This document shows positions 1-39,760 of a DNA stretch of 39,760 bases, piece after piece. Each line of letters starts with the position of its first letter. The stretch's first letter is position 1. The position numbers were made by a program, and so were the translations under genes. The notes under the pieces are model-generated. The model had not been told where the DNA came from, searched no databases, and was given only the letters and a program-made list of their open reading frames with translations. Source of the DNA: Bacillota bacterium (GTDB lineage: Bacteria > Bacillota > Negativicutes > Sporomusales > CTSoil-080); assembly GCA_017889625.1 (NCBI GenBank), contig JAGGAD010000002.1:1-39760 (forward strand), written 5' to 3'.

Positions 1-45
1 TTGACATCGTGGGGGTCACTGGTTCGAACCCAGTCGGTCGCACCA
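1..45 (+). tRNA. tRNA-Val(GAC), 3' part only
   Basis: The window opens exactly at the anticodon loop (TTGACAT, anticodon GAC at 3-5). The rest follows the tRNA plan: anticodon-stem 3' arm 8-12, variable loop 13-17, T stem 18-22 paired with 30-34 around the TTCGAAC loop, acceptor 3' arm 35-41, discriminator A at 42 and an encoded CCA at 43-45. The 5' half lies outside the window, so the acceptor and D stems cannot be checked. Anticodon GAC reads valine codons. Confidence 0.85.
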
Positions 46-60
46 GAAAAATTAAGGGTT

Positions 61-82
61 CTGAGATTTCTCAGGCCTGTTT
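61..82 (+). terminator. Rho-independent terminator after tRNA-Val
   Basis: CTGAG (61-65) pairs with CTCAG (70-74) around a 4-nt loop. A few bases later comes a run of T, so a tRNA transcript would end here. The stem is short and the T run is not immediately adjacent, so the call is moderate. Confidence 0.5.
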
Positions 83-123
83 TTTGTGTTTTGATAACAT
101 TTTGACGTAAGCGTTGTCATGAG

Positions 124-151
124 TTGACCTATTTTTAACTGGATATAAATT
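124..151 (+). promoter_or_regulatory. Possible promoter of the helicase gene
   Basis: TTGACC (124-129) and TAAATT (146-151) are separated by 16 bp, a sigma-A-like arrangement placed between the tRNA terminator and the helicase gene. The -10 is a weak match. Confidence 0.35.
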
Positions 152-186
152 AGGATAATTCGGAGAAAAATGAGGCTTTTAATCGT

Positions 187-1638
187 ATGAATTTTGGAGA
201 AAATAAAAAGTATGTTTTTAGTAAAGAAATAGCAAAAGCATTAAATGAATTAGGGTATGCTAAACTCACTAAGGTTCAGGAAGAGGTAATACCTTTAGTT
301 TTTGCTCAAAAGGATATTATCGTTAGAGCTCAAACGGGTAGCGGTAAGACCGCGGCTTTTGGCATCCCGGTTTGTGAGAAAATAGAACTAGAACAAAAAA
401 ATCCACAGGTATTAGTTCTTACGCCGACTAGAGAGTTGGCGGTGCAATTAAAACAAGATATCGCTAATATCGGAAGGTTTAAAAGAATAAGGTGCGCGGC
501 TGTTTTTGGCAGGCAGCCCATGGAAATACAAAAAAGAGAATTGAGGCAAAGAGTACACATTGTTGTCGGTACACCAGGAAGAACCTTGGATCACATTGAA
601 AGAAAAAATATAAATTTAGAAGAAGTGCGGTATCTGATCATTGATGAAGCCGACAAAATGTTGGATATGGGCTTTATCGAGCAGATGAAAGCGATTATAA
701 AAGTGTTGCCTGCTAATAGGAGCACGATGCTATTTTCTGCCACTATGCCAGATGAGATTCAGGAAATATGCCAGCAATACATGAAACAGCCAATAAACAT
801 CGAAGTTGAGTCGGAAAACCATAGTCTAGAAAACATTCGGCAAGTTTACTATGAAGTAGAAGAAAATGAGAAGTTTAATCTTCTTACTAGGCTAATATCT
901 ATTGAAAGACCGGATAGCGGTATTTTCTTTTGTAATACAAGGGACAAGGTAGAAGATATTTTTGAAAAATTGAAACAGAAAGGCTACTCTTGTGGGATTT
1001 TGCATGGCGGAATGGAACAACGGGATCGCTTGCACTCTATCCATGATTTTAAACGGGGAGAATTTAAGTTTTTAATTGCAACCGACGTGGCAGCTAGGGG
1101 GATTCATGTAGACGATATATCGCTAGTGGTCAATTATGAAATGCCGTTGGCTAACGAAAGCTATGTTCATCGAATTGGCAGGACTGGGCGGGCTGGGAAT
1201 ATAGGAGCGGCGATTATATTTGTAACTAAGGATGAATATAGGACTTTCCACGAGCTTGAGGAATATGTTCATTATAAGATACCGAAACAAGAAACGCCGA
1301 CGCTGGGAGACGCTGAAGAAGAAAAACTAATTTTAAGTCACCGCGCTGAAAGTGAGTCAACTGTAAAAATTGATATAGGTGAAAAATTGAATCGACAAAT
1401 TACTAGAATTAGGATAAATGCGGGAAAGAAGACGAAATTGCGCCCCGGGGATATACTAGGGGCGATTAGTAGTATTTCAGGCATTAACGGCGAAGATATT
1501 GGAATTATTGATGTCCGAGATACATGCTCTTATGTTGAGATTCTTGAGGATAAAGGAAAACTTGTCATGACGGCACTTGAAGTAACAAAGATAAAAGGGA
1601 AGATTCAGAAGATAAAAGAAGTAGGTTTTCCAAATTAA
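187..1638 (+). CDS. DEAD-box RNA helicase, DbpA-like
   Basis: ATP-dependent RNA helicase (483 aa) that probably remodels rRNA during ribosome assembly or at low temperature. All core motifs are visible: AQTGSGKT (motif I, about residues 48-55), PTREL (80-84), TPGR (129-132), DEAD (153-156), SAT (184-186) and HRIGRTGRAG near residue 330. The last roughly 75 residues (RPGDILGAIS onward) resemble the DbpA-type RNA-binding domain, which in DbpA recognises 23S rRNA. The start at 187 is preceded by a seven-codon open frame (170-190) with its own GGAG, whose stop overlaps this ATG; translation may therefore be coupled. It follows a tRNA gene and is separated from the AraC gene by a strong promoter. 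The family call is secure; DbpA versus another DEAD helicase with the same tail is less so. Confidence 0.93.
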   Translation: MNFGENKKYVFSKEIAKALNELGYAKLTKVQEEVIPLVFAQKDIIVRAQTGSGKTAAFGIPVCEKIELEQKNPQVLVLTPTRELAVQLKQDIANIGRFKRIRCAAVFGRQPMEIQKRELRQRVHIVVGTPGRTLDHIERKNINLEEVRYLIIDEADKMLDMGFIEQMKAIIKVLPANRSTMLFSATMPDEIQEICQQYMKQPINIEVESENHSLENIRQVYYEVEENEKFNLLTRLISIERPDSGIFFCNTRDKVEDIFEKLKQKGYSCGILHGGMEQRDRLHSIHDFKRGEFKFLIATDVAARGIHVDDISLVVNYEMPLANESYVHRIGRTGRAGNIGAAIIFVTKDEYRTFHELEEYVHYKIPKQETPTLGDAEEEKLILSHRAESESTVKIDIGEKLNRQITRIRINAGKKTKLRPGDILGAISSISGINGEDIGIIDVRDTCSYVEILEDKGKLVMTALEVTKIKGKIQKIKEVGFPN

Positions 1639-1719
1639 TATTTTGAAGAAAATTAGCACTAATTCATAAAGCGTTGCCGGCAGATTCGGCCCCGCGAAAT
1701 TGATTGCAAAGACATGTTA

Positions 1720-1748
1720 TTGACAGATGAAAATGGTGATTGTACTAT
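1720..1748 (+). promoter_or_regulatory. Sigma-A-type promoter of the AraC regulator gene
   Basis: A consensus TTGACA (1720-1725) is followed 17 bp later by TACTAT (1743-1748), about 75 bp before the GTG start at 1822. No other gene intervenes. The same TACTAT -10 appears in the candidate promoters before cobT and the thi operon. Confidence 0.65.
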
Positions 1749-1821
1749 ATAGCTTGGCATAAGAAATCAAAATGTGTCGAATTTAAGCGTTATTAGTTGT
1801 TGCAAGATTGGAAGTGGTTGA

Positions 1822-2847
1822 GTGGACAAGTGGGAATTGGACAAGTTTCTGCGGCGGCTTACTCCTTTTGAAGAGGCGTTAAGGGCATCGCAGGATATTC
1901 GGGTACTGAAACCACTGGTTCGGGGGGAATCTACTCAAAAATATCCGATTTTTGATAACCGGGATATTGTAGACAATATCTTAAGTAATCAAATTAAAGA
2001 CGATGATAAGTTAGCTTTTGCTTCAGAAGGGATTAGTTTTTGCTGTCATCCCCGGTTTCTTAAAACGCCGATCCATAGTCATTCGTTTATCGAAATGCTA
2101 TACGTCTATTCCGGGCAATGCCGCCAAATTATTAATGATACGGCGGTAACAATGCAACAGGGACAAATATGTATCATTGATACAAATGTTCATCATCTAA
2201 TTGAATCTGCCAGTGAAAACGACATTATTATTAATTGTTTGATGAGCCGTAGCTATCTTAAGGAAGTTCTCATTAGCCGTTTATCAGGCAATGATTTATT
2301 TTCGGCATTTTTTGCGAAGGCTTTGGATCCAAACAATGATGCTAACAATTATATGATTTTTAGTTCGGAAGACTCAGAAAAGATTCGTCAGTTTATGGTG
2401 TATTTACTATCGGAGAGCTTTAGCCGGTCAGTTTGGTCTGAGGAAGTTATTAATAGTTATATGGTGCTTATTTTATCTGAACTATTGACGATTTATACAG
2501 GAAACATCAAAAATCAAAAAACTTATACTATAAAGAACATAAAGCTGTCGGATATTATTCTTTATATTCAAGAAAACTGTCAGCAAGCGACGCTAGAATC
2601 AACAGCCGAGCAGTTTCACTTTAATGCTAATTATTTGAGTAGAATGTTAAAACAGGTAACAGGGTATAATTTTACTGATATACTTCACGAAGCAAGACTA
2701 AAAAAAGCTTGTATCTTGATCAATAATTCGAATATGGCTATTGCTAAGATTGCGAATACCGTCGGGTATCAGAATGTTAACTTTTTTTACCAAATATTTA
2801 AAAAACATTATAAAAAAACTCCTGCAGAGTATCGAAAAGAAAGCTAA
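1822..2847 (+). CDS. AraC-family transcriptional regulator with cupin-like sensor domain
   Basis: Probable ligand-responsive activator of the adjacent porin, rhamnosidase and MFS genes. The N-terminal half contains a cupin-like segment (HSHSFIEMLYVYSG, around residues 89-102), typical of sugar-sensing AraC proteins. The C-terminal roughly 95 residues carry two helix-turn-helix motifs ending in the family signature GYQNVNFFYQIFKKHYKKTP. The 341-aa length is a little above the usual 280-300 aa. The start is GTG at 1822, with GGAAG about 8 bp upstream. The regulated sugar cannot be read from the sequence; rhamnose or a rhamnoside is inferred from the neighbours. A 21-bp-spaced direct repeat at 2953-2980 is a candidate binding site. 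Confidence 0.88.
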   Translation: MDKWELDKFLRRLTPFEEALRASQDIRVLKPLVRGESTQKYPIFDNRDIVDNILSNQIKDDDKLAFASEGISFCCHPRFLKTPIHSHSFIEMLYVYSGQCRQIINDTAVTMQQGQICIIDTNVHHLIESASENDIIINCLMSRSYLKEVLISRLSGNDLFSAFFAKALDPNNDANNYMIFSSEDSEKIRQFMVYLLSESFSRSVWSEEVINSYMVLILSELLTIYTGNIKNQKTYTIKNIKLSDIILYIQENCQQATLESTAEQFHFNANYLSRMLKQVTGYNFTDILHEARLKKACILINNSNMAIAKIANTVGYQNVNFFYQIFKKHYKKTPAEYRKES

Positions 2848-2871
2848 AAATTATTCGCGATTAATTATAAT

Positions 2872-2924
2872 GAAATCCCGTTGTGTGCAAAGTAACGCTT
2901 GCACACAATGGGATTTCGTTTTTT
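2872..2924 (+). terminator. Strong Rho-independent terminator
   Basis: A 19-bp stem (2872-2890 with 2899-2917, one G-T wobble) and an 8-nt loop are followed by GTTTTTT. It separates the regulator transcript from the porin gene. Confidence 0.9.
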
Positions 2925-2952
2925 AAAAATTTCTGCAATATTATGAACAAAT

Positions 2953-2980
2953 CCGTCATAAGTACGTAAAATACCGTCAT
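2953..2980 (+). promoter_or_regulatory. Candidate AraC-type operator (two half-sites 21 bp apart)
   Basis: CCGTCAT occurs at 2953-2959 and again at 2974-2980, an exact 21-bp period, i.e. two helical turns. AraC-family activators typically bind paired direct-repeat half-sites with this phasing. The site lies upstream of the porin's candidate promoter and next to a divergent-function AraC gene. Binding is inferred from spacing only. Confidence 0.45.
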
Positions 2981-3047
2981 TGTTGTGTCTACAAGGGTAC
3001 GTTAAGATAATGTTAACAATAAGTTAAAAAAAGTTGTCGCATTATTG

Positions 3048-3075
3048 TTACTTGAAAGAAAACAATAAATATTAT
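3048..3075 (+). promoter_or_regulatory. Possible promoter of the SLH porin gene
   Basis: TTACTT (3048-3053) and TATTAT (3070-3075) are separated by 16 bp, leaving a leader of roughly 110 nt before the ATG at 3195. The weak -35 fits an activator-dependent promoter. Confidence 0.4.
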
Positions 3076-3194
3076 GCAAAGGAGTGAGAAAAAACGGAGT
3101 TCTAAAAAACAAAATATCTGAATTTTAGGCAATGTTGCTGAGGAAACATGGATGCTCTTTAACATTGGCTGAAAACAACTTTAGGAGGGTATTT

Positions 3195-4484
3195 ATGAAA
3201 AAAAACCTGGTAGTATTATTAATGTTTGTGTTTATTTTTTCCCTGGCCGGTACAGCGTTTGCAGCTGTAACAGGTAATCCTTTTGTGGATGTTCCAGCAA
3301 AACATTGGTCTTATGATGCAGTTAATAAATTGGCGGTTGCCGGAATTATCGAAGGTGTCGACGGCAAGTTTAATGGCGACAAAACCATTACCCGCTACGA
3401 AATGGCCGTGATTGTGGCTAAAGCGTTAGCGAAAGAAGAAAAAGCCGATCCTGAGCAAAAGGCTTTGATTGAAAAACTGAGCGTGGAATATAAAACTGAA
3501 CTTCAAAATATGGGCATGCGGTTAAGCACCGTGGAAGAAAAGGTTAACCGGGTAAATTTCTATGGTTACTTAGGACTGCGGTTTGATTATGGAAAAGGAA
3601 ATGCTTTTAGTTCAGAGGGCATTCAGACCGAAGCCGTTCATGTAGATACATATACTACTTATAAAATAAACGATAAATCTACGGTTGTACTTGAGAATGT
3701 ATTCCATAATAACATGAGAAGTATTGGTGCTACTGCTGGTTCCCTCCTCGATGGGATGGATACTGCATCATATCCTAATGGTTGGAACCAGTTAGCACAT
3801 TCGGTTTTTGTTAACACGGCATTGGATCAGGTGAAATTTACGGTTGGTCAATTTCCCATGATTCCGGCCTACGGCATGGTTCTCAGCAGTGAAGACTTCC
3901 AAGGCTCCCGGGTTAAAGGGGTAAAAGCCAGCTACGGAATCGGCCAGGTTACCGCAACTGTATTCTCCGGGAAGACTTTCGGCTTATATGGTCTTGGCAC
4001 TGAATATGCGGAAGCCGGAAAATACAATTTGGCGGAGCTTGATTTTGCTGTATCGAAAAAAACGAATATTAAAGCCGCGTACCATGATGCAAAAACTGCG
4101 AACTATGGCGAAGTTGGTTTTGATACAAAATTGACCAATGATCTGGTGTTTGAAGCCGCAGCCGCAAAGAACGATCAGGATGTAGACAACAATAAGTCGT
4201 ATTATGCTCAGTTGAAGTACAAACAAGCGATGTTTTGGGCAGTGCCGCACTCTTATGATCTATTTGTTGGCTATCGCAAAATACCGGCAAATGCAACCTT
4301 AAATGGCGGCTCAAACTCTGATTTTAATGGTAACTATACGTATAATGTCAAAGGTGCTATTATCGGTGCACATTATGTTCCGGATAAAATGGTGATGTTA
4401 ACTACTTGGTACTCCTTTGGCAAAAAGATTGATACGAATAAAGATCAAAATGCGTTCCGGGCACAACTAGATTTCTTCTTTTAA
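3195..4484 (+). CDS. SLH-domain outer-membrane porin (OmpM type)
   Basis: Envelope protein of 429 aa. It has a signal peptide (MKKNLVVLLM start, cleavage expected after GTAFA near residue 23), one SLH domain (about 29-85, with FVDVPAKHWSYDAV and ITRYEMAVIVAKAL), a short coiled-coil stretch (KLSVEYKTELQNMG to STVEEKVNRV), and then alternating beta-strand sequence ending in aromatic LDFFF, as expected for an outer-membrane barrel. In Negativicutes such proteins bind cell-wall-linked groups through SLH and anchor the outer membrane while serving as porins. I start at ATG 3195 because AGGAGG lies 6 bp upstream; a longer frame from 3132 would bury the signal peptide. Next to a rhamnosidase and a transporter it probably admits rhamnosides, which is inference. 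Confidence 0.88.
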   Translation: MKKNLVVLLMFVFIFSLAGTAFAAVTGNPFVDVPAKHWSYDAVNKLAVAGIIEGVDGKFNGDKTITRYEMAVIVAKALAKEEKADPEQKALIEKLSVEYKTELQNMGMRLSTVEEKVNRVNFYGYLGLRFDYGKGNAFSSEGIQTEAVHVDTYTTYKINDKSTVVLENVFHNNMRSIGATAGSLLDGMDTASYPNGWNQLAHSVFVNTALDQVKFTVGQFPMIPAYGMVLSSEDFQGSRVKGVKASYGIGQVTATVFSGKTFGLYGLGTEYAEAGKYNLAELDFAVSKKTNIKAAYHDAKTANYGEVGFDTKLTNDLVFEAAAAKNDQDVDNNKSYYAQLKYKQAMFWAVPHSYDLFVGYRKIPANATLNGGSNSDFNGNYTYNVKGAIIGAHYVPDKMVMLTTWYSFGKKIDTNKDQNAFRAQLDFFF

Positions 4485-4507
4485 GACAGTTTGATGGATT
4501 TATTGTT

Positions 4508-4553
4508 AAAGTCGGCGGCTCCATTTTTCCAGGTGGAGGAATCCGCCGACTTT
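4508..4553 (+). terminator. Hairpin between porin and rhamnosidase genes (weak terminator or attenuator)
   Basis: AAAGTCGGCGG (4508-4518) pairs perfectly with CCGCCGACTTT (4543-4553), and a smaller inner stem CTCCA/TGGAG is possible. After the stem the sequence is AACGAG, not a T run, so full termination is doubtful. It more likely lowers read-through into the rhamnosidase gene or protects the abundant porin mRNA 3' end. Confidence 0.5.
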
Positions 4554-4612
4554 AACGAGTAAAAATGCTAGTTCTTGAGGTTAACAGTAAATAGATGAAA
4601 TAGGTGATCAAA

Positions 4613-7462
4613 ATGGTAGAGAATGTTCCACAAGATGCAGTAATTGTACATAGATTAAAAACGGAATACCTGTCAAATCCGGTCGGAATGGATATAAAGA
4701 TGCCTCGGCTGAGCTGGGAAATAATATCCGCCAGGCGAGGCGCGCGGCAGACTGCGTATCAGGTGATAGTTGCGACAACGCCGGAGAAAGTGGAACAAGC
4801 TGTCGAGGTGCTCTGGAATACCGGGAGAGTTGAGTCGTCTGAATCAGTTAATTGCGTTTATGAAGGGCCGGAGCTTCAGTCGCGGCAGCGGTATTACTGG
4901 AAAGTTCGGATTTGGGATGAAGCCGGTGCGGCGACTGAATGGAGTGAGGTTGCCTGCTGGGAAATGAGTTTGCTTACGCCACAGGAGTGGGTGGCAAAAT
5001 GGATTGAGCCGGAACAGCGGCCAACAATTAAAGATGAAAAAAGAAAGTTTTTTGAAATGTTTGAGGGAAACCGGGTAGCGGAAAATGATTATTCGCGTCT
5101 TAATCCCTGCCCTATATTAAGAAAAGAATTTACTATTGATAAGAATATTACAAGAGCTAGAATTTATGCTACCGCGCATGGGGTTTACGCGCTTTCGCTT
5201 AATGGGAAAAAAGTCGGCGACCGGGAATTAGCGCCGGAGGTTACCGCATATCCTAAATATCTTCAGTATCAAACGTATGACGTAACGACGATGCTTGCAG
5301 AAGGAAACAATGTTCTTGGTGCAGTTTTGGCTGATGGCTGGTATGCGGGGCGGATCGGGTTGACCGGCGACAGTTGTCAGTATGGAGATAAGCTGGCGTT
5401 ACTTTTGCAATTTGAAATAGACTACGCTGATGGGAATAAAGAAGTGATTACTTCTGATAAAAGTTTTGTTTCTTCAACCGGTCCTTGGGTATATTCGGAT
5501 ATATTTATTGGTGAACGTTATGATGCCAGACTAGAGAAGACTGCCTGGGATTGTGCGGGAGCTGCCAAAGGTGAATGGAGTCCAGTTCGTGAGGTTGGTT
5601 ATGGTTATAATAGCTTAGTAGCTCAGTATGGTGAACCGGTGCGGGCTATGGAACAAATTAAGGCGAGCAGGGTTATAACAACCCCTAAAGGGGAAACCGT
5701 TATTGATTTTGGTCAGGTTTTAGTTGGAAGGGTTAGAATGACTGTTGCCGGACCTAGCGGGACTGAAGTGGCGCTTGAGCACAGCGAAGTGCTGGACGAG
5801 CAGGGCAACTTCATGATGAATATTATGGGGCGCAGCAAAGCGCAAAAAGATTGGTATATTCTAAAAGGCGAAGGCCAAGAAATTTATGAACCGCAGTTTA
5901 CTTTTCACGGATTTCGCTATGTAAAAGTAAGTGGGTATCCTGGCTTGGTTACGACTGAAGCTTTTACCGCAGTGGTGCTTTATTCGGGGTTAGAAGTGAC
6001 CGGACAATTTGAATGTTCCGATAGCCGGATTAATCAATTGCAGCAAAATATTATGTGGAGTCAGAAGGGGAATATGCTGGCGATTCCTACGGATTGTCCG
6101 CAACGGGAACGTTCTGGTTTTACGGGGGATATTCAGGTATATGCGCCTACTGCCTGTTTTAATATGGATGTAGCGGCTTTTTTAACTAATTGGCTGCGTA
6201 ATCTGGCGTTAGAGCAGCGTGAAGATGGGGCAGTCCCGGTTATAGTGCCGTACTTTCCGGCGATTGAAGAGATGCAGGCTGGAATGGGAACCCATACCTC
6301 GGCCGGCTGGGGTGATGCTTGTGTTATTGTACCGTGGGTGCTGTATCAGGCGTATGGGGATGCCCGTATTTTGGCGGAAATGTATCCGGTGATGGTCAAG
6401 TGGCTCGAATACGTTATCCGTGAAGCTGCTGAAAATATTCCGGAGAATATTACTGGCGAGCTGACGGAAGCACGGCGTCAACGTCAGCGATATTTATGGA
6501 ATACGGGATTTCATTTCGGCGATTGGCTGATTCCGAGTTTGTGCGACGAACAAGATGGGGCGATGCGCGGCGCTTTTATGACGAAAGAATTAGTATCTAC
6601 CTGTTTTTATGCGTATTCGGCGCAACTCATGGCAGATATTGCCACACGTTTAGGAAAACCGGAAGCGGCAACGTACTACGGGGAATTATCCGGCAAAGTT
6701 CGCGAAGCGTTTGCGGCAGAATATTTACAGGAAGACGGTACTTTGACAGCTCATTTTCAGGGAATCTATGTGCTAGCCTTAAAAATGAACATGATTCCAG
6801 ATGGTATGCGGAGTAAAGTGCTGGATCAACTGGTTGGACTTATTGTGAAGAATAACAATAGATTGGATACAGGGTTTCTTTCCGTGCCGTTTCTTCTGGA
6901 TGTTCTTTCCGAAAATGGTCGCCGGGATGTGGCTAACCAGTTATTGTACCAGACTGATGGCCCATCTTGGCTATATCAAGTGGAAAAAGGTGCAACTACA
7001 ATGTGGGAACGTTGGGAAGCAATATTGCCTGATGGTAAAGTAACCGGTGCATCGTTTAATCATTACGCCTTTGGCTGTGTGGGGGATTGGCTGTACCGGG
7101 TGATTGGCGGTATTCGCGTCGGTAAGGCTGGCTATCACCACAGTGTGATCCAGCCGGAACCAGACGACCATCTTACCTATGCGAAAACCAGGTTTAGCTC
7201 GGTTTATGGAGAACTTGGCGTTGAGTGGCACTTGATTAGCGGAAAAATGAAAATGGCTGTAAGCATCCCGGTGAACACCGCCGCAACGGTTATTTTACCT
7301 GGGGCTCAGTTGAAAAATGTTAGCGAGCAAGGGATTGCCATAGATCAAAATATAGCTGGTGTGTTTGCGGTTAAAGAGACCGGCAATAAAGTGACAGTGG
7401 AAATCGGATCAGGAAACTATGAGTTTGAATATTGTTATGAGAGAGGATTGGTTGAGCAATGA
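4613..7462 (+). CDS. Alpha-L-rhamnosidase, GH78 family, cytoplasmic
   Basis: Hydrolyses terminal alpha-L-rhamnose from glycosides. The protein (949 aa) shows the GH78 plan: N-terminal beta domains (PRLSWEI near residue 25, GWYAGRIG in the carbohydrate-binding region near 250) and an (alpha/alpha)6 catalytic domain with DCPQRER...GFTGD (around residues 493-506) and MWERWEA (near 797), which hold the acidic catalytic residues of the family; a C-terminal beta domain follows. There is no signal peptide, so it acts inside the cell and needs the adjacent MFS carrier. ATG 4613 is preferred over GTG 4604 because AGGTGA (4602-4607) makes a properly spaced ribosome site for it. Its stop overlaps the MFS start (ATGA). 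Released rhamnose is a classic source of 1,2-propanediol, linking it to the pdu operon. Confidence 0.93.
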   Translation: MVENVPQDAVIVHRLKTEYLSNPVGMDIKMPRLSWEIISARRGARQTAYQVIVATTPEKVEQAVEVLWNTGRVESSESVNCVYEGPELQSRQRYYWKVRIWDEAGAATEWSEVACWEMSLLTPQEWVAKWIEPEQRPTIKDEKRKFFEMFEGNRVAENDYSRLNPCPILRKEFTIDKNITRARIYATAHGVYALSLNGKKVGDRELAPEVTAYPKYLQYQTYDVTTMLAEGNNVLGAVLADGWYAGRIGLTGDSCQYGDKLALLLQFEIDYADGNKEVITSDKSFVSSTGPWVYSDIFIGERYDARLEKTAWDCAGAAKGEWSPVREVGYGYNSLVAQYGEPVRAMEQIKASRVITTPKGETVIDFGQVLVGRVRMTVAGPSGTEVALEHSEVLDEQGNFMMNIMGRSKAQKDWYILKGEGQEIYEPQFTFHGFRYVKVSGYPGLVTTEAFTAVVLYSGLEVTGQFECSDSRINQLQQNIMWSQKGNMLAIPTDCPQRERSGFTGDIQVYAPTACFNMDVAAFLTNWLRNLALEQREDGAVPVIVPYFPAIEEMQAGMGTHTSAGWGDACVIVPWVLYQAYGDARILAEMYPVMVKWLEYVIREAAENIPENITGELTEARRQRQRYLWNTGFHFGDWLIPSLCDEQDGAMRGAFMTKELVSTCFYAYSAQLMADIATRLGKPEAATYYGELSGKVREAFAAEYLQEDGTLTAHFQGIYVLALKMNMIPDGMRSKVLDQLVGLIVKNNNRLDTGFLSVPFLLDVLSENGRRDVANQLLYQTDGPSWLYQVEKGATTMWERWEAILPDGKVTGASFNHYAFGCVGDWLYRVIGGIRVGKAGYHHSVIQPEPDDHLTYAKTRFSSVYGELGVEWHLISGKMKMAVSIPVNTAATVILPGAQLKNVSEQGIAIDQNIAGVFAVKETGNKVTVEIGSGNYEFEYCYERGLVEQ

Positions 7463-8724
7463 ATCAAGTAAATACAGAAATTCAGAAGCGTACACCGTTT
7501 GGCCGTCTGGTCAGCGGAATTGTTTTAGGTCAGTTTGGTTATATCATGGCTACTATTGTTCCGTTAGTTATATTGTTAACTTTTAAGTTTTTAGAAATTG
7601 ACCCTCAAAATGTTACCGCTGATTTTAGTATGGCGACAGGGGCCGGAGCATTAGTAGGTATTATTGCCGCGTACATCGGTGGGGTAGTCAGTGATCGTAC
7701 GACAGTGGCTTTTGGCAGGCGGCGGACGTGGATTTTACTTGGTACTGTTCTTGCTGCTGTGGCCATGGTTGGAATAGGAAAGACTAGTACTGTTGGTATG
7801 GTTATTGTTTTGTGGTGTGTAGCGTTGACGTTTTATGCATTTTCTTTTGCGGCTTTGTCAGCGTTGGTTCCCGACCAGGTTGAAGAAGCAAAACGGGGCA
7901 CGGCTTCAGGTATTGTAGGCTTGTGTAATCCTATCGCTATTTTGGTTGGTATGGGAGTAATGACCGCGCTTAATAATCAGCCGGTTGATTTTAAGTTTAC
8001 TGTTCTGGCTGTTATATCGGTTATTTGCGCTGTTGTAAGCTGTATATTGGTAAAGGAAGAAAAGCCAATAGCAGTTAAAGAAGAAAATTTCGGTAAAACG
8101 CTGACTTTTGGGGAATGGCTCGGGAGAATTTACCCCAATCCGCGAAAATACCCGGCGTTTTCTTGGGGCGTACTTACCCGGTTTTTGGTTTGCCTCGCGT
8201 TTGCCACACAAGTGTTCGGGGCGTTGTATTTTATGCAAAAGTTTAATGTTTCACCGGCAGATGTTACTGGGATTGCTGCTTTGAATGCCCTTGTTCAGAC
8301 TGTTGGACTGGGTGTATCTAGTATCGTTGGCGGGATGCTTTCCGATAAGTTTAGAAAACAAAAACCGTTTGTATCTATTGCTGCTATTGTTGTTGCAATT
8401 GGTATTGTTATTATGGCTTTTGCCCCCTCGATACCAGTTGCCTTTATCGGGACAGCTGTGCTTGGAATAGGGTATGGTGCGTACATTGCCGTAGATATGG
8501 CGCTGATCTCACGGATATTGCCGAATCCCAAAGATGCAGCTAAGGATTTTGGTATCATGAACGTGGCCAGCCAGTTGCCTCAGTCTATATTACCGGTGTT
8601 TGCTCCCTTGCTGATTGGAGCCGGTGGATTTCCGCTGTTTTTTGGACTGCTTGCTATTGCGGGATTACTAAGTGCAGTGGCGGTTGCGCCAATACCTGAG
8701 GTGTCTTCTGCACCGGAAAAGTAG
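7459..8724 (+). CDS. MFS transporter, probable rhamnoside or sugar carrier
   Basis: Inner-membrane carrier of 421 aa with about 12 hydrophobic segments. The MFS loop 2-3 signature is present (GGVVSDRTTVAFGRRR, about residues 74-89) and a second related loop lies near GGMLSDKFRKQKP in the C-terminal half. It overlaps the rhamnosidase stop codon by 4 bp, so the two are translationally coupled. With an intracellular rhamnosidase this is the natural import partner; the substrate is inferred from context. A bidirectional terminator follows directly. Confidence 0.85.
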   Translation: MNQVNTEIQKRTPFGRLVSGIVLGQFGYIMATIVPLVILLTFKFLEIDPQNVTADFSMATGAGALVGIIAAYIGGVVSDRTTVAFGRRRTWILLGTVLAAVAMVGIGKTSTVGMVIVLWCVALTFYAFSFAALSALVPDQVEEAKRGTASGIVGLCNPIAILVGMGVMTALNNQPVDFKFTVLAVISVICAVVSCILVKEEKPIAVKEENFGKTLTFGEWLGRIYPNPRKYPAFSWGVLTRFLVCLAFATQVFGALYFMQKFNVSPADVTGIAALNALVQTVGLGVSSIVGGMLSDKFRKQKPFVSIAAIVVAIGIVIMAFAPSIPVAFIGTAVLGIGYGAYIAVDMALISRILPNPKDAAKDFGIMNVASQLPQSILPVFAPLLIGAGGFPLFFGLLAIAGLLSAVAVAPIPEVSSAPEK

Positions 8725-8731
8725 CGCTTGC

Positions 8732-8780
8732 TAATATAAAAAGACTTTCGGCCTGATTGGCTGAAAGTCTTTTTATATTA
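8732..8780. terminator. Bidirectional terminator between convergent genes
   Basis: A 22-bp near-perfect stem (8732-8753 with 8759-8780, one wobble) and a 5-nt loop are flanked by A-rich and T-rich arms (AAAAAGACTTT / AAAGTCTTTTT). It therefore works on both strands and serves the MFS gene and the convergent small gene, whose stop codon it overlaps. Confidence 0.88.
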
Positions 8781-9128
8781 TTTCTTTTTATTTAAAGCGT
8801 CAAGCTGTTTTTGCAAGTGTTCAATTTGATCTTGTAGCTTTTTTATCTCAGGGTCCAATTTTTCAGGGGTATTATTTTCTTTTTTCACTTTTGCAGTAGC
8901 TTCTTTTTCTTGTTGGGCTTCGATGACGTCATTTAATAAGGTTCGTTGTGAAGCAATTGTAAACAGTACTTGTGCTGTTAAAAACAGACCATTTGCTAAA
9001 ATGTTAAGTTCATCAATGGTTAATGAGTGCTCAACAGAAAGCGCAAATAGATAGAAAAGTAAACTTGCTTCATTTGGGGTTAAGTCAAAAAATATGGATT
9101 GATCTGGGACTATCTCAAATTTTTCCAA
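8778..9128 (-). CDS. Small hypothetical protein with C-terminal coiled coil
   Basis: Unrecognised protein of 116 aa. Residues about 5-60 alternate hydrophobic and polar (LTPNEASLLFYLFALS, LTIDELNILANGLFL), suggesting a compact helical domain. Residues about 65-116 are charged and heptad-like (PEIKKLQDQIEHLQKQLDALNKKK), a coiled coil likely to oligomerise. There is no signal peptide or metal motif. I chose the TTG start at 9128 because AGGTGG sits about 8 bases upstream on the minus strand; a TTG ten codons earlier has no such site. It shares a terminator with the MFS gene but its function is unknown. It shows a faint core resemblance to the minus-strand protein at 31861-32157. Confidence 0.6.
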   Translation of the reverse strand: MEKFEIVPDQSIFFDLTPNEASLLFYLFALSVEHSLTIDELNILANGLFLTAQVLFTIASQRTLLNDVIEAQQEKEATAKVKKENNTPEKLDPEIKKLQDQIEHLQKQLDALNKKK

Positions 9129-9177
9129 ATGATTCCACCTCGTAACTATTTTATGCAATAGTTGAAGGGATAAGAAC

Positions 9178-9206
9178 TTGGCTGAAATATTGCAAAATAC
9201 TACTAT
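9178..9206 (+). promoter_or_regulatory. Possible promoter of cobT
   Basis: TTGGCT (9178-9183) and TACTAT (9201-9206) are separated by exactly 17 bp, about 120 bp before the cobT start. The leader between them holds no cobalamin riboswitch that I can recognise. Confidence 0.45.
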
Positions 9207-9328
9207 GTTAGAACAAAAATATCAAAAGGTAAATTAAGGGAAGCTGACAAAGTCATATGGATGAAATTTATTCGGACGAGATTATATAGGGTAAGCGAAA
9301 TTTAATTAGTGAAGAGGGGGTAATTAGA

Positions 9329-10351
9329 GTGGATAATTCGATAGTGGTTGATGAGCTGATTGACGGAATGGCTAAACCTCAGGGGAGTTTGGGGTTGTTA
9401 GAAAAACATGCTAGAAGGGTATTGAACAGTTGGGGCGGAATGAGTGATTTTAAGCCATGTCACGTAGTGTTTGCATCGGATAACGGGGTCGTGGATGAAG
9501 GGGTGGCAACTTTCCCTCCGGTAATTACTTATTTGCAAGCAAAGAATATGGTGGAAGGGCGGGCGACGATTAATTCGTTTTGTCGGGCCTACGATATTCC
9601 CTGCGTAGTGGTGGATGTTGGCGTCAATTCGCCGGATGCGGTGGGGCTAGACTACAAAATTGCTCGTGGCAGTAAAAACTTTGTCCGCGAACCGGCGATG
9701 AGTGAAGCTGAATATGCCGCTATTCACAAGGCGGCAGGCGAGGTTGTTACGGATCTTACTGGGAAAGGTTATACTTTATTTTCGTTTGGCGAAATGGGGA
9801 TCGGCAATACTACTACATCTTCCGCGGTGCTGCATGCGCTTACCGGTATTGAACCGGAATTTGTTGTTGGTTATGGTGCCAGTCAGCCTAATAGTGAAGT
9901 GATTATCAGAAAGCGCAATGCTATTGTTAAAGGGATGGAGCTTAATCGGGCCAGTCTCAATACCACGCAAGATATCATCAGGTGCCTGGGCGGCTTTGAT
10001 ATTGTGGGAATGTGTGCGGCGATGCAGAAATGTGCCGAACTTGGCCTGCCTTTTGTTATTGACGGCTTTATCAGCGCGGTTTCTTTCGCTTGTGCTTGTC
10101 GTATTAACGACGCAGTAAAACAGTATGCGATTCCCTCGCATCTTTCGAAAGAACCGGGGATGGTCTATGCATTACTGTTGGGTGGAATACTGGTCGACGA
10201 AGTGCCGATTCGCGGCAATCTAGCCTTAGGCGAAGGTACAGGCGCGGTATTGATGGTCGGTTTGTTAAAGGCCATGCTAGGCGCGGTTAAAAATATGGCC
10301 CGGATGTCAGATTTTGATTTAAGCGATGCGGCGATAAAAACTTCGGTATGA
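9329..10351 (+). CDS. cobT: Nicotinate-nucleotide--dimethylbenzimidazole phosphoribosyltransferase
   Basis: Activates the cobamide lower ligand by moving phosphoribose from nicotinate mononucleotide to a base such as dimethylbenzimidazole. The 340-aa length is normal. Family marks are KPQGSLGLLE (about residues 16-25), FASDNGVVDEGV, GEMGIGNTTTSSAVL near 155-170 and, close to the C terminus, NLALGEGTGAV with the expected catalytic glutamate. The start is GTG 9329 behind GAGGGGG. It stands alone between a hypothetical gene and the PocR kinase, but supports the B12-dependent diol dehydratase encoded downstream together with cobS and cobC. The actual lower ligand cannot be told from sequence; some Sporomusa make phenolic cobamides with a two-subunit ArsAB enzyme, but only one subunit is encoded here. 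Confidence 0.93.
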   Translation: MDNSIVVDELIDGMAKPQGSLGLLEKHARRVLNSWGGMSDFKPCHVVFASDNGVVDEGVATFPPVITYLQAKNMVEGRATINSFCRAYDIPCVVVDVGVNSPDAVGLDYKIARGSKNFVREPAMSEAEYAAIHKAAGEVVTDLTGKGYTLFSFGEMGIGNTTTSSAVLHALTGIEPEFVVGYGASQPNSEVIIRKRNAIVKGMELNRASLNTTQDIIRCLGGFDIVGMCAAMQKCAELGLPFVIDGFISAVSFACACRINDAVKQYAIPSHLSKEPGMVYALLLGGILVDEVPIRGNLALGEGTGAVLMVGLLKAMLGAVKNMARMSDFDLSDAAIKTSV

Positions 10352-10417
10352 TAATAAATATTTATTCATTTACGGCGATAGTTTAGAGGAGTTTGCGAAA
10401 CAAATGTACAAATATTT

Positions 10418-10456
10418 CCAACATAGTTGAGCAATATTTTTCCATAACTATGTTGG
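10418..10456 (+). promoter_or_regulatory. 11-bp perfect inverted repeat at the kinase ribosome site
   Basis: CCAACATAGTT (10418-10428) and AACTATGTTGG (10446-10456) form a perfect stem with a 17-nt loop. The right arm runs into the G-rich ribosome site (about 10455-10463) of the kinase gene starting at 10467. It could be an RNA hairpin affecting translation, or a palindromic operator. No T run follows, so it is not a terminator. Confidence 0.55.
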
Positions 10457-10466
10457 GGGTGGGCTG

Positions 10467-11687
10467 ATGCAAAATTATTGCGGTCTTGCCTTAGAAGAGA
10501 TCGTGAATATCGACATTCTTCAGGAGATACAGGATAAATTCTGCAAAGCAACTGGCTTGGCGGCGATTATTGTTGATGTTGCCGGTAAGCCGGTTACCCT
10601 GCCTAGTGAGTTTACTGAATTCTGTAAATATGTCCGGTCGACATCCATCGGGTTAGTCCGTTGTATGGATTGTGATGACCGAGGCGGGCGGACGGCCACG
10701 GAAAACCATCAACCGGTTGTGTACAATTGTCATTTGGGTTTGACCGATTTAGCGGCACCGATCATTGTTAATGATGAATATTTGGGGGCCTTTTTGGCCG
10801 GACAAGTTGTTATGGCAACAGACGGTCATGATGCTAGAATTGAGACGCGGCGACGATGGATTGAAGCGGGGTTTGATCCCAAGGTGCATATGGAAGTATT
10901 CGACATTGTCGAGGTGGTACCGCCGGAGCGAGTTAAAGCCGGGGCTGATCTCTTATATATTATGTCTAACTATATTGTTGAAATGGGAATTGCTAACATC
11001 AGTCAACGGCAACTACTAGCAGAAATGAAAGCCAAGGCTGAGCTGGAAACTTTGCTCAAAGCCAATGAACTTAAAGCGCTGCAGTCTCAGGTTAATCCAC
11101 ACTTTTTATTTAATACGTTGAATACCATTGCTCGGCTGGCGATGTTGGAAGGGGCGGAGCGTACGCAGGAGATGGTGTTCGCGCTATCGGATCTATTGCG
11201 GAATAATTTGCGGAATATTGACCAGTCAAACACCTTGGCGGAAGAAATTTCTTCTATTAAAAATTACTTATTAATTCAGCAGGTACGATTTGGTGACCGG
11301 GTCAAGGCGGAAATTAATATTCCGGCAGATTTAGAAAAAATGGGCATTCCGGTAATGACTTTGCAGCCGTTGGTAGAGAATTCAATTATCCATGGTTTGG
11401 AGCCGAAAAAAGAAGGCGGCAATATCCAAATTACCGCTAAAGTTGAAGCTGATAAATTACTGATTATAATCGCTGATACCGGGGTAGGGATTAAGCCAGA
11501 GAAAATCCTGGGGATTTTCGGCGATGAAAAGCGGACGGCGTGCAAGGGGCAGACCACCGGCTTAGGAATTATTAATGTTCATAAAAGGCTTCAAAATCAT
11601 TTTGGCAATGAGTATGGGATTAAAATTGACGCTCAGCCAGGGCTTGGCACGATCGTCAAAATTTATCTGCCATTAGCGCGGTACTGA
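10467..11687 (+). CDS. PocR-domain sensor histidine kinase (LytS/YesM-type)
   Basis: Membrane-free sensor kinase of 406 aa. Residues about 15-175 form a PocR-type sensory domain (FCKATGLAAIIVD, then a cysteine cluster at RCMDCDDRGG and YNCHLGLTDLAAPI), the domain known from the Salmonella pdu/cob activator PocR. After a short coiled linker comes the His-kinase domain with QSQVNPHFLFN (phosphoacceptor His near residue 210) and a C-terminal ATPase with LVENSIIHGL, ADTGVGI and GLGIINVHKRL. It lies 26 bp before an AraC-type response regulator, its obvious partner, and upstream of the pdu operon. The ligand is likely 1,2-propanediol or a related metabolite, by analogy with PocR; binding is not shown by sequence. 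Confidence 0.9.
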   Translation: MQNYCGLALEEIVNIDILQEIQDKFCKATGLAAIIVDVAGKPVTLPSEFTEFCKYVRSTSIGLVRCMDCDDRGGRTATENHQPVVYNCHLGLTDLAAPIIVNDEYLGAFLAGQVVMATDGHDARIETRRRWIEAGFDPKVHMEVFDIVEVVPPERVKAGADLLYIMSNYIVEMGIANISQRQLLAEMKAKAELETLLKANELKALQSQVNPHFLFNTLNTIARLAMLEGAERTQEMVFALSDLLRNNLRNIDQSNTLAEEISSIKNYLLIQQVRFGDRVKAEINIPADLEKMGIPVMTLQPLVENSIIHGLEPKKEGGNIQITAKVEADKLLIIIADTGVGIKPEKILGIFGDEKRTACKGQTTGLGIINVHKRLQNHFGNEYGIKIDAQPGLGTIVKIYLPLARY

Positions 11688-11713
11688 CCATTTCGCTGAA
11701 AGGGCGTGGGAAA

Positions 11714-13348
11714 ATGTACAAATTACTGATTGTCGATGATGAAGTATTAGAACGGCAGGCGATACGGAAAATTAGTGAGACTCAGTGTGCTGAATTCGGT
11801 GGCATCTATGAAGCAGGCGATGGTGATAGTGCGGTAGCTGTTGCGCGAGAACAGCGTCCTGATATGATTGTTATGGATATTCGTATTCCCGTAATTTCCG
11901 GTCTGGAGGCCACCCGACAAATCAGAAGTTTTTTGCCGGAAAGTCAGATTATTATTCTTACGGCGTTTGATGAATTCAATTACGCCCGCCAGGCGGTTAG
12001 TTTAGGGGCGGCAGAATATTTGCTTAAGCCGGTGCGGACCGTGGAACTGGTGAAGGTTTTCCAGCAGTCAATCGAAAAGTTTCAGCGGCGGCGGGAAAAA
12101 GACTTGAAAGAGGTTGAATTGTTCCAGCAGGTAAATAAAGCTAAGCCGTTTATCCAGATGGCATTTGTGCAGGAGTTATTATCCGGCTATTTTGATGATT
12201 TGACACCACTCAGAGAGCAGGCGGCGGTGGTGGGAATGCGGAATGATCCGGGGATGGCACTGGTTCTGGGAGGGGACTATCTTCAGCAGCTGGTCCATCA
12301 GGATGGTAAAATGTCAAGGCAATTGGTAACAAACCACCTTAGCCAAAAGATTGGTGAGGCTGCCGGAGCTAATGCGTTGGTTATGCCGGTTGCGGATGGG
12401 CGGTTGGCGGTAGTTTTGGGGGTAGCTTCAGGTAAGCCGTACCATGAAATTATAGCCTTTATCCGCCAGAAGGTTGAAAATATTTATAAGGCAATGGGAT
12501 CTGAATTTGGTGCGACGGTGACTATCGGGGTGGGCCGGTATTATCCCGATGCCAGAGAAGTCTACAAGTCTTACCTAGAGGCGATGACGGCTTATCAGCA
12601 GGGCTTCTTTATGGAAGATAACCCAATTATTTTTTTCGATGAATTGCCGAGTCAAAGCAGTGGTCCGTTTATTTATCCCTTCAGGAATGAACGGTCAGTG
12701 CTGGAAGACGTTCGGTGCGGTGATACCAAAGCGGCAAAAGAAAAACTAAAACTGTTATTAGAAGAGGTTTTTCAAAGTAAGACGAATATTGATATGGTAA
12801 AATCTTGCGTTTTGGAGTTATTGATTGTTTTATCCCGGGCCGCCGTTGAGGGCGGAGCCAGTCTGGATAAAATGACTCTGCGAAATTTTAATTTAATCAA
12901 TCGATTAGTGGATTGCCGGAATCAAAGTCAGATTCAGCAGTTATTAATGGATTATCTGGATAATTTCATGGACAATATGCTTGATAATCGCAATACTGTC
13001 AATACCAGGGTGGTTAATCAGGCGTGTAGTTTCATTCTTACTAATTGCAATCGAAATATTACCCTGGAAGACGTAGCACAAACGGTGCATCTAAGTCCGT
13101 TCTATTTCAGTCGAATATTTAAAAAGGAACAAGGCTGTAACTTTGTTGAATTTCTAACTAAGTCCAGGGTGGAACGGGCCAAAAAATTGTTGCATAAGAC
13201 GGATTTGAGCATTGTCCGGATTGCCCTGGAGTGCGGCTATCAGGATGCTAGCTATTTTTGTAAAGTCTTTCGCCAATTAACAGAGGTGACGCCTAACCAG
13301 TTTCGCAGTCAGTCTTGTCATAAACCATCTCCGGCAGAGGGCCGGTAA
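11714..13348 (+). CDS. Response regulator with AraC-type DNA-binding output (YesN-like)
   Basis: Transcription factor of 544 aa paired with the preceding PocR kinase. The N-terminal receiver (1-120) has the acidic pair DD (8-9), phosphoacceptor Asp near residue 55 (IVMDIRIP), the switch Thr (IILTAFDEF) and Lys (YLLKPV). A roughly 300-residue middle region is of the type common in YesN regulators. The last roughly 100 residues hold two AraC helix-turn-helix motifs (VAQTVHLSPFYFSRIFKKEQG; IALECGYQDASYFCKVFRQLT). It ends shortly before the pdu operon and is the likely activator of that operon, so phosphorylation replaces direct ligand control as in classical PocR. The target is inferred from position. 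Confidence 0.92.
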   Translation: MYKLLIVDDEVLERQAIRKISETQCAEFGGIYEAGDGDSAVAVAREQRPDMIVMDIRIPVISGLEATRQIRSFLPESQIIILTAFDEFNYARQAVSLGAAEYLLKPVRTVELVKVFQQSIEKFQRRREKDLKEVELFQQVNKAKPFIQMAFVQELLSGYFDDLTPLREQAAVVGMRNDPGMALVLGGDYLQQLVHQDGKMSRQLVTNHLSQKIGEAAGANALVMPVADGRLAVVLGVASGKPYHEIIAFIRQKVENIYKAMGSEFGATVTIGVGRYYPDAREVYKSYLEAMTAYQQGFFMEDNPIIFFDELPSQSSGPFIYPFRNERSVLEDVRCGDTKAAKEKLKLLLEEVFQSKTNIDMVKSCVLELLIVLSRAAVEGGASLDKMTLRNFNLINRLVDCRNQSQIQQLLMDYLDNFMDNMLDNRNTVNTRVVNQACSFILTNCNRNITLEDVAQTVHLSPFYFSRIFKKEQGCNFVEFLTKSRVERAKKLLHKTDLSIVRIALECGYQDASYFCKVFRQLTEVTPNQFRSQSCHKPSPAEGR

Positions 13349-13369
13349 TAACGTTTAAGTACAGAAATG

Positions 13370-13393
13370 GAGCCTGGGTAGGGCTCTTTTTTT
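13370..13393 (+). terminator. Rho-independent terminator after the two-component genes
   Basis: GAGCC (13370-13374) pairs with GGCTC (13382-13386), and seven T follow (13387-13393). It separates the regulator transcript from the pdu operon. Confidence 0.65.
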
Positions 13394-13571
13394 GCGCAAA
13401 AAAATGCTGAAATATCGCAAGTTTCTCCGCATATTTAGGACTGGGGTTATTGGATAGGTAGTGCGGTGTGTAGGGTAACATTAATTTTCCTAAAAATGGC
13501 AAAAGACTATCAAGGAGGAAAATTAGAAATAGCCAATTTACTAGGAAGAAATTAGAAAATGAGGGATGGGC

Positions 13572-13913
13572 ATGGTGGTGGAAAAGCCTCGGGTTGTTCA
13601 GGAATATGTGCCAGGCAAACAGGTGACTTTGGCCCACCTGATTGCCAATCCCAAGCTGGAATTATGCGAAAAACTGGGGTTGGTAAATTGCCAGGCGGTC
13701 GGTATTCTTACGATAACCCCTTGCGAAGCGGCTATTATTGCGGCTGATACTGCGACTAAAACGGCGGCAGTGCAAATCGGTTTTTTGGATCGGTTTACCG
13801 GTTCATTGGTATTGACTGGGAGTGTATCAGCGGTCGAAACGGCATTGACACAAGTTGCAAATTTTTTGTCGGAACGGCTGGCGTTTACCGCGGCTAAAGT
13901 GACGAGGTCTTAG
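13572..13913 (+). CDS. pduU: Microcompartment shell protein PduU (EutS/PduU family)
   Basis: Hexameric shell protein with the permuted BMC fold. [14 protein letters not shown] near the N terminus and [15 protein letters not shown] in the second half are hallmark PduU/EutS segments; the N-terminal strands form a small barrel over the pore. Length (113 aa) fits the family (about 116). I start at ATG 13572 since GAGGG lies 6 bp upstream; ATG 13566 in the same frame touches that site. It is the first gene of the pdu operon, whereas in Salmonella pduU comes near the end. The leader contains a second, unused ribosome-site-like AAGGAGG at 13512. The stop is 1 bp before pduV. Confidence 0.92.
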
Positions 13914-13914
13914 C

Positions 13915-14358
13915 ATGACGAAAATCATGGTGGTTGGCCCTGTAGGGGTGGGCAAAACGTCACTGATTTTGGCCCTGAAAAAGGGCGACACCGCGGCGCG
14001 AAAGACCCAGGCAATTTCTTTTGTCGGCGGTGCGATTGATACTCCGGGTGAATACGCCCAAATTACGCGGCTTTACTCCGCCTTGCTGGTGGCGGCGATG
14101 GATGCTTCGGTTGTGCTCATGGTCAAAGATGCCTCCGATCCACGAGTGACGCTGCCGCCCGGTTTTGCGCAAATGTTTGCCCGTCCGGTTATTGGAGTAA
14201 TAACCAAGATGGATTTGCCTTGTGCCGACTTTTGTTTAGCTGAGCGCCTGCTCATGCAAGCCGGGGTTGGATTGCCGATTTTTATGGTTTCCGCTAAAAC
14301 CGGTGAAGGTATCGACCAATTGTATCAGTTTCTTGAGGAAAGGGGGTGCTGTGTATGA
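13915..14358 (+). CDS. pduV: PduV/EutP-type small GTPase
   Basis: Ras-like GTPase of 147 aa. P-loop [10 protein letters not shown] lies at about residues 8-17, the base-recognition TKMD near 100, and SAKTGEG near 123. PduV is associated with the microcompartment outer face through PduU and has been linked to compartment positioning in Salmonella; its exact role is unsettled. Adjacent pduU (1 bp gap) fits that pairing. The 3' end overlaps the next shell gene by an ATGA. Confidence 0.9.
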
Positions 14359-14630
14359 GTGAAGCGCTAGGGTTAGTCGAAACGAAGGGCCTGGTAGGGG
14401 CAATTGAAGCTGCTGATGCCATGGTTAAAGCGGCCAACGTAATTCTGGTTGGTTACGAAAAAATCGGTTCAGGTTTAGTTACGGTTATGGTTCGCGGTGA
14501 TGTCGGCGCGGTTAAAGCGGCTACCGATGCCGGAGCTGCCGCTGCCCAAAGGGTTGGCGAAGTAATTTCTATCCATGTAATTCCACGGCCGCATGTTGAT
14601 GTGGAAAAAATCCTTCCTAAACTTATGTGA
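14355..14630 (+). CDS. pduJ: Microcompartment hexameric shell protein, PduA/PduJ type (copy 1)
   Basis: Single BMC domain (91 aa), a main facet tile of the shell whose central pore passes the diol. MVKAANV and [19 protein letters not shown] are typical, and the C-terminal HVIPRPH ends the domain. ATG 14355 is chosen over GTG 14346 because AGGGGG sits 8 bp before it and the ATGA overlaps the pduV stop. It is nearly identical to a second copy at 21257-21547. PduA and PduJ cannot be told apart by sequence alone here, so the symbol is provisional. Confidence 0.9.
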
Positions 14631-14653
14631 TTAACAACAGGAGGTAAATAGTT

Positions 14654-15445
14654 ATGCAAGATCAGTTAATCGAGAAAGTAATGGATGAAATCAAGAGACG
14701 GATTGAAAGTGAAGCTCCGGCTGCTCCGGCCCAGGAAAAACCAAAAGCATCAGTTAACATTGGTGTAACCGAATTCGTGGGCACGGCGATCGGTGATACC
14801 GTAGGCTTGGTCATCGCTAATGTCGATCCGGCGTTGCATGAAAAGATGAAACTAGATCCTAAGTATCGTTCGATTGGTATATTGGGTGGTCGGACCGGGG
14901 CCGGACCGCATATCATGGCCGCTGATGAAGCGGTAAAAGCCACCAATACCGAAATTGTTACCATTGAATTGGCCCGCGATACTAAAGGCGGCGCCGGGCA
15001 TGGCTGTCTGATTATTTTTGGGGCCGAAGAAGTGTCTGACGCCCGGCGGGCGATTGAAGTAGCACTGAAAGAGCTTAATCGGACGTTTGGCGATGTGTAC
15101 GGTAATGATGCCGGACATGTGGAACTGCAATATACGGCCCGGGCCAGTTATGCCATTAACAAAGCGTTTAACGGCCCGGTCGGAAAAGCGTTCGGTTTAG
15201 TTGTCGGCGCTCCGGCGGCGATTGGTGTGCTTATGGCTGATACTGCGGTTAAGACCGCTAATGTGGATGTTGTTGGCTATTCCAGTCCGGCGTGCGGCAC
15301 GAGCTATTCGAACGAAGTAATTATAATGGTTACCGGGGACTCGGGGGCTGTCCGTCAAGCTGTTATTGCGGCTCGTGATATTGGCAAAAAAGTGCTGGAA
15401 GCGATGGCTGGACCGGCGCCTTCAACTACGACGCCATATATTTAA
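14654..15445 (+). CDS. pduB: Microcompartment trimeric tandem-BMC shell protein PduB
   Basis: Major shell protein with two fused BMC domains (about residues 36-140 and 170-250) that forms trimers. Both domains show the typical glycine-rich strands (SIGILGGRTGAGPHIM; GLVVGAPAAIGVLMAD). The first roughly 20 residues (MQDQLIEKVMDEIKRRI) are an amphipathic helix followed by an Ala/Pro linker; in Salmonella PduB the N terminus tethers the core enzymes to the shell. The 263-aa length matches the family. It sits between the first hexamer gene and pduC, as in the canonical A-B-C order. Confidence 0.94.
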   Translation: MQDQLIEKVMDEIKRRIESEAPAAPAQEKPKASVNIGVTEFVGTAIGDTVGLVIANVDPALHEKMKLDPKYRSIGILGGRTGAGPHIMAADEAVKATNTEIVTIELARDTKGGAGHGCLIIFGAEEVSDARRAIEVALKELNRTFGDVYGNDAGHVELQYTARASYAINKAFNGPVGKAFGLVVGAPAAIGVLMADTAVKTANVDVVGYSSPACGTSYSNEVIIMVTGDSGAVRQAVIAARDIGKKVLEAMAGPAPSTTTPYI

Positions 15446-15466
15446 TCGTCGGAGAGGGGAGAAACC

Positions 15467-17137
15467 ATGAAAAGATCAAAACGTTTTGAAGTTTTGGAGG
15501 CTCGCCCGGTCAATCAGGATGGGTTTGTGGAAGAATGGCCGGAGGTCGGGCTGATTGCCATGGGCAGTCCTAATGACCCGGTGCCGAGCATTAAAATTGA
15601 AAACGGCAAAGTCATTGAGATGGATGGCGTGTCGCGGGCTAAATTTGATTTTATTGAGCAGTTTATCGCTGACTATGCGATTGATATTAAGGCCGCCGAA
15701 AAGGCTATGGCGATGTCGGATTTGGATATTGCCAAAATGCTGGTAGATGTTAATGTGGCCCGCGAAGAAGTGACCAAGGTTGCTTTAGGTCTAACTCCGG
15801 CAAAAATAGTCGCGGTACTAAACACGATGAATGTTGTAGAAATGATGATGGCCCTGCAAAAAATGCGGGCTCGAAAAACACCGTCGAATCAATGCCATGT
15901 AACTAATGTGGCGGATAATCCCGTGCTTATTGCTGCTGATGCTGCGGAAGCGGCTCTCCGGGGCTTCGATGAAATGGAAACGACCGTTGCCGTAGTCCGG
16001 TACGCACCCTTTAATGCAGTTTCGCTGCTTGTTGGCGGCCAGACCGGTCGGGGCGGAATCCTCATCCAGTGTTCGTTAGAAGAAGCCACCGAATTGCAAT
16101 TGGGGATGCGTGGTATTACCGCTTATGCTGAAACTATTTCGGTTTATGGTACCGAAAATGTATTTGTTGATGGCGATGACACTCCGTGGTCGAAATCTTT
16201 CTTGGCTTCGGCGTATGCTTCGCGGGGGTTGAAAATGCGGTTTACCTCAGGCACTGGCTCAGAAGTACAAATGGGTTATGCTGAAGGCAAATCGATGCTG
16301 TATCTGGAAGTGCGCTGTGTCATGATTGCCAGAGGGGCTGGGGTTCAAGGACTGCAGAATGGGTCGGTAAGTTGTATTGGGGTACCGGCAGCGGTACCGT
16401 CCGGTATTCGCGCCGTATTGGCGGAAAATCTCTGTACTTCGATGCTGGATTTGGAAGTCGCCTCCAGTAATGATCAGACCTTCACTCATTCGGACATTCG
16501 CCGGACGGCCCGGACGTTGATGGAAATGCTGCCGGGGACTGACTTTATTACTTCGGGCTATAGTGCCAGCCCTAACTATGATAATATGTTCGCGGGTTCT
16601 AACTGGGATGTGGAGGATTACGACGACTGGAATATTATTCAGCGTGACTTGATGGTCGACGGTGGTCTGCGCCCGGTAGCTGAAGAAGAAGTTACCGCGA
16701 TTCGGAATAAAGCGGGGCGGGCTTTGCAAGCTGTATTCAAAGAATTAGGGTTCCCGGCAATTACTGATGCTGAAGTTGAAGCTGCTACATATGCTCATGG
16801 CAGTAAGGATATGCCGACCCGTAATGTTGTTGAAGACCTTAAAGCGGCTCAGGAAATGATGAAACGGGGTATTACCGGTCTGGATATTGTTAAAGCGTTG
16901 GCCAATACAGGGTTCGATGATCTGGCCAGTCATGTGCTGAATCTTTTGAAACAGCGGATTTCCGGTGACTATCTTCATACTTCGGCGATCTTAGATAAAG
17001 ACTTTAATGTTATCAGCGCCGTTAATAATCGCAATGATTATCGCGGACCGGGAACCGGCTACCGTATCAGTCCTGAACGGTGGAATGAAATTAAAAATAT
17101 CAGTCAGGCCATAAAACCGTCTGATTTCGATGAATAA
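15467..17137 (+). CDS. pduC: Propanediol dehydratase large subunit
   Basis: Alpha subunit of the coenzyme-B12-dependent diol dehydratase, which turns 1,2-propanediol into propionaldehyde (glycerol into 3-hydroxypropionaldehyde) in the microcompartment lumen. 556 aa, close to the usual 554, and full-length. Recognisable family stretches include [19 protein letters not shown] at the N terminus, [22 protein letters not shown] and [20 protein letters not shown] in the TIM barrel. RBS GGAGAGGGGAG lies about 6-17 bp upstream. Sequence does not separate propanediol from glycerol preference; the shell genes and the rhamnosidase favour propanediol. Confidence 0.96.
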
Positions 17138-17157
17138 GGCGGAAAGGGTGTGAAGTG

Positions 17158-17802
17158 ATGCAAATAAATGAGGAAATGATCCGGGAAATTGTTACTCAAG
17201 TGCTGCAGGGAGTTGATCTTCCGCAGCAAGCTAAACCGGCGGTGGTTGGCGGCAGGTCAATGACACTGGTGGAAAAAGGCGAAGCGAAACCTGGGACGCA
17301 AGCCGACGAAGTTGTTATCGCCGTCACCCCGGCGTTTGGAAAATTCCAGCACAAAACAATAGTTAATATTCCTCTTAGCGATGTACTCAGAGAACTTATT
17401 GCCGGAATTGAAGAACAGGGGCTTAGGGCTAGAATTGTAAGAATATTGCGGACTTCAGATGTGGCGTTTGCGGCCCATGATGCGACGAGATTAAGCGGCT
17501 CGGGGATTGCTATCGGCATACTTTCCCGCGGTACTACGGTTATTCATCAAAAAGATTTGCCGCCGTTAAGTAATCTGGAGCTGTTCTCGCAATCGCCACT
17601 CATTGATTTACCAACCTTCCGGGCCATTGGCTCTAATGCTGCCCGGTATGCCAAAGGTGAATCGCCGACTCCGGTGCCAACCCGCAATGATCAGATGGCC
17701 CGGCCCAAATATCAGGCGAAAGCCGCGGTATTGCATATTAAAGAAACCGAGCATGTTGTACCGGGGGCTAAACCGATAGAACTTGAAGTTCAGTTTCAAT
17801 AG
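17158..17802 (+). CDS. pduD: Propanediol dehydratase medium subunit
   Basis: Beta subunit of the B12-dependent diol dehydratase, contributing to cobalamin binding. 214 aa against about 224. The first roughly 18 residues ([18 protein letters not shown]) form an amphipathic helix and a linker rich in Ala, Pro and Lys follows, matching the lumen-targeting peptide known for PduD. The body contains [20 protein letters not shown] and [15 protein letters not shown], typical of the subunit. ATG 17158 is chosen over GTG 17155 because the two are adjacent and ATG is standard; the site AAAGGG is upstream. Confidence 0.95.
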
Positions 17803-17817
17803 GCGGAGGTGAGTAAT

Positions 17818-18351
17818 ATGGTTGAACAAAAGACGGTGGAAGATATTGTTAGACAAGTGCTGAAAAATATCTATAAAGAACAAGGTGCGGCTCACGTGGT
17901 TAGTGCACCGAGTGCGGTTAATGCGCCTTGCGGTGATAAATTGGTGCCGGAGCGGGACTATCCGTTAGCTACTAAACGGCCTGATCTGGTAAAAACTCCT
18001 ACCGGTAAAAGCCTGAACGATATTTCCCTGGATAAAGTATTGCGTTCGGAAATCGGTCCGGATGATCTTAGAATTACGCCGCAAACCCTGCGGCTGCAGG
18101 CAGAAATTGCTGAAGGCGTGGGCCGTGTCCAGCTTGCCCAAAACCTTAGGCGGGCGGCTGAATTAACGGCCATTCCTGATAATCGCATTTTGGAAATTTA
18201 TAATGCGATGCGGCCCTACCGATCCTCCAAGCAAGAACTGCTGGACATTGCCGAAGAAATGGAAACGAAATATAGTGCCAAGATTAATGCTGCGTTGGTC
18301 AGAGAGTCGGCCGAAGTCTATGAGCGGCGCAATCGACTTAGGGCAGAATAG
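17818..18351 (+). CDS. pduE: Propanediol dehydratase small subunit
   Basis: Gamma subunit of the diol dehydratase (177 aa, usual about 173). RDYPLATKRPDLVKTPTGK, the DITLD-like LNDISLDKVL and RPYRSSKQELLDIAEEME are family segments. It also begins with an amphipathic helix (VEDIVRQVLKNIYKEQG), suggesting encapsulation with PduD. ATG 17818 follows GGCGGAGGTGA by about 6 bp; a GTG at 17809 falls inside that site and is unlikely. pduG starts 11 bp after its stop. Confidence 0.95.
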   Translation: MVEQKTVEDIVRQVLKNIYKEQGAAHVVSAPSAVNAPCGDKLVPERDYPLATKRPDLVKTPTGKSLNDISLDKVLRSEIGPDDLRITPQTLRLQAEIAEGVGRVQLAQNLRRAAELTAIPDNRILEIYNAMRPYRSSKQELLDIAEEMETKYSAKINAALVRESAEVYERRNRLRAE

Positions 18352-18362
18352 GGTGAGCTTTC

Positions 18363-20195
18363 ATGACAATTATTGCCGGAATCGATATCGGCAATTCCAC
18401 TTCTGAAGTTTGCCTCGCCAAATTCGGCGGTCAGGCCGGAGTGGAGTTTCTGACCAGCGGCATTGCCAAGACGACCGGAATAAAAGGAACGGTAGCCAAT
18501 CTAGCAGGGGTTGTCCTGGCGCTGAACGCGGCAATGGATAAGGCTGGACTAAGTACCAGCGATCTGGATGAGATACGTCTAAATGAGGCCACTCCGGTGA
18601 TTGGCGATATCGCGATGGAGACTATTACCGAGACAATTATCACTGAATCGACGATGATTGGGCACAATCCCGCTACTCCTGGCGGGATTGGCCTGGGGGT
18701 CGGTGTAACCCGAACTATTGAGGCTTTGGCATCAACCGAGGCTAATGAACAAATCGTCTGTATTATTCCGCAGGGAGTGGACTATGAAGCTGCGGCCCAG
18801 ACCATAAATGTCGCCGCAGCCAGGGGTGTTGGAATTCAAGGGGCGATTGTCAAACAAGATGACGCGGTACTTATTGCCAACCGCTTGTCAAGAAAAATCC
18901 CGGTGGTGGATGAAGTTACACTAATTGATAAAGTACCGCTGGGGATGATGGCGGCGGTAGAAGTAGCTGAGCCAGGGCAGACCATTAAGACTTTATCGAA
19001 TCCTTATGGGATTGCGACGGTTTTCGGTCTGACACCGGAGGAAACAAAATTGGTTGTTCCGGTAGCCAGGGCACTGATCGGCAACCGCTCGGCGGTAGTT
19101 GTCAGAACGCCGGCGGGAGATGTTAAAGCCAGGACTATTCCGGCCGGGGTGTTAACAGTGTTTGGTGAGCGAACCAAAGCTGATATTGACGTCGATGCCG
19201 GAGCGACAAAGATTATGGAAGTGGTTGAGCGCGTTCAAGCTATTGAAGATGTTCAGGGGGAGGCTGGAACTAATGTCGGCGGCATGCTGGAGCGAGTTCG
19301 TCAAGTGATGGGTGAGCTTACCGGGCAGGCGCTGAGTGAAATGAAAATCCAAGACATCCTGAGTGTCGATACGTTTATTCCCCAAAAAGTGCGGGGCGGT
19401 TTGGCGGAGGAATTTGCGTTGGAAAATGCGGTGGCATTAGCAGCGATGGTAAAAACCAGCCGTCTGCCGATGCAGCAAATCGCCGATCAGTTGGAAAAAC
19501 GGCTGGGGGTAAAGGTTACTATTGCCGGGGTCGAAGCTAATATGGCGATACAGGGGGCGCTGACAACGCCGGGGACGGCAAAACCGTTGGCGATTCTCGA
19601 TATGGGCGGCGGCTCAACTGATGCCGCGATTATTACCAGAGATGAACGGATTTTGGCGATTCATCTGGCTGGGGCCGGTGATATGGTCACCATGCTGATT
19701 AATTCGGAACTCGGATTGAATGATTTTGACCTAGCCGAAGATATCAAAAAGTATTCATTGGCGAAAGTTGAAAGTCTGTATCACATAAGATTAGAAGACG
19801 GCACCGTCCGATTTTATGAACAGCATTTACCGCCGGAAGTATTTGCGAGAGTAGTTATCTTAAAGGATGGCTATTTAGTGCCAATTCCCAGTGATCACCC
19901 ATTAGAAAGAATCCGCTATGTCCGCCGGGAAGCAAAAAAACGGGTCTTTGTCACCAACGCTCTGCGGGCGCTGGCGAGGGTGGCCCCTACCGGCAATATC
20001 CGCCACATTGATTTTGTGGTATTAGTGGGCGGTTCGGCCCTGGACTTTGAAATACCGGAAATGGTTACTGATGCACTGGCTGAATATGGTATTGTCTGTG
20101 GGGGCGGCAATATTCGTGGGGTGGAAGGGCCCCGTAATGCGGTAGCTACCGGTTTAGTGCTATCCTACCCCAAGCCGGAAGCTGGTGGGGGATGA
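18363..20195 (+). CDS. pduG: Diol dehydratase reactivase large subunit
   Basis: ATP-dependent chaperone that swaps damaged cobalamin out of inactivated diol dehydratase. The length of 610 aa equals that of the Salmonella protein. An ASKHA-type ATPase fold is seen in the phosphate loop AGIDIGNSTSEVCLA (4-18), LDMGGGSTDAAII (near 415) and VVLVGGSALDFEIP near 560. Its stop overlaps the pduH start, consistent with the PduG-PduH complex being made in step. Confidence 0.96.
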   Translation: MTIIAGIDIGNSTSEVCLAKFGGQAGVEFLTSGIAKTTGIKGTVANLAGVVLALNAAMDKAGLSTSDLDEIRLNEATPVIGDIAMETITETIITESTMIGHNPATPGGIGLGVGVTRTIEALASTEANEQIVCIIPQGVDYEAAAQTINVAAARGVGIQGAIVKQDDAVLIANRLSRKIPVVDEVTLIDKVPLGMMAAVEVAEPGQTIKTLSNPYGIATVFGLTPEETKLVVPVARALIGNRSAVVVRTPAGDVKARTIPAGVLTVFGERTKADIDVDAGATKIMEVVERVQAIEDVQGEAGTNVGGMLERVRQVMGELTGQALSEMKIQDILSVDTFIPQKVRGGLAEEFALENAVALAAMVKTSRLPMQQIADQLEKRLGVKVTIAGVEANMAIQGALTTPGTAKPLAILDMGGGSTDAAIITRDERILAIHLAGAGDMVTMLINSELGLNDFDLAEDIKKYSLAKVESLYHIRLEDGTVRFYEQHLPPEVFARVVILKDGYLVPIPSDHPLERIRYVRREAKKRVFVTNALRALARVAPTGNIRHIDFVVLVGGSALDFEIPEMVTDALAEYGIVCGGGNIRGVEGPRNAVATGLVLSYPKPEAGGG

Positions 20196-20629
20196 TGCGG
20201 GAAAGTACGCCGGATAAGCCGAGTATTTCTATATATGTCAAGTCTCATGCCGGACAGCAGGAAAAAATCCGTGAGATTCAAGCCGGGCTGGAAGAAGAGG
20301 GAGTTCCCAGTTCGGTTAAGACGGGGGAAGACGATGCCGTTACCCTGTCCTACCGTGGCGCGATAGAATCGCAGCTTGAAGTGGGAATCGGACTTGATGC
20401 TGCTGTTATGAGTGTGCATTTTCGGAAGCTGCCTAGTGATAACCCGCTATTTTTGTCGAGGGACAAGGATAATCCGGCGGCTTGGCGTTATCTAGGTTAT
20501 AACGCCGCCCGCTTGGTTAAGGGCATACCGTTTAAACCGTTGCCGGAACAATCGACAACTGGCGGGAATAGTGAACTGAAGCAATTGATTACCAATATTG
20601 TTCATAACATAATTTCGCAAAAATTATAG
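20195..20629 (+). CDS. pduH: Diol dehydratase reactivase small subunit
   Basis: Partner of PduG (144 aa, longer than the roughly 116-125 aa usual). The family body is IREIQAGLEEEGVPSS, then LEVGIGLDAAVMSVHF and AWRYLGYNAARLVKGIPFK. The extra length is a roughly 25-residue tail (EQSTTGGNSELKQLITNIVHNIISQ) ending in an amphipathic helix, similar in character to encapsulation peptides but at the C terminus. It overlaps the pduG stop. Starts at 20192 and 20195 are both possible; the latter is better spaced from GGTGGGGG. Confidence 0.93.
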   Translation: MRESTPDKPSISIYVKSHAGQQEKIREIQAGLEEEGVPSSVKTGEDDAVTLSYRGAIESQLEVGIGLDAAVMSVHFRKLPSDNPLFLSRDKDNPAAWRYLGYNAARLVKGIPFKPLPEQSTTGGNSELKQLITNIVHNIISQKL

Positions 20630-20648
20630 GGCCATGGGAGGTGAAAAC

Positions 20649-21260
20649 ATGGTCAAAAATGCGCTGGGATTAATTGAAACGATAGGAATGGTGGCGGCGG
20701 TAGAAGCGGCTGATGCGGCAGTTAAGGCGGCTAATATTGAGCTTGTCGGTTACGAATTAACCCGAGGCGGCGGCATGGTCACGATCAAACTGCTGGGGAA
20801 TGTAGGAGCGGTCAAGGCGGCGGTAGAGGCGGGGTCGATTGCTGCAAAAAAGGTCGGTACGGTGTGGGCTACCCATGTTATTCCCCGGCCGCACCAGGAA
20901 ATAGCCGGGATGATAGCCAGTGAAGAAACGGTGGGCTCTAACCATGAGCCGCCGGATACGGGGGCGGTAAAGTCCGAAGTGCTGACCAAGGCTGAGACAA
21001 TAAAATCGGAACCGGCAGCGACTATAGTTGGCGGTGCCGCGGATGAACTGGCTGAGGAAGTAAAAACGTCTCCGATTGATGCGGCGCCAGACAGCAAAAA
21101 GGAAAGCTTTGTTCTGTTTGAGCCGGTCAGCCCGGTTAGTGAGAAAAAGAATGTTGAGGTTTGCAACCTTTGTGGTGATCCTGCGTGTCCTCGCAAAAAG
21201 GGAGATCCGCGGGCCAATTGTCTGCATTATGAAAAAAACAATAAACAGGAGGATGAATGA
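20649..21260 (+). CDS. pduK: Shell protein with C-terminal Fe-S-type Cys cluster, PduK-like
   Basis: One BMC domain (about residues 1-90) and a long low-complexity linker rich in Ala, Glu and Lys, then a C-terminal cysteine cluster ([20 protein letters not shown]) that matches the putative metal or Fe-S site of PduK. 203 aa versus about 160, the surplus being linker. Hexamer tiles with such tails are minor shell components of unclear role. ATG 20649 follows GGAGGTG by 5 bp; the in-frame ATG at 20634 lies before that site. The gene overlaps the next shell gene by ATGA. Confidence 0.92.
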
Positions 21261-21547
21261 GCATGCGCGGAGAGGCTTTGGGAATGGTTGAAACCAAAGG
21301 GTTAGTTGGCGCGATTGAAGCGGCTGATGCCATGGTAAAGGCGGCAAATGTAATTTTGATCGGTTACGAAAAAATTGGTTCAGGCTTGGTTACGGTAATG
21401 GTCCGGGGCGATGTTGGCGCGGTAAAAGCAGCGACCGACAGTGGTGCGGCGGCAGCGGGAAAAGTCGGTGAATTGGTATCAATTCATGTTATCCCCCGGC
21501 CGCACATGGATATCGAAAAAATATTGCCGAAATTGCCTGAAGGCTAA
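21257..21547 (+). CDS. pduJ: Microcompartment hexameric shell protein, PduA/PduJ type (copy 2)
   Basis: Single BMC domain of 96 aa, almost the same as the product at 14355-14630: from [15 protein letters not shown] through [11 protein letters not shown] only a handful of residues differ, mainly near the C terminus ([15 protein letters not shown] here). Probably a major facet tile. AGGAGG lies 4 bp before ATG 21257, which overlaps the pduK stop; ATG 21263 is an alternative start. It holds the canonical pduJ place next to pduK and pduL. Confidence 0.9.
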
Positions 21548-21575
21548 GTGGTATGGTGGATAAGGGGGCAATGAA

Positions 21576-22223
21576 ATGAACCCCGAATTGATTGAATTGG
21601 TCGCCGCCTGTATTGTAAAAGGCTTGACTGATAACCCTGATTTGGAGATAAAACCGGGGGTGCCGGTAGGTATCTCCAATCGCCATATTCATCTTTCGGC
21701 CCAGGCGGCGGCGGTGTTGTTTGGCGACGGCTATAATTTGACCAAGGTAAAAGCTTTGACTCAGATTGGTGAATTTTCAGCGGCTGAAACCGTGACCCTG
21801 GTTGGGCCTAAAGGAGTAATCCAGGGCGTGCGCGTCCTGGGGCCGCTTCGCAACTTTAGTCAGGTGGAAATTTCGCGTACTGACAGTTTTACCTTAGGCA
21901 TAAAACCGCCGATCCGGGATTCGGGAAATATTGCTGGTTCGGCAGGGCTTACTGTGGTCGGGCCGGTTGGGGCGCTAACTTTAAAAGAAGGAGTCATTAT
22001 TGCTGCCCGGCATATTCATATGAGCGAAGCGGAGGCCGGAGTCTTCGGTCTTTGCGATGGCAACCGTGTGTCCGTATTCACGGTCGGTCCAAGGTCCGAG
22101 GTGCTGAATAATGTGCTGGTACGGGTAGGCCCTAAATATCGGCTGGAATTTCATATCGATACTGACGAGGCTAATGCCGCTGAACTGAATAACGGTGACC
22201 TTGTTGGTGTGGTGTCTGGTTAG
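21576..22223 (+). CDS. pduL: Phosphate propanoyltransferase PduL
   Basis: Converts propionyl-CoA and phosphate to propionyl phosphate and recycles CoA inside the compartment. It has two PduL repeats, each with a zinc-binding motif: NRHIHLS near residue 34 and ARHIHMS near 143. The N terminus (NPELIELVAACIVKGLTD) is an amphipathic helix that serves as an encapsulation peptide in this family. 215 aa, normal length (about 210). No propionate kinase (pduW) follows in this operon, so ATP formation must use a kinase elsewhere. Confidence 0.95.
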   Translation: MNPELIELVAACIVKGLTDNPDLEIKPGVPVGISNRHIHLSAQAAAVLFGDGYNLTKVKALTQIGEFSAAETVTLVGPKGVIQGVRVLGPLRNFSQVEISRTDSFTLGIKPPIRDSGNIAGSAGLTVVGPVGALTLKEGVIIAARHIHMSEAEAGVFGLCDGNRVSVFTVGPRSEVLNNVLVRVGPKYRLEFHIDTDEANAAELNNGDLVGVVSG

Positions 22224-22234
22224 GGGGTGAAATT

Positions 22235-23035
22235 TTGCTGCAGGAAAGTATGATAGAACTTATTACCAAGGAAGTTTTGCGGCAATTGAACCAAATAAAA
22301 TCAGCAGATAGTGACCAGGCGCGTCCTAATGTTTTAGCGTTGTTCACTGGCGGAACCATTGGTTTAGAACCTGCTTTAACCGCGCTGACGGAAATTCGAA
22401 ATTTTCCGGCAGAAATAACCGTGGTCTTATCGGCAGCTGCCGAAAAGGTCATCGGGGTTAAGCGGATTCAAGAGTATCTTGGTAAGTCGGTAGTGATTGT
22501 CACTTCCTGCGACCCGTATCCGGGGAAATTGCTGAGAACAGCTGATGTAATCACCATGCCGGTAATGACCCAAAATACTGCGGCCAAACTGGCTGGGACA
22601 ATTTCCGATACGATGCTTACTACATTAATATTGCAGGGGCTATTAATGGGCAAACCGGTGATAATTGCGAAGAATGCTGCAAATCCCAAGGACAACTGGC
22701 GGATTAGAGCTGGAATGGGGCAGGCTTCGCCAGGCTTGTCTCAGGCCATCGAAGAGAATTTGCGAAAAATTGAGAGGTATGGGGCCAGAGTAGTTGATGT
22801 GCGGTTGCTCGCGGTAGAAATAAGCAGAAATCTGGGCCAGACTAAAAATCAGCCGGTTGCAGACGCGAAAGCACTAGCCAAGATACTTATTGATGCTGCG
22901 GCAATCAAAACGGCATATGCCGCTGGCGAAAAGACCCTTCATATTTGCCCAGGAACCTTGATTACGCCACTGGCGGTTGATGCGGCCCGAGAATTTGCCA
23001 TTGAACTTATTTGGGAACAGGCTGGTCGTTACTAA
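22235..23035 (+). CDS. Microcompartment-associated flavoprotein-like protein at the pduM position
   Basis: 266-aa protein. An N-terminal amphipathic helix (MIELITKEVLRQLNQIK) and a short linker look like an encapsulation peptide. The middle resembles the phosphopantothenoylcysteine-decarboxylase/Flavoprotein fold: FTGGTIGLEPAL at the strand-loop start and PVMTQNTAAKLAGTISDTML, the family's substrate/flavin segment. The end (LHICPGTLITPLAVDAAREF) resembles the tail of PduM. It occupies the pduM slot between pduL and pduN. TTG 22235 is chosen because GGGGGTGA lies 6 bp upstream; ATG 22250 is the alternative. Role unknown; FMN binding is inferred only. Confidence 0.72.
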   Translation: MLQESMIELITKEVLRQLNQIKSADSDQARPNVLALFTGGTIGLEPALTALTEIRNFPAEITVVLSAAAEKVIGVKRIQEYLGKSVVIVTSCDPYPGKLLRTADVITMPVMTQNTAAKLAGTISDTMLTTLILQGLLMGKPVIIAKNAANPKDNWRIRAGMGQASPGLSQAIEENLRKIERYGARVVDVRLLAVEISRNLGQTKNQPVADAKALAKILIDAAAIKTAYAAGEKTLHICPGTLITPLAVDAAREFAIELIWEQAGRY

Positions 23036-23053
23036 TGGCGAGGAGAGGATACT

Positions 23054-23341
23054 ATGTGGGTAGGAAAAATCATCGGTACCTTAGTGGCCACACCGAAAGA
23101 CGATAGTCTTACGGGTAGTAAATTGTTGATTGTTCAGCCGCTCGACGTTGATTATAAAAAAATCCGGACGCCGATTGTTGCTATTGATGTTATTGGCGCA
23201 GGCACCGGGGAAACCGTGCTCGTAGTGGAAGGAAGCTCAGCCCGTCATGCTTATGGCAAACCTAGTTCGGCGGTTGATGCGGCTATCGTCGGGATAATTG
23301 ATACTATTGAAGTAGATCATAGTTTGATTGCTGAGGAGTAG
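23054..23341 (+). CDS. pduN: Microcompartment pentameric vertex protein PduN
   Basis: 95-aa EutN/CcmL-family protein that caps the vertices of the shell. The start MWVGKIIGTLVATPKD, the central LLIVQPLD and the segment AIDVIGAGTGETVLVVEGSSAR are family hallmarks. GAGGAGAGG lies just upstream. It sits after the flavoprotein and before pduO, the canonical place. Only one pentamer gene is present. Confidence 0.95.
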   Translation: MWVGKIIGTLVATPKDDSLTGSKLLIVQPLDVDYKKIRTPIVAIDVIGAGTGETVLVVEGSSARHAYGKPSSAVDAAIVGIIDTIEVDHSLIAEE

Positions 23342-23347
23342 AAGTCC

Positions 23348-24337
23348 ATGAATGTATATACCAAGACTGGAGATAAAGGGGAAACCAGTCTTTACTCTAA
23401 ACAACGGATAGCCAAAGAGCATATTCGGGTTGAAGCCTATGGGACGGTGGACGAAGCCAATACGGCTATGGGGCTGGCGCGAGCGCTCCTGGTTAACCGA
23501 ACTTGGGCGGATATGCTGACCGGTATTCAGCGGCAAATAGTTGTTTTGAATACTGAACTGGCGACTGATGGAGAATTTCCCGTCAACCAGCCGCGCCTAA
23601 CCGCTGAAAATGTGACGGAATTGGAAAGTAGCATCGACAGTCTGGAACAACAGCGGATTCCCCAATGCTACTTTATTACGCCAGGCGAATGTCTGGCCAG
23701 CGCGGCTTTGGATTTGGCTCGGACGATGGTACGGCGGGCCGAACGCTGCACCGTAAAACTTAGCCGGAGCGAACCGGTATCCGAGACGGTGTTGATTTTT
23801 CTTAATCGTCTGTCTGATTTGCTATTTGTGATGGCCCGCTGTGTGGAACAGGAAGAACTGGTAAAGGTAGTTACCAACCAGGTGCAAGCGGTGTTAAAGT
23901 CCCAGGATAATCTGGTGGTTAAAGCCGGAACCTTGTTGGATAAAGCGAAACTAGCCGTCGCGGTGGCCCAAGCCAAGGCGAAAGAAATAGGTGTGCCGAT
24001 GGTTGTAGCCATAGTTGACCAGGGAGGCAACCTGGTAGCTGAAGAACGCATGGATGGAGCACTTTTAGCCAGCCTTTCGCTGGCGCTTGACAAAGCTTAC
24101 ACCGCGGCGGCGCTTAGAATGTCTACCGAAGAAGCGGCTGTTTTGGCTCAGCCCGGTAAGCCCTTATATGGTCTCCCTAGTACTGGGGGCGGGCGAATGG
24201 TGGTGTTTGGCGGCGGTGTACCGCTGACGGAGGGCGGAGTGGTCGTCGGCGGACTGGGGGTTAGCGGTGGCTCGGTGGACGAAGATGTTCTTGTTGCCAG
24301 CGCTGGTTTAGCAGCGTGGCGACAAGATTTGCCATAG
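23348..24337 (+). CDS. pduO: ATP:cob(I)alamin adenosyltransferase fused to a GlcG/HbpS domain (PduO)
   Basis: Makes the adenosyl-B12 needed by PduCDE. The N-terminal domain (about 1-190) is a PduO-type adenosyltransferase: TKTGDKGETSLY (5-16) binds ATP, with RRAER and FLNRLSDLLFVMAR near 135-170. The C-terminal domain (about 195-329) is of GlcG/HbpS type (AIVDQGGNLVAEERMDGA, GGGRMVVFGGGVPL), which binds haem in the Salmonella PduO. The fusion is the classical architecture and has the right length (329 versus about 336). Confidence 0.95.
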   Translation: MNVYTKTGDKGETSLYSKQRIAKEHIRVEAYGTVDEANTAMGLARALLVNRTWADMLTGIQRQIVVLNTELATDGEFPVNQPRLTAENVTELESSIDSLEQQRIPQCYFITPGECLASAALDLARTMVRRAERCTVKLSRSEPVSETVLIFLNRLSDLLFVMARCVEQEELVKVVTNQVQAVLKSQDNLVVKAGTLLDKAKLAVAVAQAKAKEIGVPMVVAIVDQGGNLVAEERMDGALLASLSLALDKAYTAAALRMSTEEAAVLAQPGKPLYGLPSTGGGRMVVFGGGVPLTEGGVVVGGLGVSGGSVDEDVLVASAGLAAWRQDLP

Positions 24338-24349
24338 GAGGATTTTAGT

Positions 24350-25777
24350 ATGGATATTAATTTGATCTCAGAAGTTACAGCGCAAGTTTTGGCTAAACTT
24401 CAGGAACAGGACCGGAGCCGGGAGGAATTGGGAATTTTTGCGTCAATGGAAGATGCTATTTTAGCGGCTCGGCAGTCATACCGGCAATTAAAAACATTAT
24501 CACTTGAAAAACGGGAAGCGCTGATTCAGGCCATCCGGGCGGCGGCAGAAGCCAATGCGATGCTGCTCGCAGAAATGGCGGTTGAGGAAACCGGCATGGG
24601 CCGGGTTGCGGATAAAAATATAAAAAATATTTTGGCGGCGCGAAAGACTCCGGGAACTGAAGATCTCAAGCTTGAAGCATGGTCAGGTGATCATGGCTTG
24701 TCTATTGTTGAACGAGGCCCGTTCGGGGTAATCGGGGCAATTACCCCGACGACCAACCCATCTGAGACGCTGATCAATAATAGTATCGGGATGATTGCCG
24801 CCGGAAATTCGGTGGTATTCAGCCCCCACCCGACCGCGACTAATACTTCCCGTAAAACTATTGAGCTATTAAATACGGCGATAATTAAGGCTGGCGGCCC
24901 GGCTAATTTATTGACGGCGGTTGCTGAACCGTCGATTGATGCGGCTGGGGTGATGATGAAGCATCCGTTGGTAAATATGCTGGTAGCGACCGGCGGCCCC
25001 GGGGTAGTCCGCGCGGTGTTGTCGTCAGGTAAAAAAGCCATCGGGGCCGGAGCTGGTAATCCTCCGGCGGTTGTTGACCAGACGGCGGATATAGCTAAAG
25101 CGGCCAAAGATATTGTTGATGGTTGTTCGTTTGATAATAACCTGCCTTGTATTGCTGAAAAAGAAGTTATTGCGGTGGGGTGTATTGCTGACGAATTAAT
25201 GAGCTATATGCGCAAAGCCGGGGCATATCAGCTTAGTCGCCAGCAAGTAAATGACCTGATGAAAATTATCCTCACGGAAAAAGAAGACGAAAAGTCCGAC
25301 GGATGTACGGAAAAGCCGAAGAAGAGTTATGCGGTAAACAAAAAATTCATCGGTAAAGACGCCGGATATATTCTAAACAAAATCGGCGTTGCTGCTCTGG
25401 ACCAAGTCAAGGTTCTGCTGTGCGAAACCGAAGCCGATCATCCGTTTGTATTGGAAGAATTAATGATGCCAGTATTGCCGTTGGTGCAAGTCAAAGATGT
25501 CGATGCGGCAATTGAACTAGCGGTAAAAGTCGAGCATGGCAATCGTCATACCGCGATTATGCACTCTAAGAACGTTGATAATATGACTCGTTTAGCCCGG
25601 GCAATCGAAACAACCATTTTTGTAAAAAACGGCCCATCGTATGCCGGAATTGGGGTGGGGGGTGAAGGGTTTACAACCTTTACTATTGCCGGGCCAACCG
25701 GTGAAGGACTGACTTCGGCCCGGAGTTTTGCCCGCCAGCGACGTTGCGTTCTTGTTGATGGGTTTTCTATTGTGTAA
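24350..25777 (+). CDS. pduP: CoA-acylating propionaldehyde dehydrogenase PduP
   Basis: Oxidises propionaldehyde with NAD+ and CoA to propionyl-CoA inside the compartment. 475 aa. The first 18 residues (MDINLISEVTAQVLAKLQ) are the amphipathic encapsulation peptide that defines PduP cargo; the aldehyde dehydrogenase body follows, with GVIGAITPTTNPSETLINNS and the catalytic cysteine in NNLPCIAEK (near residue 270). A strong AGGAGG precedes the ATG by about 8 bp. The NADH it makes must be re-oxidised, but no pduQ follows. Confidence 0.96.
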   Translation: MDINLISEVTAQVLAKLQEQDRSREELGIFASMEDAILAARQSYRQLKTLSLEKREALIQAIRAAAEANAMLLAEMAVEETGMGRVADKNIKNILAARKTPGTEDLKLEAWSGDHGLSIVERGPFGVIGAITPTTNPSETLINNSIGMIAAGNSVVFSPHPTATNTSRKTIELLNTAIIKAGGPANLLTAVAEPSIDAAGVMMKHPLVNMLVATGGPGVVRAVLSSGKKAIGAGAGNPPAVVDQTADIAKAAKDIVDGCSFDNNLPCIAEKEVIAVGCIADELMSYMRKAGAYQLSRQQVNDLMKIILTEKEDEKSDGCTEKPKKSYAVNKKFIGKDAGYILNKIGVAALDQVKVLLCETEADHPFVLEELMMPVLPLVQVKDVDAAIELAVKVEHGNRHTAIMHSKNVDNMTRLARAIETTIFVKNGPSYAGIGVGGEGFTTFTIAGPTGEGLTSARSFARQRRCVLVDGFSIV

Positions 25778-25830
25778 TCATGCGCCAGGCTAATGCTTTT
25801 GATAGTAAATAGGCGGAGAAGGTGAAAAGC

Positions 25831-27183
25831 ATGCGGCACGATATTATCCAAGCGGTACGAGACGCCGGAGTAGTAGGTGCCGGGGGAGCAGGGTTTCCTA
25901 CTCATATAAAAATCAATGCCCAGGCCGATACCGTAATCGCCAACGGCGCGGAATGTGAACCCCTCCTCCGGGCGCATCAGCTGCTTATGGCGGCTGAAAG
26001 TGAAAAAATTGTTATTGGGTTAAAGACGGTTATGGTCGCGACTGGTGCCCAGCGCGGGGTTATTGCCTTGAAGAAAAAATACGGTGCGGCAGTTGCGGCG
26101 CTGGAAACGGCAATCGCTAAAGGTGCGAATAAAAAAATAGAATTGTTCTTTTTACCGGATTTTTATCCAGCCGGTGATGAACAAGTTGTTGTACATGAAG
26201 TGACTGGGCGAATTGTTCCGGAAGGCGGTATTCCGCTTGAGATTGGAGCCGTTGTCGCTAACGTTGAAACTTTGCTCAATATCGCCAACGCTCTGGCCGG
26301 TAAAACGGTATTGAGCAAATATATTACTGTGACTGGAGCAGTAACTAGTCCGGTTACGTTGGAAGTGCCTGTCGGAACAACGGTCCAAGAACTTATTAAG
26401 TTAGCTGGCGGTGCTGTAATTAGTGATTTTGCCATTGTCGACGGCGGTCCGATGATGGGAAAATTGATTGATTCTAAAGCTGTGGTCACTAAAACTACGG
26501 GCGGTCTGATTGTGCTGCCTAAAGATCACCCGGTCATTTTGGGAAAAACCGTGCCCTGGTCAGCCATTGCGAACCGGGCTAAAGCGGTTTGCTGCAACTG
26601 CCGGGCCTGCACGGATGCTTGTCCACGGTATCTTTTGGGCCATAGTCTAGAACCGCATCGGATTATGCAGGTATTAGGAGCCGGACTACAAGATTCGACG
26701 GCGGTTACCCGGGCGTTCCTGTGCTCGGAGTGCGGTGCTTGCGAAGTTTATGGCTGTACGATGGGGTTGTCGCCGCGGCGGGTTAATGCCGAATATAAGC
26801 GGTTATTAGCAAAAGCTGGGGTTAAAAGCCCCCACCACGCCGCAAGCTTGGAGCCGCGACCAGAACGGGAATATCGCCGGATTCCCACGAAACGTCTCGT
26901 CAGCCGGTTGGGGCTAGCACCTTATGATGTACCGGCCCCGTTTAGCCGGCAACAATACCTGCCCGATACTGTATGTTTGCCGCTTTCTCAGCATGTTGGC
27001 GTGCCGTCCCGTCCTGTGGTCAAAGTCGGCGATTTTGTCAAAGTCGGTGATTTGGTGGCGGCTATTCCCGAAGAGGCAAAGGTAGGGGCTAATCTGCACG
27101 CCAGCATCACTGGGGAGATTGTTGTCGTCGATGGTTATATCGGCATCAAAGCTAATAATGAAGCAGGGGGGAGCGCAAGATGA
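25831..27183 (+). CDS. pduS: Cobalamin reductase / RnfC-like electron carrier PduS
   Basis: Flavin and Fe-S protein that in Salmonella reduces cob(III/II)alamin for the adenosyltransferase PduO. The N-terminal RnfC-like part has the glycine-rich VVGAGGAGFPTHIK and ANGAECEPLL. Two ferredoxin-like cysteine groups follow, CCNCRACTDACPRY and CSECGACEVYGC (near residues 250-310), and a lipoyl-like C-terminal domain (VGDFVKVGDLVAAIPEE) ends it. 450 aa, normal. GAAGGTGA lies 6 bp before ATG 25831; the GTG at 25822 lies inside that site. It overlaps pduT by ATGA, in line with their partnership. Confidence 0.95.
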   Translation: MRHDIIQAVRDAGVVGAGGAGFPTHIKINAQADTVIANGAECEPLLRAHQLLMAAESEKIVIGLKTVMVATGAQRGVIALKKKYGAAVAALETAIAKGANKKIELFFLPDFYPAGDEQVVVHEVTGRIVPEGGIPLEIGAVVANVETLLNIANALAGKTVLSKYITVTGAVTSPVTLEVPVGTTVQELIKLAGGAVISDFAIVDGGPMMGKLIDSKAVVTKTTGGLIVLPKDHPVILGKTVPWSAIANRAKAVCCNCRACTDACPRYLLGHSLEPHRIMQVLGAGLQDSTAVTRAFLCSECGACEVYGCTMGLSPRRVNAEYKRLLAKAGVKSPHHAASLEPRPEREYRRIPTKRLVSRLGLAPYDVPAPFSRQQYLPDTVCLPLSQHVGVPSRPVVKVGDFVKVGDLVAAIPEEAKVGANLHASITGEIVVVDGYIGIKANNEAGGSAR

Positions 27184-27728
27184 AAGCAGCGATCGGATTA
27201 TTAGAATTAAAAAATGTAGTTAAGGGGATTCAGGTTGCCGATAGCATGCTAAAGGCAGCTAATGTTGAATTGATCTTTGCCCAGCCCCTCTGTCCAGGAA
27301 AGTATGTCGTTATGGTTTCCGGGGATGTTGGGGCGGTGCAGAGTGCCGTAAGGACCGGAAAAAGCATCGGCCAAGAGGCGGTTGTTGATGAGTTTGTTTT
27401 GCCGAATATTCATCCCAATGTGTTTCCGGCCATATCCGGCTGTAGCGAAATAAAAACTCTAAACGCATTAGGGGTGATTGAAAGTTACTCTGTTGCATCG
27501 GCCATTATTGCCGCAGATGCTGCCGTAAAAGCTGCGGCGGTACAACTCATCGAAGTACGGTTAGCACGAGGCATGGGTGGAAAGTCGGTGGTGTTGTTGA
27601 CCGGCGATGTGGGGGCGGTGACCGCGGCGATCAGGACGGGTAGCGAGGTAATCAAGGACAGTGGTTTTCTTGTTGACCAAATTGTTATTGCTGCGCCGCA
27701 TAAAAATTTGCGGGCGGCCATAATGTAG
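27180..27728 (+). CDS. pduT: Fe-S shell protein PduT (tandem BMC)
   Basis: Trimeric shell protein of two BMC domains (182 aa, usual 184). In PduT the three copies of one cysteine in the pore bind a [4Fe-4S] cluster; that cysteine is present here in LCPGKYVV (near residue 39). Such a pore cluster can move electrons between the lumen and the cytosol and PduT is thought to dock PduS. The gene is translationally coupled to pduS, strengthening this. The second domain (IAAPHKNL tail) is standard. Confidence 0.94.
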   Translation: MKAAIGLLELKNVVKGIQVADSMLKAANVELIFAQPLCPGKYVVMVSGDVGAVQSAVRTGKSIGQEAVVDEFVLPNIHPNVFPAISGCSEIKTLNALGVIESYSVASAIIAADAAVKAAAVQLIEVRLARGMGGKSVVLLTGDVGAVTAAIRTGSEVIKDSGFLVDQIVIAAPHKNLRAAIM

Positions 27729-27769
27729 GTAATGGAAGATAGGACTCACGAATAAGAGGAGGAAGAAAG

Positions 27770-28495
27770 ATGTCAAATCTGTTAGGTGAGTTTCTAGGAA
27801 CAGCGGTTCTAATGCTTCTGGGTTGCGGGGTTTGTGCCAATGTTACGTTAAACAAATCAAAAGCGCAAGGCGGCGGCTGGATGGTTGTAGTCACCGGATG
27901 GGCCTTTGGTGTTACAATGGGGATATTTACAGCGGTGGCGTTAGGGGCCCCGAATGCCGACCTTAATCCGGCAGTTACTTTGGCCAGGACGTTGGCGGGA
28001 TTGTATACCGTACCTCAAGCTATTGCGACAATGGTTGTACAACTTATTGGGGGGATTGTCGGTGCGGCTCTTGTTTGGCTGGCTTTTCTACCGCACTGGG
28101 AAGTTACGGAAGATAAAATGTCTAAATTATGTATCTTTTGCACCATGCCGGCAATACGGAATACGACTTCGAATTTAATTTGTGAAATTATTGCAACGAC
28201 AATGTTGATGGTAGCGTTCTTCATGTTAGGGGCTAAACTGGTTGGGACTATTCCGGCGGGGATAGGTCAGTACATTGGCGGGGTTGTAGTGTGGTCGCTT
28301 GGTCTAAGTTTAGGCGGGCCGACTGGTTACGCCATTAACCCGGCCCGGGACTTAGGGCCGCGTATAGCTCATGCCATCCTGCCGATCGCCGGGAAGGGTG
28401 ATTCCGGCTGGAGTTATGCCTGGATTCCGATAGTCGGACCGTTTATCGGTGGCATATTGGCTTTTTTACTGGCCAGAGGATGCGGCATAGCTTGA
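27770..28495 (+). CDS. pduF: Glycerol/propanediol diffusion facilitator PduF
   Basis: Inner-membrane channel of the MIP (aquaglyceroporin) family, 241 aa with six helices. Both NPA boxes are visible: NPAV near residue 65 and NPARD near 190, the Asp after the second being typical of glycerol facilitators rather than water channels. In Salmonella PduF admits 1,2-propanediol. Here it is placed at the end of the operon rather than upstream. AGAGGAGGAAG gives a strong ribosome site 7 bp before the ATG. Confidence 0.93.
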   Translation: MSNLLGEFLGTAVLMLLGCGVCANVTLNKSKAQGGGWMVVVTGWAFGVTMGIFTAVALGAPNADLNPAVTLARTLAGLYTVPQAIATMVVQLIGGIVGAALVWLAFLPHWEVTEDKMSKLCIFCTMPAIRNTTSNLICEIIATTMLMVAFFMLGAKLVGTIPAGIGQYIGGVVVWSLGLSLGGPTGYAINPARDLGPRIAHAILPIAGKGDSGWSYAWIPIVGPFIGGILAFLLARGCGIA

Positions 28496-28502
28496 TACAG
28501 CT

Positions 28503-29258
28503 GTGAACATTATTTATGAAATTATCGCGGCCCTGCAATTTTTAACCCGTCTCAACATTTCTCAACGCCTGGTACTTCCCGAAACACTTGGCCGAAGCGT
28601 TCGTCACTTCCCCCTGGTTGGCGCAGTTATTGGTCTAGTATTGGCAGTTGTTGCCCAAATACCCGCTGAATATATTCCGGTCCGGGTACTGGCCGTGGTC
28701 TTGCTTGGGCTGGAGCTTGTTGTGACCGGCGGGATGCATATTGATGGACTAATGGATACCTTTGATGGAATTTTTTCCGGACGTTCGCGGGAACGAATGC
28801 TGGAAATTATGAAGGACAGCCGGGTCGGGGCCTATGGCGTGATGGGATTTGGTCTGTTCATACTGCTAAAATGGTCGCTGTTAACCGAAATATTGCCCAG
28901 CCCAAGTTTTACGGGGTTGTTTGTCATGCCGGTTTTGGGCAGGTTGGGGATAGTGATAGCCATTACCGGCTTTCCCTACGGGCGCGAGTCGGGACTCGGA
29001 AAGGTGTTTTCCCAACATGCCGGACGAGGGGCTCTTTATGCAGCGATAATTTGGACGCTAATATTTACACTACCGTTTGGCAAAATAGCGGTTTTTTGTC
29101 TTATTATCGCGGTGGGCTTTGCGATTCTGTTCGCCAGGTATGTGTGCAAAGTATTGGGTGGACTCACCGGTGATGTATACGGCGCGGTTTTGGAACTCAC
29201 CGAAGTAGTTGCGTTGCTTACCTTTATGTTATTCCATGGGTGCCGGGGTGTATTATAG
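28503..29258 (+). CDS. cobS: Adenosylcobinamide-GDP ribazoletransferase (cobalamin synthase)
   Basis: Joins the activated lower-ligand riboside to adenosylcobinamide-GDP in the membrane, the last assembly step of the cobamide nucleotide loop. 251 aa with several hydrophobic helices and the family motif GGMHIDGLMDTFDG (near residues 79-92), followed by RMLEIMKDSRVGAYG. The GTG start at 28503 has no clear ribosome site; it follows pduF by 7 bp and may be translated by coupling. Its place in the pdu operon ties B12 completion to diol use. Confidence 0.92.
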   Translation: MNIIYEIIAALQFLTRLNISQRLVLPETLGRSVRHFPLVGAVIGLVLAVVAQIPAEYIPVRVLAVVLLGLELVVTGGMHIDGLMDTFDGIFSGRSRERMLEIMKDSRVGAYGVMGFGLFILLKWSLLTEILPSPSFTGLFVMPVLGRLGIVIAITGFPYGRESGLGKVFSQHAGRGALYAAIIWTLIFTLPFGKIAVFCLIIAVGFAILFARYVCKVLGGLTGDVYGAVLELTEVVALLTFMLFHGCRGVL

Positions 29259-29292
29259 TCAGTTGGGATTATAATAGAAACGAGTGGGCAAA

Positions 29293-29904
29293 ATGACAAA
29301 AGTATTTTTAGTGCGCCATGGTCAAACCGTGTGGAATAAAGAACAACGTTATCAAGGGCATAGCGATACTGCCCTCAGTGAAGAAGGGCTGAAACAGGCC
29401 GAACTGACTGCGGTGCGGCTGGATAGAGAAAATTTGGCGGCGGTATATGCCAGCGATTTGAGCCGGGCGGCAGTTACTGCTGAAATCATTGCCCGACATC
29501 ATAAAGAGACTGCAGTAGTAGTTAAAGTGCCGGAGTTGCGCGAAATAAACTTTGGTCAGTGGGAAGGGCTTACCTATGAACAAATAAATCAACGCTGGCC
29601 AGGCAAACTAGAACGCTTGTACCGGGCGGAAGAAGATGATGTTCCTGGCGGAGAGTCTTTTCATGGTCTCCAAACCCGTGCCGTTCGGGCGATTGAACGT
29701 CTAGTTAACCGCCATCAGGGCCAAACCATTGCCATCGTTTCCCATGGTGGAACAATCCGCACGATTATTGCTGCGGCTATGGGCCTTAACTTGAAGCGGT
29801 TGTGGAACATCCGTCAGGATAATACCGCCGTTAATATAATCGAGTATTACCCTGGCATGGCTGTAGTCGGTCTAGTTAACGACATCCACCACCTCCGGCG
29901 GTAG
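29293..29904 (+). CDS. cobC: Alpha-ribazole phosphatase-like histidine phosphatase
   Basis: Phosphoglycerate-mutase-family phosphatase (203 aa) that probably removes phosphate from alpha-ribazole-5'-phosphate or adenosylcobalamin-5'-phosphate. Catalytic RHGQT lies at residues 8-12, LREINFGQWEG near 83, VPGGESF near 118 and the second histidine in SHGG near 152. ATG 29293 is preferred to GTG 29284. It is 34 bp after cobS and last in the operon. Other family members hydrolyse other phosphates, so the cob role rests on context. A weak GGCG/CGCC stem (29897-29909) follows but no clear terminator. Confidence 0.85.
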   Translation: MTKVFLVRHGQTVWNKEQRYQGHSDTALSEEGLKQAELTAVRLDRENLAAVYASDLSRAAVTAEIIARHHKETAVVVKVPELREINFGQWEGLTYEQINQRWPGKLERLYRAEEDDVPGGESFHGLQTRAVRAIERLVNRHQGQTIAIVSHGGTIRTIIAAAMGLNLKRLWNIRQDNTAVNIIEYYPGMAVVGLVNDIHHLRR

Positions 29905-29999
29905 ACGCCAGCTGTTGTTCTTCTAATAGTGTATTGTATGGGGTTAGTATTTTCGTTACTTGTAGCTGAGGATAATACCCATTTAGTAAGGTCGTATGT

Positions 30000-30028
30000 T
30001 TGATAAAAAGTATCAAGTATGTTACTAT
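30000..30028 (+). promoter_or_regulatory. Promoter of the thiW-thiM operon
   Basis: TTGATA (30000-30005), 17 bp, TACTAT (30023-30028), placed just before the TPP riboswitch so that the aptamer would be at the very start of the transcript. Confidence 0.65.
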
Positions 30029-30038
30029 ATATCAAGTT

Positions 30039-30136
30039 AAATATTTTTGGGGAGCTTGTTTGGCAGGCTGAGAGGAAGTAGTTAGACTTCGACCCATATA
30101 CCTGATTTGGATAATGCCAACGTAGGAAGGATATTT
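30039..30136 (+). ncRNA. TPP riboswitch (THI element)
   Basis: The conserved core is plain: GGGGAGC, CTGAGAGG, GACCC, then ACCTGATTTGGATAATGCCAACGTAGGA. AAATAT (30039-30044) pairs with ATATTT (30131-30136) as P1, and an extra P3a hairpin (GGAAGT...ACTTC) is present. It senses thiamin pyrophosphate and would stop thiW-thiM transcription through the terminator at 30157-30192 when TPP is plentiful. Confidence 0.94.
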
Positions 30137-30156
30137 GTGCTATTATTTTTAAGTAC

Positions 30157-30192
30157 AAATGGGATATGCCGTTGTTGGTGTATCCCATTTTT
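30157..30192 (+). terminator. Riboswitch expression-platform terminator
   Basis: AAATGGGATA (30157-30166) pairs with TATCCCATTT (30181-30190), extended by a wobble pair region, and the arm ends in a T run. It lies 20 nt after the TPP aptamer, the normal place for its switch. Confidence 0.85.
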
Positions 30193-30231
30193 GTTGTGTG
30201 TGATAAATTGCTTCGAATTTAAGTTCTGAGA

Positions 30232-30257
30232 AGATGGAGGGGGAGCGCCCTGCATCT
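30232..30257 (+). promoter_or_regulatory. Hairpin of unknown role in the thiW leader
   Basis: AGATG (30232-30236) pairs with CATCT (30253-30257) and AGGG with CCCT inside, around a G-G mismatch. No T run follows. It sits between the first terminator and the second TPP-like element. Confidence 0.4.
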
Positions 30258-30270
30258 TATTGCAAATAAA

Positions 30271-30368
30271 AACTAAATAGCGAGGGAGCTCGTGTTTCGA
30301 GATGAGAGGAAGCTTTGCAGCTTCGACCGACTTTGTGTGGTATATGCCATACAGCGGGCTATTTAGTT
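30271..30368 (+). ncRNA. Candidate variant TPP-like aptamer (second leader element)
   Basis: A perfect 11-bp outer stem (30271-30281 with 30358-30368) encloses three hairpins: CTCG/CGAG (about 30288-30300), GAAGC/GCTTC (30308-30325) and TTGTGTGG/CCATACAG (about 30333-30354, loop TATATG). Junction bases TGAGAGGA and GACC copy the pyrimidine-sensing side of the TPP aptamer upstream. The pyrophosphate side differs: GTATATGCC and CAGCGGG replace the canonical GATAATGCC and CGTAGG. It may be a decayed duplicate or a variant that senses a thiamin precursor. Structure was drawn by eye. Confidence 0.5.
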
Positions 30369-30481
30369 ATACGAGAAGATACCTTGATAACAACGTTTGT
30401 CTGCCTGTATGACATAATTACGGTACAGGATTTAAGTGCTTTTGTACTTAAAAATAAATTGTGGTTAGCGAGGTATTTTTT

Positions 30482-31015
30482 ATGCAAAGAAAAACTGGTC
30501 TTTTAAAAATGGTTATGTTATCAATGTTGATTGCCCTAGGAGTGGTAATTTCGCCACTTCTTCGGATCGAAGGTATGTGTCCGATGGCTCATTTGATTAA
30601 TATCGTATGTTCTGTTTTATTGGGGCCGTGGTATTCATTGCTTTGTGCAACGTTGATTGGTATGCTCAGAATGATGCTTATGGGGATTCCGCCGTTAGCA
30701 CTTACAGGTGCGGTTTTTGGGGCAATGCTGTCAGGTGTTTTTTACAGAGCGTCTAAAGGAAAACTGATTTGTGCGGTTTTCGGTGAGATTTTTGGAACCG
30801 GTGTCATCGGAGCAATTGTTTCGTATCCGGTTATGACGTTTGTCTGGGGAAAACAAGGGCTAACCTGGATGTTTTATGTACCACTATTTATTTGTGGAAC
30901 GCTTATCGGTGGGACAATTGCTTACATTTTTCTAAAATCGTTAAGAAAAACGGGCATTTTGGCGAATTTTCAAAGAAGATTAGGAGCAAAAGTTTATGAC
31001 AACTCAAACCATTAA
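30482..31015 (+). CDS. thiW: ThiW, thiazole-type ECF transporter substrate-binding membrane protein
   Basis: Integral membrane protein of 178 aa with about five to six hydrophobic helices, of the ThiW family of S components, thought to take up the thiazole moiety of thiamin (hydroxyethylthiazole) together with a shared ECF energising module not found in this window. Typical early segment: LSMLIALGVVISPLLRIEGMCPMAHLIN. I start at ATG 30482, 8 bp after GAGGT; a GTG at 30461 would add residues before that site. Its 3' end overlaps thiM by 20 bp, and both follow TPP-responsive leader RNA. Confidence 0.88.
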   Translation: MQRKTGLLKMVMLSMLIALGVVISPLLRIEGMCPMAHLINIVCSVLLGPWYSLLCATLIGMLRMMLMGIPPLALTGAVFGAMLSGVFYRASKGKLICAVFGEIFGTGVIGAIVSYPVMTFVWGKQGLTWMFYVPLFICGTLIGGTIAYIFLKSLRKTGILANFQRRLGAKVYDNSNH

Positions 31016-31829
31016 TATCTCAGAAATATTGGAGATAAGACACAAGGTTAAGGTAGCAAATCCGCTGATTCATTGCATAACCAATCCTATTTCAATCAAT
31101 GACTGTGCAAATGTTGTGCTTGCTGTTGGGGCAAAACCGATTATGGCTGAGCATCCGGCCGAGGTGTCTGAAATCACAGCCCTTTCACAAGTTTTAGCGG
31201 TAAATATTGGGAATATAACGGATGTACGGATGCAATCCATGCTGATTTCCGGTAAAATAGCCGATAAAAAAGGTTTGCCTTCGATTATCGATCTTGTGGG
31301 AGTTGGCTGTAGTACACTTCGGCTTGCGTTTGCTAAAAAGTTTATCTCGAAATGCCATCCTAGTGTTATTAAAGGTAACATGTCGGAATTAAAAGCTATT
31401 TGTGGATGTGAAGGTAAGGCCAAAGGGATTGATGTCGGCGAACATGATGCTGTTACGAATAATAATTTGCATGATAGTATATCGATGCTGAATTCGCTTG
31501 CTGTTAAAACCGGCGCTGTTGTTGTGGCAACGGGAGTAACGGATATTATAACTGACGGAACGACGATATACCTTGTTGAAAATGGCTGTCAAATGCTTCC
31601 TTTAATAACCGGTACAGGCTGCATGCTTAATGCCCTTGTTGCAAGCTTTATCTCAACTGAGAATATTATTGGTGGAACAGTTTTGGCGGTGGCTGTTATG
31701 GGAATCAGTGGTGAACTTTCCCAGCGAGTTAAAGGTACCGGAAGTTTTAGAACAGAATTATTAGATTGTATCTTTAATCTGACGGATTATATGATTAAAG
31801 AAAAAATACGTTGTACAGTATTGGCTTGA
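30996..31829 (+). CDS. thiM: Hydroxyethylthiazole kinase
   Basis: Phosphorylates 4-methyl-5-(2-hydroxyethyl)thiazole for thiamin salvage. 277 aa, usual length. Motifs include PLIHCITNPISIND (near residue 22), GAKPIMAEHPAEV, VIKGNMSEL (near 127) and the ATP-site TGTGCMLNALVAS (near 209) with its conserved cysteine. AGGAG lies upstream within thiW, whose 3' end it overlaps, so both genes are expected on one transcript. With ThiW it makes a two-gene thiazole uptake-and-capture unit. Confidence 0.94.
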   Translation: MTTQTINISEILEIRHKVKVANPLIHCITNPISINDCANVVLAVGAKPIMAEHPAEVSEITALSQVLAVNIGNITDVRMQSMLISGKIADKKGLPSIIDLVGVGCSTLRLAFAKKFISKCHPSVIKGNMSELKAICGCEGKAKGIDVGEHDAVTNNNLHDSISMLNSLAVKTGAVVVATGVTDIITDGTTIYLVENGCQMLPLITGTGCMLNALVASFISTENIIGGTVLAVAVMGISGELSQRVKGTGSFRTELLDCIFNLTDYMIKEKIRCTVLA

Positions 31830-31860
31830 GTGTGTTCTTATTCTTTCTTAAATAAATTGT

Positions 31861-32157
31861 TTAGGTTGCTTCTTCGGTAGTAGCGTTAGCGATGATATTA
31901 GCGTTTACGATAATAAATACGTCTAATATGTCTTTAAGGTCTTGCGGTAATAGTATGTCATGACGGATGCCGACTCCATTCAAGCTTGCCAGGAGCGCGG
32001 CGTGAAACTGGGAGGTTAATAATACAGATGGATTAGGAGAAATTATTGTGCTAAGGTTTGTGTATAAAAAAACTTCAAGTTGATCGTCAATATCTTTTTT
32101 TATGTTAATGTCGATCGCCTTAATTTCCAGGTTTTTTATAAGAGAATCCTCATTCAT
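31861..32157 (-). CDS. Small hypothetical protein
   Basis: Unrecognised protein of 98 aa on the minus strand, convergent with thiM. It is acidic at the start (MNEDSLIKNLEIKAIDINIKKDIDDQ) and then largely hydrophobic (VFLYTNLSTIISPNPSVLLTS, LKDILDVFIIVNANIIANA) without a clear signal peptide. ATG 32157 is preceded on its strand by GAGG about 15 bases upstream, a weak ribosome site. The central pattern (xPNxSxLL, then a DxL helix and a run of hydrophobic residues) loosely matches the minus-strand protein at 8778-9128. No function can be given; it could be a non-coding open frame, though its length and codon structure look real. Confidence 0.5.
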   Translation of the reverse strand: MNEDSLIKNLEIKAIDINIKKDIDDQLEVFLYTNLSTIISPNPSVLLTSQFHAALLASLNGVGIRHDILLPQDLKDILDVFIIVNANIIANATTEEAT

Positions 32158-32482
32158 ATAGCCTAACCTCGCTAGAATCAGTGATAGTTATTATATGATG
32201 CTAAATTATACGGGTGTTCTTGACTTGAAAAATTTTGCGCTTTTTGTTCTTGGACTGAGACTGGGAATTTGAATAATGATAGAAAGACTAACTATATAAA
32301 TATGGCAAAATATTATAGTGATAATTAGAAATAAGATTTATAATTCAACTAGACAAAGAGAATATGGCTTTTACATTTATATAAATAACTTATCAGATGC
32401 TGTAAGCGTATCTGGCAGTTAGATAGATCCTTTCGGGCTAAAAAGACAGTATTTGGAGAGAATAGTGTTTGGGTGAGGTGAA
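32158..32482 (+). other. 325-bp gap upstream of the PBP gene
   Basis: No gene is seen. It contains the candidate promoter at 32269-32298, then a roughly 180-nt AT-rich leader. Near 32394-32414 CAGAT and ATCTG can form a small hairpin, and GATCCTTTCGGGCT follows. These do not match any riboswitch class I can recognise. Confidence 0.5.
32269..32298 (+). promoter_or_regulatory. Possible promoter of the PBP gene
   Basis: TTGAAT (32269-32274) and TATATA (32293-32298), 18 bp apart, in an AT-rich stretch. This implies a leader of about 180 nt. Confidence 0.4.
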
Positions 32483-34144
32483 ATGGAGTTGTGTACTCAA
32501 ACACGAATCTATAAGATTAGGTATATTTTTTTTGCTGTTAGCTTAGCATTAGTATGTAGATTATTTTATTTACAGCTTGTTGAAGGGTCTAAGTTAGCTG
32601 TTCAGGGGCTTAGCAGCCGGGTGCAGGAAGTGGCGGTTGAGGTTTCGCGTGGTGATATTGTGGATTCCCGGGGGATATTGCTGACTAATGCTACGGTTCA
32701 ATATAGTGTTGCGGTTTTTCCGGATCAAGTGGTGAGCGTGGCTAACGCGGCGGCTGTGTTAGCTGAATTTACTGGGCAAGAGGCGAGTAATGTTGCGGCT
32801 GCGATTAAAGCTAACCCCCATCCATTCAAATTAATGTGCAGTATGGATGTTGTTAGCGCGAATCGGTTGAACCAGTTAGCGATACCTGGGGTAGTGGCGG
32901 TAGCGGAACGGGTGCGCTATAGTTATCCGGCCTTAGGCGCGCATGTTATTGGATATATTAATAGTGCTGATAACCAGGGCGTTAGTGGGTTGGAAGGGCG
33001 TTATGATGAGTTTCTCCGAGTAAAACAGACTACTTATTTGGCGGCGTTAGTCGATGCCGGACAACAAATTATTCCGGGGTTAGGGTATAAGCGGCTGGAA
33101 TATGCTGATGATACGATTACTACTAATATTGGGGTAACATTGGATGTTAATATAGAAAAGGTCGTAGAAGATGTTTTGGATAAAAGTGCGGTCAACGGGG
33201 CGGTAGTAGTGCTTCGTCCTGCGACCGGTGAAGTGCTGGCGATGGCTTCACGTCCAAATTTTAATCCTAATCTAATTAGTGCCTATTTGGGTAAGGAACG
33301 TGCACCGTTGGTTAATCGGGCGATTGCGGCTTATCAGCCGGGGTCGGTTTTTAAATTGGTATTGGCGGCGGCGGCATTAGAAGAGAAATTAGTAGAACCA
33401 AATGACATTTTTTATGATCCAGGGTATATTGATGTAGAAGGACACCGGTTTAAAGGCTGGGATTTTGCAACCGGTGGAAATGGAAATATTACTTTTCAAC
33501 AGGCACTGGCTTATTCAAGTAATCCGGCGTGTATTCAGGTTGGGCTTAGAGTTGGCGGCGAACGGTTATTGAAGTATGCCAGCTTGCTGGGATTTGGCCA
33601 AAAGACCGGCATTGAGCTGGATGGTGAGGCTGCGGGTAATTTGCCGTCCCCGGAGAATATCTTCCCAGGGGATCTGGCTAATTTGTCGATTGGGCAGGGA
33701 GCGCTTGAGGCTACGCCGCTCCAGATAGCCAGTTTGGTTTCGGTTATCGTGAATAATGGAATCAAGGTTGAGCCATATTTGGTTAATCGGCTTATTTCTC
33801 CGGATGGGAAGATTGTTAAACGGTATATGCATAGCAGTGGGAAACGAGTGCTGTCTGCTCAAACTGCTGCAAAAATCCGGGATATGATGGTCATGGTTAC
33901 GAGGAGTGGTACCGGTCAAGCTGCTTATGTTGAAGGCAGAGGGGCTGCCGGAAAGACGGGTACTGCTGAAACCGGACGGTTTAATGCGGCTGGACAAAGT
34001 ATTAATCATGCCTGGTTTGCTGGCTATGCCCCGCTTGATAATCCCCAAGTTGTCGTGGTAGTATTTGTAGAAGATGGGATGTCTGGCAGTGAGGTGGCGG
34101 CACCTATTTTTCATGATATTGTTAGCAGGATTTTAGTGAACTAA
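32483..34144 (+). CDS. Class B penicillin-binding protein (peptidoglycan transpeptidase)
   Basis: 553-aa cell-wall transpeptidase with an N-terminal membrane anchor (IRYIFFAVSLALVCRLFYLQL), a dimerisation/pedestal domain (RGDIVDSRGILLTN) and a transpeptidase domain. The active-site motifs are seen as SVFK (PGSVFKLVL, near residue 293), SSN (YSSNPACI) and KTG (GKTGTAE, near 493). The length is typical of PBP2/SpoVD-like proteins without a PASTA tail. GAGGTGAA precedes the ATG. Which of division, elongation or spore cortex it serves cannot be told from sequence; it is near sporulation genes but not adjacent to them. Confidence 0.92.
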   Translation: MELCTQTRIYKIRYIFFAVSLALVCRLFYLQLVEGSKLAVQGLSSRVQEVAVEVSRGDIVDSRGILLTNATVQYSVAVFPDQVVSVANAAAVLAEFTGQEASNVAAAIKANPHPFKLMCSMDVVSANRLNQLAIPGVVAVAERVRYSYPALGAHVIGYINSADNQGVSGLEGRYDEFLRVKQTTYLAALVDAGQQIIPGLGYKRLEYADDTITTNIGVTLDVNIEKVVEDVLDKSAVNGAVVVLRPATGEVLAMASRPNFNPNLISAYLGKERAPLVNRAIAAYQPGSVFKLVLAAAALEEKLVEPNDIFYDPGYIDVEGHRFKGWDFATGGNGNITFQQALAYSSNPACIQVGLRVGGERLLKYASLLGFGQKTGIELDGEAAGNLPSPENIFPGDLANLSIGQGALEATPLQIASLVSVIVNNGIKVEPYLVNRLISPDGKIVKRYMHSSGKRVLSAQTAAKIRDMMVMVTRSGTGQAAYVEGRGAAGKTGTAETGRFNAAGQSINHAWFAGYAPLDNPQVVVVVFVEDGMSGSEVAAPIFHDIVSRILVN

Positions 34145-34218
34145 GTAATTCAACAATGGTATAGTATAATTTGGTAGTAATCTATGGGGACAAATATTTG
34201 ATAACGGAGGGGTTTGGT

Positions 34219-35559
34219 TTGCAATATCTTGAGTTGGCTAAACTGGCGGTTGATAAAGCGAAACAAATGGGGGCTCATGCGGCGGAGGCCTATGTGCTTG
34301 ACGCTAAATCACTGCAGATTATAACCTCAAAGGATCAGGTCGAATCGTTAAAATTATCCGAGGATGCCGGGATTGGCATCCGGGTCATTTCTCCGGAAGG
34401 AAGAGTTGGGTTTGCTTATTCTACGGAGATTGACGCTAGTCAGCTACAGGCTACAGTCAGTCAGGCTATTAATAATGGGGAAAATACTTTTGCGGATAAG
34501 TTTAATGTTTTGCCGTCGAGGGGTGAGATTGATCAACAGTTGGCTGTTGTTGATCCGTCAATTCATGCTACCAAGGTTGAGGATAAAATTGAATTGGCAA
34601 AGCAAGTTGAACGTTCAGCTAAGGCCGCCAGTAAGTATGTCAAACGGGCTGAACGGTGTGGCTATGAAGATGCCGAGTATCAGGTAACCTTAGTTAATTC
34701 CAATGAATTGGCGGTGCAGTACCGGTCGGGGTATTGCGGTTTATTCGGTTTAGTTCTGGCCGAGGATAATGCTGATATTCAAACCGGGGTTGCTGTTAAA
34801 TATTCTCGGAAGTTTTGTGACTTGATACCGGAAACAATTGGTCAGGAGGCGGCGGAGAATGCGGCGCAGCTTTTGGGTGCGAAAAATATTGGCACAACTA
34901 AAGCGGCGGTTCTATTGAGCCCGTATGTGGCGACCAGTTTCTTTTCAGTGCTTATTCCGGCGTTAAGCGCCGATGCTGTACATAAAGGCCGCTCGCTGTT
35001 TAAGGGTAAACTGGAGAATAAGGTAATGTCGCCGCTTATTTCATTAGTTGATGACGGCCTATTGGCCGGGGGGATTTCGACGGCACCAATTGATGGCGAA
35101 GGAGTTGCTGCTAAACGCACCGAGCTGATCTCGGAAGGGGTTTTAAAAAGTTATTTGTATAATTCTTATACTGCGGCGAAAGATAATGTGCCTAGTACTG
35201 GAAATGGTGTTCGCAGTTCCTTTAAAGGGGTGCCTGAAATAGGGCCAACTAATATGTTTATTGCGGCGGGAACAACCCCTAAAGATAAATTAGTGCAGGA
35301 AGTTCAAGATGGATTTTATGTAACTAATGTGATGGGAATGCATACCGCTAATTCGATTACGGGAGATTTTTCTGTTGGTGCGTCCGGGGTTTGGATTAAG
35401 AATGGAGCTTTTACCCATGCTGTACGAGGGGTAGCTATTGCCGGAAATCTGATGGAACTTTTAGGCGAAGTGGATGGAGTAGGGAATGATCTTCGCTTCT
35501 TTGGATCGAATGGAGCGCCGACGATTCGTTTTAGCCGGATAACAATAAGCGGTTCTTAA
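34219..35559 (+). CDS. TldE/PmbA-type subunit of the TldD/TldE protease family
   Basis: 446-aa member of the TldD/PmbA superfamily. The N-terminal part has AYVLDAKSLQIITSKDQVESLKLSEDAGIGIRVI, the middle TTKAAVLLSPYVATSFFSVL and the C-terminal part TGDFSVGASGVWIKNGAFTHAV. The HExxxH zinc motif of TldD is absent, so it is of the non-catalytic TldE/PmbA kind, normally partnered by TldD. I chose TTG 34219 because GGAGGGG (34206-34212) precedes it by 7 bp; the open frame extends upstream without such a site. A TATAAT at 34165-34170 may be its -10. No tldD is next to it. Confidence 0.85.
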   Translation: MQYLELAKLAVDKAKQMGAHAAEAYVLDAKSLQIITSKDQVESLKLSEDAGIGIRVISPEGRVGFAYSTEIDASQLQATVSQAINNGENTFADKFNVLPSRGEIDQQLAVVDPSIHATKVEDKIELAKQVERSAKAASKYVKRAERCGYEDAEYQVTLVNSNELAVQYRSGYCGLFGLVLAEDNADIQTGVAVKYSRKFCDLIPETIGQEAAENAAQLLGAKNIGTTKAAVLLSPYVATSFFSVLIPALSADAVHKGRSLFKGKLENKVMSPLISLVDDGLLAGGISTAPIDGEGVAAKRTELISEGVLKSYLYNSYTAAKDNVPSTGNGVRSSFKGVPEIGPTNMFIAAGTTPKDKLVQEVQDGFYVTNVMGMHTANSITGDFSVGASGVWIKNGAFTHAVRGVAIAGNLMELLGEVDGVGNDLRFFGSNGAPTIRFSRITISGS

Positions 35560-35643
35560 GTATCGCTATTCATTATTGCTGCTAGTCAAACCATGGTAAT
35601 TATGATAGAATAATATGGTTAGAATTTATAAGGCTGTGATACT

Positions 35644-36102
35644 ATGAGTTTGACCACCAAGCAGGTTTTAGTAATCCATGGTCCGAATTTAAATATGCTG
35701 GGTCAGCGTGAACCGGAAGTGTATGGTTCGTTGACATTGGATACTATTAATGCTCGGCTGAGAGAAAAGGCTGTTGCGTTAGGAGTAACCATTACAATTG
35801 TTCAGACGAATCATGAAGGAGTAATGGTTGAAACCATTCAAAGCGCGTTAGGCCAGTATGACGGTATTGTTATTAATCCGGCGGCTTTTACTCACTATAG
35901 TATTGCCGTACGGGATGCTTTGGCTGCTGTTGCACTGCCGGCAATTGAAGTGCATTTATCTAATATTTATTGCCGCGAAGAGTTTCGCCATCATTCGGTT
36001 ACTGCACCAGTGGTCAACGGACAAATTAGTGGCTTGGGGTATATGGGCTATTTATTGGCTTTGGAGGCCTTAGCTGCGCTTTTTAATGGAGGCAAAAATT
36101 AG
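35644..36102 (+). CDS. aroQ: 3-dehydroquinate dehydratase, type II
   Basis: Removes water from 3-dehydroquinate in the shikimate pathway. 152 aa, standard length. Family motifs are [19 protein letters not shown] (near residues 9-27, with the catalytic Tyr), [22 protein letters not shown] and [20 protein letters not shown] (with the active-site histidine). It begins the aroQ-pepP-efp order also seen in Bacillus, supporting a housekeeping role. The next gene starts 2 bp after its stop. Confidence 0.95.
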
Positions 36103-36104
36103 AG

Positions 36105-37169
36105 ATGGATAATGCGCGTTTAATTAAATTACGTAATTTTCTCGCTGGGAGAAATTTGGACGGCGTTATTATTAGTGGTTCGGAAAATAACTGTTATTTT
36201 AGTGGCTTTACTGGTTCGGCTGGAGTTCTTTTGATTTCAGGACAAGCCACTAAATTGATTACCGATTTCCGATATATTGAGCAGGCTAGTCAAGAGGCTC
36301 CTGATTTTGAGGTTATCCGCCATGGTAGTAGTATTCACGAAACTATTCAAGCGGAAATTGCTGGATTGGGATTAAAACGGATTGGTTTTGAGGGTAGCTA
36401 TTTAACTTATGATGAATTCTCTGCGATAAAGGTTAAGGAGTTAGAATTTGTTTCAGTTAAGCTGGATGATCTAAGAATGGTTAAAGACCAAGCAGAAATA
36501 GCTAATATCCGTAAGGCTGTAGAAATAACCGATTTGGCGTTTAGCCAAATTTTATCAGTCTTAAAGCCGGGAATGACTGAACGTGAGGCTGCTTTTGAAC
36601 TGGAATTTTTTATGCGTAAAGCCGGAGCGGAAAAACTGTCTTTTGATACTATCCTGGTGTCAGGGACTAAGTCTGCCCTGCCGCATGGCACGCCTTCTGA
36701 TAAGGTAATTGAACAGGGCGATTTTGTAACCATGGACTTTGGTGCGCTGTATAACGGCTATCACGCCGATATGACACGGACGATTGTTATGGGTAAGGCA
36801 TCAGCAAAACAGCGTGAAATATATAAACTTGTGCTTTCGGCGCAATTGGCGGCCACAAAGGCGGTAAAACCGGGGTTACGTGGTAAGGAAGTCGATGCGA
36901 TTGCCAGAAAGATCATTGCTGATGGCGGCTATGCTGATTATTTTGGTCACGGTTTGGGTCATGGAGTTGGTCTGGCGATTCACGAAGGTCCTAGATTGTC
37001 GCCGTTAGGTGAAGTTGTATTGACGCCTGGTATGGTAGTTACGGTGGAACCGGGAATTTATCTGCCTAAATGGGGCGGAGTGCGGATTGAAGATACTGTG
37101 GTTGTAACCGCTGACGGCGTTGATATTCTTACTGCCAGCAGCAAAGAATTAATAGAATTAGACTGCTAA
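36105..37169 (+). CDS. Xaa-Pro aminopeptidase-like M24 metallopeptidase
   Basis: Cytosolic peptidase of 354 aa that removes N-terminal residues before proline. The N-terminal creatinase-like domain is followed by the pita-bread catalytic domain with the expected metal ligands: TMDFGALYNGYHADMTRT (two Asp, near residues 209-225), GHGLGHGVGLAIHEGP (His, near 285) and VVTVEPGIYLPKWGGVRIED (two Glu, near 315-333). It lies 15 bp before efp, as in Bacillus yqhT-efp. Confidence 0.92.
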   Translation: MDNARLIKLRNFLAGRNLDGVIISGSENNCYFSGFTGSAGVLLISGQATKLITDFRYIEQASQEAPDFEVIRHGSSIHETIQAEIAGLGLKRIGFEGSYLTYDEFSAIKVKELEFVSVKLDDLRMVKDQAEIANIRKAVEITDLAFSQILSVLKPGMTEREAAFELEFFMRKAGAEKLSFDTILVSGTKSALPHGTPSDKVIEQGDFVTMDFGALYNGYHADMTRTIVMGKASAKQREIYKLVLSAQLAATKAVKPGLRGKEVDAIARKIIADGGYADYFGHGLGHGVGLAIHEGPRLSPLGEVVLTPGMVVTVEPGIYLPKWGGVRIEDTVVVTADGVDILTASSKELIELDC

Positions 37170-37184
37170 TTTGGAGGTTTTGCA

Positions 37185-37742
37185 ATGATTTCAAGTAATG
37201 ATTTTCGTAATGGCGTAACAATTGAGATTGATGGAAATGTTTGGCAGGTGGTTGACTTCCAGCATGTCAAACCGGGTAAAGGGGCGGCATTTGTCCGCAC
37301 TAAGCTTAAAAATGTTAAATCCGGTGCAGTAGTTGAGCGTACGTTTAATCCAGGTGAGAAACTGCCTAAAGCTCATATCGACCGTCGTGAAATGCAGTAT
37401 CTGTATGAAGGCGATGATATGTACAACTTCATGGATAATGAGACTTTTGACCAGATCGCTTTGACTGCTGATCAATTAGGTGATGCTATACGATTCTTGA
37501 AAGAGAATATGAATATTGGCATTATGATGTTCCAGGGCTCGATTATCGGTTTGGATTTGCCGTATTCGGTTGAGCTTGAAGTTATTGAAACCGATCCTGG
37601 TGTCCGTGGCGATACTGCTACCGGCGGCACCAAGCAAGCTAAGCTTGAAACCGGTTATGTTGTAAAAGTACCGCTGTTTATCAACATCGGTGACGTTCTG
37701 AAAATTGATACCCGTACCGGGGATTATCTCGAAAGAGCATAA
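37185..37742 (+). CDS. efp: Translation elongation factor P
   Basis: 185-aa factor that relieves ribosome stalling on polyproline stretches. It shows the EF-P three-domain plan, with the tip loop [14 protein letters not shown] (near residues 29-43) carrying the lysine site that is modified in many species, and the C-terminal [13 protein letters not shown] (near residues 172-185). GGAGGTTTTGCA precedes the ATG. A strong terminator follows. Confidence 0.96.
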
Positions 37743-37750
37743 TATTAGCA

Positions 37751-37799
37751 ATTAAAGAAGGATGATATTTCTGTTAAAGAAATGTCATCCTTCTTTAAT
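37751..37799 (+). terminator. Terminator after efp
   Basis: A 22-bp stem (37751-37772 with 37778-37799, one wobble) around loop GTTAA; the arm ends in TTCTTTAAT. The stem is very strong but the T tract is short. Confidence 0.7.
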
Positions 37800-37854
37800 A
37801 TAGCAAATCAAATGGGATGTAATGACAATGAAAAATGTATTTTTAAATTAGTGC

Positions 37855-37888
37855 TACCTGTCAGCCCAAAATCTGCAAATGACAGGTA
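37855..37888 (+). repeat. 9-bp inverted repeat in the efp-downstream gap
   Basis: TACCTGTCA (37855-37863) and TGACAGGTA (37880-37888) are perfect reverse complements separated by 16 bp. It lies about 130 bp before the zinc-ribbon gene and may be an operator or an RNA hairpin. Confidence 0.5.
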
Positions 37889-38015
37889 TTGTCTCAATTT
37901 ATTGATAAACGGACAGCTTTTGTGAAGAAAATTTCCTGGAATCCCTAGTTATGTTTTAGTATTGGGGTGGCAATAATAAGCATATGTATTTGAACTTAAC
38001 TGAGGGGGTTTTATT

Positions 38016-38459
38016 GTGAGCAATGTTAGGGAAAAAGTATCCTACTTACAGGGTCTTACTAAAGGGCTTAATGTCAATGATCAATCGGCGGAAGGAAAAT
38101 TAATGCTAAGTGTAGTGGATGTTCTGAGTGAGATGGCTCAGGAAATTCACTATATGGAGATTACCCAGGAAGACCTGGAAACTTATATGGAAACTATCGA
38201 TGAAGATTTATCAGATCTGGAAGATTATGTTTATGAGGATGCCGATGAGCTTGATACGATTGAAGTGGAATGTCCTGATTGTCATGAAACGGTGGCTTTT
38301 GAATCAAGTCTATTGAATGATGAAGATGTTATTGAGGTTACCTGTCCAAATTGTGGTGAGGTTGTCTATGAAAATACGGTTGAATATGCTGCTGGCGATT
38401 ATCAGCCGATAGATGATTTTGGTACTGCAACTAGGCGAAGTCTGCATCCTGGCTTATAA
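38016..38459 (+). CDS. CD1247-type zinc-ribbon protein (conserved in sporulating Firmicutes)
   Basis: 147-aa protein. Residues 1-75 are acidic and helical (VREKVSYLQGLTKGLNV, then MEITQEDLETYMETIDEDLSDLEDYVY), resembling the CD1247 N-terminal domain. Residues about 86-120 hold two CxxC knuckles, CPDCHE and CPNCGE, forming a zinc ribbon. It is commonly found just before spoIIIAA in spore-formers; its function is unknown. GTG 38016 follows TGAGGGGG by 8 bp. A terminator separates it from spoIIIAA. Confidence 0.8.
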   Translation: MSNVREKVSYLQGLTKGLNVNDQSAEGKLMLSVVDVLSEMAQEIHYMEITQEDLETYMETIDEDLSDLEDYVYEDADELDTIEVECPDCHETVAFESSLLNDEDVIEVTCPNCGEVVYENTVEYAAGDYQPIDDFGTATRRSLHPGL

Positions 38460-38483
38460 TCATATATTAGCTTTAGTTATATC

Positions 38484-38510
38484 AATCCCGGTTTTTACCG
38501 GGATTTTTTT
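38484..38510 (+). terminator. Rho-independent terminator
   Basis: AATCCCGG (38484-38491) pairs with CCGGGATT (38498-38505), loop TTTTTA, then seven T. It ends the zinc-ribbon transcript before spoIIIAA. Confidence 0.92.
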
Positions 38511-38567
38511 ATGGCATAAAGTTGGTAATGTTTCCATATCTATGTAAAGAAAGGGTGGAGACAGGTT

Positions 38568-39572
38568 ATGATGGGGAAAATCAACTGGGAGCATACTGTT
38601 TATCCAGTCTTGGCACCAAAGCTGTCCCAATTGATAAGCGCAACTGCGGCGCGAGTACGTGACCAGGCCATGGAAATACGGTTAAGAATCAATCGACCAC
38701 TCCTGGTTATAACGACTGGTGGTGGAATTTTCCTTGGAACTGATGGGAAGGAAGCGGCTGTGGCTAGAACGGCGTATCATTGTTCTCGCGATGACTTAGG
38801 TCAAACCATGCAATTAATTAGTAAAAACTCCCTATATGCTTTTGAAGAAGAGCTAAAAATGGGTTTTTTGACAGTTGCGGGTGGGCATAGAATTGGACTG
38901 GCTGGACAAGCGGTTTTATATAATGGGCAAATTAAGACGCTGAAGAATATAAGTTCGTTAAACTTCCGGTTAGCCCGTGCGGTTCCGGCCGCTGCCGATA
39001 TTGTAATCCCCTATGTTATCGCTGGCCCAAGGCAGATTTATAATACATTGATTATTTCACCGCCACGCTGTGGTAAGACAACGTTACTGCGGGATTTAAC
39101 GCGACAAATCAGCAACGGTGTATCAGGATGTTGTAGTGGATTAGAAGTAGGGTTAGTGGATGAACGCTCGGAAATAGCCGCTTGCATTGACGGTGTACCG
39201 ACGGCCGATCTCGGACCGAGGGTTGATGTTCTTGATGCCTGCCCCAAAGCCGAGGGGTTATTAATGCTAATTCGTTCAATGGCTCCGGAGGTTATTGTGA
39301 CTGATGAAATTGGCCGCGCTGCAGATGTTATGGCCTTGAATGAAGCTTTGCATGCCGGGGTCAAGGTTATTGCCAGTGTACATGGGCGGGATGTTAACGA
39401 TATAGCGTCCCGGCCTTATGTCGGGGAACTAATTAACCAGCAATATTTTGACCGATATATTATTCTTACTGATCGACCGGTAATTGGTACGGTGGGCGAA
39501 GTAATTGCCGGTAAGCCTTATAAAGTATTATTTCGGAATGAAATAGGGGTGAAGGTATGTGGGTTAAGTTGA
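38568..39572 (+). CDS. spoIIIAA: Stage III sporulation protein AA (secretion-type ATPase)
   Basis: Hexameric-type ATPase of the mother-cell-to-forespore feeding-tube machinery. 334 aa. Walker A PPRCGKTTLLRD (near residue 165), VGLVDERSEIAA (near 198) and Walker B-like EVIVTDEIG (near 243) match the family, and LGPRVDVLDACPKAEG is a diagnostic stretch. Its end overlaps spoIIIAB. It marks the host as endospore-forming. Starts at 38568 and 38571 are equivalent. Confidence 0.95.
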   Translation: MMGKINWEHTVYPVLAPKLSQLISATAARVRDQAMEIRLRINRPLLVITTGGGIFLGTDGKEAAVARTAYHCSRDDLGQTMQLISKNSLYAFEEELKMGFLTVAGGHRIGLAGQAVLYNGQIKTLKNISSLNFRLARAVPAAADIVIPYVIAGPRQIYNTLIISPPRCGKTTLLRDLTRQISNGVSGCCSGLEVGLVDERSEIAACIDGVPTADLGPRVDVLDACPKAEGLLMLIRSMAPEVIVTDEIGRAADVMALNEALHAGVKVIASVHGRDVNDIASRPYVGELINQQYFDRYIILTDRPVIGTVGEVIAGKPYKVLFRNEIGVKVCGLS

Positions 39573-39760
39573 TTGGTTGTTGTTTAGTAATATTTACGGG
39601 GACGTGGGGCGGGTTTATGATTGCAGCGCGGTATGTTGAACGCCCTAAACAGATTCGACAATTAATTGGGTGTATTGCTTCTTTGGGGTCATATATAAAT
39701 TATGCTGCTCTCCCTTTGGCTGAGGCACTTGAGCGTTCAACAGCAACAGTTGATGGTCCG
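39557..39760 (+). CDS. spoIIIAB: Stage III sporulation protein AB, N-terminal part
   Basis: The open frame from ATG 39557 runs to the window edge (68 codons). It overlaps spoIIIAA by 16 bp and has GGTGAAGG just upstream. The product begins MWVKLIGCCLVIFTGTWGGF, one hydrophobic helix, then ARYVERPKQIRQLI and PLAEALERS, typical of SpoIIIAB. The rest lies outside the window. Confidence 0.88.
   Translation, partial: MWVKLIGCCLVIFTGTWGGFMIAARYVERPKQIRQLIGCIASLGSYINYAALPLAEALERSTATVDGP

Follow-up and report, generated by a model that had tools for sequence, protein, structure and literature searches.

A TPP-riboswitch-related RNA upstream of thiazole salvage genes in Bacillota

The succession of two TPP-like RNA elements before a single thiW-thiM gene pair raises the question of what the second of them is. 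The pair lies in a 39,760-nucleotide stretch of a Negativicutes genome (Bacillota bacterium, assembly GCA_017889625.1, contig JAGGAD010000002.1, positions 1 to 39,760), the whole of which is referred to here as the window. The upstream element is a canonical TPP riboswitch. A sequence-only reading of positions 30271-30368 had described the downstream one as a non-canonical TPP-like aptamer, either a decayed tandem copy of its neighbor or a variant whose ligand is a TPP precursor, for instance thiazole or its phosphate. To our knowledge no riboswitch is more widespread than the TPP riboswitch, and we are aware of natural changes in its ligand specificity only as unpublished mentions.

Anatomy of the tandem leader

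The two elements comprise the following features.

30038-30146, + strand: canonical TPP riboswitch aptamer, the upstream tandem partner (Rfam RF00059, 72.2 bits)
30159-30192, + strand: hairpin resembling an intrinsic terminator, belonging to the canonical TPP riboswitch, with T-run, read directly in the sequence (ATGGGATA...TATCCCAT)
30231-30258, + strand: hairpin A, a new conserved 5' domain (AAGATGGAGGGGGAGCGCCCTGCATCTT; outer stem, G.G mismatch, inner 4-bp stem AGGG/CCCT)
30242-30247, + strand: hairpin A loop, GGAGCG
30271-30281, + strand: P1 5' strand, AACTAAATAGC, partner of 30358-30368
30284-30329, + strand: conserved TPP-like core with GGGA, P3, J3-2, P3a and CGACCG in order
30289-30301, + strand: P3, loop UGUUU
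30303-30308, + strand: J3-2, UGAGAG
30309-30324, + strand: P3a
30324-30329, + strand: CGACCG
30330-30357, + strand: degenerate P4 arm, where TPP riboswitches have the P4/P5 pyrophosphate sensor
30358-30368, + strand: P1 3' strand, GCTATTTAGTT, partner of 30271-30281

Re-reading of the sequence confirmed the letters and coordinates of the segment first described, its perfect 11-bp outer stem (AACTAAATAGC at 30271-30281 with GCTATTTAGTT at 30358-30368) and the three hairpins inside. Likewise, TGAGAGGAAG and CTTCGACC are common to the element and the canonical riboswitch at 30038-30146, and the P4/P5 letters differ between the two as had been stated. The extent first given holds for the P1-enclosed part; it overlooked hairpin A, whose loop is among the most conserved loops of the whole RNA. 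The whole element, hairpin A plus the P1-enclosed part, occupies 30231-30368. Its predicted fold energy is -37.7 kcal/mol as opposed to -23.5 kcal/mol for dinucleotide shuffles (z = -4.9), and none of 200 shuffles folded as well.

The Rfam TPP model (RF00059, Rfam 15) gives the second element 18.2 bits (E = 0.28), far from the curated cut-off of 54.3 and from the score of an ordinary full TPP aptamer, and no other Rfam 15 family matches it. In 20 loci, relatives of the element score at most 30 bits with this model or go unreported. The description as a non-canonical TPP-like aptamer before thiW-thiM is thereby supported.

Conservation and distribution of the class

Alignment of 55 diverse members reveals a common layout. 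Read in the 5' to 3' direction, hairpin A comes first and is joined by a variable linker to P1, which ends in AGCG. A(U) and GGGA follow, then P3, whose loop is rich in U, then UGAGAG, P3a and CGACCG; the P4 after these is variable or missing, and the P1 3' strand comes last. In this alignment 98.1% of cells are paired (76.7% when shuffled), 265 cells carry double changes (70 shuffled) and the covariation score is 0.654 (0.218 shuffled), while sliding the pairing partners leaves at most 48% paired. More specifically, all nine stem pairs of hairpin A show double changes, with 95.7% of cells paired, and its GGAGCG loop recurs in 98 of 105 loci. P3 and P3a are 100% paired, with three and four pairs doubly changed, respectively. 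The stems are therefore preserved among relatives through compensatory changes. The P1 3' strand lies at a variable distance, and across 86 leaders the median P1 score is 19.9, compared with 11.9 after shuffling of the 5' strand. The P4 arm varies in sequence and length among members and is apparently absent at some loci (L108).

Two loci (L090, L132) carry a different hairpin, lacking the GGAGCG loop, in place of hairpin A, and at another (L012, genome G031) an insertion of about 100 nt separates hairpin A from the core, which makes this locus a natural test of whether the two need proximity. A kissing interaction of the hairpin A loop with L3 (GGA:UUY) was considered and dropped, because L3 differs in members that precede a transporter (below) and was fixed in others by the pattern used to scan genomes. 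That pattern accounts for part of the L3 conservation; it left the stems, hairpin A and P4 unconstrained.

The likeness to the TPP riboswitch (THI element, RF00059) extends to P1, a short GG/CC P2, P3, the UGAGA junction, the P3a insert and the GACC return strand, as well as to thiamin genes and terminator or Shine-Dalgarno (SD) platforms. The pyrimidine-sensor side of RF00059, made up of P2/P3 and the UGAGA junction, is present throughout: UGAGAG is invariant, the 2-bp P2 is GG/CC in 55 of 55 members and P3 covaries. In contrast, the canonical P4/P5 signature (CCUGAU..CGnAGG, GGnUAAUnCC) was found in 0 of 169 members, compared with 110-128 of 137 canonical-like sequences. The class further differs in having hairpin A with its GGAGCG loop, in reading ACCG where TPP riboswitches read ACCC, in scoring below the Rfam cut-off and in preceding thiazole salvage genes almost exclusively. 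The P3 pair beside UGAGA is G-C in canonical TPP riboswitches; in the class it is mostly A.G, G.U, G.A or C.U, and thus usually non-Watson-Crick, but G-C in transporter-type members. On these comparative grounds, window positions 30231-30368 are a member of a conserved cis-regulatory RNA class derived from the TPP riboswitch, one that, as aligned, retains the pyrimidine-sensor half (P1, P2, P3 and UGAGAG) without the P4/P5 pyrophosphate sensor and has an additional 5' hairpin. The class would illustrate the loss and replacement of one sensor arm in an aptamer that has two.

A model of hairpin A plus the core (R2) separates the class bimodally: members score 47-98 bits and canonical TPP RNAs at most 39. 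Within the window it gives 89.8 bits to the second element (30231-30329) as opposed to 31.1 to the canonical one. R2 matches occur in about 64 of 380 Negativicutes genomes, several with two copies; a sample of 398 genomes from the phylum contained six carriers. Many Clostridia and some Erysipelotrichales have the element as well. When 100 relatives were searched at the DNA level, it was recovered at 80-88% identity in about 11 genomes, always upstream of thiW, and scanning 84,980 species genomes with the pattern found it on at least 118 contigs. Among the matches listed are Lachnospiraceae, Oscillospiraceae (Faecalibacterium, Gemmiger, Oscillibacter), Erysipelotrichales (Floccifex), Clostridiaceae and, within Negativicutes, Veillonella, Propionispira and Anaerovibrio; carriers include many gut and soil Bacillota. 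The class is thus common, with a clean covariance signature, and has been overlooked by Rfam; no description of it was found in the open-access journal literature searched.

The comparative data also bear on the decayed-copy proposal. Letters shared with the upstream aptamer and the low Rfam score are what a non-functional duplicate of that riboswitch might be expected to leave. However, the proposal is rejected, because the RNA is conserved down to invariant positions, strongly covarying and spread across Bacillota, and many members stand without a canonical TPP riboswitch alongside. Alternatively, the element may still sense TPP through a reorganized phosphate site, forming a pseudo-cooperative TPP-TPP tandem. 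The common descent and the tandem order would suit this reading, and tandem TPP riboswitches are known (PMC9481103); the lack of the P4/P5 signature in all 169 members, the apparent absence of P4 at some loci, the many solitary copies and a gene range unlike that of canonical TPP riboswitches make it very unlikely.

Downstream genes and switch direction

The second element is followed in the window by a putative expression platform and two genes.

30379-30391, + strand: anti-SD, ATACCTTGATAAC, pairing with 30464-30476 in the MFE fold
30464-30476, + strand: thiW SD region, GTTAGCGAGGTAT, pairing with the anti-SD at 30379-30391
30482-31015, + strand: thiW, ECF S component ('W2' clade by tree; TIGR02359, E = 3.5e-40)
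30996-31829, + strand: thiM, hydroxyethylthiazole kinase (NF006830, 258.5 bits)

Where enough downstream sequence is available, thiW and/or thiM come next in 70 of 75 loci, and in the other five a PhnD-type substrate-binding protein, an ATPase and a fused permease. Second RNA copies in Negativicutes mostly stand upstream of this same transporter, and in two genomes the RNA precedes an AIRS-ThiN fusion (ThiN E = 1e-31). The regulon therefore comprises the thiazole branch, TMP synthase and the transporter, without thiC or thiT. The binding protein of the transporter resembles TPP-binding p37/Cypl lipoproteins weakly, below cut-offs, and its low-confidence AlphaFold model (pLDDT 63) gives only a generic PtxB/PhnD/MG289 fold match, from which no ligand was deduced. 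The RNA class flags this uncharacterized PhnD/Cypl-like transporter as a candidate carrier of a (possibly phosphorylated) thiamin-pathway compound.

The transporter genes lie directly 3' of the RNA at L147 (1272-4631), L139, L126, L101 and L161, in Clostridia and Negativicutes, with further loci at L280-L282, L285, L288-L296 and L298. The AIR-synthase-like/ThiN fusion, a possible TMP synthase, is found at L283 and L284 (405-2000). The ThiW clade of the window carries the motifs GMCPMAH and GIPPLALTG rather than KCxPVQH and AFPGSM, and its ThiM, one of two in the genome (the second at L005), scores below the TIGR00694 cut-off; substrates may differ in both cases. In the ThiW tree the RNA does not accompany the Negativicutes W1 clade, and the class sets apart a ThiW subfamily. 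Because it precedes two deeply separated ThiW clades, the RNA was rejected as a marker of a single ThiW paralog.

Riboswitches are in general marked by a conserved, structured leader, an association with one pathway and an expression platform, and the class combines these properties. The anti-SD/SD pairing recurs in L018, L020, L103 and L164, although the sequences differ. In Veillonella the start codon lies within P1 and the SD directly after CGACCG. In Clostridia a covarying hairpin links the P4 3' strand to an anti-SD across the P1 3' strand (score 18.8, 13.9 shuffled; 31 of 39 loci exceed the shuffled mean). In terminator-type leaders the 5' arm of the terminator pairs with the P4 region around the P1 3' strand, and this anti-terminator scores 20.7 in nine loci, as opposed to 14.3 shuffled, with p ≤0.04 individually in six. 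The anti-terminators, anti-anti-SD hairpins and start codons in P1 all imply that folding of the aptamer would turn expression off, and the class is inferred from these platforms to act as an OFF riboswitch. For the window itself this direction is carried over from relatives, because the alternative anti-SD hairpin of Negativicutes leaders, the window included, does not rise above shuffles (14.9 vs 14.2), and thermodynamic SD accessibility with and without P1 gives no overall direction (p = 0.19, n = 67). The anti-SD/SD helix of the window by itself shows no direction.

Upon ligand binding the aptamer (P1/P4) would fold and displace the anti-terminator or anti-anti-SD hairpin, or bury the start codon; the terminator or anti-SD helix would then silence the genes. 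In the window this switch would act on translation and the TPP riboswitch ahead of it on transcription termination, the two in series. The TPP-then-variant tandem also occurs at L029-L033, L035, L037, L059, L060 and L063. At L133 the order is reversed: thiW is preceded by a canonical TPP riboswitch with terminator, and this in turn by the variant RNA.

The best explanation, which we regard as likely, is a TPP-derived class without the pyrophosphate sensor that works as an OFF riboswitch on genes of thiazole salvage and uptake, thiW-thiM above all, and that probably responds to a thiamin-related molecule other than TPP. With reasonable probability, the class arose from the TPP riboswitch by dropping the pyrophosphate-sensor arm and gaining a 5' docking hairpin, its ligand is a thiamin-pathway compound distinct from TPP, and the genes under its control across Bacillota are those for thiazole uptake, TMP synthase and the PhnD/Cypl-like transporter.

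Candidate ligands

The UGAGA of TPP riboswitches is the pocket that holds HMP, and the TPP aptamer makes hardly any contact with thiazole. The invariance of this pocket sequence in the class therefore argues for a ligand with an aminopyrimidine, that is, thiamin, TMP or an HMP compound. Thiamin or TMP would be favoured, followed by HET(-P) or HMP-PP; the first place is due to the invariant UGAGA, the OFF logic and the loss of the diphosphate arm. More specifically, it is plausible, if still tentative, that the pyrimidine pocket still present recognizes thiamin or TMP and that hairpin A has assumed part of the role of the lost arm. The likeness of the transporter to TPP-binding p37/Cypl is a supporting point. 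Unpublished TPP-class variants preferring thiamin or TMP, from the Breaker laboratory, are mentioned in PMC9481103 (ref. 82); these would resemble the present class in having an altered ligand preference, and neither sequences nor genes are given there. On the other side, a thiazole-branch regulon without thiC or thiT is unexpected for a thiamin sensor, and UGAGA could persist as a structural T-loop with no pyrimidine bound.

That regulon, with thiW, thiM, thiE/ThiN and the transporter, is what gives weight to the earlier suggestion of thiazole itself (HET or HET-P), which would repress its own uptake and phosphorylation by feedback. The OFF-type platforms of relatives would fit. Only ThiG fragments of about 30 bits, none convincing, were found in the genome that contains the window, and thiazole must therefore be salvaged; canonical TPP riboswitches there precede thiC, thiT, ykoF-ykoE and a second thiM-thiE (gene names read from translations). 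However, the TPP aptamer barely touches thiazole, whereas the pyrimidine-pocket sequence is the part that stays invariant, which leaves HET or HET-P unlikely.

HMP-PP, or HMP or HMP-P, would retain a use for the pocket and could exert feed-forward control of thiazole supply, in the manner of the clostridial thiS motif. The latter is an HMP-PP riboswitch with a terminator-embedded hairpin, and was shown to be an ON switch (PMC6478431). Like the present element, thiS-motif RNAs stand in tandem behind TPP riboswitches and accompany thiW, thiE and other thiazole-branch genes. Sensing of HMP-PP would need an ON switch, whereas the start codons in P1, anti-terminators and anti-anti-SD hairpins of relatives point to OFF, and the proposal is accordingly doubtful. 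The element is not itself a thiS motif, an identity rejected on its unrelated architecture: it is multi-stemmed and has no U-run behind hairpin A. The class opens the way to direct ligand assays.

Finally, an inverted repeat of about 15-17 nt (ATTTTTAAGTACAAA / TTTGTACTTAAAAAT) flanks the second element at approximately 30143-30159 and 30441-30457 of the window; the 3' copy contributes to the SD hairpin.
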